From: Blattabacterium cuenoti
GTDB lineage: Bacteria > Bacteroidota > Bacteroidia > Flavobacteriales > Blattabacteriaceae
Length of the DNA stretch: 64,000 nt
Assembly (NCBI RefSeq): GCF_014251715.1
Contig: NZ_CP059198.1
Coordinates: 62,001 to 126,000 of the forward strand
Direction: 5' to 3'
Part shown: in pieces, positions 1-64,000 of the stretch
Position numbering within the stretch: the stretch's first letter is position 1
Layout of the letters: every line of letters begins with the position of its first letter
Notes under the pieces: generated by a model
What the model saw: only the letters and a program-made list of their open reading frames with translations
Database searches by the model: none
What the model was told of the DNA's origin: nothing
Position numbers and translations under genes: made by a program

Positions 1-1110
1 GAGAAACATCCGCATATTTTATTTATTTTTTGTGAAACAGAAGAAAAAAAAATTCCAGAATTGATTTTATTGCGTTGTAAAGTTTATGAATTTAAAAGAA
101 TTTCTATAAAAGAAATTTTTTTTCATTTAAAAATGATCGCTGAAAAAGAAAATATAGAAATAGAAAATGAGGCCTTATTTGTTCTTTCTAAATATGCGGA
201 AGGATCTATTGGAAAGGCTATTTATATATTTGATAAATTAAATAATTATGATATAAATGGTAAAAAAATATCTAAGGAGTTTATCATGAAAAAATTGGGG
301 ATAATTGATGTTAAATATTATTTTAAAATAATAGATCATCTTTTAAATGAAAAAATGCATAAAATATTCATTTTATTGGATAAAATATACCAATATGAAA
401 TTGATTCTTATAATTTTATAATTGGGTTAATAAAACATTTCAAAAATTTATTTTTATCTAAAAATACAGAAACAATTTCTATCTTAAAATTTGAAAAAAA
501 AATAATAGAATCTTATATTGAACAATCAAAAAAAATATCTTATTTACTTTTAATAAACGCTTTGAATATTTGTATTTCTTTGGAAAAAGAATACAAATTG
601 AATTCAAATTCAAAATTAACAATAGAAATATATTTAATTCAATTAGTACATTTTTTTTATTTTAAAAAAAATCATTATAATAAATTAAAATTGGTAGAAA
701 ATAATCAAGAATTTCTTTTTTATGCAAAAAATGAAAAAATTCATTTTTTGCATAAAAATTGGATAAATTTTATACAAAAATTTTCAGATAAAATAAATAC
801 TATTTATTTAGATTTTTTAAAAAACGAAATACAATTTAAAATCATAAAAAATAAAATATTTTTTATGATACCCTACAGATTAGTAAATAGCGATTTTTTA
901 TTAATTCAAACACATTTTATAAAATACTTCAAAAAAAAATTAAATAATCCATATTTAGAATTTAAAATTATAAAAATTAAATCAAAGGGAACTCCAATAG
1001 AACAATATAATTTTTTATATAAAAAAAATAAATTAGTAGAAACATTAATAGAACGATTAAATTTAAAAATATCTTATTCTGCAAGACAAGAAGAAAAAAA
1101 ATCATTATAA
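1..1110 (+). CDS. dnaX: DNA polymerase III gamma/tau subunit, 3' part
   Basis: The reading frame is open from base 1, so the gene begins before the window and 369 C-terminal residues are visible. The first residues (HPHILFIFCETEEKKIPELI, then LLRC) match the sensor-1 region of the DnaX clamp-loader ATPase, where family members have TTE-x-KIP-x-TI-x-SRC. The next part (EALFVLSKYAEGSIGKAI) fits the AAA+ lid. The Walker A motif and zinc module lie outside the window. The C-terminal 200 residues are Lys/Asn/Ile-rich and poorly conserved, as in reduced genomes. DnaX assembles the clamp loader and couples the polymerase cores at the replication fork. The family assignment is secure. Confidence 0.85.
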   Translation, partial: EKHPHILFIFCETEEKKIPELILLRCKVYEFKRISIKEIFFHLKMIAEKENIEIENEALFVLSKYAEGSIGKAIYIFDKLNNYDINGKKISKEFIMKKLGIIDVKYYFKIIDHLLNEKMHKIFILLDKIYQYEIDSYNFIIGLIKHFKNLFLSKNTETISILKFEKKIIESYIEQSKKISYLLLINALNICISLEKEYKLNSNSKLTIEIYLIQLVHFFYFKKNHYNKLKLVENNQEFLFYAKNEKIHFLHKNWINFIQKFSDKINTIYLDFLKNEIQFKIIKNKIFFMIPYRLVNSDFLLIQTHFIKYFKKKLNNPYLEFKIIKIKSKGTPIEQYNFLYKKNKLVETLIERLNLKISYSARQEEKKSL

Positions 1111-1119
1111 TTACAAAAT

Positions 1120-1135
1120 AATGACAAAGGTCATT
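1120..1135 (+). promoter_or_regulatory. Inverted repeat upstream of clpC
   Basis: AATGAC-AAAG-GTCATT is a perfect 6-bp inverted repeat with a 4-bp spacer, 46 bp before the clpC start. A TATATT element follows it by about 17 bp (near 1151). The half-site resembles those upstream of grpE and htpG in this window, which suggests a shared stress operator. The role is inferred. The spacer is one base longer than at the other two sites. Confidence 0.4.
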
Positions 1136-1180
1136 TGTAGAAATGAATGATATATTTTATCTTTTTATTTAACATTTTTA

Positions 1181-3310
1181 ATGATTTTAAATTATATGAT
1201 TCATCATTATTCGTCAAATAGTATAAAAAAAATTTTTTTCTCTTCTGCTTATTCAGATTCAGATGAAGATATTGAAAATGATAGTTCTACTTCTTCTTCT
1301 TATGGATCTGAAGGAAAGAGTTCTGGTTATTATGGAGGAGCTTCAATAAAAAGCAATACCCCTGTATTAGATAATTTTGGAAGAGATTTAAATGCTATAG
1401 CTATGGAAGGAAAATTAGATCCTGTAGTAGGGAGAGATCAGGAAGTAGAACGTGTATCTCAAATATTGAGTAGAAGAAAAAAAAATAATCCTTTACTTAT
1501 AGGCGAACCTGGAGTTGGTAAATCAGCTATTGCTGAAGGATTAGCATTACGTATTGTACAAAAAAAAGTTTCTAGAGTATTATATAATAAAAGAGTCGTC
1601 ATATTAGATTTAGCTAGTTTAGTTGCAGGAACTAAATATAGAGGTCAATTTGAAGAAAGAATGAAAGCTATTATAAATGAATCAGAAAAAAATACAGAAT
1701 TAATACTTTTTATAGATGAAATTCATACCATGATTGGAGCAGGTGGAACTACAGGTTCATTAGATGCTTCCAATATGTTTAAACCTGCTTTAGCAAGAGG
1801 ATATATTCAATGTATTGGTGCAACTACATTAAATGAATATAGACAATACATAGAAAAAGATGGTGCTTTAGAACGAAGATTTCAAAAAATTATAGTACAA
1901 CCTTCTTCTGAAGAAGAAACTATAGAAATTTTAAAAAAAATAAAGGGAAAATATGAAACTCATCATAATGTTCTTTATACAGAAAAAGCTATTAAAGCTT
2001 GTGTAAATCTTACGGGACGATATATTATTGATCGTTATTTGCCAGATAAAGCTATTGATGCCTTAGATGAATCAGGAGCTCGCGTACATATAAAAAATAT
2101 TAAAGTTCCACAAGAAATAGTTTTTCTAGAAAAAGAATTAGAAAGTCTTCGTAAAGAAAAATCTAAAGTAGTTAAAAGTCAAAAATATGAAGAAGCAGCG
2201 CGTTTACGTGATACAGAAAAACGTATAGAAAAAAAATTAATAAAAGCACAAAAAGAGTGGGAAGAATCTTCTAAAGAAAATAAAGAAATTGTATCCGAAG
2301 AAAATGTTGAAGAAGTGGTATCCATGATGAGTGGAGTTCCAGTTAACAGAATAGCTCAAGCTGAAATGAAAAAATTGAATAATATGATCAATCTTTTAAA
2401 AGATAAAATAGTAGGACAAGATGAAGCCGTAGAAAAAATAGTAAAAGCTGTTCAAAGAAATAGAACTGGATTAAAAGATCCTAATTCTATTATAGGATCT
2501 TTTATTTTTTTAGGTCAAACAGGAGTTGGAAAAACCTATTTAGCAAAAATTTTTGCGAAAGAATTATTTGATTCAGAAGAATCATTAATACGAATAGATA
2601 TGAGTGAATATATGGAAAAATTTTCTGTTACTAGATTAATAGGAGCTCCTCCTGGTTATGTAGGATATGAAGAAGGAGGACAATTAACAGAAATTATACG
2701 TCGTAGACCTTATTCTGTTATATTGTTGGATGAAATAGAAAAAGCTCATTATGAAGTATTCAATATTTTGTTACAAATATTGGATTATGGATGTGTTACA
2801 GATAGTATTGGAAAAAAAATAAATTTTAAAAATACCGTAATTATTTTTACTTCAAATACAGGAACACAGCAATTAAAAGAATTTGGTCAGGGTATAGGAT
2901 TTTATACTAAAGCAAGACAATCAAATAATTATATTAAAAATATTCTAGAACAAGCGTTAAAAAAAACTTTTTCTCCTGAATTTTTAAATAGAATAGACGA
3001 TATTATCGTTTTTAATTCTTTAACTAAAAAAGATATATCTAAAATAACTAACATAGAATTGGAAAAAATAATTTTACATGTATCTAATTTAGGTTATAAA
3101 TTAACTTTACTTCAGGAAGTAAAAGATTTTATTAAAAAAAAAGGATTTGACAATGAATATGGGGCTCGTCCTTTAAAAAGAGTAATAGAAAAATTCATAA
3201 AAAATCCTATATCAGAATGTATAATTAGTGAAAAATTAAAAAAAGGAGATCAAATTTTATTAAAAATAAATAATAAAAATAACGATATAGAAGTTATTAT
3301 TAATAATTAA
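1181..3310 (+). CDS. clpC: ClpC-type AAA+ unfoldase lacking the N-terminal Clp-N domain
   Basis: ATP-dependent unfoldase that feeds substrates to the ClpP protease in the cytoplasm. Two AAA+ modules are clear: Walker A GEPGVGKS at residues 108-115 with Walker B LFIDEIH, and a second Walker A GQTGVGKT near residue 445 with Walker B ILLDEIE. The middle domain carries the ClpC-type UVR-like segment (KYEEAARLRDTEKRIEKKL). A GIGF loop near residue 570 fits the ClpP-docking tripeptide. The protein has 709 residues against roughly 810-850 in the family. The paired Clp-N repeats of about 150 residues are absent, and the ORF begins in the acidic Ser-rich linker before NTPVLDNFGRDL. Only 70 bp separate it from dnaX, so the domain is not hidden upstream. 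Confidence 0.93.
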   Translation: MILNYMIHHYSSNSIKKIFFSSAYSDSDEDIENDSSTSSSYGSEGKSSGYYGGASIKSNTPVLDNFGRDLNAIAMEGKLDPVVGRDQEVERVSQILSRRKKNNPLLIGEPGVGKSAIAEGLALRIVQKKVSRVLYNKRVVILDLASLVAGTKYRGQFEERMKAIINESEKNTELILFIDEIHTMIGAGGTTGSLDASNMFKPALARGYIQCIGATTLNEYRQYIEKDGALERRFQKIIVQPSSEEETIEILKKIKGKYETHHNVLYTEKAIKACVNLTGRYIIDRYLPDKAIDALDESGARVHIKNIKVPQEIVFLEKELESLRKEKSKVVKSQKYEEAARLRDTEKRIEKKLIKAQKEWEESSKENKEIVSEENVEEVVSMMSGVPVNRIAQAEMKKLNNMINLLKDKIVGQDEAVEKIVKAVQRNRTGLKDPNSIIGSFIFLGQTGVGKTYLAKIFAKELFDSEESLIRIDMSEYMEKFSVTRLIGAPPGYVGYEEGGQLTEIIRRRPYSVILLDEIEKAHYEVFNILLQILDYGCVTDSIGKKINFKNTVIIFTSNTGTQQLKEFGQGIGFYTKARQSNNYIKNILEQALKKTFSPEFLNRIDDIIVFNSLTKKDISKITNIELEKIILHVSNLGYKLTLLQEVKDFIKKKGFDNEYGARPLKRVIEKFIKNPISECIISEKLKKGDQILLKINNKNNDIEVIINN

Positions 3311-3321
3311 TTTTTAAAAAA

Positions 3322-3969
3322 ATGAATTATTTATCTAAAAAAGTAAAAATTATTGAAAAAATATTAAATTTTTTATATCCTAATCCAATTAATTCTTTAT
3401 ATTATATTAATGAATATACTTTACTTATAGCTATAATACTTACTTCTAAAAGTAAAGAAAAAAAAGTAAATGAAATAACAAAACATTTGTTTCAAAAAAT
3501 TAAAACTCCTAAAGATGCGGCTAAAATTTCTATAAAAAATATAAAAAATATTATAAAAAGTATAGGCCTTTATAATAAAAAATCGAAAAATATTTATGAA
3601 CTATCTATTATTTTAATAAAAAAATACAATGAAATTGTTCCTAAAAATATTTTAAAACTAAAATCTTTACCTGGAGTAGGACATAAAACAGCATCTGTTT
3701 TTCTATCTAATGTCTCAAATTATCCTGTATTTCCTGTAGATACTCATATTCATAGAATGATGTATCGTTGGGAATTAAGCAATGGAAAAAATGTGAAAAA
3801 AACAGAAGAAGATGCTAAACGTATTTTTAGAAAAAGTAATTGGAAAAAATTGCATCTTCAAATTATTTTTTACGCTAAAAAATATTCTCCTTCCAAAAAA
3901 TGGGATTGTAAAAAAGATATAATTTATCAAGAATTTTTAAAAAATAATTTATTTAAAAGATTAGATTAG
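3322..3969 (+). CDS. nth: Endonuclease III, DNA glycosylase/AP lyase
   Basis: Base-excision repair glycosylase for oxidised pyrimidines. The helix-hairpin-helix is LPGVGHKTASVF with the catalytic lysine at K122, and the catalytic aspartate is D140 in FPVDTHIHR. The 18-residue spacing between them equals that of E. coli Nth (K120/D138). The usual C-terminal 4Fe-4S cysteine set (C-X6-C-X2-C-X5-C) is missing: only one cysteine (WDCKKD) lies in that region. The gene starts 11 bp after clpC and its last 4 bp overlap the convergent DUF3127 gene. Confidence 0.88.
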   Translation: MNYLSKKVKIIEKILNFLYPNPINSLYYINEYTLLIAIILTSKSKEKKVNEITKHLFQKIKTPKDAAKISIKNIKNIIKSIGLYNKKSKNIYELSIILIKKYNEIVPKNILKLKSLPGVGHKTASVFLSNVSNYPVFPVDTHIHRMMYRWELSNGKNVKKTEEDAKRIFRKSNWKKLHLQIIFYAKKYSPSKKWDCKKDIIYQEFLKNNLFKRLD

Positions 3970-4313
3970 AAAGGTAAATCATCAAAATCATCAGAAGACA
4001 AAGATGGAGAGATCGCAGAAGTTTTTTTTGAAGTTTCTGTATATGTATCCTCTATTTTCCATCCTTGTATAGAATTAAAATATTTAGTTATCCCTTCGGG
4101 ATTTGTCCATTCTCTTCCCCTAATGTTAATAAAAACTTTTATTTTATCTTTTGTTTTTACATTTTCCAATAAATCCACTTTATCTTGAATAAATTCAATT
4201 AATATATTTTGAGAATATGGTTCTTCAGTCGTTAAAACTATTTCTCTTTTTCTAAATCCACTGCCAAATTTTTGAATTTCAAATAGTTTTTTAATTCTTC
4301 CTATAATTTCCAT
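3966..4313 (-). CDS. DUF3127 family protein with an SSB-like acidic tail
   Basis: A 115-residue protein that matches from memory the Bacteroidota DUF3127 family (start MEIIGRIKKLFEIQKFG, then KREIVLTTEEPYSQNILIEF). The short beta-rich core could be an OB-fold-like nucleic-acid binder, but this is an inference. The C-terminus is a low-complexity Ser/Thr segment ending in DDFDDLPF, strikingly like the acidic tip (DDDIPF) by which bacterial SSB recruits partner proteins. It ends 4 bp inside nth and starts 6 bp from the stop of the SPFH gene transcribed from the same strand. The family call is fairly sure and the function is unknown. Confidence 0.75.
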   Translation of the reverse strand: MEIIGRIKKLFEIQKFGSGFRKREIVLTTEEPYSQNILIEFIQDKVDLLENVKTKDKIKVFINIRGREWTNPEGITKYFNSIQGWKIEDTYTETSKKTSAISPSLSSDDFDDLPF

Positions 4314-4319
4314 GAAATT

Positions 4320-5255
4320 TTATGATTTATTTTTATTGTTCTTTTTTTTAATAGTTTCTCCAATTTGATTAGAAATATTAAATGAAGCAATCATATTATT
4401 TAACATTTCACTAGCTGCACCTGGTGAATTAGGTAATAAAATTAAATTGGTATTACTGTTTTCTCCCATAGATTGAAGAGTATCATAATGTTGTGTTACT
4501 ACAATCAAAGCAGAAGCTTCTTGTGAATTAATTCCTACATTATTTAACACTTCAACAGATTCTAAAATACCTCTAGCTATCTCTCTACGTTGATCTGCTG
4601 TCCCTTTTCCTTGTAATTTTTTACTTTCAGCTTCTGCTTTAGCTTTGGCTATAATTTTAATTTTTTCAGCTTCCGCTTTATATTCAGCTGCTACTTTTTC
4701 TCTTTCAGCAGTATTAATACGATTCATAGCTAGTTTAACTTGTTCATCTGGTTCAAGATCTGTAACTAATGCTTTAATTATGGAATATCCATAATCCAAC
4801 ATAGCTTCTTCTAATTCCCCTTTTACTGCAATAGCAATGTTATCTTTTCTCTCAAAAACATCATCTAAACGCATTTTTGGAACTTCCGCTCTGACAACAT
4901 CAAATATATAAGAAGTTATTTGAGTATGAGAATTGTCCAATTTATAAAAAGCTTCATATACTTTATCTTTAATTACTTGAAATTGAACTGATATTTTTAC
5001 TTTTACAAAAACATTATCTTTAGTTTTTGTATCTATTAAAATATCCAATTGTTGAATTTTCAATGAAAGTTTTCCTATTATATTATCTATAATAGGAATT
5101 TTAAAATTTAATCCAGCATAACGAATACTATGAAATTTTCCCATTCTTTCAACGATAGCTGCTGTTTTTTGATTAATTATAAATATAAAACTAGAAAATA
5201 AAGACAATATTAAAATAATTAATATTCCATAAAATAGTAAACTAAAAATACTCAT
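4320..5255 (-). CDS. SPFH/Band 7 (stomatin-like) membrane protein
   Basis: Membrane-anchored scaffold of the stomatin/prohibitin superfamily. An N-terminal transmembrane helix (SLLFYGILIILILSLFSSFIFII) is followed by the Band 7 domain (TAAIVERMGKFHSIRYAGLNFKIP) and an Ala/Glu/Lys-rich coiled coil (AEREKVAAEYKAEAEKIKIIAKAKAEAESKK). I chose the ATG at 5255 (MSIFSLLFYG, 311 residues). An upstream in-frame start at 5321 would put a non-hydrophobic extension before the anchor and overlap the DUF59 gene by 55 bp. Members often stabilise membrane proteases or shape membrane microdomains. The partner here is unknown. Confidence 0.88.
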   Translation of the reverse strand: MSIFSLLFYGILIILILSLFSSFIFIINQKTAAIVERMGKFHSIRYAGLNFKIPIIDNIIGKLSLKIQQLDILIDTKTKDNVFVKVKISVQFQVIKDKVYEAFYKLDNSHTQITSYIFDVVRAEVPKMRLDDVFERKDNIAIAVKGELEEAMLDYGYSIIKALVTDLEPDEQVKLAMNRINTAEREKVAAEYKAEAEKIKIIAKAKAEAESKKLQGKGTADQRREIARGILESVEVLNNVGINSQEASALIVVTQHYDTLQSMGENSNTNLILLPNSPGAASEMLNNMIASFNISNQIGETIKKKNNKNKS

Positions 5256-5266
5256 ATTTAAAAAAT

Positions 5267-5581
5267 TTATAACAATCCTAATTCTAAACGAGCTTCTTCG
5301 CTCATTAATTCTTTCCCCCAAGGAGGATCAAATGTTAAAATTACATCAACCTTGTTTATTTCTTTTATAGATTTTACTTTTTTTCTTACTTCCATAGGTA
5401 AACTTTCTGCTACTGGACAATTCGGCGTTGTTAATGTCATCACTATTTTAACCTCTTTTTTACTAGAAATTTGAATATCATAAATAAGACCAAGTTCATA
5501 AATATCTACTGAAATCTCTGGATCATATATACTTTTTAATATAAAAATAATACGATCTTCCAAAGAACAATCTCTACTCAT
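5267..5581 (-). CDS. DUF59/MIP18-family Fe-S cluster assembly protein
   Basis: A 104-residue single-domain protein. The core motifs DPEISVDIYELGLIYDI and TLTTPNCPVAESLP are typical of DUF59 (SufT/YitW/MIP18-like) proteins, which help load Fe-S clusters onto client enzymes. The conserved cysteine in TTPNCP is present. It lies between the SPFH gene and an M16 peptidase on the same strand with gaps of 2-11 bp, so co-transcription is likely. Clients in this window could include the Fe-S proteins ActB, IlvD and MutY, which is an inference. A SufT-like role is the best guess, but the family alone does not prove it. Confidence 0.85.
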   Translation of the reverse strand: MSRDCSLEDRIIFILKSIYDPEISVDIYELGLIYDIQISSKKEVKIVMTLTTPNCPVAESLPMEVRKKVKSIKEINKVDVILTFDPPWGKELMSEEARLELGLL

Positions 5582-5583
5582 TT

Positions 5584-7038
5584 TTATTTTTTATTTATTA
5601 AAGATCCAAACTGATCAAAATAACGAATAGGATAACCCAATTTTTTTATATTAGGCAATATTTCACTCGCTTTTCCAATAATTAAAATTCTTCCATTTTT
5701 AATGGAAAAAAATTTTTTACATGATTTATGTATATCATCAATAGTAACTGATTGTATTTTTTTTAAATAATTTTTATAAAATCCACTTGGTAGATTATTT
5801 TTTAATTCACAAATAAAAAGATCACTAATTCTATTTGGATCTTCTAGATCAAGAATAAATTGACCACTTATTTCTTTTTTTTTAATTTTTAATTCTTCCA
5901 AAGAAATTTTATTTTTTGAAATATTCACAATTTCTTTCAATATATCTTTTATTGCCATTTCTGTTACTTCATTTCTAACTTGAGTAAAAACTGAAAAATA
6001 ACCGATATTTCTATCTGATTTTAATACAGAATAAGCTCCATATGTATAAGCTTTTTTTTCTCTAAGATTTAAAAATAAACGACTTTGAGGTCCCCCACCT
6101 AAAATTCCATTTGCTAATATAGAAGAAAAGTATGTAGGATCAACTTTTTTGAAACAAACAGGTCCCCCGAAACAAATAGTAGATTGTGTAAGAGAAGGAA
6201 GATCTACTATATCTATTTCTATTTTAGATGGAATAACATATTCTTCTATAACAGGTTCATCAACAAATGATTTTTTTTTCCATTTAGAAAAATAAAGATA
6301 ACATAATTTTTCTGCTTCTTTTTTAGAAATATCTCCTACAAAAGAGAGATAAAAAATATTTGGAATACAATATTTTTCATATAAATTTTTCAAATCTTTA
6401 AGAGTAATATTTTTAATAGTATGATGAGTTTCATATTCTCCATACGGATGATTTTTTCCAAAATATAAAACATTTCGAACACGTTGCAAAATAGCGTTAG
6501 GATCTTTTTCTGAAAGATTTATATCTATAATTCTTTGTTTAATAATTTTTTCCAATTCTTTGTTATTGTCAAATTTACTATTCATCAAAATATCACTTAT
6601 GATAGAAACAGATTTATTCAAATGTTTTTTTAACGTTGAAATAGATATTTCAGAAAAAGAAGTATACAAATTAGCTCCTATATAATCAATAATATCATCT
6701 AATTCTTCTTTAGAGTGAGTTTTTGTTCCAGAACGAAGCATTTGACCAAAAATTTTTCTTATTCCAGCTTTATCTTTTTCCAAAAAAGGCTTACAATCTA
6801 ATTCTAACCCAACTCTAACTAAAGGTAGTTTATGATTTTCTACTATTAAAACCTTTAATCCATTTTTCATTTTGAAAAATTTAGGTTTTTCAATATTTAT
6901 AGAAATTTTTCGTTTTATAGGTTTAGGGGGAATACTACGATTAACTGTATGAGCAAACATAATTATTGTATAAAAAAAAATTGTTATAATGAAAATAATT
7001 TTTTTAAAAAATTTAAATTTTTGTATGTTCTGGAACAT
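5584..7038 (-). CDS. M16 family zinc peptidase homologue, probably inactive subunit
   Basis: A 484-residue protein with an N-terminal hydrophobic export or anchor segment (IIFIITIFFYTIIMFAH) followed by two M16 domains. At the place of the zinc-binding HxxEH motif it has IRKIFGQMLRSG, so both zinc histidines and the catalytic glutamate are absent. The C-terminal half keeps the R/Y pair region (GGGPQSRLFLNLREKKAYTYGAYS) typical of the partner subunit. It overlaps the upstream M16 gene by 26 bp. Paired active and inactive M16 subunits are known from mitochondrial processing peptidase and bacterial heterodimers, so this is probably the non-catalytic partner acting in the periplasm. Confidence 0.88.
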   Translation of the reverse strand: MFQNIQKFKFFKKIIFIITIFFYTIIMFAHTVNRSIPPKPIKRKISINIEKPKFFKMKNGLKVLIVENHKLPLVRVGLELDCKPFLEKDKAGIRKIFGQMLRSGTKTHSKEELDDIIDYIGANLYTSFSEISISTLKKHLNKSVSIISDILMNSKFDNNKELEKIIKQRIIDINLSEKDPNAILQRVRNVLYFGKNHPYGEYETHHTIKNITLKDLKNLYEKYCIPNIFYLSFVGDISKKEAEKLCYLYFSKWKKKSFVDEPVIEEYVIPSKIEIDIVDLPSLTQSTICFGGPVCFKKVDPTYFSSILANGILGGGPQSRLFLNLREKKAYTYGAYSVLKSDRNIGYFSVFTQVRNEVTEMAIKDILKEIVNISKNKISLEELKIKKKEISGQFILDLEDPNRISDLFICELKNNLPSGFYKNYLKKIQSVTIDDIHKSCKKFFSIKNGRILIIGKASEILPNIKKLGYPIRYFDQFGSLINKK

Positions 7039-8341
7039 TGTATAAACGAACTCTATTGTTTTTATTCAAATATTTATTAGCAACCCTTTTAATATCTTCT
7101 ACAGTTATTTTTCTATATTTTTCTATATCGGTATTTATCAAATTAGCATTGTGATAATATAAATAATAATAAGATAATTTTGCAGAAATTCCACCCATAG
7201 AATAATTATCATAAATAAATTTTTTTTCAAAAAAATTTATTTGTTTTTCTAATTCATATTGAGTAATCCCCCTTTCTTTCAAAAGATCAATTTCTTCATC
7301 TATTATTTTTATTAATTGATCTAAGGATACTCCAGGATTGATTAATCCATATATAATAAAAATTCCATAATCTTCCATTGTATCTAAAAAAGAACCTGCA
7401 TAAGAAGCCATTTGTTTTGTATTTACAACATTTTTCATAATACGAGAACTTTCCCCAGAAGAAAGAACGTGATCTATTATTTTTAATATATAAGAATCTC
7501 TATCTGTAATCTTTGTAACTCTATATGATAAAAAAACTCCAGGAACCTTCGTATTTTTATCTACATATGTAGAACATATTTCTTTTTTTATAGGTTCTTC
7601 TTCTATTTTTTTCATTCTAAAATCCATTTTTCCTTTAGGAATGGAAGAAAAATATTTTTTAATTAATTTTCTAGCTTCATTCATTTCAAAATCCCCTGCT
7701 AGAACTAAAACAGCATTATTTGGAACATAATAAGTTTTATAAAATTTCTTATAATCATTTTCTGTAGCAAGATCTAAATCTTTATCAAATCCAATAACAG
7801 GATATTTATATGGATGTTTTTTAAATAACAAAGAAGGGATTTTTTCTGAAATAGCTGTAACATATGGTTGATTTTCAATACGCATTTTTTTTTCTTCTTT
7901 TACTACTTTTCTTTGTATATTAATACTTTCTTCATCCACTTTAGCATGAAGCATTCTTTCTGATTCCAACCATAAAGCTAATGGTAGACGATCAGAAGGC
8001 AATACTTCGTAATAACAAGTTTCATCATGATTTGTATAAGCATTATTTTGACCACCATTAGATGCTATATATTTGAAATATTCACCTTTTTTAATATTTT
8101 TAGACCCTTCAAACATAAGATGTTCAAAAAAATGAGCAAATCCTGATCTTCCAGGTGTTTCATTTTTACTTCCTACATGATATGAAACTGAAATTGTGAC
8201 CAAAGGATTGGTATTATCTTGATGTAAAATAACATGCAATCCATTCAACAATTTTTCTTCAAAAAATTTTATTTTGTATAACTCTTTAGAGTTTGAATGA
8301 CTAAACATCATAGCTGTTAACAAAAAAAAAATCCTATTCAT
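7013..8341 (-). CDS. M16 family zinc peptidase, catalytic subunit
   Basis: A 442-residue insulinase-family metallopeptidase. A short hydrophobic N-terminus (MNRIFFLLTAMMF) looks like a signal peptide. The inverted zinc motif HFFEH is intact in SGFAHFFEHLMFEGSKN, and a downstream acidic segment (VDEESINIQRKVVKEEKKMR) supplies the third zinc ligand region. The C-terminal half is the second, inactive M16 lobe. The gene is directly upstream of, and overlaps, the degenerate partner, so the two products probably form a periplasmic processing complex. Its start faces the act cluster across 120 bp. Confidence 0.9.
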   Translation of the reverse strand: MNRIFFLLTAMMFSHSNSKELYKIKFFEEKLLNGLHVILHQDNTNPLVTISVSYHVGSKNETPGRSGFAHFFEHLMFEGSKNIKKGEYFKYIASNGGQNNAYTNHDETCYYEVLPSDRLPLALWLESERMLHAKVDEESINIQRKVVKEEKKMRIENQPYVTAISEKIPSLLFKKHPYKYPVIGFDKDLDLATENDYKKFYKTYYVPNNAVLVLAGDFEMNEARKLIKKYFSSIPKGKMDFRMKKIEEEPIKKEICSTYVDKNTKVPGVFLSYRVTKITDRDSYILKIIDHVLSSGESSRIMKNVVNTKQMASYAGSFLDTMEDYGIFIIYGLINPGVSLDQLIKIIDEEIDLLKERGITQYELEKQINFFEKKFIYDNYSMGGISAKLSYYYLYYHNANLINTDIEKYRKITVEDIKRVANKYLNKNNRVRLYNVPEHTKI

Positions 8342-8418
8342 AAGTATGAAAGTTAAAAATTAACAAAAGAAATTTACGAATTTTTTTTTCCAAAAAAGTA
8401 GATTTTTTTCTTTTATTC

Positions 8419-8426
8419 TATTTTTG
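8419..8426 (+). promoter_or_regulatory. Candidate Bacteroidota -7 element before the act cluster
   Basis: TATTTTTG fits the TAnnTTTG -7 consensus of the Bacteroidota primary sigma factor and lies 36 bp before actA. No convincing -33 TTTG is seen. In sequence this AT-rich the motif occurs often by chance. Confidence 0.3.
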
Positions 8427-8461
8427 TTAAATAAAACTATTATGAATTTGGTTATCTAGTT

Positions 8462-9763
8462 ATGAAAAAAATTCTATTTTTTATTTTCTTTTTATTTTTT
8501 TATTCGGTAAAATCTTCAGATATAAAAAATATAAAAGGAGATGCAGAAAAAGGAGCAGTTCTTTTTAAAAAAAATTGCACAGCATGTCATTCTATGAATT
8601 TAGAAAAAAAAATGATAGGACCTGCTTTGTATGGTGTAACTGAAAGAAGAAATAGAGAATGGTTACATAAATGGATTATAAACAATAAATCTTTAAGAAA
8701 AAGTGGAGATAAAGACGCCATAGCTATTTACAAAGAATATGATAATGTAGAAATGAATATATTTCCTCAATTATCAGAAAAAGAAGTAGATGATATTTTA
8801 TTTTTTATTCAAAATCCAATAAAAAAAAAAGAAGAAAATCATAAATATGAAGAAATAAATAATGAAAAAGAATTATCAGAAAAACAATTTTTAATTAAAT
8901 TAATAGTTTTTTGTTTTAGTATTTTTTCTGTAATTCTAATTTGGATTTTATATAGAATTCAAATTTTAACCAAGTTATTAAATGAAAATAAAGATCCCAT
9001 TTTTGATAAAAAAGATTTTTTAATTAGTATTTTATACAATAAAATTTTAGGTAAAAAAAAGAAAAAATGGTATTTATTATCTTGTTTTATTGGTTTTATT
9101 TTATTATTAGGAATATATGAAACTTGGAATTTTTTAATGAAAATAGATATAAATAGGGGATATAAACCTGAACAACCTATTTATTTTTCTCATAAAATTC
9201 ATTCTGATATTAACGAAATTGATTGTCAATATTGTCATTCTTCCGCAAAATATGGAAAAGTATCCAGTATTCCTTCAGCCAATGTTTGTATGAATTGTCA
9301 CATTACCATTAATGAATATAATGGTGATTATTTAGAAAAAGGAAAAAGTAGAAATGAATACAACAAAGAAATACAAAAAATATATCATGCTGTGGGATGG
9401 GATACAGAAACAAGAAAATATTCAAAAAAAATTCATCCTATTCAATGGATCCGTATACATAATATGCCCGATTTTGTTTACTTCGATCATTCTCAACATA
9501 TCATAACTGGAGAAAAAACGATAAAAAAATTTAAAAAAGTAAATTTAGTTTGTAATGCTTGTCATGGAGAAGTTAAAAAAATGGATCAAGTAGAAATGGC
9601 TAATGATTTTTCCATGGAATGGTGCATTTCTTGCCATAAGAATGTTGAAATAAATACGAATAATCAATATTATAAAAAGTATTTTTCTAATAAAATAAAA
9701 AAAGAAAATAAAATAACCGTAGATATGGTTGGTGGTACAGAATGTGCAAAATGTCATTATTAA
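8462..9763 (+). CDS. actA: Alternative complex III subunit ActA, multihaem cytochrome c
   Basis: Haem-binding electron-transfer subunit of the quinol:cytochrome c oxidoreductase known as alternative complex III. After a signal peptide (residues 1-19) there is a monohaem class I cytochrome c domain (CTACH at 39). Two transmembrane segments follow at about 140-165 and 200-220. The ActA pentahaem part has CQYCH near 255, CMNCH near 276, CNACH near 364, CISCH near 388 and CAKCH near 428. Six CXXCH sites in all suggest a fusion of a cytochrome c domain to ActA, as I recall from other Flavobacteriia. First gene of a six-gene run, 5 bp before actB. Confidence 0.93.
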   Translation: MKKILFFIFFLFFYSVKSSDIKNIKGDAEKGAVLFKKNCTACHSMNLEKKMIGPALYGVTERRNREWLHKWIINNKSLRKSGDKDAIAIYKEYDNVEMNIFPQLSEKEVDDILFFIQNPIKKKEENHKYEEINNEKELSEKQFLIKLIVFCFSIFSVILIWILYRIQILTKLLNENKDPIFDKKDFLISILYNKILGKKKKKWYLLSCFIGFILLLGIYETWNFLMKIDINRGYKPEQPIYFSHKIHSDINEIDCQYCHSSAKYGKVSSIPSANVCMNCHITINEYNGDYLEKGKSRNEYNKEIQKIYHAVGWDTETRKYSKKIHPIQWIRIHNMPDFVYFDHSQHIITGEKTIKKFKKVNLVCNACHGEVKKMDQVEMANDFSMEWCISCHKNVEINTNNQYYKKYFSNKIKKENKITVDMVGGTECAKCHY

Positions 9764-9768
9764 TATAA

Positions 9769-12735
9769 ATGGATAAGCCTAATAATATTATTTTATTTAT
9801 GAAATCAAATAAAAAAGAAAAAATAATTACAACTTCTTATAAAAATACCATAAAAAATCTTTTAAAAGAAAAAACTTCTAGACGTGATTTTTTAAAATGG
9901 GTTGGATTTAGTACTGCTTCAGTAAGCTTAGCAGCTTGTAAAGGGCCAGTAATTAAGTCTATACCTTATGTGGTAAAACCAGATGTAATAACTCCTGGAA
10001 TTCCTAATTATTATGCTTCTACTATGATTGATTCTTTTGATATAGGAAGTGTTTTAGTAAAAACAAGAGAAGGGAGACCTATTAAAATAGAACCAAATTC
10101 AACTTCAAAATATTTTAATACAACTTCAGCTAGAATACAATCTTCTTTATTGTCTCTTTACGATGAAGAAAGATTGAAAAATCCTTTTTTAAAAGGAAAA
10201 AAAAGTTCTTGGAAAAAAATAGATGATTATATCATTAAATATTTAGAACATATATATAAAACAAAAAAAAATATTATTTTTCTTTCTTCTTCATTCCCAA
10301 GTTTTTCAACAAAAAAATTGATTAAAGATTTTAAAAAAATATACCCTAATATAAAGTGGATTACTTATGATGCTATTTCATATTCTAAAGTATTGGATGC
10401 TTCAAAAGAAATATTTGGAATTCGTGCTTTTCCTATTTTTGATTTAAAAAAATCAAAATTAATAGTTTCATTTGATGCAGATTTTTTAGGAGATTGGAGT
10501 CCGGAAAATATGGGTAAATCTTATGTTGAAAATAGAACTCCTAATAAAGATATGATGCAACATATTCAAATAGAAAGCAATATGTCAATATCTGGAGCAA
10601 ATGCAGATATTCGCATATCCAAAAAACCTTCTGAGATAAAAAAAATGTTATTTGAAATTTTTCAAAAAATTTTTTTTGGTAAAGAGCCTAAGGATTTATA
10701 TGTAAAAAAAATAGCATTTTTAATTGAAAAAATAGGATCTAAAAGTGTTATTTTTGCAGATGGAGATCAAGAATCTTATGAACTTTCTTTTTTAATAAAT
10801 AAAAAAATTAATAGTCAAGCATTACAAAAAAATAAATATTTCTTTTCAAAAGAAAGCAATGATGAAGAATTAAAAAAATTTATAAAAAATTTAGAATATA
10901 AAAATATTGGAGGTTTATTTATTCATAATGTGAATCCAATTTATAGTCTTCCATTAGATTTTTCCAATAAATTAAAAAAAATTATAAAAAAAATCCCATT
11001 AACTGTCTCTTTTTCTATGAAAAAAGATGAGACCAACGAAATAATGGACGTATTAGCGCCTATTCCTCATTGGCTTGAATGTTGGGGAGATACTCATCCT
11101 GTTACTAATGTTTATACGCTTATTCAACCTACTATTCAATGCATTTTTAATACAAGACAATTACAGGATTCTTTAATAATTTGGGGAAAAATTGAAGAAA
11201 AAAATTATTATGAATATTTAAAAAAAAATTGGGAAAAAAATATTATACATAAATCAAATGTTATTTCTTTTAATGAAGCATTATTTCATGGAGTTGTACA
11301 AAAAATAGATGATCCATTTCCTAAAAATTTTATGAATGAAAAAAAAATACAAAAATATAGAAAAAAATTAATAGTTAAATATTCAGAAAAAAAATATTTT
11401 GAACTTAGATTGTACACAAAAATAAGTATGGGAGATGGACATCAACACAACAATCCTTGGTTACAAGAATTACCAGATCCTATTACACGTACTACTTGGG
11501 ATAATTATTTGACAATATCTTATTTTGATGCAAATAAAATAGGATTAAAAAATTGGAACAGTGGAGATGGATCTTTGAATGGAAATTGTGTAGACTTAAT
11601 TAAAAATAAAAAAATAATTATCAGAGATATCCCGATTTTTATTCAACCTGGACAAGCTATAGGATCTCTTGGCTTAGCTTTTGGTTATGGGCAAAAAAAA
11701 GGAAAATTATCTAAATTATGTAACGGTATTAACGCTTATAAAATTTATGAAAATTTTAATATTGTACAATACAATATACAAATAAAAAAAGTAGATAAAA
11801 TTCATAAATTTGCTTGTATTCAATTGGAAAACACTACAGTAGATAGAAAAAATATAGTTAAAGAAACTAATTTAAATACTTTTTTACGATTTCCTAAAGA
11901 AATTTGGAATGAAGAAGAAAAAATTGTTACTAACAAAGGAATGCTTTCTCCACAAGAAATTTCTATTTGGGATCAAAAAAAAATAGAAAAAAATGGACAT
12001 CATTTTAATTTATCTATAGATTTAAATGCTTGTATTGGTTGTGGAGCCTGCATTATTGCATGTAATTCAGAAAATAATGTTCCTGTTGTTGGAAAAGAAG
12101 AAATAACAAAGTCTAGAGATATGCATTGGATTCGTGTAGATAGGTATTATTTTGCTAATAATAATGAAAAATCAATTCATAATAATCCAAAAGTATCTTT
12201 TCAACCTGTTATGTGCCAACATTGTGATTATGCTCCTTGTGAAACGGTATGTCCTGTTGGAGCAACTACTCATGGGGAACAAGGTCAAAATATGATGGTT
12301 TACAATCGTTGTGTAGGAACCCGTTATTGTGCCAATAACTGCCCTTATAAAGTAAGACGTTTTAATTGGTTTAATTATGCAAATAATAATAATTTTGATT
12401 ATAATATGAATAATACTCTAGGAAAAATGGTTATTAATCCAGATGTTGTTGTTAGAACTAGAGGGGTTATGGAAAAATGCTCTTTATGCATACAAAGAAC
12501 ACAGTATACTATAAATATAGCAAAAAAAGAAAATAGAAAAATAAAAGACAAAGAATTCGAAACAGCTTGTAGTATTTCTTGTCCTACAAAAGCTATTACT
12601 TTTGGAGACATTAATGATAAAAATAGTATTATTTCAGAAAAAATAAAAAATACAAGATATTATAAACTTCTTGATTTTATAGGAGTACGACCTAATGTAT
12701 CTTATCAATTGAAGATAAGAAATGATAAAAAATAA
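9769..12735 (+). CDS. actB: Alternative complex III subunit ActB, molybdopterin-like Fe-S protein
   Basis: The large periplasm-facing Fe-S subunit, 988 residues. The N-terminus holds a Tat-like signal with a lipobox (SRRDFLKWVGFSTASVSLAAC), so it is probably exported and lipidated. The first two-thirds resemble the molybdopterin oxidoreductase fold; in ACIII this domain is known to carry no molybdenum cofactor. From about residue 755 there are four ferredoxin-type cysteine groups: CIGCGACIIAC, CQHCDYAPCETVC, CVGTRYCANNC and CSLC...CSISC. These wire the complex for electron transfer. The exact start is uncertain: an alternative ATG lies 10 codons in (MKSNKKEKI). Confidence 0.93.
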   Translation: MDKPNNIILFMKSNKKEKIITTSYKNTIKNLLKEKTSRRDFLKWVGFSTASVSLAACKGPVIKSIPYVVKPDVITPGIPNYYASTMIDSFDIGSVLVKTREGRPIKIEPNSTSKYFNTTSARIQSSLLSLYDEERLKNPFLKGKKSSWKKIDDYIIKYLEHIYKTKKNIIFLSSSFPSFSTKKLIKDFKKIYPNIKWITYDAISYSKVLDASKEIFGIRAFPIFDLKKSKLIVSFDADFLGDWSPENMGKSYVENRTPNKDMMQHIQIESNMSISGANADIRISKKPSEIKKMLFEIFQKIFFGKEPKDLYVKKIAFLIEKIGSKSVIFADGDQESYELSFLINKKINSQALQKNKYFFSKESNDEELKKFIKNLEYKNIGGLFIHNVNPIYSLPLDFSNKLKKIIKKIPLTVSFSMKKDETNEIMDVLAPIPHWLECWGDTHPVTNVYTLIQPTIQCIFNTRQLQDSLIIWGKIEEKNYYEYLKKNWEKNIIHKSNVISFNEALFHGVVQKIDDPFPKNFMNEKKIQKYRKKLIVKYSEKKYFELRLYTKISMGDGHQHNNPWLQELPDPITRTTWDNYLTISYFDANKIGLKNWNSGDGSLNGNCVDLIKNKKIIIRDIPIFIQPGQAIGSLGLAFGYGQKKGKLSKLCNGINAYKIYENFNIVQYNIQIKKVDKIHKFACIQLENTTVDRKNIVKETNLNTFLRFPKEIWNEEEKIVTNKGMLSPQEISIWDQKKIEKNGHHFNLSIDLNACIGCGACIIACNSENNVPVVGKEEITKSRDMHWIRVDRYYFANNNEKSIHNNPKVSFQPVMCQHCDYAPCETVCPVGATTHGEQGQNMMVYNRCVGTRYCANNCPYKVRRFNWFNYANNNNFDYNMNNTLGKMVINPDVVVRTRGVMEKCSLCIQRTQYTINIAKKENRKIKDKEFETACSISCPTKAITFGDINDKNSIISEKIKNTRYYKLLDFIGVRPNVSYQLKIRNDKK

Positions 12736-12753
12736 AAATGAAATAGAAAAATT

Positions 12754-14121
12754 ATGTTAGACCACTATGAATCTTCTATAAGAGAACCATTAATATTAGG
12801 AAAAAAAACACTTAAAAATATTAGTGATGATATATTAAATCCTATAAAAAATAAAGCTGGTAATCTATGGTGGATAGCATTATCTCTTTCTATTTTAGCT
12901 TTTTTATGGGGGGTAGTATGCATATGTTACACTATAGGGACAGGTATTGGAGTTTGGGGATTAAATAGAACAATAAATTGGGCTTGGGATATTACTAATT
13001 TTGTTTGGTGGGTGGGGATAGGTCATGCTGGAACTTTAATTTCTGCTGTTTTATTGTTATTTCGTCAAAAATGGCGTTTATCTATCAATCGTTCAGCAGA
13101 AGCAATGACTATTTTTGCGGTTATTCAAGCTGGTTTATTTCCTATTATTCATATGGGAAGACCATGGAATGCTCATTGGGTATTACCCATTCCTAATCAA
13201 TTTGGTACTTTATGGCCTAATTTTAATTCTCCTCTCTTATGGGATGTATTTGCTATTAGCACTTATTTTTCTGTTTCTGCCGTTTTTTGGTTTATGGGAT
13301 TAATACCTGATTTTGCAATGATTCGAGACAGAATATCAGATCCTTTTCAAAAAAAAATTTATAGTATTCTTAGTTTTGGATGGGGAGGAACATCTAAAGA
13401 TTGGCAAAGATTTGAAGAAATATCCTTAATTTTAGCTGGATTATGTACTCCATTGGTTTTTTCTGTACATACTATAGTTTCTTTTGATTTTTCTACTTCT
13501 GTAATTAAAGGTTGGCATAGCACTATATTTCCACCTTATTTTGTAGCAGGAGCTATATTTTCTGGTTTTGCTATGGTACAAACTTTATTAGGGGTTGCAA
13601 GAAAAGTTCTTTCTTTAGAAAGTTATATTACTAGAAATCATATTGAATATATGAATATAATTATTCTTTTAACAGGAGGTATAGTTTTATTAGCATATAT
13701 TACAGAATTTATTCTTGCGTGGTATTCAGGAAATCCTTTTGAAAAATTTATTTATTTCTCTTCAGAAGCTGCTAAAGGACCATTTTGGTGGGCTTTTTGG
13801 GCATTAATTATTTGTAATATTATTATTCCACAATTTTTGTGGATTCAATCTATACGAAGAAGTTTTTTTTGTTCTTATGTTATAGCTATAATTATAAATA
13901 TAGGTATGTGGTTTGAAAGATTCGATATTATCGTTTTAAATTTAAGTCATGATTATCTTCCTTCATCTTGGACTGGTTTTATTCCATCATTTGTGGATGT
14001 TGGAATATTTATAGGAACTATTGGATTATTTTTTGTTCTTTATTTATTATATATACGAGCTTTCCCTGTTATTTCACAATCAGAATTAAAAACAATATTG
14101 AAATCTGAAAATAAAAAATAA
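12754..14121 (+). CDS. actC: Alternative complex III subunit ActC, NrfD-like membrane protein
   Basis: A 455-residue NrfD/PsrC-family integral membrane protein that binds quinol and is a candidate proton-moving subunit. It has about ten hydrophobic helices and characteristic ACIII sequence (ITNFVWWVGIGHAGTLISAVLLLFRQKWR; MGRPWNAHWVLPIPNQFGTLWPNF). It follows actB by 18 bp and its stop overlaps the actD start by one base (TAATG), which suggests translational coupling. Similar in architecture to ActF but clearly the ActC type by order and motifs. Confidence 0.93.
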   Translation: MLDHYESSIREPLILGKKTLKNISDDILNPIKNKAGNLWWIALSLSILAFLWGVVCICYTIGTGIGVWGLNRTINWAWDITNFVWWVGIGHAGTLISAVLLLFRQKWRLSINRSAEAMTIFAVIQAGLFPIIHMGRPWNAHWVLPIPNQFGTLWPNFNSPLLWDVFAISTYFSVSAVFWFMGLIPDFAMIRDRISDPFQKKIYSILSFGWGGTSKDWQRFEEISLILAGLCTPLVFSVHTIVSFDFSTSVIKGWHSTIFPPYFVAGAIFSGFAMVQTLLGVARKVLSLESYITRNHIEYMNIIILLTGGIVLLAYITEFILAWYSGNPFEKFIYFSSEAAKGPFWWAFWALIICNIIIPQFLWIQSIRRSFFCSYVIAIIINIGMWFERFDIIVLNLSHDYLPSSWTGFIPSFVDVGIFIGTIGLFFVLYLLYIRAFPVISQSELKTILKSENKK

Positions 14122-14648
14122 TGAATAAGTATATACATGTTCATGCATTATATGATAATGACCATACACTAATAAATAGTATTCAAATTGTTCAAAATCA
14201 TAATTTTAGTATATATGAAATATATTCTCCTTTTCCCATTCATAATTTGAACAATATACTTAAATTAAAAAAAACTAATTTGTCTTTTTTATCTTTTATA
14301 TATGGATTATTAGGTTTTTGTATAGCTAGTATATTAACTTGGTATACTATGATTTTCGATTGGCCACAAAATATTGGAGGAAAGCCCTCTTTTTCTTGGA
14401 TAAAAAATATTCCTTCTTTCATTCCTGTCATATTTGAATTATCCATTTTTTTTTCTGCACATTTTATGTGTATAACTTATTTAATTCAATGTAAATTATT
14501 TCCTGGATCATCCCCAAAAAATCCAGATCCAAGAACTACTGATAATATGTTTTTAATGGAAATTCATATAAAAAAAAATACTGATAAATTAGTTAATTTA
14601 TTGAAAAAAAATGGAGCAATGGAAATTTTTATAAAAAATAGTAATTGA
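14121..14648 (+). CDS. actD: Alternative complex III subunit ActD (DUF3341)
   Basis: A 175-residue DUF3341 protein. An N-terminal soluble domain (YDNDHTLINSIQIVQNHNFSIYEIYSPFPIHNL) matches the ActD pattern of an H/Y-rich cytosolic lobe. Two transmembrane helices follow (FIYGLLGFCIASILTWYTMIF and FIPVIFELSIFFSAHFMCITYLI). A short amphipathic C-terminus (NLLKKNGAMEIFI) completes the family pattern. It is a structural membrane subunit of ACIII with no cofactor motif. Its start overlaps the actC stop by one base. Confidence 0.9.
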   Translation: MNKYIHVHALYDNDHTLINSIQIVQNHNFSIYEIYSPFPIHNLNNILKLKKTNLSFLSFIYGLLGFCIASILTWYTMIFDWPQNIGGKPSFSWIKNIPSFIPVIFELSIFFSAHFMCITYLIQCKLFPGSSPKNPDPRTTDNMFLMEIHIKKNTDKLVNLLKKNGAMEIFIKNSN

Positions 14649-14670
14649 ATTCACACAAAATTAATCAATT

Positions 14671-15276
14671 ATGAATAAATACTTTTATGAAGGATTTATT
14701 ATTTTAAATGTTTTTTTATTAGGTTCTTGTTGGTTTAATAAAAAAAAACCAAATTTTGTATATATGCCTGATATGTATTATTCCGATGCATATGAACCCT
14801 ATTCAGATCCTTATTTTAGTTATAATAAAAAAATTAAAAAAATTGAAATTCCTTTTTTTTTGAAAGAAAAAACTTCTTCTTTTTTACCAGTAAAAGGTAC
14901 TGTTTCTAGATCATATTTTTATAATCATATTTCTGATGATATTGCAAATAAAGGATTTTTTTTTTCTAAAAAAATAACCATGTATCCTTTTCATAAAAAG
15001 ATGGAAGAAGAAGAAATTATACTTAAAAAAGGAGAAAAATTATATAAAATTAATTGCTCTATATGTCATGGTAATGATGGAGATGGACAAGGTAAATTGG
15101 TAAAAAATGAAAAAATTTTAGGAATTCCTAATTATAAAGATAGAGATCTCACTATTGGCAGTGTTTATTATGTTATTACATACGGTAAAAATAATATGAA
15201 TTCTTACGCTTCTCAATTAAATGAAATAGACAGATGGAAAATAGCAAAATATGTTATGTTTTTAAAAAAAAAATAA
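14671..15276 (+). CDS. actE: Alternative complex III subunit ActE, monohaem cytochrome c lipoprotein
   Basis: A 201-residue exported lipoprotein: the signal ends in a lipobox (FLLGSC, Cys20). A conserved flavobacterial stretch (MPDMYYSDAYEPYSDPYFS) leads to a cytochrome c domain with a single CSICH haem site at about residue 129 followed by GNDGDGQGK. A methionine ligand is plausible near the C-terminus (NNMNSYASQL). ActE passes electrons from the complex toward the terminal oxidase. It sits 22 bp after actD and 6 bp before actF. Confidence 0.92.
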   Translation: MNKYFYEGFIILNVFLLGSCWFNKKKPNFVYMPDMYYSDAYEPYSDPYFSYNKKIKKIEIPFFLKEKTSSFLPVKGTVSRSYFYNHISDDIANKGFFFSKKITMYPFHKKMEEEEIILKKGEKLYKINCSICHGNDGDGQGKLVKNEKILGIPNYKDRDLTIGSVYYVITYGKNNMNSYASQLNEIDRWKIAKYVMFLKKK

Positions 15277-15282
15277 ATAAAC

Positions 15283-16521
15283 ATGTATAGATTTTCGAGT
15301 AAAAAAATTATCATTTTTATGATAATTATAGGTTTTGTTTTTATAACCTTGGATAAAATATTTTTCAATAAAAAAAAAAATTTTTTTCTTTTTACTGAAA
15401 CAGTAGAAAAAATAAAAGAAGAAGAAAAAAATAATCAACCTTGGACTGGTTTATATATTTCCATTTTTTATTTTACCTCTATATCTTTAGGATCTTTATT
15501 TTTTTTGGGAATGCAAAATATTTCAAAATCAGGATGGTCTATCATTATTCATCCTATTATGGAGGATGTCGCTTCTTTTATTCCATATGGAGGTTTTATG
15601 ATTCTTATTATTTTATTATTAAATGCGATGGATTTCATTCATCTATTTCATTGGATGGATTCTGATTTATATAACCCTGCTTCTTTAAAATATGATAAAA
15701 TTATTGCAAGTAAAAAACTATTTTTAAATATTCCTTTTTTTTTAATAAGAAGCATTATTTATGTATTAGGATGTAGTTTTTTTTATTTAAAAATTAAAAA
15801 AATATCTCATATGCTAGATATAACGCGGTCTTTAACCTATTATAAAAAATTATATTTTATATCTATTATTTTTATTGTATTCTTTTCTTTTGTTTCTATA
15901 TTCATGTCATGGGACTGGATAATGTCCTTAAATCCACATTGGTTTAGCACTTTATTTGGATGGTATGTATTTAGTAGTTATATAGTAACAGGAATAGCAA
16001 CTATCACTATTCTATCTCTTTTTCTAAAAAAAAGAGGATATTTAACCTTTTTCAATAAAAATCATTTGCATGATTTAAGTAAATATTTATTTTCTAGTAG
16101 TTTATTATGGACTTATTTTTGGTTTTCACAATTTTTACTTTATTGGTACGGAAATATTCCAGAAGAAGTTTATTATTTCTTAAAAAGAGAAGAAATATAT
16201 AATTATATTCATTTTTGGATGCTTATTCCAAATTTTATAATTCCTTTTTTCGGATTAATAAATAGTAAAAATAAAACTAATCCTAAAATAGTTTTTACAA
16301 TATCTTTTATTTTACTTATTGGACATTATATAGAAATATATAATTTAATAGCACCTGATGTAGGAACTAAATTTGGTATATCGGAAATAGGTTCTTTATT
16401 ATTAATAGGAGGAATTTTTAATTATATTTTATTTTTTAACATAAATAAAAGAAAACAAAATTCTTATACAGGAAATCCTTTTTTTCAAGAAAGTAAAAAT
16501 TACAAATATCCTTATATGTAA
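15283..16521 (+). CDS. actF: Alternative complex III subunit ActF, membrane subunit
   Basis: A 412-residue integral membrane protein with about ten hydrophobic helices, belonging to the shortened NrfD-like ActF family. Recognisable motifs are QPWTGLYISIFYFTSISLGSLFF, WDWIMSLNPHWFSTLFGWYVFSS and the C-terminal GTKFGISEIGSLLLIGG. Together with ActC it makes the membrane core of ACIII. It is the last gene of the cluster. The caa3/aa3 oxidase genes (coxB, coxA) that often follow in free-living Bacteroidota are not here; the next gene is on the other strand. Confidence 0.92.
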   Translation: MYRFSSKKIIIFMIIIGFVFITLDKIFFNKKKNFFLFTETVEKIKEEEKNNQPWTGLYISIFYFTSISLGSLFFLGMQNISKSGWSIIIHPIMEDVASFIPYGGFMILIILLLNAMDFIHLFHWMDSDLYNPASLKYDKIIASKKLFLNIPFFLIRSIIYVLGCSFFYLKIKKISHMLDITRSLTYYKKLYFISIIFIVFFSFVSIFMSWDWIMSLNPHWFSTLFGWYVFSSYIVTGIATITILSLFLKKRGYLTFFNKNHLHDLSKYLFSSSLLWTYFWFSQFLLYWYGNIPEEVYYFLKREEIYNYIHFWMLIPNFIIPFFGLINSKNKTNPKIVFTISFILLIGHYIEIYNLIAPDVGTKFGISEIGSLLLIGGIFNYILFFNINKRKQNSYTGNPFFQESKNYKYPYM

Positions 16522-16641
16522 AATTTTTTTTTCTAACTAAATACTAAAAAAAATAATTTCATGTTTATAATATTTAACATGATAATTTGTTTTTGATATG
16601 TTGAATATTTTTTTTATAAAAAAAAAGTAATAAAAATTTTT

Positions 16642-17334
16642 CTATTTATTTTTATCTTTCAAAAAATTCATTATAGATTTATTAGAACCAAAAAGAGTTA
16701 ATATATCTCCTTTTTGTAAAACGGTATCTCCTGTAACTAAACCAATCACTTTTCTTGTAGAATTTCCTTTAGAAGACATAGAACTTTTTATATCTCGTAT
16801 TACGGTAATTAAAGAAACAGAGTATTTTTGTGTTAATTTTATACTTCTAACAGATTTTCCACTAAAAGAAGATGGAGAAAAAACTTCTGCGATAGAATGT
16901 TTATTATCCACTCTAAAATAATCTAAGGCGTAATTAAAAGATATTTGTTTAGTTAATCTAAACGCGGCATCCTGTTCTGGATGGACTACATCATTAATTC
17001 CCATAGCTTCTAATATAGTATCATGTATTTTAGATAAAGATCTGCTTACTATTCTAAGATGCTTATATTTTTTCTTTAGTATAGCTGTAGTTACTATTGA
17101 TGATCCTTCATTTTCTCCAATAGCTACAATTCCTAAATCTGCTTGTTGAATAGGCAATACTTTATAAGCGGCTTCATTATTAGCATCCATACATACTACA
17201 TTTGCTATATGATCTTTTAATAAATCTACTTTTTCCATTTTATGATCTATACCAAAAACCTCATGTCCATTATCTGTTAAATGAAGTGCTAAAGATCTTC
17301 CAAAATTTCCTAAACCAATAATTATTATCTTCAT
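16642..17334 (-). CDS. Ktr/Trk potassium uptake regulatory subunit
   Basis: A 230-residue RCK protein. The N-terminal Rossmann fold (IIIGLGNFGRSLALHLTDNGHEVFGID) binds nucleotide, followed by the RCK_C domain from about residue 140. A single RCK unit, about half of E. coli TrkA, resembles KtrA. It would sit on the cytoplasmic face of the partner channel and gate K+ uptake. It is transcribed just after the transporter gene (10 bp gap). KtrA-like is my preferred reading; TrkA nomenclature is also used for this family. Confidence 0.9.
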   Translation of the reverse strand: MKIIIIGLGNFGRSLALHLTDNGHEVFGIDHKMEKVDLLKDHIANVVCMDANNEAAYKVLPIQQADLGIVAIGENEGSSIVTTAILKKKYKHLRIVSRSLSKIHDTILEAMGINDVVHPEQDAAFRLTKQISFNYALDYFRVDNKHSIAEVFSPSSFSGKSVRSIKLTQKYSVSLITVIRDIKSSMSSKGNSTRKVIGLVTGDTVLQKGDILTLFGSNKSIMNFLKDKNK

Positions 17335-17344
17335 GTTTATAAAG

Positions 17345-19093
17345 TTAGTTTATCAGAATATTTGCTTTAGGATATCTATAATAATAATGATAACCAATTT
17401 TATTTTTCCTTAATAATCCAATCATTACGTTGAAAACTCCTATTCTTCCTAATAACATTAAAAATATTAAAACCAATTTACTTCCATTCGATAAATTAGA
17501 AGTAATCCCTAAGGATAATCCAGTTGTTGAAAAAGCAGAAAATACTTCAAAAAAAATAGATAAAATATCCTCTTTAGGATCAAAAAAAACAATGATCAAA
17601 ATACTTATATATATTACAATTAAAGATAACATAATAATTGAAAAAGCTAATTGAATAGATTCTGAAGATATTTCTTTTTTTTGTATTTCTAATCTATTTT
17701 TTCCTCTAGATAAAGAAATAATTTTCATAAAAGCTAACGCAAAAGTACTTGTTTTTATTCCTCCACCAGTAGAAGCTGGAGAAGCTCCTATCCACATTAA
17801 AAAAATAGTAAAAAAAATAGTTGTAGGAGATAAAAGACACATATTCAATACATGAAATCCTGCTGTTCTAGATGTTGCTGAGGAAAAAAATGAAGCACTC
17901 CATTTTCCATAAAAAGAAGAATGTTCTAAAAGAGAACAATTATATTCACTAATATAATAAAAAATAGTTCCAAAAAATAGTAAAAAAAAAGTTGTTAGTA
18001 CAACAATTTTTGTATTTAAAGTTACTATGTGTACAGGATATCTAAAATTCTCTTCTTTAAAAATTCTATAAAAATATTTTTTAATAGTCACCCATATATA
18101 TGTAAAAAAATTAAATAAAATATTAAATCCTATTCCTCCTAATATTAATAAACAAGCAATAATAAATTGTAATAAATAATTAAATCTTACGGATTCTGAA
18201 TATAAACCTTGACTAAGAGTAGAAAATCCACTATTACAAAAAGCGGATACTGAATGAAAAATAGAAAAAAATAAAGGACTATCAGATTCTATTGTATTTT
18301 TATCTCTAATGGAAAAATAAATTAATAAAGTTCCTATCAATTCTACTGTTAAAGTAAACATAACAACTTTTACTGCTAAACTAAGAACATTACTTGTAGT
18401 TTTTGTATTTAAAAAATTGCTAACAAAAATAGCTTCTTTAAAAGAAAATCCATCTCTAAAAAAATAACTAAAAAAAGAAGTTATAGTTAAAATTCCTAAA
18501 CCTCCTAGTTCTATTAAAATAAGTATCATTACTTTTCCTAAATAAGTAAAATCTTTAGCTGTGTCTAACACTACCAGTCCAGTAACACATACAGCGCTAG
18601 TAGAAGTAAATAAGGCATCTATAAATGATATTTGTTTTACTGTTGATGATGGAAGCATTAACAAAAGAGATCCAAAAAAAGATAAAAATACAAAACTAGT
18701 AATAAATATGAAAGCAGGATTATGTATTTTAACATATATTATTCGCATAAAATAAGTAACACGAATTAGTATATATAATATTAAACTAACAAGTAATGAT
18801 ATTTTTATATCCGTAGTTATTTTTTCTTGCTTAAAAAATAAAATTTTTACAAAAGTAAAAATAAGAGAAATTATTAATATAAAAAAAGATAAAAAAATCA
18901 TAGATTTATAATCCTTTTTAATATTTTTATTCAGAAGAATAAATAAGTGTATTATACTTATAATGGAGACTATTCCTATAAGAATCTTTGCATTAAAAAA
19001 ATGAAAATTTTTCCATCCTAAAGATATAATAATATAAAAAAATATGAATGGAGTTGCAATTTCTAAAATATTTCTAAATTTAATTGGAATCAT
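17345..19093 (-). CDS. TrkH/KtrB-family potassium transporter
   Basis: A 582-residue membrane transporter with about four extra N-terminal helices before the K+ channel-like core. The four selectivity-filter loops are visible: TSTSAVCVTGLVVLD, FHSVSAFCNSGFSTL, SSATSRTAGFHVLNM and FSAFSTTGLSLGITSNLS, each with the key glycine. It moves K+ (possibly with Na+) across the inner membrane. It is co-directional with the RCK regulator downstream. The start (MIPIKFRNIL) is the only ATG that keeps the first helix. Confidence 0.9.
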   Translation of the reverse strand: MIPIKFRNILEIATPFIFFYIIISLGWKNFHFFNAKILIGIVSIISIIHLFILLNKNIKKDYKSMIFLSFFILIISLIFTFVKILFFKQEKITTDIKISLLVSLILYILIRVTYFMRIIYVKIHNPAFIFITSFVFLSFFGSLLLMLPSSTVKQISFIDALFTSTSAVCVTGLVVLDTAKDFTYLGKVMILILIELGGLGILTITSFFSYFFRDGFSFKEAIFVSNFLNTKTTSNVLSLAVKVVMFTLTVELIGTLLIYFSIRDKNTIESDSPLFFSIFHSVSAFCNSGFSTLSQGLYSESVRFNYLLQFIIACLLILGGIGFNILFNFFTYIWVTIKKYFYRIFKEENFRYPVHIVTLNTKIVVLTTFFLLFFGTIFYYISEYNCSLLEHSSFYGKWSASFFSSATSRTAGFHVLNMCLLSPTTIFFTIFLMWIGASPASTGGGIKTSTFALAFMKIISLSRGKNRLEIQKKEISSESIQLAFSIIMLSLIVIYISILIIVFFDPKEDILSIFFEVFSAFSTTGLSLGITSNLSNGSKLVLIFLMLLGRIGVFNVMIGLLRKNKIGYHYYYRYPKANILIN

Positions 19094-19305
19094 GATTTGA
19101 AATATTTTTTTATTTTTTCTAATATTTCTTTTACTCCTTTTTTTAAAAATTTTTTAGTACATTTAAAACCATTATAATAAGTTTTTATTTTGGTTTTTTT
19201 TATCTTATGCATACCATATAAACTTAGAAAAATTCCAGTAAAATAAATAATTTTATTTTTAATATTTTCACTACGGTATGAGCAACTTATATAGGGGGGC
19301 TATAA
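19094..19305 (-). pseudogene. Possible C-terminal remnant of a lost gene
   Basis: Reading the minus strand, an open frame runs from just after a TAG near 19306 to a TGA at about 19092-19094. It has no ATG except an internal one (MHKIKKTKIKTYYNGFKC). The product ends in a Lys-rich helix (TKKFLKKGVKEILEKIKK) after a hydrophobic stretch (IIYFTGIFLSLYG). That composition looks like the end of a membrane-associated enzyme, perhaps a glycosyltransferase, but I cannot identify it. It could be chance in low-complexity DNA. Confidence 0.3.
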
Positions 19306-19507
19306 ACCCAATATTCACACATAAAATTAAGTAGACATACAATATTATATCAAACTTTATAAGTTTAACATTTAAAATTATCATTTTTAACCTTCTTTAG
19401 CAAGAAGAGCCACTTTAAATAAATTATTTATTTTATCATATTTTTAAAAAAAAACTAACGTTTCCCGTTTTATTTATTATTACAATTTTAATAATTATTG
19501 AATTTTT
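19094..19507. other. Non-coding stretch between the K+ transporter gene and tsaB
   Basis: About 410 bp without an intact gene. The part next to the transporter gene (about 19094-19305) holds an open minus-strand frame that looks like a gene remnant and is listed separately. The rest is AT-rich. A small hairpin CTTCTT-TAGC-AAGAAG lies near 19392-19407, with no T-run that would make it a clear terminator. Confidence 0.5.
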
Positions 19508-20146
19508 TTATAAATAAAATGGAATAAATTTTTCAATATTATTGAATTTTTTTTTACAAAATTTTTTATATGAAATTAAAGACATATCCATTGCAGATGG
19601 AAAAATTTTAGAAAAAAATCTATTTTTTTTTCTAAAAAAAAATAATTTTTTTTCTAAAAAATCAATATTACTAAAAAAAAATACTTCTTTATTTTTAATT
19701 TTGAAAAAATTATCATTAATTTTTTTTATAAAAATAGAACTCAATCTTTCTTTTGATTCATTAAATAATGAAGTATAAAATAAATCAGATTTAGCATGTA
19801 TCATTGGAATTAAAAATCCATTTTTTATATTTATTTTTTGAACCATAACAGTTAAAGAATCTACCGACAATAAAGGAATATCTAAAGAATAACATAACCC
19901 TTTAGCAGCAGCTACTCCTATTCTTAAAGAAGTATACGATCCCGGACCTTTACTGACACAAATAGATTTTAAATCATGAAGACTAATTTTAGCTATTTTT
20001 GTAGCATATTGTATAAACATATGTAACTTTTCTGAATGAAAATATTGTTCAGAACATTCTTCTATAGAAGTTAAACATATTCCATTTTTAGCAATACTTA
20101 TTGAACAATTTTTTGTAGAAGTTTCTAAATTTAAAATTAAAGACAT
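19508..20146 (-). CDS. tsaB: tRNA threonylcarbamoyladenosine biosynthesis protein TsaB
   Basis: A 212-residue ASKHA-fold protein that partners TsaD and TsaE in making t6A37 on ANN-decoding tRNAs. The phosphate-1-like N-terminus (LILNLETSTKNCSISIAKNG) and the conserved SKGPGSYTSLRIGVAAAKGLCYSLDIPL segment define TsaB. I chose ATG at 20146 (MSLILNLETS); a TTG two codons upstream is less likely. It diverges from nadE across 27 bp. The C-terminal third is Phe/Lys-rich and degenerate, as expected in an AT-biased genome. Confidence 0.9.
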   Translation of the reverse strand: MSLILNLETSTKNCSISIAKNGICLTSIEECSEQYFHSEKLHMFIQYATKIAKISLHDLKSICVSKGPGSYTSLRIGVAAAKGLCYSLDIPLLSVDSLTVMVQKINIKNGFLIPMIHAKSDLFYTSLFNESKERLSSIFIKKINDNFFKIKNKEVFFFSNIDFLEKKLFFFRKKNRFFSKIFPSAMDMSLISYKKFCKKKFNNIEKFIPFYL

Positions 20147-20173
20147 ATACAATTAATTTAATTAAAAATAAAA

Positions 20174-20967
20174 ATGTATCATAAAACGATAAAAGCAGAA
20201 AAAATAATTCAACATATTGTTTTTTGGTTAAGAAAATATATTAAAAAATCTAAATCAAATGGTTTTATTATTGGAATATCTGGAGGAATTGATTCTTCTG
20301 TCACATCTTTTTTAACAGCTATGACAAAATTATCTACTATAATATTAGAAATGCCAATTTTAGAAAAAAAAAAAATTTTTTATCTGTTAAACATGCAAAA
20401 TTTTTAACCAAAAAATTTTCTAATGTTCATTATTTAAAAAAAGATTTATCCACCTTATTTACTTCTTTTTGTAATGCAATGAATATTAATAAAAAAAATA
20501 AAAAAAAACCTTTAGCATTGGTGAATGTGAAATCTCGTCTTCGAATGTTAACTTTATATTATTACGCTAATATAAAAAATTATCTTGTTGTTGGAACTGG
20601 AAACAAAGTAGAAGATTTTGGAGTAGGTTTTTTTACAAAATATGGAGATGGAGGAGTTGATTTACATCCTATAGCAGATTTAACTAAAAGTGAAATTCGT
20701 TTTATAGCTAAAAAATTAAATATTATAAATGAAATACAAAAAGCAAAACCAACAGATGGTCTTTGGGAAGATCAAAGAACGGATGAAGATCAATTAGGAG
20801 CAACTTATGAAGAATTAGAATGGGCTATGAAAATTACAAAAATAAAAGATTTTAATTATAAAGAAAAAGAATATCAAATTTTAAAAAAATATCAAACATT
20901 ACATAAAAAAAATAAGCACAAAATAATACAGATACCTGTCTGTAAAATTCCAAAAACTTTTAAATAA
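20174..20967 (+). pseudogene. nadE: NAD+ synthetase, reading frame broken in a poly(A) tract
   Basis: Ammonia-type NAD+ synthetase, which amidates deamido-NAD+ in the last step of NAD synthesis. Residues 1-66 read in one frame and include the PP-loop SGGIDSS. The rest reads in another frame (FLSVKHAKFLTKKFSNVHYLKK, ...VGTGNKVEDFGVGFFTKYGDGGVDLHP..., KPTDGLWEDQRTDEDQLG). The shift falls at A12 (20364-20375) followed by T6. Adding one A would restore a continuous protein of 264 residues with normal motifs on both sides. The state could be a young pseudogene, a sequencing error, or a gene rescued by RNA-polymerase or ribosome slippage on the A tract, as described for other insect endosymbionts. 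No second copy is in the window. Confidence 0.85.
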
Positions 20968-21042
20968 TCATCCTATGATGTAATAGAACTAACCATATAA
21001 AATCGTTTCGTAACTTTACTTTTCATGGATTAAGATTATTTT

Positions 21043-21717
21043 ATGATGGAAGAAAAACAAAAAAAAAAAATCCCTAATAAAAATTATATTTTGAATTACT
21101 CAATGAATCATAAAACTCCTTTACGAGAGGATGCTTTTTTTATGAGTGATGAAGAAAAAATTGAAAAAATAGAAAAACATTTTTTTCATATTATGAAAAT
21201 ATTAGGACTAGATATGAATGATGATAGTTTACGTAGAACCCCAAAACGTGTTGCAAAAATGTTTATACAAGAAATATTTAGTGGTCTTAATCCAAAAACA
21301 ACTCCTAGACCTTCTATTTTTGAAAATAAATATAAGTATAATCAAATGTTAATAGAAAAAAATATAACAGTTTATTCTACTTGCGAACATCATTTTCTTC
21401 CTATTGTAGGAAAAGCTCATGTTGGTTATATTTCTAATGGAAAAGTTGTTGGTCTTTCTAAGATAAACAGAATTGTAAATTTTTATGCAAAAAGACCACA
21501 AGTTCAAGAACGTTTAACAATGCAAATTGTAGAATCTTTACAAAAGATGTTAGAGACACAAGACGTAGCTTGTGTCATAGAAGCAAAACATTTATGCGTA
21601 AATTCTCGTGGTATTAGAGATATAGATAGCAGTACTATTACAACTGAATTTATAGGATCTTTTAAAAAAAATTCAAAAATTAGAAGAGAATTTTTACATC
21701 ATATTGGAATTGCATAA
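21043..21717 (+). CDS. folE: GTP cyclohydrolase I
   Basis: Converts GTP to 7,8-dihydroneopterin triphosphate, the first step of folate and pterin synthesis. Conserved core: RTPKRVAKMF, then the zinc and active-site residues in YSTCEHHFLPIVGKAHVGY, and CVIEAKHLCVNSRGI supplying the last cysteine ligand. Length is 224 residues, typical of the family. The N-terminus encodes KQKKK across an A12 tract (21059-21070) that could slip; an in-frame ATG at MNHKTPLRED offers a start downstream of it. The stop abuts the cysS start with no gap. Confidence 0.94.
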   Translation: MMEEKQKKKIPNKNYILNYSMNHKTPLREDAFFMSDEEKIEKIEKHFFHIMKILGLDMNDDSLRRTPKRVAKMFIQEIFSGLNPKTTPRPSIFENKYKYNQMLIEKNITVYSTCEHHFLPIVGKAHVGYISNGKVVGLSKINRIVNFYAKRPQVQERLTMQIVESLQKMLETQDVACVIEAKHLCVNSRGIRDIDSSTITTEFIGSFKKNSKIRREFLHHIGIA

Positions 21718-23178
21718 ATGAATAAAAAAAATAATTTAAAAATATATAATTCTTTAACAGCAAAAAAAGAATTATTTCAACCTATTCACAAAAAATATGT
21801 AGGAATTTATGTTTGTGGACCTACAGTTTACAATCATTTGCATTTGGGAAATTGTCGTACTTTTATCTCATTTGATATTGTTTTTCGCTATTTAAAACAT
21901 TTAGGTTATAAAGTTCGTTATGTTAGAAATATTACTGATGTGGGACATTTAGAAAATGAAGAAAAGGATGTAGAAGATAAAATATCAAAAAAATCTCGTA
22001 TAGAAGGACTAGAACCTATGGAAATAGTTCAAAAATATACCCTATCTTTTCATAATTTATTAAATATGTTAAATGTTACACCTCCAAGTATAGAACCTAC
22101 AGCTACGGGACATATTATAGAACAAATAGATATGATTCAAAAATTGATTAAAAAAAATTTAGCATATGAAATAAATGGTTCTGTTTATTTCAATTTAAAA
22201 AAATATAGTGAATTATATCCTTACGGAATTCTTAGTAAAAATAAAATTGATAAACTTTTCAATAAAAAATTAAATTTTTCAGTAGAAAAACGTTCTTTAC
22301 AAGACTTTTCTCTTTGGAAAAAAGCTCATTCTAGTCATATTATGAGTTGGAATTCCCCATGGGGAAAAGGATTTCCTGGATGGCATATAGAATGTACTGT
22401 AATGAGTACAAAATATTTAGGAAAAAATTTTGATATACATGGAGGAGGAATAGATTTAAAATTTCCTCATCATGAATGTGAATTAGCACAAGCTACAGGT
22501 CTTTATAAAAAAAATGATCTTGCACATTATTGGATGCATACGAATATGCTAACTTTAAATGGGAAAAAAATGAGCAAATCAACAGGAAATTTTTTGGAAT
22601 TAAAAGACATCATTTATAAAAAATTTAGTAAAAAAAACTTTTCTCCTAGTATTCTTAGATTTTTCATTTTACTATCTCATTATAGAAGTGTAATAAATTT
22701 TTCAAATAAAGGACTCATCAATGCAGAAAAAGGATATTTTCGTATTATGAAAGCTTTAAATATATTGAAAAATTTTAATGCAAAAACATTAAAAAACCAT
22801 ATAATTTTTGATGTAGATAATTGGATAAATAATTGTTATAAAGCGCTTAATGATGATTTTAACATACCTTTATTGATCGCACATTTATTTGACGCTTCCC
22901 ATCTAATTAATGATTCTATTGAAAAAATGGACAAAAATCATGTCTATTTACTGAAAAAATATATGATTTATTTTGTTTTTGATATTATGGGTCTTCAAGA
23001 ACAAAAAATAGAAAAAAATACTTTTAATGAAGATTCAAAAAAATTAGAAATACTTATTGAAAGATTAATAAAATTCCGTACAGAAGCAAGAAAACAAAAA
23101 AATTGGACATTATCGGATAGAATTCGTAAAGAACTATTCCATATAGGAATTTCATTTCATGATAAAAAATCATTTTAA
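21718..23178 (+). CDS. cysS: Cysteinyl-tRNA synthetase
   Basis: Class I aminoacyl-tRNA synthetase charging tRNA-Cys. The HIGH motif appears as HLHLGN in VCGPTVYNHLHLGNCRTF. The zinc-site region is WHIECTVMS and FPHHECELAQATG. The signature loop is KKMSKSTGN. The 486-residue length is normal, including the C-terminal helical region. It begins immediately after the folE stop and ends with a 9-bp overlap into the convergent trans-sulfuration gene. Confidence 0.95.
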   Translation: MNKKNNLKIYNSLTAKKELFQPIHKKYVGIYVCGPTVYNHLHLGNCRTFISFDIVFRYLKHLGYKVRYVRNITDVGHLENEEKDVEDKISKKSRIEGLEPMEIVQKYTLSFHNLLNMLNVTPPSIEPTATGHIIEQIDMIQKLIKKNLAYEINGSVYFNLKKYSELYPYGILSKNKIDKLFNKKLNFSVEKRSLQDFSLWKKAHSSHIMSWNSPWGKGFPGWHIECTVMSTKYLGKNFDIHGGGIDLKFPHHECELAQATGLYKKNDLAHYWMHTNMLTLNGKKMSKSTGNFLELKDIIYKKFSKKNFSPSILRFFILLSHYRSVINFSNKGLINAEKGYFRIMKALNILKNFNAKTLKNHIIFDVDNWINNCYKALNDDFNIPLLIAHLFDASHLINDSIEKMDKNHVYLLKKYMIYFVFDIMGLQEQKIEKNTFNEDSKKLEILIERLIKFRTEARKQKNWTLSDRIRKELFHIGISFHDKKSF

Positions 23179-24315
23179 AACTTTATCTATATCCTCTATC
23201 AAATCTTCTACATTTTCTATTCCCATAGATAAACGAATAAGAGAATCTTGTATTCCAGCATTCATTCTTATATTTAAAGGAGTAGATTTATGTGTCATAG
23301 TAGCAGGATGGCAAATCAAACTTTTTGTTCCTCCTAAACTTTCTGCTAACTTAAAAAACTTAGTTGATGTAACAATTTTTTTTGCAGATTCTATTGTATC
23401 ATTTTTCATACTAAAAGAAACAATTCCTCCAAAATATCGTTGTTGTTTTACTGCTATCAAATGATTTTTATGATGTGATAATCCAGGATAATAAACCTGA
23501 TCAACACAGTTATTTTTTTTCTTTTCTAAAAAAGAAGCAATTTGAAATGCATTTTTAGATTGTTTTTTAACACGTAAATATAAAGTTTGGCTTCCTCTTA
23601 TAGTTAACCAACAATCAATAGGAGATAAAACCCCTCCAGTCGCATTTTGAATATATTTTAGTTTTTCATATAAATATGGACTTTTCACTGTAATTAATCC
23701 AGCTAATACATCTGAATGTCCTGCTAAATATTTTGTAGCACTATGTATCACTATGTCTGCTCCTAATATAAGAGGATTTTGAATAGCAGGAGAAGCAAAA
23801 GTATTATCTACTACAACTAAAATTTTTGAATTTTTACTTTTGGATTTTTTACTTATAGATTCTATATCAGATATTTTTAAAGTAGGATTGGTAGGAGTTT
23901 CTAACCAAACCAATTTAGTTTTATCAGAAATAACGGAAATGACTTCTTCCACATTAGTAGAATCTACAAACTTAGTACTAATACCTAATTTTTTATACAA
24001 ATTCAATATACGAAACGTGCCTCCATAAATATCATCTACAGCTACTATTTTATCTCCACATTTTAATAGTTTTAAAATAGCATCTACAGATGCTAATCCT
24101 GAAGAAAACGCTAAACTAGCATATCCATATTCTAAACTAGTAATTAAATCTTCCAAAATTTTTCTTGTAGGATTATTTGTTCTCGTATAATCAAATCCTT
24201 TATGAACTCCAGGAGCTTCCTGTACATAAGTTGAAGTTTGATATATGGGTGTAGAAATCGCACCTGTTAGAGGATCTGATAAAATGTTTTGAATAAGTTT
24301 GGTTTCTTCCTTCAT
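23170..24315 (-). CDS. Cys/Met metabolism PLP enzyme (cystathionine gamma-synthase or lyase type)
   Basis: A 381-residue PLP-dependent trans-sulfuration enzyme. Family motifs: YTRTNNPTR, the cofactor-stacking region DDIYGGTFRI, VVDNTFASP, and the PLP lysine in HSATKYLAGHSD. MetB, MetC and CGL paralogues are hard to separate by eye, so the exact reaction (cystathionine synthesis, or beta- or gamma-cleavage) is open. I placed the start at ATG 24315 (MKEETKLIQN), which gives the family's usual length; an upstream ATG at 24372 would add 19 residues without similarity. Confidence 0.88.
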   Translation of the reverse strand: MKEETKLIQNILSDPLTGAISTPIYQTSTYVQEAPGVHKGFDYTRTNNPTRKILEDLITSLEYGYASLAFSSGLASVDAILKLLKCGDKIVAVDDIYGGTFRILNLYKKLGISTKFVDSTNVEEVISVISDKTKLVWLETPTNPTLKISDIESISKKSKSKNSKILVVVDNTFASPAIQNPLILGADIVIHSATKYLAGHSDVLAGLITVKSPYLYEKLKYIQNATGGVLSPIDCWLTIRGSQTLYLRVKKQSKNAFQIASFLEKKKNNCVDQVYYPGLSHHKNHLIAVKQQRYFGGIVSFSMKNDTIESAKKIVTSTKFFKLAESLGGTKSLICHPATMTHKSTPLNIRMNAGIQDSLIRLSMGIENVEDLIEDIDKVLK

Positions 24316-24456
24316 CGAAAATAAAATTTCATAACTGGATACAAATGTACTCTTCAAAAAATGAAAATGCAATTTTGAAAAAAAATTATTTTATAATAAT
24401 GTTATTTTTTTTTGAAAAAAATATAAATTTGTTTCCTATTTTTCTATTTTTAATAA

Positions 24457-25509
24457 ATGATTTTAAAAAATTTAAAAAAAATAATACATTTATTATTCTT
24501 TTTTTTATCCTTTTTTTTATGTGCAAATGAAACAGAAAAGAATAAAAAAATGAATGTAGCCAATACAATAATTGATCATATAAGTGATTCTCATGAATGG
24601 CATATTGCAGGTACTCATAAAAATGGAATTATTTTTTCATTGCCTATTTTTTTATGGAATGATGGTTTGGAAATTTTTTTTTCTTCTAAATTTTCATGTG
24701 GAAATGTGGTAAAAGGAAAACATGGTTTTTATAAAATGTTTCATGAAAAAATATATAAAACGAATTCTAATGGAATATTATATTTAGATTCGAAAGGATT
24801 TCCAAAAAATGAAAAACCTTGGGATTTTTCTATTACAAAAAATGTAATATCTCTTTGGATATCTTTTTTTTTATTGTGTTATTTATTGATACGTATGAAA
24901 TATAGTTATAATAAAAATTATGAAACTAAATGGAATTTAGGAATTATTTTAGAATTTTTAATTTTATTTATACGTGATGAAATTGCTATTCCTAATATTG
25001 GAAATAAAAAATATAAAATTTTTCTTCCTTTTTTATTGACATCTTTTTTTTTTATATTAATTAATAATTTAATAGGTCTTATTCCAGGATTTCCAAATGT
25101 TACAGGAAATATAAATATAACGTTTGTATTGGCTTTAATTACATTTATTATCACCAACATAAATGCCAATAAAAGTTATTGGAAACATACTTTTTGTATG
25201 CCAGGAGTTCCAATAGGAATTAGATTTTTGTTAGCTCCTATAGAGTTTATTGGAATTTTTATTCGTCCATTAACTTTATGTATTCGATTATTTGCTAATA
25301 TTACTGCTGGTCACATAATTATTTTAAGCTTTATTTGTCTCATTTTTATTTTCAAAAATTTTTTTATAGCTGTATTTTCCATTATTTTTGGTTTTTTAAT
25401 TTCTATATTGGAAATTATGGTAGCTTTTTTACAAGCTTTTATTTTTACCACTTTATCTGCTTTGCTTATAGGAATGTCTGTCAAAAATTATGAAAGTGAA
25501 ACGCATTAA
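24457..25509 (+). CDS. atpB: F0F1 ATP synthase subunit a
   Basis: The stator half of the proton channel. After a signal-like N-terminus (HLLFFFLSFFLC) comes a periplasmic extension (SHEWHIAGTHKNGIIFSLPI) that is usual in Bacteroidota subunit a and explains the 350-residue length. The membrane core carries DEIAIPNIG, NLIGLIPG and the essential arginine near residue 277 in RPLTLCIRLFANITAGHIII. It is the first gene of atpBEFHAG, with 12 bp to atpE. Confidence 0.94.
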   Translation: MILKNLKKIIHLLFFFLSFFLCANETEKNKKMNVANTIIDHISDSHEWHIAGTHKNGIIFSLPIFLWNDGLEIFFSSKFSCGNVVKGKHGFYKMFHEKIYKTNSNGILYLDSKGFPKNEKPWDFSITKNVISLWISFFLLCYLLIRMKYSYNKNYETKWNLGIILEFLILFIRDEIAIPNIGNKKYKIFLPFLLTSFFFILINNLIGLIPGFPNVTGNINITFVLALITFIITNINANKSYWKHTFCMPGVPIGIRFLLAPIEFIGIFIRPLTLCIRLFANITAGHIIILSFICLIFIFKNFFIAVFSIIFGFLISILEIMVAFLQAFIFTTLSALLIGMSVKNYESETH

Positions 25510-25521
25510 AATTAAAATTAT

Positions 25522-25749
25522 ATGGATATAGATTTAACTTATTCAGGTTTAGCCGCTTTAGGAGCTGGTATTGCGGTTATAGGAGCTGGATTAGGAATTG
25601 GAAAAATTGGAAGTTCTGCAATGGATGCTATTGCTAGACAACCTGAAGCTTCAAGTAAAATACAGAATGCAATGATTATTGCATCTGCACTTATTGAAGG
25701 AGCCGCACTTTTTGGAATAGTAACTGCTTTGTTAGCTGTATTTAAATAA
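25522..25749 (+). CDS. atpE: F0F1 ATP synthase subunit c
   Basis: A 75-residue hairpin of two transmembrane helices that forms the rotor ring. The Gly-rich first helix (GAGIAVIGAGLGIGKIG), the polar loop ARQPE and the ion-binding glutamate E59 (ASALIEGAALFG) are all in place. Ring stoichiometry and ion specificity cannot be read with certainty; the site lacks an obvious sodium signature, so protons are assumed. Lies between atpB and atpF with gaps of 12 bp each. Confidence 0.96.
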   Translation: MDIDLTYSGLAALGAGIAVIGAGLGIGKIGSSAMDAIARQPEASSKIQNAMIIASALIEGAALFGIVTALLAVFK

Positions 25750-25761
25750 CTTAAATAAATA

Positions 25762-26250
25762 ATGGATTTAGTTACTCCTTCTATTGGATTGATTGTTTGG
25801 CATACTATCATATTTGTAATACTTATATTATTTCTTTCCAAATATGCTTGGAAACCAATAATAAATTTTATTGATCAAAGAGAAGAGAAAATTAGAATGT
25901 CTATTGAAAAAGCAGAAAAAATTAAAGAAGAATTGAAAAATGTAGAAAATAAAAAAAATAAAATTTTAAAAGAAACTAGAATAAAAAGAGATCTAATTTT
26001 GAAAGAAGCTATTCAAATTAGAGAAAAAATAAAATTTAAGGCGAAAGAAGAAAGTATAATAGAAAATAAAAAAATTATAGAAGAAACAAAAAGGGATATT
26101 CAAATTAAAAAAAAAGCAGCTATACACAAGTTAAAAAATCAAATAGGAGATATTTCTATTAAAATAGCTGAAAAAATATTAAAAAAAGAGTTAGATAAAA
26201 CACATAAACAAGATAAATTTATCAAAGAATTAGTAGATAAATTATACTAA
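25762..26250 (+). CDS. atpF: F0F1 ATP synthase subunit b
   Basis: Peripheral-stalk subunit, 162 residues. One N-terminal membrane helix (LIVWHTIIFVILILFLSKYAW) is followed by KPIINFIDQREEKI, a well-conserved start of the stalk, and a long Lys/Glu coiled coil. It holds the F1 head against rotation by binding the delta subunit encoded next. Gaps of 12 bp on both sides place it in the atp operon. Confidence 0.94.
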   Translation: MDLVTPSIGLIVWHTIIFVILILFLSKYAWKPIINFIDQREEKIRMSIEKAEKIKEELKNVENKKNKILKETRIKRDLILKEAIQIREKIKFKAKEESIIENKKIIEETKRDIQIKKKAAIHKLKNQIGDISIKIAEKILKKELDKTHKQDKFIKELVDKLY

Positions 26251-26262
26251 TTTGAAAAAAAA

Positions 26263-26811
26263 ATGTTTTCAAACAAAAAAATAGTTAGACATTACGCTAA
26301 AATTTTTTTTGAATATTCTAATGGAAATGATTTATTTTACGAAAAAGTAAAAAAAGTATCTTCTTTATTGTATAATAACGTATATATAAACAGAATTCTT
26401 TATACCTCATTGTTAAATTCTGAAAAAAAAATAAAAATTTTTAAAAAAATTTTTTATCCTTTCGATATTTTACTATATAAATTTATACAATTATTAATTA
26501 TACGAAAAAGAGAATTTTTTTTTAAAGAAATTTTATTGGAATATAAAAAAATATATAAAAAAGAAAAAAAAGGACTTATAAAATGCATTGTTATTTCTGC
26601 TTTTCCTTTAAGTATGGATATGCAAAAATTAATTATACATCAAATTAAAATCATGACTAAATATGATAAAAAATTTAACATAATTAATAAAACGGATCCA
26701 TCTATTATTGGAGGTTTTTTATTTCGTATAGAATATGAATATAAAGAATGGAATTTTAGCATTCGGGAACAATTATTTTGTATCAAAAAAATATTTAAAA
26801 ATTCAATTTAA
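26263..26811 (+). CDS. atpH: F0F1 ATP synthase subunit delta
   Basis: A 182-residue stator subunit linking subunit b to the alpha3beta3 head. The N-terminal helical domain begins IVRHYAKIFFEYS (usual YA-x-A-L motif degraded) and the C-terminal part holds KTDPSIIGGFLFRIE, close to the family signature DPsliGGf. Sequence drift is high, but order (b-delta-alpha) supports the call. Fourteen bases separate it from atpA. Confidence 0.9.
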   Translation: MFSNKKIVRHYAKIFFEYSNGNDLFYEKVKKVSSLLYNNVYINRILYTSLLNSEKKIKIFKKIFYPFDILLYKFIQLLIIRKREFFFKEILLEYKKIYKKEKKGLIKCIVISAFPLSMDMQKLIIHQIKIMTKYDKKFNIINKTDPSIIGGFLFRIEYEYKEWNFSIREQLFCIKKIFKNSI

Positions 26812-26824
26812 ATAAATCTTTTTC

Positions 26825-28405
26825 ATGTCAGATTTAAAATATTCTGAAATTTCATCTATTCTGAAAGAAGAATTATCTAATTTTAACTTTGAATCAAAGT
26901 TATCTGAATATGGTATTATTATTCAAATAGGAGATGGAATTGCGAGATCTGTAGGTCTAAATTCCGCTTTTTATGGAGAATTAGTAGAATTTCAATATGG
27001 AGTTAAAGGTATCGTTTTTAATCTTGAAGCAGATCATGTTAGTATTGTCCTATTACATTCATCAAAAAATATAAAAGAAGGAGATAAAGTTAAAAGAACA
27101 GGGAAAATTTTTTCTATTAAGGTAGGAGAAGGAATGCTAGGTCGTGTTGTAGATGTATTAGGAAATCCTATTGATGGTAAAGGTCCTATAGAAGGAAAAT
27201 TATTTGAAATGCCTTTGGAAAGAAAGGCTCCAGGTGTTATTTTTAGAGAACCTGTCAAAGAACCTCTTCAAACTGGAATTAAATTTATAGATTCGATGAT
27301 CCCCATAGGAAGAGGACAAAGAGAATTAATTATTGGTGATAGACAAACTGGAAAAACAACTATAGCTATTGATACAATTATCAATCAAAAAAGATTTTTT
27401 GAGGATAATAAACCTGTTTATTGCATTTACGTTGCGATAAGCCAAAAAGGATCTACAATAGCAAGAATTACTAAAATATTACAAGAAAAAGGAGCTTTAC
27501 CTTATACAGTGATAGTATCTTCAAAATCTTCTGATCCGGCTTCTATGCAAGTTTTTTCTCCTTTTTCTGGTACTGCTATTGGAGAATATTTTAGAGATAC
27601 AGGTCGTTCTTCTTTAGTTATATATGATGATCTTTCAAAACAAGCTGTTTCTTATAGAGAAATATCTTTGTTATTACGACGTCCTCCTGGAAGAGAGGCT
27701 TATCCAGGAGATGTTTTTTATTTACATTCACGTCTTCTAGAACGTTCAGCTAAAATTATAAAAGATCAAAAAATGGCTGAAAAAATGAATGATATTCCAG
27801 AATCTATTAGAAAGGATATAAAAGGAGGTGGTTCTTTAACTGCTATGCCAATTATTGAGACTCAATCTGGAGATATTTCTTCTTATATACCTACTAATGT
27901 TATTTCCATTACAGATGGGCAAATTTTTTTAGAAAAAGATTTATTCCATTCTGGAGTTCTTCCTGCAATTAATGAAAGTATATCTGTTTCTCGTGTCGGA
28001 GGATCTGCTCAAATTCCATCTATGAGAAAAATATCCGGTACTCTAAAAATAGATCAAGCTCAATTTAGAGAATTAGAATCGTTTTCTAAATTTGGTTCTG
28101 AGTTAGATCCGTCTACTATGGAAATTTTAAAAAAAGGAAAAATTAATATAGAAATATTAAAACAACCTGCTCATTCTCCATATGATATAGCAGATCAAAT
28201 AGCCATTATTTATGCTGGAACTAAAAATCTTCTAAAAAATATTCCTATTAATAAAATTTCAGATTTTGAAAAAGAATATCTTTTTTATTTAAAAGAAAAA
28301 CACGAAGATATTTTAAATTCTTTAAGAAATGGAATACTTGATGATAAAATATCGAAAATTTTAGAAAAAATAGTATTGGAATTAAGCAATCAATACATTT
28401 ATTAA
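26825..28405 (+). CDS. atpA: F0F1 ATP synthase subunit alpha
   Basis: The non-catalytic nucleotide-binding subunit of F1, 526 residues. Walker A GDRQTGKT lies at about 170-177, with [17 protein letters not shown] as the typical context. The alpha signature [17 protein letters not shown] and the [31 protein letters not shown] block are almost unaltered, so this is one of the best-conserved genes here. Between atpH and atpG with gaps of about 10 bp. Confidence 0.97.
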
Positions 28406-28415
28406 ATTTTTTGTA

Positions 28416-29291
28416 ATGTCCAATCCAAAAGAAATTAAAAGAAGAATATTATCGATAGAATCGGTTATCAAAACTACGGAAGCTATGAGAATGATCTCTA
28501 TCGTTAAATTACAAAAATCCAAAGATTTTCTCATGCATGTAAAAACTTATTTTGATCATATAGAATTACTTTTTTTAAACGTTTTATCAACAGAAAAAAG
28601 AAATAATTTTTATCATAGTAAATATTTTTTAGAAAAAGGAAATAAAAAATTATTTATTGTCTTTACTTCTAATCGTGGATTATGTGGTTCTTTTAATTCC
28701 TTAATTTTTTCTAAAATTGATCATTTTATTCAAAAAAAAAGTTTATTGCATAATAAATACATTTTTTTTTCAATTGGAAAAAAAGGATTTGATTTCTTAA
28801 ATAAGAAATACAACATATATATGTATAAAAAAAATAATAATTGGATAGATTATGATAATTTTACCAAAAAAATACAAATTTTTACAAAAAAATTAATTAT
28901 AGATTTTTTTAATAAAAAATTTTCATCAATTTATTTGATGTATAATAATCTAAAAAAATCCTTATTTCAAGAAATAATTATAGAAAAATTTCTTCCAATC
29001 TCTGTTGATCTAAATAATTTAAATACAACAGGAGGTAACTATATTCTAGAACCTTCTCAAAAGGAAATTATAGATCATTTAATTCCAAAATTTTTAAATA
29101 CAAAATTATTAAAAATTTTTTTAAAATCTATTACAGCAGAACATACAGCACGTATGATATCTATGCATCAAGCTACAGAAAATGCATCCAATATTAAAAA
29201 TGATTTAATATTAAATTACAATAAAGAAAGACAAACTACAATTACCAAAGAAATACTTGAAATTATCAGTGGGTTAGAATCTTTGAATTAA
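28416..29291 (+). CDS. atpG: F0F1 ATP synthase subunit gamma
   Basis: The central rotor shaft, 291 residues. The N-terminal helix (KEIKRRILSIESVIKTTEAMRMISIVKLQKS) and the C-terminal helix (EHTARMISMHQATENASNI) are the diagnostic pair that forms the coiled shaft; SNRGLCGSFN marks the Rossmann-like domain. It ends the operon: atpD and atpC (beta, epsilon) do not follow, in line with the split ATP synthase loci of Bacteroidota. Confidence 0.95.
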   Translation: MSNPKEIKRRILSIESVIKTTEAMRMISIVKLQKSKDFLMHVKTYFDHIELLFLNVLSTEKRNNFYHSKYFLEKGNKKLFIVFTSNRGLCGSFNSLIFSKIDHFIQKKSLLHNKYIFFSIGKKGFDFLNKKYNIYMYKKNNNWIDYDNFTKKIQIFTKKLIIDFFNKKFSSIYLMYNNLKKSLFQEIIIEKFLPISVDLNNLNTTGGNYILEPSQKEIIDHLIPKFLNTKLLKIFLKSITAEHTARMISMHQATENASNIKNDLILNYNKERQTTITKEILEIISGLESLN

Positions 29292-29311
29292 TTACATTAC
29301 AAAAAAAAATT

Positions 29312-30298
29312 ATGAAAAAGATATTAACAGGAATTAGAAGTACAGGTACTCCCCATTTAGGTAACATTTTAGGTGTTATAATTCCATCTGTATATATTGC
29401 TAATAAAAATACAAAAGATTATTCATTTATATTTATAGCAGATTTACATTCTATGATTCAAATAGATAATATAAAAACAATAAAAGACAACACTTATAAA
29501 ATTGCAGCTGCATGGTTAGCTTTTGGATTAAATGCGGAAAATTGTCTATTTTATAGACAATCTGATATTTCAGCAGTAACTGAGTTAGCTTGGTATTTTA
29601 GTTGTTTTTTTCCTTATAAACGATTGACATTAACTCATTCCTTTAAAAAGGAAATGAAAAATAAAGGAAAAGTTAGTGTAGGGTTATTTACTTATCCTAT
29701 TTTAATGGCTGCTGATATTTTGCTTTTTAATGCAAAAATTGTTCCTGTAGGAAAAGATCAATTACAACATATAGAAATTACTCGTCGCATTGCCAATTAT
29801 TTAAATAAAAAAATAGGAAAAAAATTATTTGTATTACCTCATGCTTATTTACAAAAAGAAACTATGTATGTCCCTGGAACAGATGGGGAAAAAATGAGTA
29901 AATCCAAAAAAAATTGGATTAATATTTTTTCTTCAGATGATATTTTGAAAAAACAAATTATGAATATACGTACAGATAGCAAATCTTTAAAAGAAGAAAA
30001 AAATCCTGAAACAGATTATATAATGTATTTATACAGATTAATAGCTCCTTCAGATAAAATAGATAAAATGCAAAAAAAATATATAAAAGGAGGATATGGA
30101 TATTCAGAAGCTAAAATAGCGTTATATGAACATATCATTAATAAATTTTCAGAAGAAAGGAAAAAATATTTTTATTTCATAAAAAACAAATCTTTATTAG
30201 ATCATATTCTTTATTCAGGTGCTAAAAAAGCAAAAAATATAGCGAATGTAAGATTGAATTATATTAGAAAGTGTTTATATTTCAATCATATAAATTAA
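29312..30298 (+). CDS. trpS: Tryptophanyl-tRNA synthetase
   Basis: Class I synthetase for tRNA-Trp, 328 residues. The HIGH-type motif is TPHLGN in GIRSTGTPHLGNILG, the tryptophan-pocket region includes YPILMAADILLFNA and VPVGKDQLQHIE, and the signature loop is KMSKSKKN. Length and motif order are normal. It follows atpG by 20 bp and may be read from the atp promoter; an inverted repeat after its stop separates it from grpE. Confidence 0.95.
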   Translation: MKKILTGIRSTGTPHLGNILGVIIPSVYIANKNTKDYSFIFIADLHSMIQIDNIKTIKDNTYKIAAAWLAFGLNAENCLFYRQSDISAVTELAWYFSCFFPYKRLTLTHSFKKEMKNKGKVSVGLFTYPILMAADILLFNAKIVPVGKDQLQHIEITRRIANYLNKKIGKKLFVLPHAYLQKETMYVPGTDGEKMSKSKKNWINIFSSDDILKKQIMNIRTDSKSLKEEKNPETDYIMYLYRLIAPSDKIDKMQKKYIKGGYGYSEAKIALYEHIINKFSEERKKYFYFIKNKSLLDHILYSGAKKAKNIANVRLNYIRKCLYFNHIN

Positions 30299-30304
30299 TT
30301 TTAA

Positions 30305-30325
30305 TTAATGACATTATGTCATTAA
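30305..30325 (+). promoter_or_regulatory. Perfect 9-bp inverted repeat upstream of grpE-dnaJ
   Basis: TTAATGACA-TTA-TGTCATTAA is a perfect inverted repeat with a 3-base spacer, 58 bp before grpE. Its core TGACATTATGTC recurs exactly upstream of htpG and in related form upstream of clpC. No T-run follows, so a trpS terminator is less likely than an operator. Role inferred. Confidence 0.5.
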
Positions 30326-30383
30326 ATAAAATTTTGGCAAATATTTTGCTCTTAGTCCATAGGATTATGTAGAAAATATTATT

Positions 30384-30923
30384 ATGGATATAGACCAAAA
30401 AAAAACTGAAAAACAAGCATCATCATCTAATGATGTTTCTGATGCAGAATCTTCTTCTTGTATTAAAGAAATAAAAGAAATAGAGCTTCTTCAAGAAGAA
30501 TTAGAAAAAGATAAAAATAAATTTTTGCGTCTTTTTGCAGAATTTGAAAATTATAAAAAACGTATTAAAAAGGAAAGATATGATATTTTTAGGGCTATTC
30601 ATGAAAAAATTCTTATAGATTTAATTCCAATTTTAGATGATTTTGAACGAGGACTTAAAGAATTGAAAAAGTCTAAAGATGAATTTCTCGTTAGAGGAAT
30701 AGCCTTAATACAGGAAAAATTTATTAAAATTTTAAAAGAAAAAGGATTAAACAAAATAAAAATAAAAAAAGGAGATGATTTTAATACAGATTTTCATGAG
30801 GCAATTACACAAATTCCAGCTATAACAGAAGACTTAAAAGGAAAGATTATTGAAATCATAGAAGCTGGATATATTTTACAGGAAAAAGTTATACGACATG
30901 CTAAAGTTATTACCGGAAAATAA
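30384..30923 (+). CDS. grpE: Nucleotide exchange factor GrpE
   Basis: Co-chaperone that drives ADP release from DnaK. The 179-residue protein has an acidic Ser-rich N-terminus, a long coiled coil (IELLQEELEKDKNKFLRLFAEFENYKKRIKKERYD) and the C-terminal beta domain (FNTDFHEAITQIPA, IIEIIEAGYILQEKVIRHAKVITG). It is followed 9 bp later by dnaJ. An inverted repeat upstream suggests stress control; dnaK is not in the window. Confidence 0.95.
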   Translation: MDIDQKKTEKQASSSNDVSDAESSSCIKEIKEIELLQEELEKDKNKFLRLFAEFENYKKRIKKERYDIFRAIHEKILIDLIPILDDFERGLKELKKSKDEFLVRGIALIQEKFIKILKEKGLNKIKIKKGDDFNTDFHEAITQIPAITEDLKGKIIEIIEAGYILQEKVIRHAKVITGK

Positions 30924-30932
30924 TTATTTTTA

Positions 30933-32057
30933 ATGGTGAAAAAAGATTACTACGAAGTTTTAGGAGTTTCTAAAAACGCTTCTACAGAAGAAATTAAAAA
31001 AGCTTATCGAAAATTAGCAATAAAATATCATCCAGATAAAAATTTAGATAATAAAAAAAATGCAGAAGAAAAATTTAAAGAAGCAGCTGAAGCTTATGAA
31101 GTTTTAAGCAACTCAGAAAAAAGACAACGTTATGATAAATTTGGACATTCTGGAATAAAAGGGAGTAGTTCAGGTTCAGGAATGAATATGGAAGATATAT
31201 TTGCAAATTTTGGAGATATTTTTGCTGATGCCTTTGGAGTTGGAGAAAGTTTTTCTAGTTTTGGATTTGGACGATCATCTAGACATAAAACTATTAAAGG
31301 AAGTGATTTAAGAATTAGAGTTAAACTTTCATTAGAAGAAATAGCTCATGGAATAGAAAAAAAAGTGAAAGTTAAGAGACTAAAAGTATCTAAGGGAATA
31401 AAATTTAAAAATTGTAGATCTTGTAATGGTACTGGTCAAATAATACGTATTACCAATACCATTTTAGGAAGAATGCAAACAACATCTCAATGTCATGTAT
31501 GTTCTGGAACTGGAAAAAAAATAGATAATATTCCTTATGGAGCGAATAAATATGGATTGATTAAAGAAGAAGAATTAGTAAATATAAAAATACCTGCAGG
31601 ACTTACAGAAGGAATTCAACTTAAAGTTTCTGAAAAAGGAAATGAAGCTCCATTTGGAGGAATTCCTGGAGATTTAATTGTATTAATTGAGGAAATTCCT
31701 CATTATCAATTAAAAAGAGAAGGTAATAATCTACATTATGATTTATATATATCGTTTCCAGATGCAATATTAGGCGCTTCTAAAGAAGTTCCTACCATTA
31801 ATGGAAAAGCAAGAATAAAAATTGATCCAGGAACACAATCAGGAAAAACTCTTAGATTAAAAAATAAAGGGTTGCCTAATATAGAAGGATATGGGTATGG
31901 AAGTCTTTTAATTCATGTTAATGTTTGGACTCCAAAAAAAATTAATGAAGAACAAAGAAAATTTTTTGAAAAAATGAGAAAAAATGAAAATTTTCTTCCT
32001 CATCCCGGAAATTTAGAAAAATCATTTTTTGATCGTGTAAGAGAAATGTTTTCTTAA
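30933..32057 (+). CDS. dnaJ: Chaperone DnaJ with only two zinc-finger repeats
   Basis: Hsp40 co-chaperone that stimulates DnaK ATPase activity. The J-domain is intact ([25 protein letters not shown], then HPDK), followed by a Gly/Phe/Ser-rich linker. The zinc region shows only two CXXCXGXG units (CRSCNGTG and CHVCSGTG), not the four of E. coli DnaJ, so at most one zinc centre can form. I recall similar reduction in flavobacterial DnaJ, so it need not be a defect. The C-terminal substrate domains are complete. 374 residues. Confidence 0.94.
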
Positions 32058-32089
32058 AATAAGTTTAATGCTATTATGTATTTTTTTTT

Positions 32090-32114
32090 ATGCTTTTAAA
32101 GCATCTTTTTTTTT
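32090..32114 (+). terminator. Likely intrinsic terminator of grpE-dnaJ
   Basis: ATGCTTTTAAAGCAT can fold into an AT-rich stem (ATGCT/AGCAT plus inner A-T pairs) and is followed after one C by nine T residues. It begins 32 bp after the dnaJ stop. Confidence 0.5.
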
Positions 32115-32269
32115 ATAAATTTATTATTACGTTTTTTTTTATTCCTTTCTTTTTCATTTTAAGGAAAATATTTAACGAATATCGTATATACTTTTTTTTA
32201 TACGAACGAGTATATCAAAAAAAAAAAATTCTAATTTTAGATATATAAAATCAATAATTTTACTATTCT
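32115..32269. other. AT-rich leader region before mnmA
   Basis: No gene is visible. A 7-bp inverted repeat TCGTATA (32182-32188) and TATACGA (32199-32205), with a 10-base T-rich loop, lies 65 bp before mnmA. It could be a weak leader structure. No clear promoter stands out. Confidence 0.35.
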
Positions 32270-33460
32270 ATGCAAAAGGTAATAGTAGGACTTTCAGGAG
32301 GGGTAGATTCAAGTGTTTCTGCATTAATTCTTAAAAAAAAAGGTTATGAAGTTATTGGTTTATTTATGCATAATTGGGAAGATAAAGATACCGTTTTGAA
32401 TCAATGTACTTGGAAAGAAGATTGTATTGATGCTATGTTAGTAGCTAAACAATTAAATATTCCTTTTCAAGTAATTGAAATGAAAAAAGAATATAAAAAA
32501 TACGTAATTGATTACATGTTTAACGAGTATAGATCAGGAAAAACTCCTAATCCAGATATATTGTGTAATAAAGAAATTAAGTTTAATATTTTTTTGAAAA
32601 TAGCTCTTAATTTGGGTGCAGATTTTATTGCAACAGGACATTATGTTAATAAAAAAAAAATTTTAAAAAATAAAAAAATAATTTATCGTCTTTTGATGGG
32701 AAAAGATTTGAATAAAGATCAATCATATTTTTTATGTCAATTAACGCAATATCAATTAGAAAAATCCTTATTTCCATTAGGGGTGTTAACTAAAAATCAA
32801 GTACGAAAAATAGCGGAAATAAATGGATTACGAAATGCTCATAAAAAAGAGTCTCAAGGATTATGTTTTGTTGGAAAAATTCAATTATATAAATTTCTTA
32901 AAAAAAGAATTCTTCCAAAAAAAGGAGAAGTGGTATATATCAATTCTAACGATTTAATATATCAAAAAAAACAAGAAAAAAAAATTTTTTTTTCTAAAGA
33001 AGAAGAGCTATTTTTTTTATCTAAAAAAAAAAAATATAAAAAATCAGATGGAAAGATAATTGGATTTCATAAAGGAGCTCATTATTTTACTAAAGGACAG
33101 CGGAAAGGAATAGCTTTAGGAGGTTGCCAAGAACCTCTTTTTGTTATTGATACCAATGTTAAAGAAAACATTGTTTATACAGGAATGGGGAAAAAACATC
33201 CAGGATTATATCGAAAATATTTATTTATTCAGGAAAAAAATATTCATTGGATTAGGGATGATTTAACTCTTTTTGAAGGAGAAAAAATGGATGTATTTTG
33301 TAGAATTCGTTATAGACAACCATTACAAAAATCAAAATTATACAAAATAAAAAAAGGAATGTTCATAGAATTTGAAACTTTACAATGTGCTATAACGGAA
33401 GGACAATTTGCCGTTTGGTATATTGGAAAAGAATTGATAGGATCAGGAGTTATTTATTAA
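32270..33460 (+). CDS. mnmA: tRNA-specific 2-thiouridylase MnmA
   Basis: Adds the 2-thio group to U34 of tRNA-Lys, -Glu and -Gln. The N-terminal PP-loop is GLSGGVDSSVSALIL; the catalytic cysteines are in PNPDILCNKEIKF (about residue 100) and QGLCFVGKI (about residue 199). A Lys-rich insertion after VVYINSNDLIYQKK makes it 396 residues, longer than E. coli MnmA. The insertion contains an A12 tract (33023-33034) that stays in frame. It stands alone with its own leader. Confidence 0.94.
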   Translation: MQKVIVGLSGGVDSSVSALILKKKGYEVIGLFMHNWEDKDTVLNQCTWKEDCIDAMLVAKQLNIPFQVIEMKKEYKKYVIDYMFNEYRSGKTPNPDILCNKEIKFNIFLKIALNLGADFIATGHYVNKKKILKNKKIIYRLLMGKDLNKDQSYFLCQLTQYQLEKSLFPLGVLTKNQVRKIAEINGLRNAHKKESQGLCFVGKIQLYKFLKKRILPKKGEVVYINSNDLIYQKKQEKKIFFSKEEELFFLSKKKKYKKSDGKIIGFHKGAHYFTKGQRKGIALGGCQEPLFVIDTNVKENIVYTGMGKKHPGLYRKYLFIQEKNIHWIRDDLTLFEGEKMDVFCRIRYRQPLQKSKLYKIKKGMFIEFETLQCAITEGQFAVWYIGKELIGSGVIY

Positions 33461-33762
33461 ATATTTTACATTTTATATTTTTTAAAAAAAAATTGAATTT
33501 TTATATAAAAATATAAAATTTATTAAAAATTAAGCTTTTTTTTTAATTTTTAATAAAAATGCGTTATTAAATAATTTATTTTTATAAATATTTTGAAATA
33601 TTATCATTAATATATAGAAAAAATAATATTTATTTTAAAATAAAACCCTAAAAATATCTTTTATATAATCTATTTTTTTCATATTTTTGCATATTATATA
33701 ATTTATAATTTTTGAATATTTTTTTTATCAAAAATCTATTAAAATTAAGTTTTATTTTTAAT
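33461..33762. other. Intergenic region and leader upstream of the ilv operon
   Basis: About 300 bp of extremely AT-rich DNA without a gene. TATTTTTG at 33682-33689 fits the Bacteroidota -7 consensus TAnnTTTG and could start a leader of roughly 100 nt before ilvD. I found no convincing leader peptide rich in Ile, Leu or Val; the only ATG nearby (ATGCGTTATTAA, near 33559) encodes three residues. Confidence 0.4.
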
Positions 33763-33785
33763 CCCTACTAATAAGTAGGGCTTTT
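33763..33785 (+). promoter_or_regulatory. Leader hairpin before ilvD, possible attenuator
   Basis: CCCTACT-AATA-AGTAGGG is a perfect 7-bp stem with a 4-base loop, followed by CTTTT, and ends 20 bp before the ilvD start. It is unusually GC-rich for this window. A stem plus T-run inside an amino-acid operon leader fits transcription attenuation. The mechanism is inferred. Confidence 0.5.
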
Positions 33786-33800
33786 GATTTATAATATCTT

Positions 33801-35486
33801 ATGGAAAAAAGAATTAATAAATTTAGCAAAAAAATAACAAAAGAGCCTAATTTACCAGCAGCACATGCTATGTTATATGCTACAGGAATGAAAGAATTTG
33901 ATTTTTGTAAAGCTCAAATTGGAATAGTAAGTAATTGGTATGAAGGTAATCCTTGTAACATGCATTTAGATAAATTGGCAAAAAAAATAAAATCATCGGT
34001 TATTGCTAAAAATTTAGTAGGATTTCAATTTACTACTATTGGAGTAAGTGATGGAATAACTATGGGAACATCAGGAATGAGATATTCTCTTCCTTCTAGA
34101 GAATTAATAGCGGATAGCATAGAAACGGTTGTAGATTCACATCATTATGATGGAGTAATAGCAATACCTGGATGCGACAAAAACATACCAGGGGTTATGA
34201 TTGCTTTACTTAGATTAAATAGATCATCTATTATTGTATATGGAGGAAGCATTTCCTCTGGTTTCTATGATGGAAAAAAATTAGATATAATTTCTTCTTT
34301 TGAGGCTCTAGGAAAAAAAAACACCTCCAAAATAACTGAAAAAGAGTATAAAAATATTGTAAAAAATTCTTGTCCAGGACCTGGTGCTTGTGGAGGAATG
34401 TATACAGCAAATACCATGGCTTCTGCTTTAGAAGCTATGGGCATGATGTTACCTTATTCTTCTTCTTCTCCTTCAACAAGTGAAAATAAAAAAATAGAAT
34501 GTGAAGAAGTTAGTACATATATTAAAAAACTTTTAGAAAGAGAAATAAAAACAAAAGACATAGTAACAAAAAATTCTATAGAAAATGGAGTAAAATTAGC
34601 TATGTGTTTAGGAGGTTCTACTAATTTAGTTTTACATTTTTTAGCTATTGCTAAATCAGCAAATATTGATTTTTCTTTAAAAGATTTTCAAAGAATTAGT
34701 AATAAAGTTCCTCTTATTGGAAATCTAAAACCAAGTGGAATTTTTTTAATGGAGGATATTCACATGTATATAGGGGGAATGCCTGTTATTATAAAATATC
34801 TATTAAATGAAGGGATCCTATTAGGAGATTGTTTAACCGTCACTGGAAAAACATTGTCTGAAAATATGAAAAATGTACCAAATATAACTTTTAATCAAAA
34901 AATTATTCATTCTTTAAATAATCCCATAAAAAAAAGCGGACATATAAGAATTTTATATGGCAATCTGGCTTTGGAAGGCTCTATAGCTAAAATTACTGGA
35001 AAAGAAGGAACTATATTTCGTGGACCAGCTAATGTTTTTAATTCAGAAGAAGAAGCAAATCAAGCTATATTGAACAATACAATTTTACCTGGGGTTGTCA
35101 TTGTTATTAGATATGTAGGACCAATGGGAGGCCCTGGAATGCCAGAAATGTTAAAACCTACGTCTTATATAATGGGATCAGGATTAGGTAAAAAAGTAGC
35201 TCTTATTACGGATGGACGATTTTCAGGAGGATCACATGGTTTTGTAGTTGGACATATCACTCCAGAAGCACAATCTGGAGGATTGATAGCTTTGGTTAAA
35301 AATAAAGATTTTATAAAAATAGATGCAGAAAATAATACCATTACTCTTGAAATAGAAAATGAGGAAATACAAAGAAGAAAAAAATTATGGATTCCTCCTT
35401 CATTGAAGGTTAGAAAAGGATATTTATATAAGTATACAAAAGTAGTTTCCTCCGCTTCTGAAGGGTGTATTACAGATAAATTTTAA
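33801..35486 (+). CDS. ilvD: Dihydroxy-acid dehydratase
   Basis: Fe-S dehydratase that makes the 2-keto acids for isoleucine and valine. The cluster cysteines are in GNPCNMHL, PGCDKNIPG and PGPGACGGMYTANTM; the C-terminal GRFSGGSHGFVVGHITPEA block is intact. 561 residues, normal for the family. First gene of ilvDBNC-ilvA behind a leader hairpin. Essential in a symbiont that supplies branched-chain amino acids to its host. Confidence 0.96.
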   Translation: MEKRINKFSKKITKEPNLPAAHAMLYATGMKEFDFCKAQIGIVSNWYEGNPCNMHLDKLAKKIKSSVIAKNLVGFQFTTIGVSDGITMGTSGMRYSLPSRELIADSIETVVDSHHYDGVIAIPGCDKNIPGVMIALLRLNRSSIIVYGGSISSGFYDGKKLDIISSFEALGKKNTSKITEKEYKNIVKNSCPGPGACGGMYTANTMASALEAMGMMLPYSSSSPSTSENKKIECEEVSTYIKKLLEREIKTKDIVTKNSIENGVKLAMCLGGSTNLVLHFLAIAKSANIDFSLKDFQRISNKVPLIGNLKPSGIFLMEDIHMYIGGMPVIIKYLLNEGILLGDCLTVTGKTLSENMKNVPNITFNQKIIHSLNNPIKKSGHIRILYGNLALEGSIAKITGKEGTIFRGPANVFNSEEEANQAILNNTILPGVVIVIRYVGPMGGPGMPEMLKPTSYIMGSGLGKKVALITDGRFSGGSHGFVVGHITPEAQSGGLIALVKNKDFIKIDAENNTITLEIENEEIQRRKKLWIPPSLKVRKGYLYKYTKVVSSASEGCITDKF

Positions 35487-35493
35487 TTATGGT

Positions 35494-37188
35494 ATGGAAA
35501 AAAAATTATTTTCTGGTTCAGAAATAGTAATCAAAGCACTTTTACATGAAGAGGTAAAATACATATTTGGTTATCCAGGTGGAGCTATAATGCCTATATA
35601 TGATTCTTTACTAGATTATTTAAATTTTATTTCGCATATTTTAATGCGTCACGAACAAGGATCTATTCATGCAGCACAAGGATATGCTAGAGCAACTGGT
35701 AAAATAGGTGTATGTTTTACTACTTCAGGACCAGGCGCTACTAATTTAATTACTGGATTAGCAGATGCTTTAATAGATAGTACTCCTATTGTTTGCATTA
35801 CTGGACAAGTATCTTCTCATCTATTAGGAACTGATGCTTTTCAAGAAACAAATATTATAGATATTTCTATTCCTGTTACAAAATGGAACACTCAAGTATT
35901 AAAAGCTAAAGATATTTGTGAATCCATACAAAAAGGATTTTTTATAGCAAAAAAAGGAAGACCAGGACCTGTATTAATAGATATTACTAAAGACGCTCAA
36001 TTTCAAAAATCTGTATTTTATTATAAACGTTGTCAATATATAAAAAATTTTAATCCATATCCTTCTATAGAGGAAAAAAGAATAATAGAAGCGGCAAATT
36101 TAATAAATGTGGCTAAAAAACCTATTATTCTTGTAGGACAAGGAGTCCTTTTAGCTGAAGCAGAAGATGAATTTAAAAAATTTGTTGAAAAAACAGGAAT
36201 TCCAGTAGCTAGTACACTATTAGGATTGGGAGCTTTGTATACTCATCATCATTTATATGTAGGTATGTTAGGAATGCATGGTAATTATGCTCCAAATATT
36301 TTAACTAATCAATGTGATATTATCATTGCAGTAGGTATGCGTTTTGATGATCGTGTTACTGGAGATGTAAAAAAATATGCACAACAAGCTAAAATAATTC
36401 ATTTAGATATTGATTCTTCAGAAATTAACAAAAATATATTATGTGATATTCCAATTTTAGGAGATTGTAAAACATCTTTAAAAAAATTAATTTTTTATGT
36501 TAATGAATCTACTCATAAACAATGGATAAAAAAATTTTTTGATCTAAAAGAAAAAGAACAAATAGCGGTGATACAAGACGATATAAATCCCATAAAAAAA
36601 GGGATGACGATGGGAGAAGTAATTAAGTGGATAAATCAATATAAACAAAAAAATGCCATACTTGTCACTGATGTTGGTCAACATCAAATGATCGCTTCAC
36701 GATATTTCAATTTTACTTATAAAAAAAGTCAAATAACTTCTGGAGGATTGGGAACTATGGGATTTGCTTTACCTGCTTCTATAGGAGCTAAATTAGGAGC
36801 AAATGAAAGACAAGTTATTTGCATTGTTGGAGATGGAGGTATTCAAATGACAATCCAAGAGATGGGTACCATTTTACAAAACAATATTCCAGTAAAAATT
36901 ATACTATTGAATAATAATTTTTTGGGCATGGTCCGTCAATGGCAACAGCTTTTTTTTGATAAACGTTATTCGTGTACAGAATTAGTTAATCCAGATTTTA
37001 TAAAGTTAGCTAATGCTTATAATATAAAAGCGAAAAAAGTAAGCAAAAGAGAAGAATTAAAAGAATCTGTAAGAAAAGCATTGAATTATGAAAAAGCTTT
37101 TTTATTAGAAGTTATGATAGAAAAAGAAAATAATGTTTTTCCTATGATTCCTGCAGGAGCAGCTGTAGATGAAATTCGTTTAACATAA
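35494..37188 (+). CDS. ilvB: Acetolactate synthase, large subunit
   Basis: TPP-dependent enzyme condensing pyruvate with pyruvate or 2-ketobutyrate. The catalytic glutamate is in MRHEQGSIHAAQGYARATG, the FAD-binding middle domain follows, and the TPP motif is GDGGIQMTIQEMGTILQNNIPVKIILLNNN. 564 residues. It starts 7 bp after ilvD and is followed 21 bp later by the regulatory subunit. Confidence 0.96.
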   Translation: MEKKLFSGSEIVIKALLHEEVKYIFGYPGGAIMPIYDSLLDYLNFISHILMRHEQGSIHAAQGYARATGKIGVCFTTSGPGATNLITGLADALIDSTPIVCITGQVSSHLLGTDAFQETNIIDISIPVTKWNTQVLKAKDICESIQKGFFIAKKGRPGPVLIDITKDAQFQKSVFYYKRCQYIKNFNPYPSIEEKRIIEAANLINVAKKPIILVGQGVLLAEAEDEFKKFVEKTGIPVASTLLGLGALYTHHHLYVGMLGMHGNYAPNILTNQCDIIIAVGMRFDDRVTGDVKKYAQQAKIIHLDIDSSEINKNILCDIPILGDCKTSLKKLIFYVNESTHKQWIKKFFDLKEKEQIAVIQDDINPIKKGMTMGEVIKWINQYKQKNAILVTDVGQHQMIASRYFNFTYKKSQITSGGLGTMGFALPASIGAKLGANERQVICIVGDGGIQMTIQEMGTILQNNIPVKIILLNNNFLGMVRQWQQLFFDKRYSCTELVNPDFIKLANAYNIKAKKVSKREELKESVRKALNYEKAFLLEVMIEKENNVFPMIPAGAAVDEIRLT

Positions 37189-37209
37189 TTAAATATTATA
37201 TTATATACT

Positions 37210-37521
37210 ATGAAGCATCAATTCAGGATAATAATTTTAGGCGAAAAAGAAACAAGATTATTAAGTAGAATACTTGTTATATTAAATAGAAGAAATTTGA
37301 AAACTTGTCATATCAATGTATCTAATAATAACAAAAATGAAACTATTGGTCATATTCAATATATTTTAGATTTAGAATGTAAAGAAGAACAATTAATTAA
37401 AGTTAAAAAATTAATTGAAAAACTAATTGGAATTATTCATGTTTACTATTCTAAAATAGGAGAAAAAAATTCTATAAAAAATTCATGGAAAAAAATAAAT
37501 TTTCCACTAGCAACATCTTAA
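37210..37521 (+). CDS. ilvN: Acetolactate synthase, small subunit (short form)
   Basis: A 103-residue regulatory subunit. Only the N-terminal ACT domain is present (FRIIILGEKETRLLSRILVILNRRNLKTCHINVS), with the second half (IGHIQYILDLECKEEQLIKVKKLIEKLIGIIHVYY) closing it. Most IlvH-type subunits have about 160-180 residues; E. coli IlvN is also this short. Valine feedback may be altered, but this cannot be told from sequence. Position between ilvB and ilvC supports the call. Confidence 0.88.
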   Translation: MKHQFRIIILGEKETRLLSRILVILNRRNLKTCHINVSNNNKNETIGHIQYILDLECKEEQLIKVKKLIEKLIGIIHVYYSKIGEKNSIKNSWKKINFPLATS

Positions 37522-37535
37522 ATTAAATAAAAATC

Positions 37536-38579
37536 ATGAAAATTAAATTTGGATCTGTAGAAGAAACTATTATTACAAGAGAAGAATTTCCATTATCAAA
37601 TGCTATAAAAATATTAAAAAAAGAAACTATTTCTGTATTAGGATATGGAGTTCAAGGTCCTGGACAATCTCTAAACTTAAAAGATAATGGATTTAAAGTG
37701 ATAGTAGGACAAAGAAAAAATTCTTTTTCTTGGGAAAAAGCTTTAAAAGATGGATGGATAGAAGGAAAAAATCTTTTTTCTTTGGAAGAAGCTGCTGAAA
37801 AAGGAACTATTATCATGTATCTACTATCAGATGCCGGTCAAATATCTTTTTGGCCTATTCTTCGTAAATATCTCACTAAAGGGAAATCTTTATATTTTTC
37901 TCATGGATTTGGATTAACTTTTTGTAAAAAAACACAAATATACCCTTCTAAAGATATAGATATTTTTTTAGTAGCTCCTAAAGGATCAGGAATAAGTTTA
38001 AGAAGATTTTTTAAGAAAGGAAAAGGAATTAATTCTAGTTATGCTATTTATCAGGATTATAGTGGAAAAAGTTTAGAAAAAACTTTATCTATTGGAATAG
38101 GAATAGGATCTGGATATTTATTTAAAACAAGTTTCAAAAATGAAGTATACTCTGATTTAGTGGGGGAAAGAGGGACTTTAATGGGAGCTATACAAGGAAT
38201 TTTTGCTGCACAATATCAAGTTTTAAGAGAAAAAGGGCATTCTCCTTCTGAATCTTTTAATGAAACAGTGGAAGAATTAACTCAAAGTCTAATGCCATTA
38301 GTATCAGAAAAAGGAATGGATTGGATGTATGCTAATTGTTCTACAACAGCACAAAGAGGTGCTTTAGATTGGTGGAAAAAATTTAGAGACGCTACATTTC
38401 CAATATTTAAAGAATTATATCATGAAGTTTACTCTGAAAAAGAAGCTCAAAGAATTATAGAAGCTAATAGTGATGTAAATTATAGAATAAAATTAAAAAA
38501 AGAATTGCAAAATCTTAAAAAAAGTGAATTGTGGGAGGTTGGATCTATTATTCGTGATCTTAGACCAGAAAAAAAATAA
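37536..38579 (+). CDS. ilvC: Ketol-acid reductoisomerase
   Basis: NADPH-dependent isomeroreductase. The Rossmann motif is VLGYGVQGPGQSLNLKDNG, and the knotted C-terminal domain carries the metal-site residues in SDLVGERGTLMG and the EA-region (VEELTQSLMPLVSEKGMDWMYANCSTTAQRGA). At 347 residues it is the short class I size. It follows ilvN by 14 bp. Confidence 0.95.
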   Translation: MKIKFGSVEETIITREEFPLSNAIKILKKETISVLGYGVQGPGQSLNLKDNGFKVIVGQRKNSFSWEKALKDGWIEGKNLFSLEEAAEKGTIIMYLLSDAGQISFWPILRKYLTKGKSLYFSHGFGLTFCKKTQIYPSKDIDIFLVAPKGSGISLRRFFKKGKGINSSYAIYQDYSGKSLEKTLSIGIGIGSGYLFKTSFKNEVYSDLVGERGTLMGAIQGIFAAQYQVLREKGHSPSESFNETVEELTQSLMPLVSEKGMDWMYANCSTTAQRGALDWWKKFRDATFPIFKELYHEVYSEKEAQRIIEANSDVNYRIKLKKELQNLKKSELWEVGSIIRDLRPEKK

Positions 38580-38621
38580 AAAAAAATAATTAATTATTCA
38601 TAATAAAGTATTTTTAAAAGA

Positions 38622-39887
38622 TTGAAAAATAAATTAAAAGGATATTTTCCTTCTTATAAAGAAATAATTAAAGCTAAAAATATACTAAAAGATATCATTT
38701 GTGAAACTCCGTTACAGAAAAATTATCTTTTGTCAGAAAAATATAAAGCTAATGTTTTTTTAAAAAGAGAAGACTTACAAATTATACGTTCATATAAAAT
38801 TAGAGGAGCCTATAATAAAATAAAAAATTTATCCAAAATAGAATTAAAAAAGGGAATTATTTGTGCTAGTGCTGGAAATCATGCACAAGGAGTAGCTTAT
38901 TCTTGTCATAGATTAAAAATATCAGGAAAAATTTATATGCCAAGTACTACTCCTAAACAAAAAGTAGAAAGAGTAAAAATGTTTGGAAAAGAATATATTG
39001 AAATTATTCTTATTGGAGATACTTTTGATTCGGTTAATTACGAAGCAATGAAGGATTGTAAAAAAAATAAAAAAATTTTTATTCATCCCTTTGACGACAT
39101 TAAAATTATTGAAGGACAAGCTACTGTAGGATTAGAAATTTTACAACAATCTATTTCAGAGATCGATTATATTTTTATTCCTATTGGAGGTGGGGGGTTA
39201 GCTTCCGGTGTAGGAAGTCATTTTAAAGAATTTAGTAAAAAGACTAAAATTATAGGAGTAGAACCTCTAGGAGCCCCATCGATGAGTAATTCTTTAAAAA
39301 AAGGAAAAATTGTAGAGTTAGAAAAAATAGATAGATTTATAGATGGAGCTTCCGTAAAAAAAGTAGGAAAATTAAATTTTAATATATGTAATCAAATATT
39401 ATATGATATTCAAACAGTTCCAGAAGGAAAAGTTTGCACTACTATTTTAGATTTATACAATTTAGAAGCTATTGTTGCAGAACCTGCTGGAGCTCTTTCT
39501 ATAGCTGCTTTAGATTTTTATTCTGAAAAAATAAAAGGAAAAACTATTGTTTGTATTTTAAGTGGAGGAAATAACGATATTACTAGAACGGAAGAAATAA
39601 GAGAAAGATCTCTTTTGTATGAAGAAAAAAAACATTATTTTATCGTAAAATTTCCACAAAGAGCTGGAGCTTTAAAAGAATTTGTTAATAATATTTTAGG
39701 TCCAAAAGACGATATTGCTTATTTTGAATATTCTAAAAAAACTTCTAAAGAAAAGGGTCCAGCTGTAATAGGAATAGAATTAGCAGATAAAAATGAATTT
39801 TCTATTTTATTAGGAAGAATGAAAAAACATAAAGTTCATTTTCAATATTTGAATCAAAACCCTGATTTATTTCGTGTTCTTATATAA
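38622..39887 (+). CDS. ilvA: Threonine dehydratase (threonine ammonia-lyase)
   Basis: PLP enzyme converting threonine to 2-ketobutyrate, the committed step to isoleucine. The PLP lysine is in SYKIRGAYNKI, the cofactor loop is SAGNHAQGVAYSC, and GGGGLASGV binds phosphate. A C-terminal ACT-like domain (HYFIVKFPQRAGALKEFVNNILG) gives 421 residues. No ATG fits: the frame begins at TTG 38622, 7 codons before the conserved FPSYKEI. It ends the ilv operon. Confidence 0.94.
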   Translation: MKNKLKGYFPSYKEIIKAKNILKDIICETPLQKNYLLSEKYKANVFLKREDLQIIRSYKIRGAYNKIKNLSKIELKKGIICASAGNHAQGVAYSCHRLKISGKIYMPSTTPKQKVERVKMFGKEYIEIILIGDTFDSVNYEAMKDCKKNKKIFIHPFDDIKIIEGQATVGLEILQQSISEIDYIFIPIGGGGLASGVGSHFKEFSKKTKIIGVEPLGAPSMSNSLKKGKIVELEKIDRFIDGASVKKVGKLNFNICNQILYDIQTVPEGKVCTTILDLYNLEAIVAEPAGALSIAALDFYSEKIKGKTIVCILSGGNNDITRTEEIRERSLLYEEKKHYFIVKFPQRAGALKEFVNNILGPKDDIAYFEYSKKTSKEKGPAVIGIELADKNEFSILLGRMKKHKVHFQYLNQNPDLFRVLI

Positions 39888-39899
39888 ATAATTTTTTTG

Positions 39900-39984
39900 T
39901 ACCCACGACTGGATTTGAACCAGCACATCCTCATCGGATACCACCCCCTCAAGGTGGCGTGTCTACCATTTTCACCACGTGGGC
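39900..39984 (-). tRNA. tRNA-Leu (anticodon GAG)
   Basis: On the minus strand the acceptor stem GCCCACG/CGTGGGT (one G-U pair) closes an 85-nt gene with discriminator A. The anticodon stem CCACC/GGTGG holds loop TTGAGGG with anticodon GAG, reading CUU and CUC. The long variable arm and GGTTCAAATCC T-arm are class II leucine features. CCA is not encoded. Confidence 0.95.
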
Positions 39985-40250
39985 ATTAACTGATCGATTA
40001 AAACATAAAACGTATAAATAACAGATTCTTTAAAAAAATAAATTTACTTATTAATCCATAAAATTATTTTTTAAAGACTCCCATTATTAAAATAATTTTT
40101 TTTTCTTATGTATATTTCTATATATAATATTTTATGCTATATTATATATATTCCTATTTTTTTTATATTCATTCATACATATACCAATCCTTTTACAGGA
40201 TCATTACTTTTTTTTCCGTATTCAAATATATAATAAAAAAAAATATGACC
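39985..40250. other. AT-rich intergenic region before dapB
   Basis: About 270 bp with no gene. ATCCT-TTTAC-AGGAT near 40187-40201 is a weak 5-bp hairpin followed by CATTAC and a long T-run, which may act as a terminator on the plus strand, though no plus-strand gene ends nearby other than ilvA. Confidence 0.35.
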
Positions 40251-40258
40251 TATCTTTG
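40251..40258 (+). promoter_or_regulatory. Candidate -7 element of the dapB promoter
   Basis: TATCTTTG fits TAnnTTTG and lies 20 bp before the dapB ATG, so the transcript would have a short leader. No clear -33 TTTG. Confidence 0.35.
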
Positions 40259-40278
40259 AATTTAAAAAAAATAAATAT

Positions 40279-40983
40279 ATGAATATAGCAATAATAGGTT
40301 ATGGAAAAATGGGTAAAACCATAGAAAAAATGGCTAAAATTAGAAATCATAAAATATCATTATGTTATGATGATACCCCACCTCCATTTTTATTAAAAAA
40401 TTCAGATGTAGCAATAGAATTTAGTCAACCTAATTCTGCTTTTAATAACATAAAAATTTGTTTAGAAAATAACATTCCCATAGTATGTGGAACTACAGGT
40501 TGGTTAACCCAATTCAATCTTGTAAAAAAAATATGTATAGAAAAAAATGGCTGTTTTTTGTATTCTTCAAATTTTAGTATTGGAATGAATATTTTTTTCG
40601 AAATTAATAAAAAATTATCAAAATTATTATTTCCATATTCTAAAAATTATGAAGTAAAAATAGAAGAAATTCATCACAAAGAAAAAAAAGATAAACCTAG
40701 TGGAACCGCTATTTCTTTAGCTGAACAAATCATAAATAACAAAATGAAAAAAACATGGATTTTAAATGAAAAAAAAACAAAGAATAAGGTCTTAATTGTC
40801 TCAAAAAGATTTGAAAATGTACCAGGAACACATATTGTTAGATATGAATCTAAAATAGAGGATATAAAAATACAACATAAAGCTCATAGTAGAGAAGGTC
40901 TTGCTTTTGGTGCGATTATTGCTTCAGAATGGATTCAAAATAAAAAAGGTATTTTTTCTATGAAAGAAGTATTAGGAATATAA
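40279..40983 (+). CDS. dapB: 4-hydroxy-tetrahydrodipicolinate reductase
   Basis: Lysine and diaminopimelate pathway reductase. The NAD(P)-binding start is IIGYGKMGKTIEKMA; the active-site and substrate-binding signature EIHHKEKKDKPSGTA is intact, and CGTTGW marks the cofactor loop. 234 residues, slightly short but complete. It is followed 6 bp later by lepB, an order seen in other flavobacteria as I recall. Confidence 0.95.
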   Translation: MNIAIIGYGKMGKTIEKMAKIRNHKISLCYDDTPPPFLLKNSDVAIEFSQPNSAFNNIKICLENNIPIVCGTTGWLTQFNLVKKICIEKNGCFLYSSNFSIGMNIFFEINKKLSKLLFPYSKNYEVKIEEIHHKEKKDKPSGTAISLAEQIINNKMKKTWILNEKKTKNKVLIVSKRFENVPGTHIVRYESKIEDIKIQHKAHSREGLAFGAIIASEWIQNKKGIFSMKEVLGI

Positions 40984-40989
40984 AATTTT

Positions 40990-42459
40990 ATGTACCAATA
41001 TATTATTTATAGTATATTTTTTTTATTTTTTGAAAATATCATTCATGTTTTAGGAACATGGAAATTTTATCAAAAGTCTGAAATAGGATTATGGAAAATA
41101 TTTATTCCTGTATACAATATTTTCATTCTTTTAAAAACTTATAATAGACCTATATGGTGGATTTTTTTCTTATTTATTCCATTAACAAGTATCATTCTAC
41201 TTTTTATTTTGTGGATGGATTTAATGCGTTCTTTTGGAAAAAAAACAAAAAAGGATATGATTTTGTTTTTTTTATCTGCAGGTATATATATTTACTACAT
41301 AAATTTTTTTGAAAAAATTAAATTTTCAAAAATAGAAAAAGAAAAAAAAAAAGAAGATAATATAGGAATATTATTGGCGATTATTTTTTCTTTTATTACA
41401 CATACTTATATAATTCAACCTTTTGTTATTCCAACTTCTTCTATGGAAGGAACTTTATTAGTAGGAGATTTTATATTAGTAAGTAAAATTCATTATGGAT
41501 TACGTATGCCTATATCTCCTATTTCTCTTCCTTTTACACATAACAATATTATTGGTTTTATTAAATCTTATATTTCTATTCTTAAATGGCCTTATTTTCG
41601 TTTTCCTTCCATGCAATCTATACAAAGAAATGATATAGTAGTTTTTAATTTTCCTAAAGATTCTAATCATAAAATTATAGATAGAAAAGATAATTATATT
41701 AAACGTTGCGTAGGGGTGCCAGGAGATTTAATTTATATTAAAAAAGGTGTTTTATTTGTTAACCATAAAAAAGAAAGTTTTTTTTTAAAAAAACAACAAG
41801 CTTATTTAATTAAAACAGAAAATATTCCTTTGAACATAGAATATATTAAAGATAAAATGGATATTGAAGATGTTCAATTTATAGGAGAAAAAAATGATGA
41901 ATTCTTTTATCAAATTATGTTAACCGAAAAAAAAGCAATTCAAATAAAAAATTTATTCGATAATATCATTTTTATAAAAAAATATATTCTTCCAATTTCC
42001 TTTCAAGAAAATTATATATTTCCAAATAATTATGGTTGGAATAGGGATTTTTTTGGTCCATTACACATTCCTAAAAAAGGAGAATTAATTCGATTAAACT
42101 TAAAAAATATTCATATTTATAATGAAATTATTTCTTATGAAAAAGGGGTAAAAATTAATAATCCATTAAAAAAATATTATAAAATAAAAAATAATTATTA
42201 TTTTATGATGGGAGATAATAGACACAATTCATATGATTCTCGTTATTGGGGTTTTGTTCCAGAAGATCATATAGTAGGAAAACCTATATTTATATGGATG
42301 AGTATAGATTGGAATAGAAAAAAACCTTTTAATTTTCTTAGTTGGAAATTACGTTGGAAACGAATCATGACAACAATAGATGGAAAACATTCTTATTTAT
42401 ATCTATTTTTTTTATTTTCATTTATATATTCTATATATTTTTTTTTTATAAAAAAGTGA
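40990..42459 (+). CDS. lepB: Signal peptidase I
   Basis: Membrane serine protease that cleaves Sec and Tat signal peptides. Three or four N-terminal hydrophobic helices precede the catalytic domain: the nucleophile is S151 in [15 protein letters not shown], the general-base lysine is near residue 238 in [11 protein letters not shown], and [18 protein letters not shown] is box E. At 489 residues it has the long form and large insertion typical of Bacteroidota. The last 14 bp overlap the convergent rhomboid gene. Confidence 0.94.
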
Positions 42460-43156
42460 TTTTTTCATTTCGTTTTTTTAAAAAAAAACTTCCTATAAAA
42501 TAACCAGATAAAATTCCTCCAATATGTGCAAAATGTGCTACTCCAGGTGCTAAATTTAAAATAGACGAAATAAAACTTCCCAAAATAAAAATAATAAGAG
42601 CTTTTCTTACAGCAATTGGAAAAGGAAAAGGAAGAATAAAAATTTTATGTTCTGGAAAAAATTTAGCAAAAGCTCCTACGATTCCACTTACGGCACCAGA
42701 GGCCCCCATCATAGGAGAATACATTGAACTATAAAGATTCATTCGTTGTTCTTCATTTAAATAATCTAATATTTTCTTAGTTTGTGAAAAATCTAAAGTT
42801 TGAAGAAAATAATACATGACACTTGTATTGAAAATTATTTGAAAAAATGCGGCTAAAATACCTGATAAAAAATATATTACCATAAATTTTTTTATTCCCA
42901 ATCTAGTTTCTATTTGTCCTCCAAACATAAATAAAGCTAACATATTGAAAATAATATGTAAAAAAAGACGTTTAGAGTGTACAAACATATGAGTTATAAT
43001 TTGATATAATTCAAATCTTTCATCTATAGGGTGATATAAAGAAAGTATACTTTCTATTTTATATTGTGAAAAAACAAAAGTAGCTGTATATACAAGTATA
43101 TTAATACTAATTAAATGTTTGACAGCATCTGAGTTAAAATTCGTATAAAAATTCAC
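42446..43156 (-). CDS. Rhomboid-family intramembrane serine protease
   Basis: A 236-residue six-helix membrane protease. The catalytic serine is S153 in [13 protein letters not shown] and the histidine is in the last helix ([18 protein letters not shown]208/H211). The HxxxN motif of helix 2 is present as [14 protein letters not shown]. It may cut single-pass membrane proteins; substrates are unknown. It lies 4 bp after mutL on the same strand, a pairing common in Bacteroidota. Confidence 0.92.
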
Positions 43157-43160
43157 TTTT

Positions 43161-44894
43161 TTAAAAAAAATTTTTGCTTAAAACAAAAAATATAGGATCT
43201 CCTGAATATGTATAATTTGGATTATGACAAGAAAATAAATCTCGAATTAAACATTCCATGTTATTAGAATCTAACTTAGATCCGTATTTTATGGATGCAG
43301 ATGTAGATATGGATTGAATAAGTATTTTTTTGTTATTTTTTTCTCCTTTAATGAAATTATATTTTAGAATATTTTGAAAAACTTTAGGCAATATATTTTG
43401 ATGTATATTTTCAGGAATTGAATGAAAATAAACTGATTCATTAAAAAAATATAAATGAAAACCAAAATGGATCAAATCATCTTTAATATTATTTAAAGAA
43501 ATGAATTCTTTTTTTAAAAGTTTTACTTTTATGGGAAAAAGAAATTGTTGACTAACTAAATTTTTTTTTCTTAAAAAAAATTCAAACAATATATTTTTAT
43601 GTGCTCTGTGTTGATCTACTAATATCATATACTCATGATTCAATTTTTTTAATATAAAAATTATATATTTTCTATTTATTTGAATAGTTTTTATTTTTTT
43701 TTCATTAGAAACATAACGAGATAATTCATTTTTTAAATAAAAAGCATTATTAAAAATAGAAGGATCTGATTGATTTATTTTTTTAGGAAAAAAATTATCT
43801 AATTGAACGATTTTTTCTTTAAGTTCATCTAAACAAAAAAAAGAATTTTTTTTAATTGAATGACAAGAAAACAAAATATCAAATTTTTTAAATTCTTTAT
43901 TTTTAACTTTATATTGATAAAATAAAATATTTTTTATTTCCTGTAGAATCATACTACCGATAATTTCTTCTTTTTCTAATTTTACTTCTTTTTTTGCAGG
44001 GTGAATATTCCAATTTACTAAACTTGAATCTATATTAATAAAAATAAAATAAGAAACTGTTTTAAAATTTTTTAAAAACCCATCATAAGCATAAATAATT
44101 TTTTTATGTAGAAGGGAGTGTGTAACATTACGTTTATTAACCAATATGAATTGATTTCCTCTTTTTATAGAAGGATTTGGAACACTAACAAATCCTTCTA
44201 TAAAAATTTTATTTTTTTTTATTAAAATAGGGGTAAAAATTTTATTATCATTTTTAAAAATTTCTTTTATTCTTTCTTTTAAAGAAGTTTTTTTTAAGAA
44301 AAAAATCACTTTATCATTATGATAAAAACGATATAGAATATTTCTATGTGCTAAAACTATTTTATAAAATTCATGAATAATATGTTGAAATTCTATTCTA
44401 GATGATTTTAAAAATTGTCTTCTAGCAGGCTGTTTATAAAAAATATTTTTTACAGAAATTCTTGTTCCTTTAAGCATATTGATAGGAATTTCTTCTTTTA
44501 CTTTACCTTCTTCAACAAAAAGATGAATTCCTACTGCATCCTCTACATTTTTAGTTTGTATTTCAAGTTGAGAAATAAGAGCGATGGAAGCTAAAGCTTC
44601 CCCTCTAAATCCTTTTGTACTTATTTTAAAAATATCATCAGTTTTTTTTATTTTTGAAGTTGCATATCTTTGAATACTCATTTTAGCATCATTGATACTC
44701 ATTCCATCTCCATCATCTATTAATTGAATTAAGCTTTTTCCTGAGTCTTTTATAAAAATATCAATCATTTTAGCGTTTGCATCTATTGCATTTTCCAAAA
44801 GTTCTCTTAAAACAGAAGAAGGTCGTTCTATTACTTCTCCTGCCGCTATTTGATTTACTACATTTGCAGGCAAAAATTGAATGATATCTTTCAT
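43161..44894 (-). CDS. mutL: DNA mismatch repair protein MutL
   Basis: A 577-residue GHKL ATPase. N-terminal motifs: AAGEVIERPSSVLRELLENAIDANA, DDGDGM and TKGFRGEALASIA. The C-terminal dimerisation domain is diverged but ends with the usual SCHNPNYTYSGDPIFFVL. No endonuclease DQHAxxE metal site is obvious beyond VDQHRAHKN, where the Glu of the motif is changed. MutL overlaps ribH by 4 bp. Retained mismatch repair fits a moderately, not extremely, reduced genome. Confidence 0.92.
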   Translation of the reverse strand: MKDIIQFLPANVVNQIAAGEVIERPSSVLRELLENAIDANAKMIDIFIKDSGKSLIQLIDDGDGMSINDAKMSIQRYATSKIKKTDDIFKISTKGFRGEALASIALISQLEIQTKNVEDAVGIHLFVEEGKVKEEIPINMLKGTRISVKNIFYKQPARRQFLKSSRIEFQHIIHEFYKIVLAHRNILYRFYHNDKVIFFLKKTSLKERIKEIFKNDNKIFTPILIKKNKIFIEGFVSVPNPSIKRGNQFILVNKRNVTHSLLHKKIIYAYDGFLKNFKTVSYFIFINIDSSLVNWNIHPAKKEVKLEKEEIIGSMILQEIKNILFYQYKVKNKEFKKFDILFSCHSIKKNSFFCLDELKEKIVQLDNFFPKKINQSDPSIFNNAFYLKNELSRYVSNEKKIKTIQINRKYIIFILKKLNHEYMILVDQHRAHKNILFEFFLRKKNLVSQQFLFPIKVKLLKKEFISLNNIKDDLIHFGFHLYFFNESVYFHSIPENIHQNILPKVFQNILKYNFIKGEKNNKKILIQSISTSASIKYGSKLDSNNMECLIRDLFSCHNPNYTYSGDPIFFVLSKNFF

Positions 44895-45379
44895 TTTATA
44901 TTTTTATTGAATAAAGACATATATATAGCAGTTTTAGCACATTCTATCCCCTTATTCCCATTTTTTCCACCTGATCTTTCAAAAGATTGTTGTTGGTTTT
45001 TATCAGTAAGGACACAAAATATAACAGGAATATCATATTTAATGTTTATATCCTTTATTCCTTGTGAAATTGATTGACATAAATATTCAAAATGATAAGT
45101 TTCTCCTTGTATTATAGATCCTATTGTTATAATGGAATCAAAATCGTAATTATGAGCTATTTTTTTGGAAGCATAAATTAATTCGTAACTTCCAGGAACT
45201 CTCCAAGTTTGTATTTTTTCTTTTAAAATTCCTGATTGTATTAAAGTTTCATAAGCCCCTTTATATAATCTATTAGTAATTTCTATATTCCATTGAGAAA
45301 CGATAATTGCAAATTTTAAATTTGCATTTTTTATTTCTTTTTTATTTAATGAATAAACAGTATATGCTTCCATAAACAT
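44891..45379 (-). CDS. ribH: 6,7-dimethyl-8-ribityllumazine synthase
   Basis: Penultimate riboflavin enzyme. FAIIVSQWNIEITNRLYKGA, WRVPGSYELIYASKKIA and GSIIQGETYHFEYLCQSISQGI contain the substrate-binding residues, including the conserved histidine in ETYHFE. The C-terminus GGKNGNKGIECAKTAIYM is normal. 162 residues. Its stop codon overlaps the mutL start by 4 bp, and a TPR gene lies 3 bp upstream. Confidence 0.94.
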   Translation of the reverse strand: MFMEAYTVYSLNKKEIKNANLKFAIIVSQWNIEITNRLYKGAYETLIQSGILKEKIQTWRVPGSYELIYASKKIAHNYDFDSIITIGSIIQGETYHFEYLCQSISQGIKDINIKYDIPVIFCVLTDKNQQQSFERSGGKNGNKGIECAKTAIYMSLFNKNIK

Positions 45380-45382
45380 AAT

Positions 45383-46006
45383 TTATAATTTATTTTCAAT
45401 AAACATTAAATATTTTTCTACGTTTTCTATATACAAAAAAAAAGGATATTTATTTTTTATTTTTTTGAAAAAAAATTTAGAATCTTTATATCTTTTTATA
45501 TAAAAATTTAATAATGCAGCTTTATAATAATAAAGAGGAGTTGTAATTTCATTATCTTTAATACTGGCCGCTATTATATAATTATTTAAGGCTTCTTTTT
45601 TATTTTTTATTTGTACATAAGCATCACCAATCATTCCGTATCTTATAACAGATAACATTTCATCGTTTGCAGAAAATTTTTTCATCATATTGATGGATTC
45701 TTTATAAAAACCTAATTTATAAAAACAAACTCCAGCATAAAATTTAGAAATATTTCCTGCTTTGGTAAAAGGATATTTAGAAGCTATTCCATAAAATCCC
45801 AAATAGTTTATTTTATTTTTTTTCCTATTTAAAGCTTTTTCAATAAAACCTTTATAAAGATATTGTTGAGCGTAATTTAACTCTTCTAAAGCTTTTTTTT
45901 CTGAAGGGTTAAAAAAAATTTTTTTTAAAAAAAAACATATACTTCCAACTATTATTAAAAATATGATAGAAAAAAAAATAGCATTTTTTTTTTGTTTTTT
46001 TATCAT
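45383..46006 (-). CDS. Membrane-anchored TPR protein
   Basis: A 207-residue protein with one N-terminal membrane helix (NAIFFSIIFLIIVGSICFFLKKIFF) and at least three tetratricopeptide-like helical pairs (KFYAGVCFYKLGFYKESINMMKKF; YGMIGDAYVQIKNKKEALNNYIIAA; YYKAALLNFYIKRYKDSKFFFKKI). It resembles the YfgM/tetratricopeptide proteins that precede ribH in flavobacteria. A periplasmic scaffold or assembly role is likely; the partner is unknown. Confidence 0.8.
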   Translation of the reverse strand: MIKKQKKNAIFFSIIFLIIVGSICFFLKKIFFNPSEKKALEELNYAQQYLYKGFIEKALNRKKNKINYLGFYGIASKYPFTKAGNISKFYAGVCFYKLGFYKESINMMKKFSANDEMLSVIRYGMIGDAYVQIKNKKEALNNYIIAASIKDNEITTPLYYYKAALLNFYIKRYKDSKFFFKKIKNKYPFFLYIENVEKYLMFIENKL

Positions 46007-46068
46007 AATAGTGGATCTATATTTTTATATAAATATTTTATAAATTTAATTTATTTAATTATAATTAA

Positions 46069-47397
46069 CTAATTAGTTTTTTTTCTTATTACTTCTATGG
46101 TTTTTATTCTTTTATTATCTATACTTCTTATAATAAAGGAATAGTTTAAAAAATTTATTTTCTGTTTCTTTTTTGGAAATTCTTTGTTTATTTCCATGAT
46201 AAACCCACCTAAAGTATCTGCTTCTCCTTTTTTTTTTTCAAAAAAAATTTCCTCTTTTATTTCCATAATACGATAAAAATTAATTAAAGAAGTTTTTCCA
46301 TCAAATAAATAATTATCTTGATTTAATTTAGAATAAGACATATCTTCTTCATCAAATTCATCAATAATATCTCCTACAATTTCCTCAATTACATCTTCAA
46401 GAGTAACTAATCCACAAGTTCCTCCATATTCATCTACTACAATAGCTAAATGAATCTTTCTTTTTTTAAAATCATTTAAAAGATCATCTATCTTTTTTTT
46501 TTCTGGAACAAAAAAAGGTGGATGAATTAATCTAGTCCAAATAAAATTTTTATTATAAATAAATGGAAGAAGATCTTTAGCAAAAAGAACTCCTTCTATA
46601 TCATCAATACTATCTTTATAAATAGGAATTCTAGAATATCCTTGATGACTAACTAATTCTAAAATATCAGAAAAAATGATATTTCTATTTAAAGCAAACA
46701 TATCTATTCTTGGAGTCATAATTTGATGAGTTTCTGTATTCCCAAAATCAACAATTCTTTGTAAGAATTGACATTCTTGAACATTTTTTTTATTGTAAGA
46801 TGTCATTTTTAATGCTTTTGAAAGTTGTTCTACAGAAATGATATTCTTTTTTTTTTTTATTTTTTTTTCTATTAATTTTGAAATAAAAATTATTATACTA
46901 CTAATAGGATTTAATATTTTACTAAGACATATCAAAGTATTTGACATAAAAATAGCAAAACGAAAATTATTTTTACTTGCATATATTTTAGGAATAATTT
47001 CTCCAAATACAAGCAAAATAAAAGTAAGAAGGCCTACTTCTAAAATAAAATTAATAGGTACATTAAACTGATTATAAATAATCAAATATTTTTTTTCTAA
47101 AAATTCTGTTATTAAATAGGAACTTAATATTACAATTCCAATATTAGAAAAATTATTAGATATTAATATTGTTGCTAAGAGTTTTTTTTTATCTTTCAGA
47201 ATTTTTAACACAATATTTCCTTTATAAGAGTTTTTTTTTCTCTCTCTATCAATAGTTTTCTTTTCAATACAAAAAAAAGCAGTTTCTGATCCAGATATAA
47301 GTGCAGAAAATAATAGCAACATTACTATTAATGCAAGATAAAAAACTAAATATAAACTACTTTCTAAAAAAACATTCGTAGAAGATTCTTTTTCCAA
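46069..47397 (-). CDS. GldE-like/CorC-HlyC family transmembrane CBS protein
   Basis: A 442-residue protein with a DUF21 domain of about four transmembrane helices (LYLVFYLALIVMLLLFSALISGSETAFF), two CBS domains (TPRIDMFALNRNI... and HLAIVVDEYGGTCGLVTLEDVIEEIVGDI) and a C-terminal CorC_HlyC domain. These proteins act in divalent cation or membrane homeostasis. In Flavobacterium the orthologue next to mutY and ssb is GldE, needed for gliding with GldD. Here ssb and gldD are missing. Whether it serves a non-motility role is unknown. Confidence 0.85.
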   Translation of the reverse strand: MEKESSTNVFLESSLYLVFYLALIVMLLLFSALISGSETAFFCIEKKTIDRERKKNSYKGNIVLKILKDKKKLLATILISNNFSNIGIVILSSYLITEFLEKKYLIIYNQFNVPINFILEVGLLTFILLVFGEIIPKIYASKNNFRFAIFMSNTLICLSKILNPISSIIIFISKLIEKKIKKKKNIISVEQLSKALKMTSYNKKNVQECQFLQRIVDFGNTETHQIMTPRIDMFALNRNIIFSDILELVSHQGYSRIPIYKDSIDDIEGVLFAKDLLPFIYNKNFIWTRLIHPPFFVPEKKKIDDLLNDFKKRKIHLAIVVDEYGGTCGLVTLEDVIEEIVGDIIDEFDEEDMSYSKLNQDNYLFDGKTSLINFYRIMEIKEEIFFEKKKGEADTLGGFIMEINKEFPKKKQKINFLNYSFIIRSIDNKRIKTIEVIRKKTN

Positions 47398-47463
47398 TAG
47401 ATTAAATTTTGATGATAATTTTTAGAAAAAAAATAAAAATTGTATAATTCATTTTAAGATCCA

Positions 47464-48510
47464 TCAAATCATTTTTTCATGTTTTAAAAATAATATAATA
47501 GGACGAGGAAAAGGAAATTCTCCTATTTTATTATGTTGTATAAGAAAAAAATTATCAAAAAATATCTTTTTTTTTAAATTTTGTAAAATTTCACAATTCA
47601 AAAATTGAATAAATAAAATTTGATGAGTTAGTTTATGTTTTATTTTAAAAATAATCATTATATTAGAAACAATTAATCTAAATTTTTTACAAATTTTTTC
47701 TATTATTTCATGAATAGTCAATTTATTTTTTGATTCAATCAAAGGAAAGTCATAAAGACCTTTCCATATATCTTTTTTTGATCTTTTATTTAAATAAATA
47801 TTTTTATCACTATCACATATAAAAATATAATAAAAGAATCTATGTTTTATAGATTTTATTCTTCTTTTTATAGGTAACTTATCCACAGTTCCATTTTTTA
47901 TAGAAAAACAAGAATCTTTCACTGGACATAATAAACATTTAGTTTTTTTTGGAGTGCATAAAATAGAACCTATATCCATAATAGCTTGATTAAAAAGACC
48001 TGGACTTTCAGAATTCATCATTTTTAAAATGATAATTCTAAACGTATTTTTTGTTTTAGTAGACGTTATATCATTGAAAATTCCTAAATATCTAGAAAAA
48101 ACTCGTAAAGCATTTCCATCAATAGCAGGAATAACTTCATTAAAACATATAGATGCTATAGCCGCACCTGTGTACGGACCAATTCCTTTATATTTAATCA
48201 GTTCTTTATATTTTTTTGGAAAAATATTATTTTTTAATTTTTTAGAAAAAGAATGTAAATTTATTGCTCTGGAATAATAACCTAATCCTTCCCATTCTTT
48301 TAATACGTCTTTTTCCTTTGCTCTAGCTAATTTATTTATATTTGGAAATTTTTTTATAAAATTGGAATAATATTTTATACTTTGTGAAACTTTTGTTTGT
48401 TGCAACATAAATTCTGAAACAAGAATATAATATGGATTTTTAGTTTTTCTCCAAGGAAGTTTTCTATAATTTTTTTTGTACCAATTTATTATTTTTTTAG
48501 AAAAATCCAT
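47464..48510 (-). CDS. mutY: A/G-specific adenine glycosylase
   Basis: Removes adenine mispaired with 8-oxoguanine. The catalytic glutamate is E33 in VSEFMLQQTKVSQ and the aspartate is in VIPAIDGNALRVFSRY; the 4Fe-4S cysteines are intact as C-X6-C-X2-C-X5-C in CTPKKTKCLLCPVKDSC. A NUDIX-like C-terminal domain (KNIYLNKRSKKDIWKGLYDFPLIE) senses 8-oxoG. 348 residues. It diverges from hup across 82 bp. Confidence 0.94.
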   Translation of the reverse strand: MDFSKKIINWYKKNYRKLPWRKTKNPYYILVSEFMLQQTKVSQSIKYYSNFIKKFPNINKLARAKEKDVLKEWEGLGYYSRAINLHSFSKKLKNNIFPKKYKELIKYKGIGPYTGAAIASICFNEVIPAIDGNALRVFSRYLGIFNDITSTKTKNTFRIIILKMMNSESPGLFNQAIMDIGSILCTPKKTKCLLCPVKDSCFSIKNGTVDKLPIKRRIKSIKHRFFYYIFICDSDKNIYLNKRSKKDIWKGLYDFPLIESKNKLTIHEIIEKICKKFRLIVSNIMIIFKIKHKLTHQILFIQFLNCEILQNLKKKIFFDNFFLIQHNKIGEFPFPRPIILFLKHEKMI

Positions 48511-48562
48511 ATCTATTTAATTTTAGAGCAATTTTATAAAAAATTGGTATATTTAAGAAACC

Positions 48563-48570
48563 TAATTTTG
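48563..48570 (+). promoter_or_regulatory. Candidate -7 element of the hup promoter
   Basis: TAATTTTG fits TAnnTTTG and lies 22 bp before the hup ATG in the divergent mutY-hup region. An ATTGG about 16 bp upstream is a poor -33 match. Confidence 0.35.
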
Positions 48571-48592
48571 TGATTTGATATAATGATTAAAC

Positions 48593-48886
48593 ATGACAAA
48601 AGCAGATATAATAACAGAAATCATATCAGAAACTGGATATGAGAGAATTAATACGCAAAAGGTTATAGAAACATTTATGAAAAAAATAAAACAAAGCCTA
48701 ACATCGGGAGAAAATGTTTATTTAAGAGGATTTGGATCATTTATTATTAAATACAGAGCTAAAAAACTTGGACGTCATATATCCAAAGATGAATCTATTG
48801 TAATTCCTGCGCACAATATACCAGCATTTAAACCTGCAAAATCTTTTACCGAATTAGTAAAAAAAAATGTTCCAATAAAAAAATGA
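48593..48886 (+). CDS. hup: HU-family nucleoid DNA-binding protein
   Basis: A 97-residue HU/IHF protein. The N-terminal helices (TKADIITEIISETGYERINTQKVIETFMKKI), the GENVYLRGFGSFIIKYRAKKLGR arm base and the C-terminal FKPAKSFTELV match the family. It packages the chromosome. It heads a plus-strand set with a 29-residue basic protein and rng, an order shared with free-living flavobacteria as I recall. Confidence 0.95.
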   Translation: MTKADIITEIISETGYERINTQKVIETFMKKIKQSLTSGENVYLRGFGSFIIKYRAKKLGRHISKDESIVIPAHNIPAFKPAKSFTELVKKNVPIKK

Positions 48887-48938
48887 TTTCATACATAATT
48901 GGAAATAAAAACATAATAATAACGATTGATAATTAATT

Positions 48939-49028
48939 ATGCCAAACGGAAAAAAAAGAAAAAGACGTAAAATCGCTACTCATAAAAGAAAAAAAAGAAA
49001 TAGAAAAAATAGGCATAAAAAAAAATAA
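48939..49028 (+). CDS. 29-residue Lys/Arg-rich protein, AURKAIP1/COX24-like
   Basis: ATG at 48939 opens a 30-codon frame: MPNGKKRKRRKIATHKRKKR followed by NRKNRHKKK. About two-thirds of residues are Lys, Arg or His. I recognise it as the tiny protein between HU and RNase G in many Bacteroidota, annotated as AURKAIP1/COX24 domain, the domain of mitochondrial small-subunit protein mS38. A ribosomal role is therefore plausible but is an inference. The conserved position and sequence, despite strong AT drift around it, support a real gene. Confidence 0.8.
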   Translation: MPNGKKRKRRKIATHKRKKRNRKNRHKKK

Positions 49029-49070
49029 TAATCTATTGTAGTTACTAAAACTTTTTCCTTGTTTTTGTGT

Positions 49071-50582
49071 ATGATTAAAGAGTTAATTATAAATGCAGAA
49101 GAACAAAAAGTAAAAATAGCTCTTTTAGAAGAAGGAAAGTTGTTTGAGCTTCATCAAGAGATTTTTAATAAAAAATTCTCTGTAGGAGATGTATATTTAG
49201 GAATAGTAAAAAAAATTTTATATGGATTAAATGCTGCTATTATCGATATAGGTCATTATAAAGGAGCTTTTTTGCATTACAATGATCTTGGTCTTCAAAT
49301 AAATAAAATGTTAAATTTTATTTCCAATAATCGCATAAAAAAAGAATTTTTTGATGAAAAAAAAATTTTTATAGATAAAATTTTGCATCCTGGACAAAAA
49401 ATTTTGGTTCAGATTACTAAAGAACCTATTTCTAATAAAGGACCAAAACTTACTGCAAAAATATGTATTCCAGGAAGAAATTTAGTACTTATCCCTTTTT
49501 CAGAAAAAATATCTATTTCTCATAAAATAAAAAATACAAAAGAAAAAAATAGGTTACTTTCTTACATAAGAAAAATAACACCCAATGAATTTGGAATTAT
49601 TATTCGTACAGTTGCTTCTAATAAAATAGAAAAAATTTTAAATGAAGAACTTATTTCTTTAATAAGAAAATGGGAAAAAACATTAGATAATTTAATAAAA
49701 TTACCTCCAGTTAGAGTTTTTAGTGAAAGTAGAAAAATTTTTTGTTTATTAAGAGATACATTAAACGATGATTTGAAATTTATTTATTGTAATAATAGTC
49801 TTCTTTGTAAAGAAATTCATTCATATTTATCTTTAATTGCTCCTAAAAAAACTAGCATCATAAAATATTATAAAGGAAATATTCCCATTTTTAAGAAATA
49901 TGGAATAGAAAAACAAATGCAAATTTTTTTAGGTAAAAATGTTCCTCTTGAAAATGGAGCTTATATTATTATAGAACATACTGAAGCATTACATGTTATA
50001 GATGTAAATAGTGGAATAAGTAATCATATAAAAAAAAATTGTACAGAATCAGAAAGAATTGATCATATATTTAAAGTTAATTTATTAGCAGCTACAGAAA
50101 TTACAAGACAACTTAGACTAAGAGATATGGGAGGAATAATTGTAGTAGATTTTATAGATATGTCTGAACCAATTCATAGAAAAAAACTATATGAACATTT
50201 AAAAAAAAAAATGAAAAATGACAGAGCTAAACATCAAATTTTACCTCCAAATAAATTTGGTTTAGTTCAATTTACTCGTCATAGAGTAAGACCTGAATTA
50301 AAAATCAATCATAATAAATATCAATATGCTCCTGCATATTATATTCATTATATAGAATTTATTTTAGAAACTATTATAAAAAATAAAAAAAATAAAGGGA
50401 TACAATTACATATACATTCTTTTGTTTCAGCTTTTTTAAAAAAAGGATTTCCTTCTATTCAACAAAAATGGTTGTTAAAATATAAAAAATGGATTAAAAT
50501 CATTCCAAGAGATACTTTTGAATATACAGAATATAAAATAATAAATAAAAATCATGAAATAATATCATCTTTTTTTCATTAA
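49071..50582 (+). CDS. rng: Ribonuclease G/E family endoribonuclease
   Basis: A 503-residue RNase that trims 16S rRNA and decays mRNA. The S1-like domain near the start (VGDVYLGIVKKILYGLNAAIIDIGHYKGAFLHYNDLG) is followed by the catalytic domain with the metal aspartates in VIDVNSG and GGIIVVDFIDM. There is no long C-terminal scaffold, so it is RNase G-like. I use ATG 49071 (MIKELIINAEEQ), since the upstream in-frame codon is TTG. It ends 4 bp before tRNA-Leu. Confidence 0.93.
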   Translation: MIKELIINAEEQKVKIALLEEGKLFELHQEIFNKKFSVGDVYLGIVKKILYGLNAAIIDIGHYKGAFLHYNDLGLQINKMLNFISNNRIKKEFFDEKKIFIDKILHPGQKILVQITKEPISNKGPKLTAKICIPGRNLVLIPFSEKISISHKIKNTKEKNRLLSYIRKITPNEFGIIIRTVASNKIEKILNEELISLIRKWEKTLDNLIKLPPVRVFSESRKIFCLLRDTLNDDLKFIYCNNSLLCKEIHSYLSLIAPKKTSIIKYYKGNIPIFKKYGIEKQMQIFLGKNVPLENGAYIIIEHTEALHVIDVNSGISNHIKKNCTESERIDHIFKVNLLAATEITRQLRLRDMGGIIVVDFIDMSEPIHRKKLYEHLKKKMKNDRAKHQILPPNKFGLVQFTRHRVRPELKINHNKYQYAPAYYIHYIEFILETIIKNKKNKGIQLHIHSFVSAFLKKGFPSIQQKWLLKYKKWIKIIPRDTFEYTEYKIINKNHEIISSFFH

Positions 50583-50586
50583 TATA

Positions 50587-50669
50587 GTGGGCGTGGTGGA
50601 ATTGGTATACACGTCAGACTTAGGATCTGATGCCTATAAGGCATAAGGGTTCAAATCCCTTCGCCCGCA
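50587..50669 (+). tRNA. tRNA-Leu (anticodon UAG)
   Basis: An 83-nt class II tRNA. Acceptor stem GTGGGCG/CGCCCGC (one U-G pair) with discriminator A; anticodon stem TCAGA/TCTGA with loop CTTAGGA gives anticodon TAG, which reads CUA and probably other CUN codons. T-arm GGGTTCAAATCCC. CCA is not encoded. Confidence 0.96.
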
Positions 50670-50720
50670 CTAAATTAATCGTTTTTTTTATGTATATTAT
50701 TTAAATAAAAAATATACTTT

Positions 50721-51641
50721 TTAAAAAATCATTTCATTAAATGAAATAAGAGTATGAAATCCTTTATTAGAAAAATAATTTTTCATTCCTTCTCTAGAAG
50801 TTATCAAAACAAAATCTCCCCCCCAAGCTCCTAAACTTTTAATCAGACCAAGATAATCTGGAAAATACATTTCTTTAATGGTAGGAATATCCAGCATTTC
50901 TGATATGATCATTTCATGTTTTAGCAATAATTCTTCAAATTCTTTTAATGTTTTGCAAAAAGGAATTTGTAAAGTTATAGAAGATATATATTCAATATTT
51001 TTTCTAGAAATATTTTTTTTAATATCTTTAAAAAATCGTATTTCATCACAAGTATTTTGTTTTTTATTGAGATGTAGAAAAAAAAGTTGATCTTTAAATG
51101 GAGGATTAAAATCAATAGGAATAATATGAGGTTTTTTTTTATACAATTTATAAATTATTGGTTTTGATCTAGAAACACAAGCTATATCATAACCACTTCC
51201 TGTAAAATCATTTCCTAATAGCATATAAGGATCTATATTCGCCCATTTTGCTATGTTATTAATTAAAGTAGAACTACTACCCAACCCCCAATTTATAGGA
51301 AATTCTAATTGTGTTTTTACATATATTCCTAATTCATTAGGAAGAAAATTTTTTTGAATTTTTTTAGATTTTAATAATAAATATCTTAATCTTAAAGCTG
51401 TTTTTTTTTCTGTTTCATAACAAATATCTAAAGAAGGAAGTTTAAAAATTACTTCAAACCAAGGTGTATTAATTTCATCATAACTCTTCCAATGTAAAAC
51501 AGAAGACACATTTTTTTTTATAATTAATGATTGTCCTTTAATTGTAGGCAAAGCTAAACCATAAGCCCCACATAAAAGAAAATATTCTCCCGTTAATAAC
51601 AGTTTTCCATGACTATAAAAAAAACGTTTATATTGATGCAT
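50721..51641 (-). CDS. GHMP kinase of the GYDIA family
   Basis: A 306-residue protein related to mevalonate and homoserine kinases. The N-terminus (SHGKLLLTGEYFLLCGAYGLALP) and the ATP-binding Gly/Ser loop (WGLGSSSTLINNIAKWA) are typical GHMP features; GSGYDIACVSRSKPIIY carries the GYDIA motif that names the family in Bacteroidota. The substrate is not established; a role in the mevalonate route has been suggested for the family by genome context, but I cannot confirm it here. It is 12 bp after fabD on the same strand. Confidence 0.85.
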   Translation of the reverse strand: MHQYKRFFYSHGKLLLTGEYFLLCGAYGLALPTIKGQSLIIKKNVSSVLHWKSYDEINTPWFEVIFKLPSLDICYETEKKTALRLRYLLLKSKKIQKNFLPNELGIYVKTQLEFPINWGLGSSSTLINNIAKWANIDPYMLLGNDFTGSGYDIACVSRSKPIIYKLYKKKPHIIPIDFNPPFKDQLFFLHLNKKQNTCDEIRFFKDIKKNISRKNIEYISSITLQIPFCKTLKEFEELLLKHEMIISEMLDIPTIKEMYFPDYLGLIKSLGAWGGDFVLITSREGMKNYFSNKGFHTLISFNEMIF

Positions 51642-51653
51642 TATTACATAGAT

Positions 51654-52523
51654 TTATATTTTTTTTGTAAAATTTTTTGATATTTTTTTCATCAACCCTT
51701 GCAATATATTTCCTGGACCTATTTCCGTAAATGAAATCGCTCCATGATCAATCATATTTTTTATAGATTGTTTCCATTTTACTGGAGAAGTTAATTGTTC
51801 TACAATATTTTTTTTTATATCATTAGATTTTGTAAAGGATTGAGCAGTCACATTTTGATATATTGGACATTTAGAATCTTTAAAAAAAAATTTTTGTATA
51901 AATTTTTTTAGTTTTTTTTGAGCAGGCTCCATAATGGGAGAATGAAATGCTCCATGAACAGGAAGAATGAATATTCTTTTAGCACCTATTTTTTTTAAAG
52001 AAAAACAAACTCTTTTCAAAGCTGTATATTCTCCAGAAATAACTAACTGTTCAGGACTATTATAGTTAGATGGAACAATAATCCCCTTATCTTTTTTACA
52101 AATATCTTCTATAATGGAATCTTCCAATCCAAATATTACAGCCATTCCTCCATGAATAGATTCACAAATTTTTTGCATCATTGATGCTCTTTTATTCACT
52201 AATATTAACCCATCTTCAAAAGAAAAAACATCAATTGCTGCTAAAGCAGAAAATTCTCCAAGAGAATGTCCAGCAACCATATCAGGATTAAAATTTTTTG
52301 ATATTTTTGCTTTTATAACTGAATATATGTAAATTGCTAGTTGTGTATTTTTTGTCTTTTTTAATATATTTATAGACCCTTCAAACATTATAGATGTTAT
52401 TCCGAATCCTAAAACGTCATCAGCTAATCGAAATAATTTTTTTGCATCATCAGAATTTTTGTATAAATTTTTTCCCATTCCCATGAATTGAGATCCTTGT
52501 CCAGGAAATAGATAAGCTTTCAT
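51654..52523 (-). CDS. fabD: Malonyl-CoA:ACP transacylase
   Basis: Loads malonate on acyl carrier protein for fatty-acid elongation. LFPGQGSQFMGMGKNLY is the N-terminal signature; the nucleophile is S87 in GHSLGEFSALA; the active-site histidine is in HGAFHSPIM. 289 residues, normal length. It is divergent from tatD with only 34 bp between the two starts. Confidence 0.95.
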   Translation of the reverse strand: MKAYLFPGQGSQFMGMGKNLYKNSDDAKKLFRLADDVLGFGITSIMFEGSINILKKTKNTQLAIYIYSVIKAKISKNFNPDMVAGHSLGEFSALAAIDVFSFEDGLILVNKRASMMQKICESIHGGMAVIFGLEDSIIEDICKKDKGIIVPSNYNSPEQLVISGEYTALKRVCFSLKKIGAKRIFILPVHGAFHSPIMEPAQKKLKKFIQKFFFKDSKCPIYQNVTAQSFTKSNDIKKNIVEQLTSPVKWKQSIKNMIDHGAISFTEIGPGNILQGLMKKISKNFTKKI

Positions 52524-52557
52524 AAATAAAATATTTTCTTTAAAAATTAAAAATTAC

Positions 52558-53337
52558 ATGAAAATTACTGATACACACACACATTTGTATATGAAAGAAT
52601 TTCGTGAAGATATTGATGATGTAATAAAAAAAGCATTTAATCAAAAAATTAACAGATTTTTACTTCCTTCTATAGATAGATCAACGATTCCTAGTATATT
52701 AAAATTAGAAAAAAAATATCCTAATGTATGTTTTTCTATGATAGGACTTCATCCTAGTAGAGTTTTTACAGATAGTTTAGAAAAAGAATTAAATTACATT
52801 GAAAAATGGTTATATAAACATTCTTTTATTTCTATAGGAGAAATAGGTATGGATTTTAATTTAGAAAAAAAATTTATTTCAGAACAAGAATATGCCTTTC
52901 AAACTCAAATAAAATGGGCAAAAAAAATAAAACTCCCCATAGTAATACACTGTAGAAAAGCTTTTGATCAAGTTTATAATATTTTATTAAAAGAAAAAAA
53001 CTCTTATTTAAAAGGTGTTTTTCATTGTTTTTCTGGAACTTTAGAACAAGCTAAAAAAATTATTGATTTAGGAATAAAACTGGGAATAGGAGGAATGATT
53101 ACTTTTAAAAAAAATCATATGATAGAATTTTTACATAAGATAAATTTGAATAATATCGTATTAGAAACCGATTCTCCCTTTCTTTCTCCACATCCTTTTA
53201 GAGGAAAAAGAAATGATCCTACAAATTTAAGAATAGTTTTAAAAAGACTATCTCAAATTTATTCCACATCAGAAGAAAAAATTGCCGATATTATTCATAT
53301 GAATGTAGAAAATTTATTTTTTTCTAAAAAAATTTAA
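52558..53337 (+). CDS. tatD: TatD-family metal-dependent DNase/hydrolase
   Basis: A 259-residue TIM-barrel hydrolase. Metal ligands: [19 protein letters not shown] (Glu), IHCRKAFD and FHCFSGT (His), and [12 protein letters not shown] (Asp). TatD enzymes act as 3'-5' exonucleases and in DNA or RNA quality control. The stop overlaps the end of the convergent fumC by 4 bp. Confidence 0.93.
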
Positions 53338-54719
53338 ACCATTTTAGATGGATTGATTAATTTTTCAAATTTTTCAACAGTTAAATATCCTAATCTAATT
53401 GCTTCTTCTTTTAAAGTAGTATTATTTGCATAAGCATATTTTGCTATTTCTGCTGATTTATCGTATCCAATATGAGTATTAAGTGCTGTCACCAACATCA
53501 ATGATTTATCTAAAAATTCTTTAATTCTTTGATAGTTTGGTTTGATTCCTTTTACACAAAAAGAAGAAAAAGAGGTACAAGCATCTGCAATAAGTTGAGA
53601 GGATTGTAAAAAATTATGTATTATTAATGGTTTAGTAACATTTAATTCATAATTTCCTGAAGATCCTGCTATAGAAATTGCCATATCGTTTCCTATAATT
53701 TGTATACAAACCATAATCATAGCTTCACATTGAGTAGGATTTATTTTTCCAGGCATAATAGAAGATCCAGGTTCATTTTCAGGAATAAAAATTTCTCCAA
53801 TTCCTGAACGTGGTCCAGAAGCTAAAAAACGAATATCATTTGATATTTTTATTAAAGAAACAGCTATTTGTTTAATAGCTCCATGAGATTCCACTATTGC
53901 ATCATGAGATGATAAAGCTTCAAATTTATTTTTTGCAATTTTAAAAGGAATACCAACATATTTACTGATGTAATCAGTAACTTTTATATCAAATCCTTTA
54001 GGAGCATTTAATCCTGTTCCAACAGCAGTTCCTCCTATAGCTAATTCAGAAAGATGATCTAAAGTTTTTTGAATAGAATTTAATCCATGATCTATTTGGG
54101 AAACATAACCAGAAAATTCTTGTCCTAAAGTAATGGGAGTAGCATCCATAAGATGAGTTCTTCCTATTTTAATAATATTATGAAATAATTTCGATTTTTT
54201 TTTCAAAATTTTTCTTAATTCTTTAATAGAAGGAATAGTTTTTTCTATTAATTTTTTATAAGAAGCAATATGCATTACGGTAGAAAAAGTATCATTAGAT
54301 GATTGAGACATATTTACATCATCATTTGGATGTATACAAGATTTATTATAACCAAGTTTCCCCCCTGTCAAAACATGAGCTCTATTGGAAATAACTTCAT
54401 TTACATTCATATTGGTATGGGTTCCAGATCCTGTTTGCCATACAACTAAAGGAAATTGATCATTTAGTTTTCCTTCTATAATTTCATCACAAACCAAGGA
54501 TATAATATCTCTTTTTTTTTTAGATAAAATGCCAAATTCAAAATTTGCATGAGCTGCAGCTTTCTTTAAAAAGCCAAAAGAATGAATAATTTCTATAGGC
54601 ATAGAAGCTTCTGAACCTATTCTAAAATTTTTTCTAGATCTTTCTGTTTGTGCCCCCCAATATTTATCTAAAGGAACTTTTACTACACCTAAAGTATCTT
54701 TCTCTGTTCTATAAATCAT
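53334..54719 (-). CDS. fumC: Class II fumarate hydratase
   Basis: TCA-cycle enzyme converting fumarate to malate without a metal. Motifs: [18 protein letters not shown], the catalytic histidine region [20 protein letters not shown], and the superfamily signature [16 protein letters not shown]. 461 residues, full length. Keeps part of the oxidative TCA cycle, consistent with the respiratory genes in this window. Confidence 0.96.
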
Positions 54720-54761
54720 TTTATTATTTTTTTGCGAAATTATAGAAAAATTAAAACATTT

Positions 54762-54926
54762 ATGATAATTAAATTTATAGGATTTTTATTTTTTCTATTT
54801 ATAACTATCTCTGGATTTTGGTGTATAATTTTTTTATTTTTTTTTAGTTTTTATTGGATTATTAGTATATTATTTTACATATTAAGGAATTTTATAATAC
54901 GTTTAAAACATGAAAAAAAAATATAG
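54762..54926 (+). CDS. Small hydrophobic protein upstream of ftsB, unidentified
   Basis: A 54-residue frame from ATG 54762 with almost continuous hydrophobic sequence ([16 protein letters not shown] then two more stretches) and a basic end (RLKHEKKI). It overlaps the ftsB start by 17 bp. I do not recognise a family. The high Phe/Ile content is also what random AT-rich DNA gives, so it may not be a real gene. If it is, it would be a membrane protein of two helices co-transcribed with ftsB. A TTG at 54732 could add ten residues. Confidence 0.35.
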
Positions 54927-55230
54927 AATATTTAAAAATAAATACTTTTGGATAAGTTTTTTCTTTTTTATCTGGATGTCTTTTTTTGATTCAAATTCTT
55001 TAATTTTACACTATAAATTTAATAAAAGTATTCAAAATATGATCTACGATAGAGATTATTTAAAAAATAAAATTTTATTAGAAGGAAATTATTTAAATAA
55101 ATTGACAAATAATTCTATATATCTTGAAAAATTAGCAAGAGAAAAATTTTTTATGAAAAAAGAAGATGAAGATTTATTTGTTTGTAAACAAAAAATAAAA
55201 CCTATTAATATGAACGATTCATGTAAATGA
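54910..55230 (+). CDS. FtsB/DivIC-type septum formation initiator
   Basis: A 106-residue bitopic protein: a short basic N-terminus, one membrane helix ([17 protein letters not shown]), then a coiled coil ([28 protein letters not shown]) and the conserved tail [20 protein letters not shown], which matches the FtsB/DivIC family. It bridges FtsL and FtsQ at the division septum. The end overlaps the convergent mnmG gene by 26 bp. Confidence 0.88.
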
Positions 55231-57085
55231 GCAATACGCTTAAATCTGAAGGAGTAATTCCACTAATTCTTGATGCTTGTGCTAAGGATATTGGACGATA
55301 ATAATCCAATTTTTCTCTAGCTTCTAAGGAAAGAGATTTAATTGTTTTGTAATTAAAATCATTTGGAATTTTCAATTTTTCTAATTTTAATAATTTTTTT
55401 GCATTTTCTTTTTCCCTATCTATGTATCCTTTATATTTTATTTGAATAGAAACTTGTTCTAATACTTCTTGATTAAAATCATTTTTTTTGATTTCTTCCA
55501 TCACAAAGGGAATGGACGTAATATCTTTTATTTCTATATCAGAACGAGATAAAATTGTTTCTATTTTTTTATCATGATATATGATAGAAGATTTTTTGTC
55601 ATATAAAATAGGATTTATAATTTTTGGATCTAAATTTTTATTTTTAAATAGATACATACATTTTTTTATTTTATATTTTTTACGATCTAAAATTTTCATT
55701 TTATCTTCTGATATTAACCCTATATGGTATCCCATAGGAGTAAGTCTTTCATCTGCATTATCTTGTCGTAATAACATTCTATATTCTGCTCTTGAAGTAA
55801 ACATTCTATAAGGTTCTTCTGTTCCTTTTGTAATTAAATCATCTATCAAAACTCCAATATAAGCTTGATTTCTTTTAAGAATAAATGGTTTAATTTTCCG
55901 AATTTTTAAATGAGCATTAATTCCTGCAATTAATCCTTGTGCTGCAGCTTCTTCATATCCAGTTGTCCCATTTATTTGTCCTGCAAAAAAAAGATTTTCT
56001 ATAATCTTGCTTTCCAAAGTAGGTTTTAATTGTTCTGGTGGAAAATAATCATATTCTATAGCGTATCCGGGTCTTAATACTTTTACTTTTTCAAAACCTG
56101 AAATTTTTTTTAAAGACTGATATTGTAAATTTTCCGGAAAAGAAGTTGAAAATCCATTCACATATACTTCCACCGTGTTCCAACCTTCTGGTTCTACAAA
56201 AATAGGATGAGATTCTTTATCCGAAAATCTAAAAATTTTTTCTTCTATAGAAGGACAATATCTAGGACTTTTTCCTTTAATAGATCCTGTAAAAATTGGA
56301 GAATAATTAAAATTTTTACGAATTAAATCATGTACTTTTTGATTTGTATAGGTTATATAACATTTTCTTTGTTTTTTTAATCTTTTTGTATTATAAGAAA
56401 AAGAAAATTTATTTGTAGGTATATCTCCATTTTGAGATTTCATTTTTTCGTAATTTAAAGAACGTCCATCTACTCTTGGAGATGTTCCTGTTTTCATTCT
56501 ACCATATCGGAATCCAAAATGTTTAGTTAATTGTTCTGTTATTCCTCTAACTTCTTTTTCTGCTATTCTTCCTCCATGAATCCTTTTTTCCCCAATATGT
56601 ATTTTTCCATTTAAAAAAGTTCCATTCGTTAGTATAACGGCCTTTCCTTTAATTTTTAAACCTAAATAAGTTTTAACCCCTTTAACTTTATTTTTTTTTA
56701 TGATTAAAGAGGTTACGGTATCTTGATATAGATCTAATTGAGTATTTTTTTCTAAAAAAAATCTCCAATAATAGGAAAATAATTTTCTATCACATTGAGC
56801 CCTAGGACTCCACATTGCAGGTCCTTTGGATTTATTTAGCATTCTAAATTGAATCATACTACAATCTGCGATTATTCCAGAATAACCACCCAAAGCATCT
56901 ATTTCTCTAATCATTTGTCCTTTAGCAATACCTCCTATAGCAGGATTACATGACATTTCACCTATTGTTTGTAAATTAGTAGTAATAAGTAAAGTTTTGG
57001 AACCCATATTAGAAGATGCAGAAGCGGCTTCTGCTCCAGCATGTCCTCCTCCAACTATAATAACATCATATATATCTAAAAACAT
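55205..57085 (-). CDS. mnmG: tRNA uridine 5-carboxymethylaminomethyl modification enzyme MnmG
   Basis: FAD-dependent partner of MnmE that modifies U34 of several tRNAs. The dinucleotide fold is [21 protein letters not shown]; the conserved [12 protein letters not shown] and DALGG blocks, the [13 protein letters not shown] region and ATG-like [13 protein letters not shown] are present. 626 residues, full length. Works on the same wobble position as MnmA, also in this window. Eleven bases after ybeY on the same strand. Confidence 0.95.
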
Positions 57086-57095
57086 GATTTTTTTT

Positions 57096-57512
57096 TCAAA
57101 ATTGAAATAAATTTAAATAAAACTCCTCTTTTTTTTTCATTATTTTTTTATCCATTTTTTTTTTATCATCATATCCTAAAAAATGTAATATAGCATGGAT
57201 CATAACACGTTTTAATTCTACCAGAAAAAATTGATTCCATTGTGTAGAATTATCTAAAACACGATCTACACTAATAAATATATCTCCAGATATACATTGT
57301 TTTATGGAATAATCAAATGCAAGTACATCTGTATAAAAATTTTTTTGTAAATATTTTTTATTCATGTCTAAAATAAAATCATCATTACAAAAAATGTAAT
57401 TAATATCCCCAATATTCATTCCTTCATTATTTAATATAATACAGATTTCTTTAATAAATAAAGATTCGTTTTTTATGTAGAAATAAGAAATTTTATAAAA
57501 TAATTTAATCAT
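57096..57512 (-). CDS. ybeY: Endoribonuclease YbeY, altered metal site
   Basis: Zinc-dependent RNase of 16S rRNA maturation. The motif reads [14 protein letters not shown], where the canonical form is HGxLHLxGYDH, so the third histidine is aspartate. I recall the same change in some flavobacteria, so it may still bind metal. The upstream conserved part ([28 protein letters not shown]) supports the family. 138 residues. Confidence 0.88.
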
Positions 57513-57556
57513 AAAATAATATTTATTATTTTAGAATAATTTTTATATACTTTATT

Positions 57557-58279
57557 TTGATAAAAATAAAAAACAAAAAAATAATTCCGAATATTTTTAC
57601 TTTTTTAAATCTATTTTTTGGATGTATTTCTATCATTTTTTTACAATCTAAAAATTTTTATAATTCCGCTATTGCTACTTTATTTTCAATAATTTTTGAT
57701 TTTTTAGATGGTTTTTTTTCTAGAATTATAAAAAGTGAAAATCAATTCGGAAAAGAATTAGATTCTCTTGCAGACATGGTTTCTTTCGGTATAGTTCCAT
57801 CTATAATAGTTTTTCTTTTATTTAAAAAAAATACAATAAATCAAAAAATTCCATGTATTGAATGGTTTTCTTTTTTAATTTGCATTTTTTCCGCATGGCG
57901 TTTAGCTAAATTCAATACTACAAATCCAACTTATTACAGAGGGTTAACTACTCCTGTCAATACTTTATTTTTTTCTTCTTTATCTATTATTGTAATGAAT
58001 AATACTACAACGCCCGTTTTCATAAAAAATATTATTAGACATCCCATTATAATACTTTTTATGATATTTTTTTCTTGTTATTTTTTAATTTCTAAAATAT
58101 CCATGATCTCTTTTTCTTTCGAAGATTTTTCTTGGAAAAAGAATAAAATACGTTATATTTTTTTATTGATTAGTACATTTCTTTTATTAACTTTACATGT
58201 AGTTGCTTTGCCATGCATTATTATTATTTATATAATAACTTCAGTCTATTTTCATAGAAAAAATAAAAAAATTCATTAA
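57557..58279 (+). CDS. pssA: CDP-diacylglycerol-serine O-phosphatidyltransferase
   Basis: Makes phosphatidylserine, precursor of phosphatidylethanolamine. The CDP-alcohol phosphotransferase motif DG-x2-(A/S)R-x8-G-x3-D-x3-D is present as DGFFSRIIKSENQFGKELDS followed by LAD. About seven membrane helices, 240 residues. The frame begins at TTG 57557 (IKIKNKKIIPNIFTFLNLF); no ATG is available upstream of the conserved PNIFTFLNL. It is followed 3 bp later by an exonuclease gene. Confidence 0.92.
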   Translation: MIKIKNKKIIPNIFTFLNLFFGCISIIFLQSKNFYNSAIATLFSIIFDFLDGFFSRIIKSENQFGKELDSLADMVSFGIVPSIIVFLLFKKNTINQKIPCIEWFSFLICIFSAWRLAKFNTTNPTYYRGLTTPVNTLFFSSLSIIVMNNTTTPVFIKNIIRHPIIILFMIFFSCYFLISKISMISFSFEDFSWKKNKIRYIFLLISTFLLLTLHVVALPCIIIIYIITSVYFHRKNKKIH

Positions 58280-58282
58280 AAT

Positions 58283-59050
58283 ATGAAATTAAAACTTAAT
58301 CGTCCTATTTGTTTCTTTGATATAGAAGCAACAGGAATTAATATCGGAAAGGATAGAATTATCGAAATATCCATATTAAAAATATTCCCTAATGGGAATC
58401 AAGAAGACAAAACTTGGCTTATTTGTCCTGGAATTCCTATTCCTCCACAATCTACAGCAATTCATGGAATTAAAGATGAAGATGTAGCGGGAAAACTAAA
58501 ATTTAAAGATGTAGCCATTTCTATTTTTAAAATGATTGAAAATACAGATTTAGCAGGATATAATTCTAATAGATTTGATATACCCATTTTAGCAGAAGAA
58601 ATGCTTCGTGCAGGAATATCTTTCGATATAAAAAAATACAAAACTATAGATGTACAAGTGATATTTCATAAAATGGAACCTAGAACACTTTCTGCTGCTT
58701 ATAAATATTATTGTAATAAAGATCTAATAAAAGCCCATAGTTCTAAAGCAGATACCTTTGCTACGTACGAAATATTACTAGCACAATTGGAAAAATATGA
58801 AAATTTAAAAAAAGATGTAAAAAGTTTAAATCAATTTTCTCATCAAAAAAATATAGTAGATCTTGCTGGATTTATAAAAATGGATGAAGAAGGAAACGAA
58901 ATATTTAATTTTGGAAAATACAAAGGTAAAAAAGTTATTGAAATTTTTGAAAAAGATCCTAATTATTATGGATGGATACAAAATTCAGATTTTCCCTTAT
59001 ATACAAAAAAAATATTAACAGCAGTTAAATTAAGAAAATTTAATAAATAA
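58283..59050 (+). CDS. DnaQ-like 3'-5' exonuclease with an ExoX-type C-terminus
   Basis: A 255-residue DEDDh exonuclease: ExoI D13-x-E15 in FFDIEATG, ExoII NSNRFDIPILAEE, ExoIII HSSKADTFATYE. The C-terminal 60 residues (FNFGKYKGKKVIEIFEKDPNYYGWIQ) form the small domain found at the end of exodeoxyribonuclease X-type proteins. It could be the proofreading subunit of DNA polymerase III or a repair exonuclease; the sequence alone does not decide. Confidence 0.9.
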   Translation: MKLKLNRPICFFDIEATGINIGKDRIIEISILKIFPNGNQEDKTWLICPGIPIPPQSTAIHGIKDEDVAGKLKFKDVAISIFKMIENTDLAGYNSNRFDIPILAEEMLRAGISFDIKKYKTIDVQVIFHKMEPRTLSAAYKYYCNKDLIKAHSSKADTFATYEILLAQLEKYENLKKDVKSLNQFSHQKNIVDLAGFIKMDEEGNEIFNFGKYKGKKVIEIFEKDPNYYGWIQNSDFPLYTKKILTAVKLRKFNK

Positions 59051-59054
59051 TTAT

Positions 59055-60893
59055 TTATTTTTTAGTAAGATTTTCTAATTTTTCTGATATAAACAGAGTA
59101 AGATTTTTTCCATGTAACAAATTTTGAGATAAAAGAGTTAAGTTTAAAACTTCTTGAATCATTTTTTCTCTTTTTTTTTCACATGTTTCTTTTAATATTT
59201 TTTTCATAAAAATATGATTTGTATTTACTATTAATTGATAATATTTTTCTTTATCTTTTTCAAAAAATTCCTTTCCTATAGAATTCATTTCTTTTATTCT
59301 CCTTAAAAATTCTGGAACGATAATTAAAAATGGATAATCTTTTTTGGATAAATTTTCTAATTTAATGGAAAATTTATAATTTTCCATTAAATTAGAACTA
59401 ATAATATTTTTTAAATTTTTCTTTTCTGTTTCCGAAAGTTCTGAATAACATTTATCCTCTTTTTTATGATTAATTAATTTATCAATATGATCTGAATCCA
59501 CTCGAACAAAACAAATTTCTTTATAAGAAAATTCCAATTTTTGTATTAAATGAACCGATATAGGGCTATTTAAAATTAAAATTTCATAATTTCTATCTTT
59601 TGCTTCTTTAATATAACTATATTGTTTCTCTTTATCTGAAGAATAAAGAAAAACAATTTTACCTTCTTTATTTTTTTGGGTTTCTTTTATTTTTTCTTTA
59701 AACTCATCTAAAGTAAAGTAAACATTATTAACAGTGGAAAAAATAAAAAATTTTATAGCTTTAACAAAGAAGTTTTCTGTACTAATCATTCCATATTCTA
59801 CTATAATCTTTATATTTTCCCATTTATTTTGAAAATCTTTTCTATGATTTCTAAACATAGAATCCAATTTATCTGCTACTTTTCTTGTTATATATTTTGA
59901 TATATTTTTTACGGATGGATCTGATTGTAAATGAGAACGTGATACATTAAGTGGAATATCCGGAGAATCTATAACTCCTCTTAATAAACTAAGAAAATCT
60001 GCTACAATCCCTTCTAAATTATCCGTAATATAAACTTGATTTTGATATAAATGAATTCTTTCTTTTTGTATGTCAATTCTTTTTTCTATTTTCGGAAAAA
60101 ATAAAATACCTGTCAAATTAAAAGGATGATCTATATTTAAATGTATCCAAAATAAAGGATCATCTAACTGATGAGAATATAATTCATGATAAAAATTTAA
60201 ATAATTTTTATCACTTAACTGAAGTGGATTTATCTTCCAAGCAGGATTAATATTATTGATTATAGTTTCTTTTTCTTTATCCTCTATTGAGGATAAAGAA
60301 ATTGTGATAGGCATAAATTTACAATACTTTTGTAATAATTTTAAAATACGATTATATTCCAAAAATTCCTTGCTTTCTTCATTAAGAAACAAAACAATTT
60401 TTGTTCCTCTGTTTTTTTTTTCTATTTCTTTTATAATAAAATTTGTAGATCCATCACAAGACCAAAATATAGATGATGCATTTTTTTTATAAGATTTAGT
60501 AAATATCTGTACTTGATTTGACACGATAAAAGAAGAATAAAAACCTAATCCAAAATGTCCAATAATATTAGATGTTTTATATTTTTTAATAAATTCCTCT
60601 GCTCCAGAAAAAGCTATTTGATTAATATATTTTTTTATTTCTTCTTTTGTCATACCAATCCCATTATCTATAATATGAATACTTTTATTTTTTTTATCTA
60701 TGATAATTTTAATTTTAAAATCATCAATAAAATCATCAAAATTTCCTAGTTCTACTATCGTTTTTAATTTAAGAACAGCATCTGTTGCATTGGAAACAAG
60801 TTCACGCAAAAAAACTTCTTGATCAGAATAAAGAAATTTTTTAATAATAGGAAAAATATTATCTGAAGTAACACTAATTTTATTTTTTTCCAT
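59055..60893 (-). CDS. htpG: Molecular chaperone HtpG (Hsp90)
   Basis: A 612-residue Hsp90. The GHKL ATP pocket is clear: FLRELVSNATDAVLKL, IDNGIGMTKEEI and GHFGLGFYSSFIVS; the middle domain arginine loop SPDIPLNVSRSHLQ is intact; the C-terminal dimer domain is shorter and Lys-rich. Upstream on the same strand lie a TATAAT box (60927-60932) and an inverted repeat that matches the grpE one. It ends 4 bp from the convergent exonuclease gene. Confidence 0.95.
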   Translation of the reverse strand: MEKNKISVTSDNIFPIIKKFLYSDQEVFLRELVSNATDAVLKLKTIVELGNFDDFIDDFKIKIIIDKKNKSIHIIDNGIGMTKEEIKKYINQIAFSGAEEFIKKYKTSNIIGHFGLGFYSSFIVSNQVQIFTKSYKKNASSIFWSCDGSTNFIIKEIEKKNRGTKIVLFLNEESKEFLEYNRILKLLQKYCKFMPITISLSSIEDKEKETIINNINPAWKINPLQLSDKNYLNFYHELYSHQLDDPLFWIHLNIDHPFNLTGILFFPKIEKRIDIQKERIHLYQNQVYITDNLEGIVADFLSLLRGVIDSPDIPLNVSRSHLQSDPSVKNISKYITRKVADKLDSMFRNHRKDFQNKWENIKIIVEYGMISTENFFVKAIKFFIFSTVNNVYFTLDEFKEKIKETQKNKEGKIVFLYSSDKEKQYSYIKEAKDRNYEILILNSPISVHLIQKLEFSYKEICFVRVDSDHIDKLINHKKEDKCYSELSETEKKNLKNIISSNLMENYKFSIKLENLSKKDYPFLIIVPEFLRRIKEMNSIGKEFFEKDKEKYYQLIVNTNHIFMKKILKETCEKKREKMIQEVLNLTLLSQNLLHGKNLTLFISEKLENLTKK

Positions 60894-60926
60894 AAAATTA
60901 TTTGTAATAAAAATTAAAAAACAAAA

Positions 60927-60932
60927 ATTATA
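60927..60932 (-). promoter_or_regulatory. Candidate -10 box of htpG
   Basis: TATAAT on the minus strand, 33 bp before the htpG start and about 14 bp downstream of the inverted repeat at 60947-60958. Confidence 0.35.
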
Positions 60933-60946
60933 CCATTTTAAAAAAG

Positions 60947-60958
60947 GACATAATGTCA
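60947..60958 (-). promoter_or_regulatory. Inverted repeat upstream of htpG matching the grpE site
   Basis: On the minus strand: TGACATTATGTC, identical over 12 bases to the core upstream of grpE (stem GACA/TGTC with 3-base spacer). It sits 53 bp before the htpG start, just upstream of a TATAAT box, a good place for a repressor or activator site. Role inferred. Confidence 0.5.
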
Positions 60959-60968
60959 GTATTAATGT

Positions 60969-61913
60969 TTATTTTTTTTCGAAAAAAGAATCAATAAATT
61001 TTTTCCCATCGAATTTTTTCAAATTTTGTATTTTTTCCCCTGTACCGATATACTGAATGGGAATTTTAAATTGATCCATAATACCAATCACTACTCCACC
61101 TTTAGCCGTACCTTCTATTTTTGTTAAAATAATAGAAGATACTCCAACAAAAGAAGTAAATTTTTTTACCTGTTCAAAAGCATTTTGACCCGTAGTTGCA
61201 TCTAAAACAAGCATAATTTCATGAGGAGATTCAGGAATAATTTTTTTCATTACTCTACTAATTTTAGAAAGCTCTTCCATAAGACCAATACGATTTTGTA
61301 ATCTACCGGCTGTATCAATTATTACCGCATCTTTTTTTTTAGATTTAGCAGATTGTAAAGTATCATATGCAACAGATGCTGGATCTGCATGCATATGTTG
61401 TTTTATTAAAGGAACTTTAGCTTTATTTGCCCATATTTCAAGCTGATCAATAGCTGCAGCTCTAAATGTATCAGAAGCTCCTATAATTGAACTAAAACCT
61501 TTTTTTTTTAAAAAAAAAGCTAATTTTCCAATTGTAGTTGTTTTTCCTACTCCATTAACTCCTACCATCATGATTACATATGGTTTTTTATGATATTTTA
61601 TTTTATGTTCTAAACTTTCATTTTTAATATTTGTAAAAAGATTTTCTATTTCTTTCTTTAAAAGAATATATATATCTTGTGTATTTCTATATTTTTCTTT
61701 TTTAATACTTTTCTCTAAATTATTAATAATTTTTACAGTAGTAAAAATTCCTATATCTGCAGATAACAAAATCTCCTCTATATGATCAATAATATCTGTC
61801 TCTATTTTTGATTTTTTCAAAAAAAGATTTTTTATTTTAGAAAAAAAAGATACTCTAGTTTTTTCTAAATCATTATCGAATGTTTTTTTTGTTTCCTTTT
61901 TTTGAAAAAACAT
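60969..61913 (-). CDS. ftsY: Signal recognition particle receptor FtsY
   Basis: SRP receptor GTPase for co-translational membrane targeting. The N domain is followed by the G domain with GVNGVGKTTTIGKLA, GASDTFRAAAIDQLE, DTAGRLQN, TKIEGTAKGG and the closing GTGEKIQNLKKFD. The acidic A domain is absent, giving 314 residues as in other Bacteroidota. It follows the DUF4295 gene by 7 bp in a ribosomal-protein cluster. Confidence 0.96.
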   Translation of the reverse strand: MFFQKKETKKTFDNDLEKTRVSFFSKIKNLFLKKSKIETDIIDHIEEILLSADIGIFTTVKIINNLEKSIKKEKYRNTQDIYILLKKEIENLFTNIKNESLEHKIKYHKKPYVIMMVGVNGVGKTTTIGKLAFFLKKKGFSSIIGASDTFRAAAIDQLEIWANKAKVPLIKQHMHADPASVAYDTLQSAKSKKKDAVIIDTAGRLQNRIGLMEELSKISRVMKKIIPESPHEIMLVLDATTGQNAFEQVKKFTSFVGVSSIILTKIEGTAKGGVVIGIMDQFKIPIQYIGTGEKIQNLKKFDGKKFIDSFFEKK

Positions 61914-61920
61914 TTAATAA

Positions 61921-62076
61921 TTACTTTTTTAAGAAAAAATTTTTTACTTCTTCATTCGTTAGTATTTTATTTTCAAAGGTATAAAAACCAGACTTTTTAG
62001 ATTTCACTATTTTTATAGCCAAAGTCATTTTTTTTAAAACTTTTTTTTTATTATTTTCCACCATTTTTTTAGACAT
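61921..62076 (-). CDS. DUF4295 small basic protein
   Basis: A 51-residue frame from ATG 62076 to a stop at 61921-61923. It contains the conserved core TLAIKIVKSKKSGFYTFENKI and ends EEVKNFFLKK, matching the Bacteroidota DUF4295 family, which usually lies between rpmG and ftsY exactly as here. I recall that a Bacteroidota-specific large-subunit protein (bL38) was seen in a Flavobacterium ribosome structure and may be this family, but I am not certain. Context supports a ribosomal role. Confidence 0.85.
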   Translation of the reverse strand: MSKKMVENNKKKVLKKMTLAIKIVKSKKSGFYTFENKILTNEEVKNFFLKK

Positions 62077-62078
62077 AT

Positions 62079-62261
62079 TTATTTAATTTCTTTATGAATA
62101 GTATATTTTCTTAATACTGCATTATATTTTTTTAGTTCAATTCTATTCGGCGTATTTTTTCTATTTTTTGTTGTCACATATCTAGAAGAACCTGAAATAC
62201 CACTTTTTATTTGTTCAGTACATTCTAATATAATTTGTATTCTATTCCCTTTTTTACCCAT
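62079..62261 (-). CDS. rpmG: 50S ribosomal protein bL33
   Basis: A 60-residue large-subunit protein: [20 protein letters not shown], then [20 protein letters not shown] and [15 protein letters not shown]. It lacks the two CXXC pairs, as in the zinc-free form. It overlaps rpmB by 8 bp and precedes the DUF4295 gene by 2 bp. Confidence 0.94.
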
Positions 62262-62490
62262 TATTTATTTTATATTTAAAACGTTTTAATACATTTTCAA
62301 TTCCTATTTTATTGATAAGTTTTATTGTAGAAGTGCAAATTTTTAAAGTAATCCATTTTTTTTCTTTGATTAGAAAGAAACGTTTTTTGCATAAGTTTAT
62401 ATTAAAGCGACGTTTTTTTTTATTATTAGCATGAGAAACTTTGTTTCCTACCATTGCTTTTTTTCCTGTCAATTCACAAATTTTTGACAT
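62254..62490 (-). CDS. rpmB: 50S ribosomal protein bL28
   Basis: A 78-residue large-subunit protein: [32 protein letters not shown] is the typical N-terminal half, and the C-terminus ([24 protein letters not shown]) also fits. First gene of rpmB-rpmG-DUF4295-ftsY on the minus strand, diverging from yebC across 73 bp that contain a perfect inverted repeat. Confidence 0.95.
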
Positions 62491-62518
62491 ACATAGTTTT
62501 TTTTTGCTAAATTGCTGA

Positions 62519-62537
62519 TATAACTTTTCAAGTTATA
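62519..62537. repeat. Perfect 8-bp inverted repeat between rpmB and yebC
   Basis: TATAACTT-TTC-AAGTTATA, stem of 8 bp with a 3-base spacer, centred in the divergent intergenic region. It could be an operator for either gene or a hairpin in the rpmB leader. Function unknown. Confidence 0.4.
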
Positions 62538-62563
62538 AATATAATTAAAAATAAAGACATTTT

Positions 62564-63268
62564 ATGTCAGGACATAGCAAATGGTCAAATATACAGCATA
62601 GAAAATCTAATCAAGATTTTATAAAATCTAGAAAATTTTCAAAAATAATCAAAGAAATCACTATATCTGTTAAAGAATCAGGGTTAAATAATTTTCGTTT
62701 TAAAAATGCGGTAATGAATGCGAAGTCCATTAATATTCCTAAAAATACTATAGAAAAAGCCATAAAAAAAGCTTTACAAATCAAAACAAATGATTACAAA
62801 AATTTAAACTTAGAAGGAAAATTACACGGAATTAGTATGATAATAGAATGTATGACAAATAATAGTACTAGAACAATTTCTAATATCAGAACATTTTTTA
62901 ATAAAAATGGAGGAAGATTATGTCATAATGGAGAATTAACTCATTTGTTTCATAGAATAGGAATTTTTTATATAAAAAAAAAAGACATCCATTATTCAAT
63001 GGATGATTTTGAACTTATGACAATAGATTTTGGATCTAAGGATTTTGTAAAAGATCATAATATGGTTTATGTTTACACAGATTTTAAGTATTTTGGATAT
63101 ATGAAAAATAATTTAGAAAAATTAGAAATATTACATGAATACAAAGTCAAACGTACTCCAAAACAAATGAAAAATATTTTAGAAGAAAAGAAAAAAAAAG
63201 TATTGAATTTTATTGAAAATATTGAAAAAAATGAAGATATAGAAAATATTTATTCTAATTTAGTTTAG
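62564..63268 (+). CDS. YebC/PmpR-family protein
   Basis: A 234-residue member of the YebC/TACO1 family. It begins SGHSKWSNIQHRKSNQDFIKSRKFSKIIKEI and contains NIPKNTIEKAIKKAL and the central NNSTRTISNIRTFFNKNGG, all conserved. Members have been described as transcription regulators and more recently as aids to translation of difficult codon runs. The two activities cannot be told apart here. It is followed 13 bp later by rnpB. Confidence 0.92.
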   Translation: MSGHSKWSNIQHRKSNQDFIKSRKFSKIIKEITISVKESGLNNFRFKNAVMNAKSINIPKNTIEKAIKKALQIKTNDYKNLNLEGKLHGISMIIECMTNNSTRTISNIRTFFNKNGGRLCHNGELTHLFHRIGIFYIKKKDIHYSMDDFELMTIDFGSKDFVKDHNMVYVYTDFKYFGYMKNNLEKLEILHEYKVKRTPKQMKNILEEKKKKVLNFIENIEKNEDIENIYSNLV

Positions 63269-63281
63269 TCTAAAATATAAA

Positions 63282-63568
63282 AAGTAGAATATCCTATCGC
63301 ATTTTTTTTAAATGAGGAAAGTCCGGACACTATAGAGCAACACAATGGGTAACTCCCATCCATCGTAAGATGAGGAATAGTGCAACAGAAAGAATGTACA
63401 GATTAAACTGCTGTAGTGAAATCATGTAAACTCTGTGTGGTGAAATGCCATGTATACCGGAAAATTGGCTCGGTTGATACCGGAGGGTAGGCAGATAGAG
63501 ATCATGGGTAACCTAGATCCTAGATAAATGATAGGTTTTAATACAGAATCCGGCTTATAATTCTACTT
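63282..63568 (+). ncRNA. rnpB: RNase P RNA
   Basis: The universal core is clear: GAGGAAAGTCCGGAC at about 63314-63328, ACAGAAA downstream, ATACCGG repeats in the middle, and ACAGAATCCGGCTTAT at about 63543. The ends pair: AGTAGAAT at the 5' side with ATTCTACT at the 3' side, which sets the limits to within a few bases. A run of T residues follows the 3' end (63566-63575) and can act as terminator. It processes the 5' ends of tRNAs, including the tRNA-Ser 13 bp downstream. Confidence 0.95.
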
Positions 63569-63581
63569 TTTTTTTAGACTA

Positions 63582-63665
63582 GGAGAGATGGCCGAGAGGA
63601 TTAAGGCGCACGTCTGGAAAGCGTGTTCACAAAAAGTGTCAAGGGTTCGAATCCCTTTCTCTCCG
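63582..63665 (+). tRNA. tRNA-Ser (anticodon GGA)
   Basis: An 84-nt class II tRNA: acceptor stem GGAGAGA/TCTCTCC with discriminator G; anticodon stem CACGT/GCGTG with loop CTGGAAA, anticodon GGA (UCC/UCU). Long variable arm TTCACAAAAAGTGTC, T-arm GGGTTCGAATCCC. CCA is not encoded. Confidence 0.96.
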
Positions 63666-63668
63666 TTT

Positions 63669-64000
63669 TTAATAATTATTTTCTATATCCTTTAATTTTT
63701 TATCAATTACATTAGTCCTAACACCTAATAATTTATCAATATCTTTTGAAGCTCCTTGCAATTTGTTTTGTGCTTGGTGAAGTAATATCCCAAATTTTTT
63801 AAATTCTTGTTTTACTGTTTCTAAAATACTCCAAACTTCAGAACTTCTTTTTTGAATCGCTAAAGTTCGAAATCCTATCTGTAAACTATTTAAAACAGCT
63901 GCTAATGTAGATGGTCCTGTTATTACGGTTTTGTATTTTCTTAATAATTCTTCTAATAAACTAGAATTTCTTGCTATTTCAGCATAAATTCCTTCAAAAG
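63669..64000 (-). CDS. rmuC: DNA recombination protein RmuC, 3' part
   Basis: An open minus-strand frame runs in from the window edge and stops at 63669-63671 after 110 codons. The product holds YAEIARNSSLLEELLRKY, GPSTLAAVLNSLQIGFRTLA and QKRSSEVWSILETVKQEF, characteristic of the RmuC family, which limits inversions and has a nuclease-like core. The coiled-coil N-terminus and catalytic residues lie outside the window. The end is only 3 bp from tRNA-Ser. Confidence 0.88.
   Translation of the reverse strand, partial: FEGIYAEIARNSSLLEELLRKYKTVITGPSTLAAVLNSLQIGFRTLAIQKRSSEVWSILETVKQEFKKFGILLHQAQNKLQGASKDIDKLLGVRTNVIDKKLKDIENNY

Follow-up and report, generated by a model that had tools for sequence, protein, structure and literature searches.

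Initiation by sigma-54 requires an AAA+ activator, and the -24/-12 element of sigma-54 promoters has the form TGGCA-N6-TTGC. Among the activators, PspF of Escherichia coli is a sensor-less EBP (AAA+ and Fis-type HTH only) that serves the phage shock response and represses its own gene, and the sites of NorR-type EBPs have the form GT-N7-AC. For the chaperone genes of flavobacteria, the closest described system is that of Flavobacterium psychrophilum, where start-site maps place groESL, lon, dnaK, grpE-dnaJ and htpG under sigma-54 in one co-expression cluster, and clpB and skp likewise under sigma-54; the activator was left open among three EBPs and no activator site was given (PMC9723704). A survey of 2025 predicted sigma-54 control of chaperones in Bacteroidota more generally (PMC12316311).

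In this study, we describe a palindrome in front of chaperone genes of Blattabacterium which, on comparison of the genome sequences, most likely serves as the binding site for a sigma-54 activator dedicated to the control of these genes. The proposed system resembles that of PspF in the sensor-less layout of its EBP, in its stress targets and in the repression of its own gene (the last only proposed for the Blattabacterium EBP), but the sites of PspF lie further upstream and respond to membrane stress, whereas here we find a promoter-proximal dyad and cytosolic chaperones. The form TGTCA-N3-TGACA fits the NorR pattern, as is typical of a Fis-HTH dyad, and this likeness is a lead only: signal, targets and domain layout differ. 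There is also a resemblance to HrcA and CIRCE, with a palindrome ahead of groES and of the grpE/dnaJ genes, but sequence and size are different, the dyad is in helical phase with a sigma-54 promoter, and its role is probably activation and not repression. Most similar is the sigma-54 (SM4) chaperone cluster B254 of F. psychrophilum, since groESL, grpE-dnaJ and htpG have -24/-12 promoters in both and F. psychrophilum also lists a sigma-54 regulator-lptE operon with nearby locus tags; it differs in its three candidate EBPs, compared to one EBP and the core targets only in Blattabacterium (PMC9723704). That chaperone genes of flavobacteria have sigma-54 promoters is therefore already known, and what appears to be new is the site, the assignment of its activator and the retention of this system as the apparent sole sigma-54 circuit of Blattabacterium. 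We propose both the activator and its binding site for these promoters, neither of which is assigned in the literature searched; among the open-licence papers to which that search was limited, none mentions the dyad or assigns the EBP.

Palindromes in the window

The window is the whole stretch of 64,000 nucleotides that was analysed, with a G+C content of 24%, from a Blattabacterium genome of 621,487 bp. The first-pass annotation had noticed similar palindromes before clpC, grpE and htpG, and all three are present where it placed them (see the table), ending 45 bp (clpC), 58 bp (grpE) and 53 bp (htpG) ahead of the start codon. Its observation that the grpE and htpG palindromes have a 12-mer in common, TGACATTATGTC, is likewise correct, and the exact 12-mer occurs at only these two places in the entire genome. 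The idea of one motif for all three loci holds for grpE and htpG, but it fails for clpC, which has a 4-bp centre (TGAC-N4-GTCA) in place of the 5-bp centre (TGAC-N5-GTC). The conserved element is a 13-bp dyad, TGWCA-N3-TGWCA, which is matched both by the arms at grpE in this species (TGACA/TGTCA) and by the form found in its relatives.

Features of the window, with positions counted from its first nucleotide
Feature	Sequence	Position	Strand	Remarks
clpC palindrome	AATGACAAAGGTCATT	1120..1135		present; judged chance and outside the regulon; rank 110
Sigma-A-like block before clpC	TTTG...TATCTTTT (block TTTGTAGAAATGAAAGAGATATTTTATCTT)	1134..1165	+	overlaps the 3' arm of the palindrome
Dyad before grpE-dnaJ	TGACATTATGTCA	30309..30321	+	predicted activator site, centre ~-45; extended palindrome TTAATGACATTATGTCATTAA, 30305-30325
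Sigma-54 -24/-12 promoter of grpE-dnaJ	TGGCAAATATTTTGCT	30335..30350	+	TGGCA-N6-TTGC kept in relatives
grpE		30384..30923	+	NCBIfam GrpE models, ORF
dnaJ		30933..32057	+	ORF and sequence
htpG		59055..60893	-	NF003555 above cut-off
Sigma-54-like box of htpG	TGGTATAATTTTTGTT	60920..60935	-	GG-N10-GT; kept in relatives, some with TTGC
Dyad before htpG	TGACATTATGTCC	60946..60958	-	conserved form in relatives cTGACATnATGTCt; rank 2 in window; palindrome TGACATTATGTC at 60958-60947

To rank these sites, we used a scoring matrix trained solely on the grpE, groES and miaB dyads of other species, with the present genome left out. Among all positions of the window, the grpE site scored highest with 20.3 bits and the htpG site came second with 12.5 bits, where Markov sequence leads one to expect 0.0 and 0.2 sites per 64 kb, respectively; the clpC palindrome ranked 110th at -5.7 bits. 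Genome-wide, the pattern TGACN{4,5}GTCA has just two matches, those at clpC and grpE, a count not above chance by composition alone, so the case for the grpE dyad comes from its conservation. Searching the genome for the 12-mer TGACATTATGTC with 2 mismatches gave no excess (50/65 against 46/62 for the control) because this pattern is too loose, and it was the symmetric TGWCATNATGWCA that yielded the signal.

We judge the clpC palindrome to be a coincidence. The first-pass annotation had counted clpC in the regulon, and we rejected this membership on account of the low matrix rank, the differing centre, the lack of the palindrome in all 29 relatives (0/29) and the overlap with a block at 1134-1165 that is common to 13/29 relatives and resembles a sigma-A promoter, the match to -33/-7 elements being a reading by eye. 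Palindromes as strong as that of clpC are common in the window at this G+C content. Scanning the clpC region for terminator-like sites returned none, and an Rfam scan of the window at the gathering threshold found RNase P and tRNAs only, with no riboswitch or thermometer. The ClpC protein itself (window 1181-3310) gave no match to the Clp N-terminal domain, and the open frames of its relatives are similar, at about 700-740 aa; one relative (G026) has no clpC match, another (G029) a ClpB-like match only, and in a third (G028) the gene is in broken pieces.

The dyad and the sigma-54 box in Blattabacterium and other Flavobacteriales

Across 41 Blattabacterium genomes, TGWCATNATGWCA occurs at 85 sites, compared to 2 for the reversed control. 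Three loci account for 71 of the 75 sites listed, with 24 at grpE, 21 at miaB and 26 at groES, and 4 sites lie elsewhere; the enrichment before groESL that the first-pass annotation had suggested looking for does exist. The promoter of groES stands out most, with the dyad followed by TTTGGCATGTTTTTGGC in nearly every species and a conserved -24/-12 box, TGGCATGTTTTTGGCT, as expected of a sigma-54 promoter. Upstream of grpE, nearly all relatives read retain TGTCATWATGACA, mostly 13 bp ahead of TGGCAAATMTTTTGC, and the gap between dyad and box ranges over 11-13 bp. The htpG locus is more variable: under a strict pattern, cTGACATnATGTCt and TGGTATAATYTTTGT precede the gene in about half of the species and are decayed in others, the box reads GG-N10-GT in most, and several have lost the site. 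Upstream of dnaK there is a conserved TGGCATAATGATTG (block TTATGGCATAATGATTG), perhaps a decayed sigma-54 promoter, together with a half-site only, TGTCAT, located by eye ~32-35 bp ahead (L241, L243-L252), and a pattern search at clpB saw neither dyad nor box; a lon gene was not located. That the motif does not look like CIRCE, as the first-pass annotation had noted, is borne out by the absence of TTAGCACTC-N9-GAGTGCTAA from the groES and dnaK upstream regions read.

The distance from the dyad to the -24 box at grpE, groES and htpG falls into classes of 10-14, 23, 32-34 or 42-46 bp, which are whole helical turns apart. At a period of 10.5 bp the vector strength is 0.78 for grpE and groES and 0.79 for the distinct values, both to be taken as descriptive since related species are not independent. 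This spacing suits an activator that binds on one face of the DNA. No sigma-54 box accompanies the dyad at miaB. Instead, a sigma-A-like TAnnTTTR comes after it in 21/24 species, compared to 6.3 in shuffles; the EBP, whose gene is part of this operon, therefore probably represses its own operon from there.

The regulon had been suggested as one of this lineage, but the dyad and box are also found together before grpE in 14/20 other, free-living Flavobacteriales, representing 9 of 14 families, when the dyad is allowed at most 1 mismatch and a gap of 11-13 or 32 bp to the box that follows; 0 are expected in shuffles, and other genomes have near forms. An uncultured Flavobacteriales genome exhibits a gene order similar to miaB-EBP-lptE-secG-groESL, with the dyad before miaB.

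The candidate activator and the alternatives

Exactly one rpoN (PF04552) and exactly one strong sigma-54 activator (EBP) are present in each of the 41 genomes. The EBP gene (G000:431406-432656) encodes 416 aa and lies in the order miaB-EBP-lptE-secG, followed by groES-groEL, with lptE named by position and having no Pfam match. The protein consists of an AAA+ domain (PF00158), a lid and a Fis-type HTH (HTH_8) that is nearly invariant among relatives, with no N-terminal sensor domain; we counted this as the domain layout of an EBP, its loop being GSFTGA, a one-residue variant of GAFTGA. Scores for the PspF equivalogs are below their cut-offs (TIGR02974, 269 against 443.55 bits; NF008622, 210 against 529). 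In the EBP (L155 2407-3654), residues 262-376, from the lid to the HTH, contain a conserved LYKxLFDMKKDLNDLK-like piece that matches no Pfam domain, also occurs in other Bacteroidota and is a candidate regulatory segment.

We propose that this single EBP would bind TGWCA-N3-TGWCA before grpE-dnaJ, groESL and htpG, on the same DNA face as the -24/-12 box and ahead of it by one to four helical turns, and that the bound EBP would remodel the sigma-54 RNA polymerase so that transcription starts. The signal, to judge from the target genes, would be heat or protein-folding stress, and the EBP would at the same time probably repress its own miaB operon. The stress operator of chaperone genes put forward in the first-pass annotation is largely upheld, in that the shared palindrome remains and a candidate regulator can now be named, but the element is order-wide, clpC is no part of it, and it probably works by activation of sigma-54 promoters. 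The operator as first written, specific to this lineage and common to clpC, grpE and htpG, drew on the likeness of the three palindromes by eye; given the centre length, the rank and the sigma-A-like overlap of the clpC copy, its absence from relatives and the order-wide occurrence of the dyad, we consider that version very improbable.

Several observations do not sit easily with an activator site. By comparison with most known EBP sites, the dyad, with its centre at ~-45, lies unusually near to the promoter, and the remote upstream site that is typical of these activators, although not required by them, was not found, the dyad lying 10-46 bp ahead of the -24 element. The GG-N10-GT box of htpG, the losses of the htpG site, the dyad without a box at miaB and the GSFTGA loop in place of GAFTGA also speak against it, as does the retention of EBP and rpoN in G026 despite the loss of the groES dyad. 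One may therefore ask if the dyad is instead the operator of a separate chaperone repressor, comparable to HrcA with CIRCE, with the EBP activating the sigma-54 promoters from elsewhere or enhancer-free. Such a repressor would account for the closeness to the promoter and for the place of the dyad at miaB, where a repressor would sit, and enhancer-independent sigma-54 activators are known in other bacteria (PMC3372290). However, phasing over 10-46 bp is better suited to contact with a promoter complex than to blocking, the intact and nearly invariant HTH of the only EBP needs a site, and the dyad also marks the operon of the EBP itself. The repressor is thus unlikely, and a phased dyad before a -24/-12 promoter, with the only EBP gene just before groESL, makes an activator site the likelier of the two. 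RNA hairpins were also considered, either as weak terminators or as the 3' ends of genes upstream, as the palindromes of this genome lie 7-11 bp past upstream stop codons and a T-run follows the htpG copy; this explanation was rejected as scarcely credible, because the sequence itself and not pairing alone is conserved and the position follows the sigma-54 box, in phase with it, and not the stop codon.

Retention of the proposed circuit in a reduced genome

Walczuchella, Uzinura and Blattabacterium have been noted as unusual in keeping rpoN, and a role in nitrogen metabolism was suggested for Walczuchella (PMC3971599). For Blattabacterium, the activator-site reading offers a possible reason for this retention, in that chaperone genes are the protein genes before which sigma-54 promoters were found; all other matches to TGGYA-N6-TTGY lie inside genes or rRNA. 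Most likely, judging from the genome comparison, the tiny genome of this cockroach endosymbiont retains a regulatory circuit dedicated to its protein-folding machinery, and it is notable that an obligate symbiont has held such a switch across about 40 genomes. We suggest more tentatively, as a possibility slightly less likely than not, that a single sensor-less sigma-54 activator, with its gene next to groESL, governs the cytosolic heat-shock response of Flavobacteriales and perhaps of Bacteroidota. This activator would bind a promoter-proximal phased dyad, would have its activity adjusted by GroEL/DnaK or by the folding state, and would replace sigma-32 and HrcA, with Blattabacterium keeping it as the only sigma-54 circuit left.

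Some further observations concern individual genomes. In the smallest, G026 (L255) with 511 kb, the groES dyad is lost and the -24/-12 box is altered, with EBP and rpoN kept. Short repeats enlarge the N-terminal region of grpE in two others, G002 (L056) and G007 (L055), and G002 has two copies of the dyad, which are separated by 633 bp and lie near an N of the assembly. In the present window, two long perfect inverted repeats lie inside reading frames, at 717-758 in a dnaX-like frame and at 59355-59397 in htpG, with arms of 19 and 20 bp that are far longer than those of the other repeats in the window.

Follow-up and report, generated by a model that had tools for sequence, protein, structure and literature searches.

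The nadE gene encoding NAD+ synthetase in a Blattabacterium endosymbiont of cockroaches is one base out of frame at a run of 12 adenines (A12) and otherwise intact, and a stronger, larger and genus-wide case of the same kind is provided by nadD, whose product, nicotinate-nucleotide adenylyltransferase, acts directly before NadE in the same salvage route. These two genes, the last two for making NAD, are often out of frame at long A runs in this genus yet otherwise intact, which most likely means that the cells restore the frame during transcription or translation. Comparison of 49 genomes of the genus suggests that nadE and nadD are probably both functional, being rescued by some form of recoding, and that slippage of RNA polymerase is a reasonably likely main route of that rescue.

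The window analysed here is a stretch of 64,000 nucleotides (bases 62001-126000 of the single 621,487-bp contig) from the genome designated G000, in which the nadE locus has the following parts:

20174-20967, + strand: nadE as a whole, with a change of frame at A12 and otherwise intact
20174-20407, + strand: first nadE reading frame, 77 aa, matching TIGR00552 positions 3-46 (E 2.7e-9)
20364-20375, + strand: A12 tract, site of the nadE frame change, one base short of frame
20376-20967, + strand: remainder of nadE, continuing in the second frame up to the stop, matching TIGR00552 positions 67-243 (E 5.9e-40)
19508-20152, - strand: tsaB, intact divergent neighbour of nadE
21043-21717, + strand: folE, intact neighbour of nadE, with its own A12 in frame

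The frame opened by the ATG at 20174 ends after 77 codons at a stop (20405-20407) and carries the SGGIDSS motif, while the rest of NadE lies one base back and continues uninterrupted to the stop at 20965-20967. The two pieces match consecutive parts of the NCBIfam nadE profile. The original prediction placed a frame shift in an A12 followed by T6, restored by one extra A to an enzyme of 264 residues and with no further damage downstream, and each element holds at the positions found: A12 at 20364-20375, T6 directly after it at 20376-20381, a full length of 264 aa from the coordinates, and a downstream frame open to 20967. A second A12 (21059-21070), approximately 690 bp downstream of the nadE tract near the start of folE, is in frame and serves as an internal assembly control; runs near the folE start in relatives are A12 (G030, G003) and A15 (G031).

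We assessed the same tract across the genus, where nadE was present in 48 of the 49 genomes (a close relative is Blattabacterium cuenoti EUPOLsin, NZ_CP059203.1, at 75% identity). Four of these 48 (G000, G048, G034 and G013) have an out-of-frame A12 at this site, and relatives in frame there had A13 (G002, G035, G026 and G027), A10, or shorter or interrupted A runs. In a phylogeny built from eight neighbour genes, G000 was placed by G024, G034 by the in-frame G035, G048 by G020 and G046, and G013 near the base of its group. A single inherited break was rejected, since the four broken copies sit in four separate lineages and parsimony requires four changes; the break has therefore recurred at one tract without being inherited, and each instance may be young given that all four lie on terminal branches. 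This tree was inferred with FastTree and has local supports from 0.02 to 1.0, with several weak crown nodes; atpA and metB were left out of it, and the figures for atpA, metB and folE include partial genes. Frame breaks were also seen near the C-terminus of nadE in G028 (at an A13 run) and G045, and near the C-terminus of atpH in G027.

The part of nadE downstream of the break showed no sign of relaxation in the broken copies and evolved no faster than in intact relatives. Terminal-branch rates relative to the eight neighbour genes, computed with the topology fixed, were 1.02 (G000), 0.64, 0.58 and 0.66 in the broken copies, against a median of 1.05 for the 44 copies in frame at the tract. Differences between each broken copy and a relative were concentrated at third codon positions (positions 1/2/3: 20/17/40 for G000-G024, then 23/8/42, 18/6/39 and 20/15/43). 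Two observations named beforehand as contrary to the original prediction, a second intact nadE and additional inactivating mutations, were looked for: no second nadE was found in the 621,487-bp genome, and neither a stop nor a further frame change was found in the four broken copies.

In most genomes the nicotinate-nucleotide adenylyltransferase model was split over two frames at about residues 38-46. The G000 copy lies outside the window:

G000:C1:325512-326074: nadD, out of frame at A11

Of 48 genomes with the gene, 37 have it out of frame at a run of A10-A11 that lies within a conserved N-P-L-K-K-K stretch (29 copies one base short, eight one base over), and the other 11 have it in frame (sequence was read in 47 of the 48, G039 being called in frame from the model search alone). 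In this gene the break is conserved between species. Broken alleles recur within clades, one being common to eight genomes, one to five and two more to four each, and parsimony on the midpoint-rooted tree places nadD out of frame at the root, with seven changes into or out of frame; the sisters G020 and G046 carry alleles of opposite sense. Among genomes with at least 10 A at the site, 37 of 41 were out of frame and four in frame, whereas one third would be expected in frame if frame were ignored (P 5e-4 against two thirds out of frame, uncorrected for relatedness). Downstream frames of the out-of-frame copies are open to the end over 145-158 codons, with one stop in G044 in the stretch overlapping the junction. 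In 11 related pairs with both copies out of frame, 1585 compared codons showed 127, 77 and 177 differences at positions 1, 2 and 3 (P 8e-8 for departure from equal shares). The dN/dS of such pairs was 0.24-0.70, compared with about 0.29 in two pairs with both copies in frame, and was mostly higher than that of neighbour genes (0.12-0.32), indicating that constraint on out-of-frame nadD is real but weaker.

Retention of the surrounding pathway argues in the same direction. Intact pncB was found in 48 of the 49 genomes, and the exception, the 561-kb relative G029, is without pncB, nadD and nadE together, so that the nicotinate route is kept or lost as a unit. Full-length pncB is retained in genomes with out-of-frame nadD or nadE, including all four with a broken nadE, and this, together with retention or loss of the route as a unit, argues that the out-of-frame genes work. 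A route through nadC was rejected, as nadC exceeded the cut-off in none of the 49 genomes. In a published Blattabacterium model, nicotinate is listed as required, according to its Table 3 (PMC3819652). The original prediction called NadE essential, which does not hold for every lineage, as G029 lives without pncB, nadD and nadE.

Besides nadD, five further genes of G000 are broken at A runs:

L142/L144: peptidyl-tRNA hydrolase (pth)
L139/L174: type II dehydroquinase (aroQ)
L300, about 2331-3013: cca, broken at an A run of 11
L328, about 1886-2516: 5-formyltetrahydrofolate cyclo-ligase, broken at an A run of 11
L315/L338: coaD, broken at an A run of 9

Across the genus, pth was broken in eight and aroQ in seven of 49 genomes, with the rest of each gene readable. 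The sisters G027 and G037 share an identical broken aroQ allele (A11-C-T6), the simplest reading being that it was inherited from their ancestor; their downstream sequences differ by seven replacement and 17 silent changes in 97 codons (dN/dS 0.10). A shared ancestral pth break in G026, G027 and G037 was unsupported: the place is the same, but G037 is off by one base in the other sense. For coaD, a break at its A11 tract was rejected, that tract being in frame and the break lying at the later run of 9; among 30 of the 49 loci, of which 29 showed the site when read by eye, G024 and G013 were broken at the same place as G000.

Long A runs are not in themselves unusual in this AT-rich window, where the 37 A10 matches compare with an expectation of 32 and are equalled or exceeded in 25 of 100 shuffles. 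What exceeds chance is the breaking of frames and not the number of runs of A10 or longer. Over the whole genome there are 92 A/T tracts of at least 11 (37 of at least 12 and 55 of exactly 11), of which 64 fall within open frames and 22 at gene ends or in intergenic DNA. The other six disrupt genes that show no other damage (tracts of 12-13 in nadE, aroQ and pth; tracts of 11 in nadD, cca and the cyclo-ligase); these classes were assigned by script, with nadE and nadD moved by hand from spanned to broken. Across genomes, tracts of at least 11 were broken in one of 28 cases in ten neighbour genes versus 5/12 in nadE, 6/8 in pth and 6/12 in aroQ. Because pth and aroQ (and likewise coaD) were chosen as broken in G000, these fractions carry an ascertainment bias, which is partly removed by leaving G000 out; the contrast was then 14 of 29 in nadE, pth and aroQ together versus 1 of 28 in the ten neighbour genes (P 1.6e-4).

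These comparisons bear on explanations in which the G000 break is not a working allele at all. Long homopolymers are error-prone in sequencing, and A13 is in frame at the nadE tract in four relatives, such that the true G000 tract could be A13 with the assembly one base short. We regard an assembly error as improbable for this copy. Breaks depend on the gene and not on run length alone, and sequencing errors should show no dependence on the gene, which argues against an artefact. In addition, 25 other G000 tracts of at least 12 lie in open frames, coaD is broken at a run of just 9, and identical nadD alleles recur across many assemblies; as a general cause, assembly error was rejected for nadD and for the shared aroQ allele. 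Alternatively, G000 may have lost one A recently and carry a young null allele, NAD or a precursor being supplied by the host. The confinement of all four nadE breaks to terminal branches would suit such a history, and G029 shows that loss of the entire route (pncB, nadD and nadE) can occur, but four independent cases without a second lesion or faster evolution, intact pncB in all four genomes and the long retention of nadD while out of frame make it quite unlikely. Translation of two separate proteins, the second half of NadE having its own start, can draw on an ATG at 20479 that opens a 162-aa frame. This ATG is, however, the first ATG, GTG or TTG in the G000 downstream frame, and in the four broken genes no such codon occurs until 41-116 nt past the tract start, which makes a new start after the tract unlikely; the residues in between, kept in relatives, would also be lost, and we regard this explanation as extremely unlikely.

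If the out-of-frame genes are indeed read through, the sense of the breaks helps to separate polymerase from ribosome. Among 61 breaks counted over seven genes, 50 lack one base and 11 have one too many (short + over: nadE 4+0, pth 6+2, aroQ 7+0, nadD 29+8, coaD 3+0, cca 1+0, cyclo-ligase 0+1; the C-terminal nadE breaks of G028 and G045 are left out). Ribosomal -1 frameshifting on A AAA AAA slippery heptamers would make the full-length protein from faithful transcripts, and the tandem AAA codons in the nadE and nadD tracts are of the kind it uses. A slippery heptamer in the right frame suits the 50 alleles that are one base short, which a -1 slip would serve, but not the other 11, eight of them nadD alleles, and a single -1 slip cannot serve both senses in sisters such as G020 and G046. 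No stimulating RNA structure was evident downstream either, the nadD consensus fold having -1.1 kcal/mol and the nadE hairpins z scores of +0.05 to -1.8. Ribosomal slippage as the route to full-length protein therefore seems fairly unlikely, although the two routes are compatible and not exclusive. The 11 breaks of opposite sense, the switching of sense in G020 and G046 and the lack of evident RNA structure favour polymerase slippage. In Buchnera, homopolymers accounted for 151 of 157 transcript insertions, and single nucleotides for 80% of insertions (PMC5574713); polymerase slippage that mostly adds single bases suits the one-base-short majority. The same study observed no restored frame.

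Under the polymerase reading, nadE would be functional despite a tract one base short of frame: RNA polymerase would most likely slip on the A run, so that transcripts differ in length and a minority encode full-length NAD+ synthetase by carrying the correct A count; ribosomal slippage may assist. The same tolerance would extend to other enzymes of the genus, above all NadD, whose gene has lacked a continuous frame for most of the history of the genus. Rescue of nadE by slippage, as the original prediction proposed, agrees with the same lesion arising repeatedly at this tract (4 of 48 genomes), the lack of relaxation, of a second lesion or of a second nadE, and the like state of nadD across the genus; from these features we infer that a full-length product is made, and from the sense of the breaks and the lack of evident RNA structure that polymerase rather than ribosome slippage is its main source. 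A bolder and unlikely extension would be that recoding has taken over the two final steps of NAD salvage, nadD since near the base of the genus and nadE following, with the out-of-frame tract as a preferred state that throttles NadD output and not mere tolerated damage. The rarity of in-frame nadD alleles where the tract is long (4 of 41) would suit it.

We found no report of such breaks in Blattabacterium in the open-licence literature, without supplements, which probably leaves most genome papers of the genus outside. These genomes would extend slippage-tolerated genes from a few examples in Buchnera and Blochmannia to a genus of Bacteroidota with 49 comparable genomes, and would add a gene of central metabolism, nadD, that is out of frame in most species of the genus. 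If annotation pipelines label such genes as pseudogenes, as they may, NAD synthesis could drop out of metabolic models. The natural set of nadD alleles (in frame, one short and one over) also allows a direct test of the amount of slippage that a cell must have to survive.

Rescue of poly(A) frameshifts by transcriptional slippage in Buchnera and Blochmannia was reportedly described by Tamas et al. in 2008, and Wernegreen, Kauppinen and Degnan are said to have described ancient frameshifts held by selection in 2010. The precedent invoked by the original prediction is borne out in the accessible text of two reports: one gives the share of transcripts in which poly(A) frameshifts are corrected as 12-50% for symbionts of an aphid and an ant (PMC5009743), and the other describes eight frameshifted poly(A) genes, including pth, dnaX and dnaG, in Blochmannia vafer (PMC3017870); slippage-rescued frameshifts in both genera are likewise known, as far as the accessible text goes, through PMC4389277. 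Neither nadE nor nadD resembles an ordinary pseudogene, in which lesions would pile up or constraint relax after the break. As in the slippage-rescued class, each has a single frame break in a long A/T run (A12 in nadE, A10-A11 in nadD), and purifying selection acts on a sequence that is otherwise undamaged. Programmed -1 frameshifting of the dnaX type shares the A-rich slippery run with tandem AAA codons, but no downstream stimulatory structure was found in the nadE and nadD folds, and it could not correct 11 of the 61 breaks, whose sense is the opposite one. Closer in taxonomy is the flavobacterial symbiont Walczuchella, also of the Bacteroidota and with homopolymer frameshifts, some of which its authors say may still work; in the accessible text its frameshifted genes are listed among 27 pseudogenes, without a comparative test like the present one (PMC3971599). 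The Buchnera and Blochmannia cases remain the nearest likeness: an AT-rich, reduced insect symbiont, a single poly(A) indel in a gene otherwise undamaged and constrained, some breaks common to several species, and, in the accessible account of Blochmannia vafer, a frameshifted pth. Corrected transcripts were measured there at 12-50%. Unlike those symbionts, Blattabacterium belongs to the Bacteroidota, has nadD out of frame in 37 of 48 genomes of the genus, and carries breaks in both senses.
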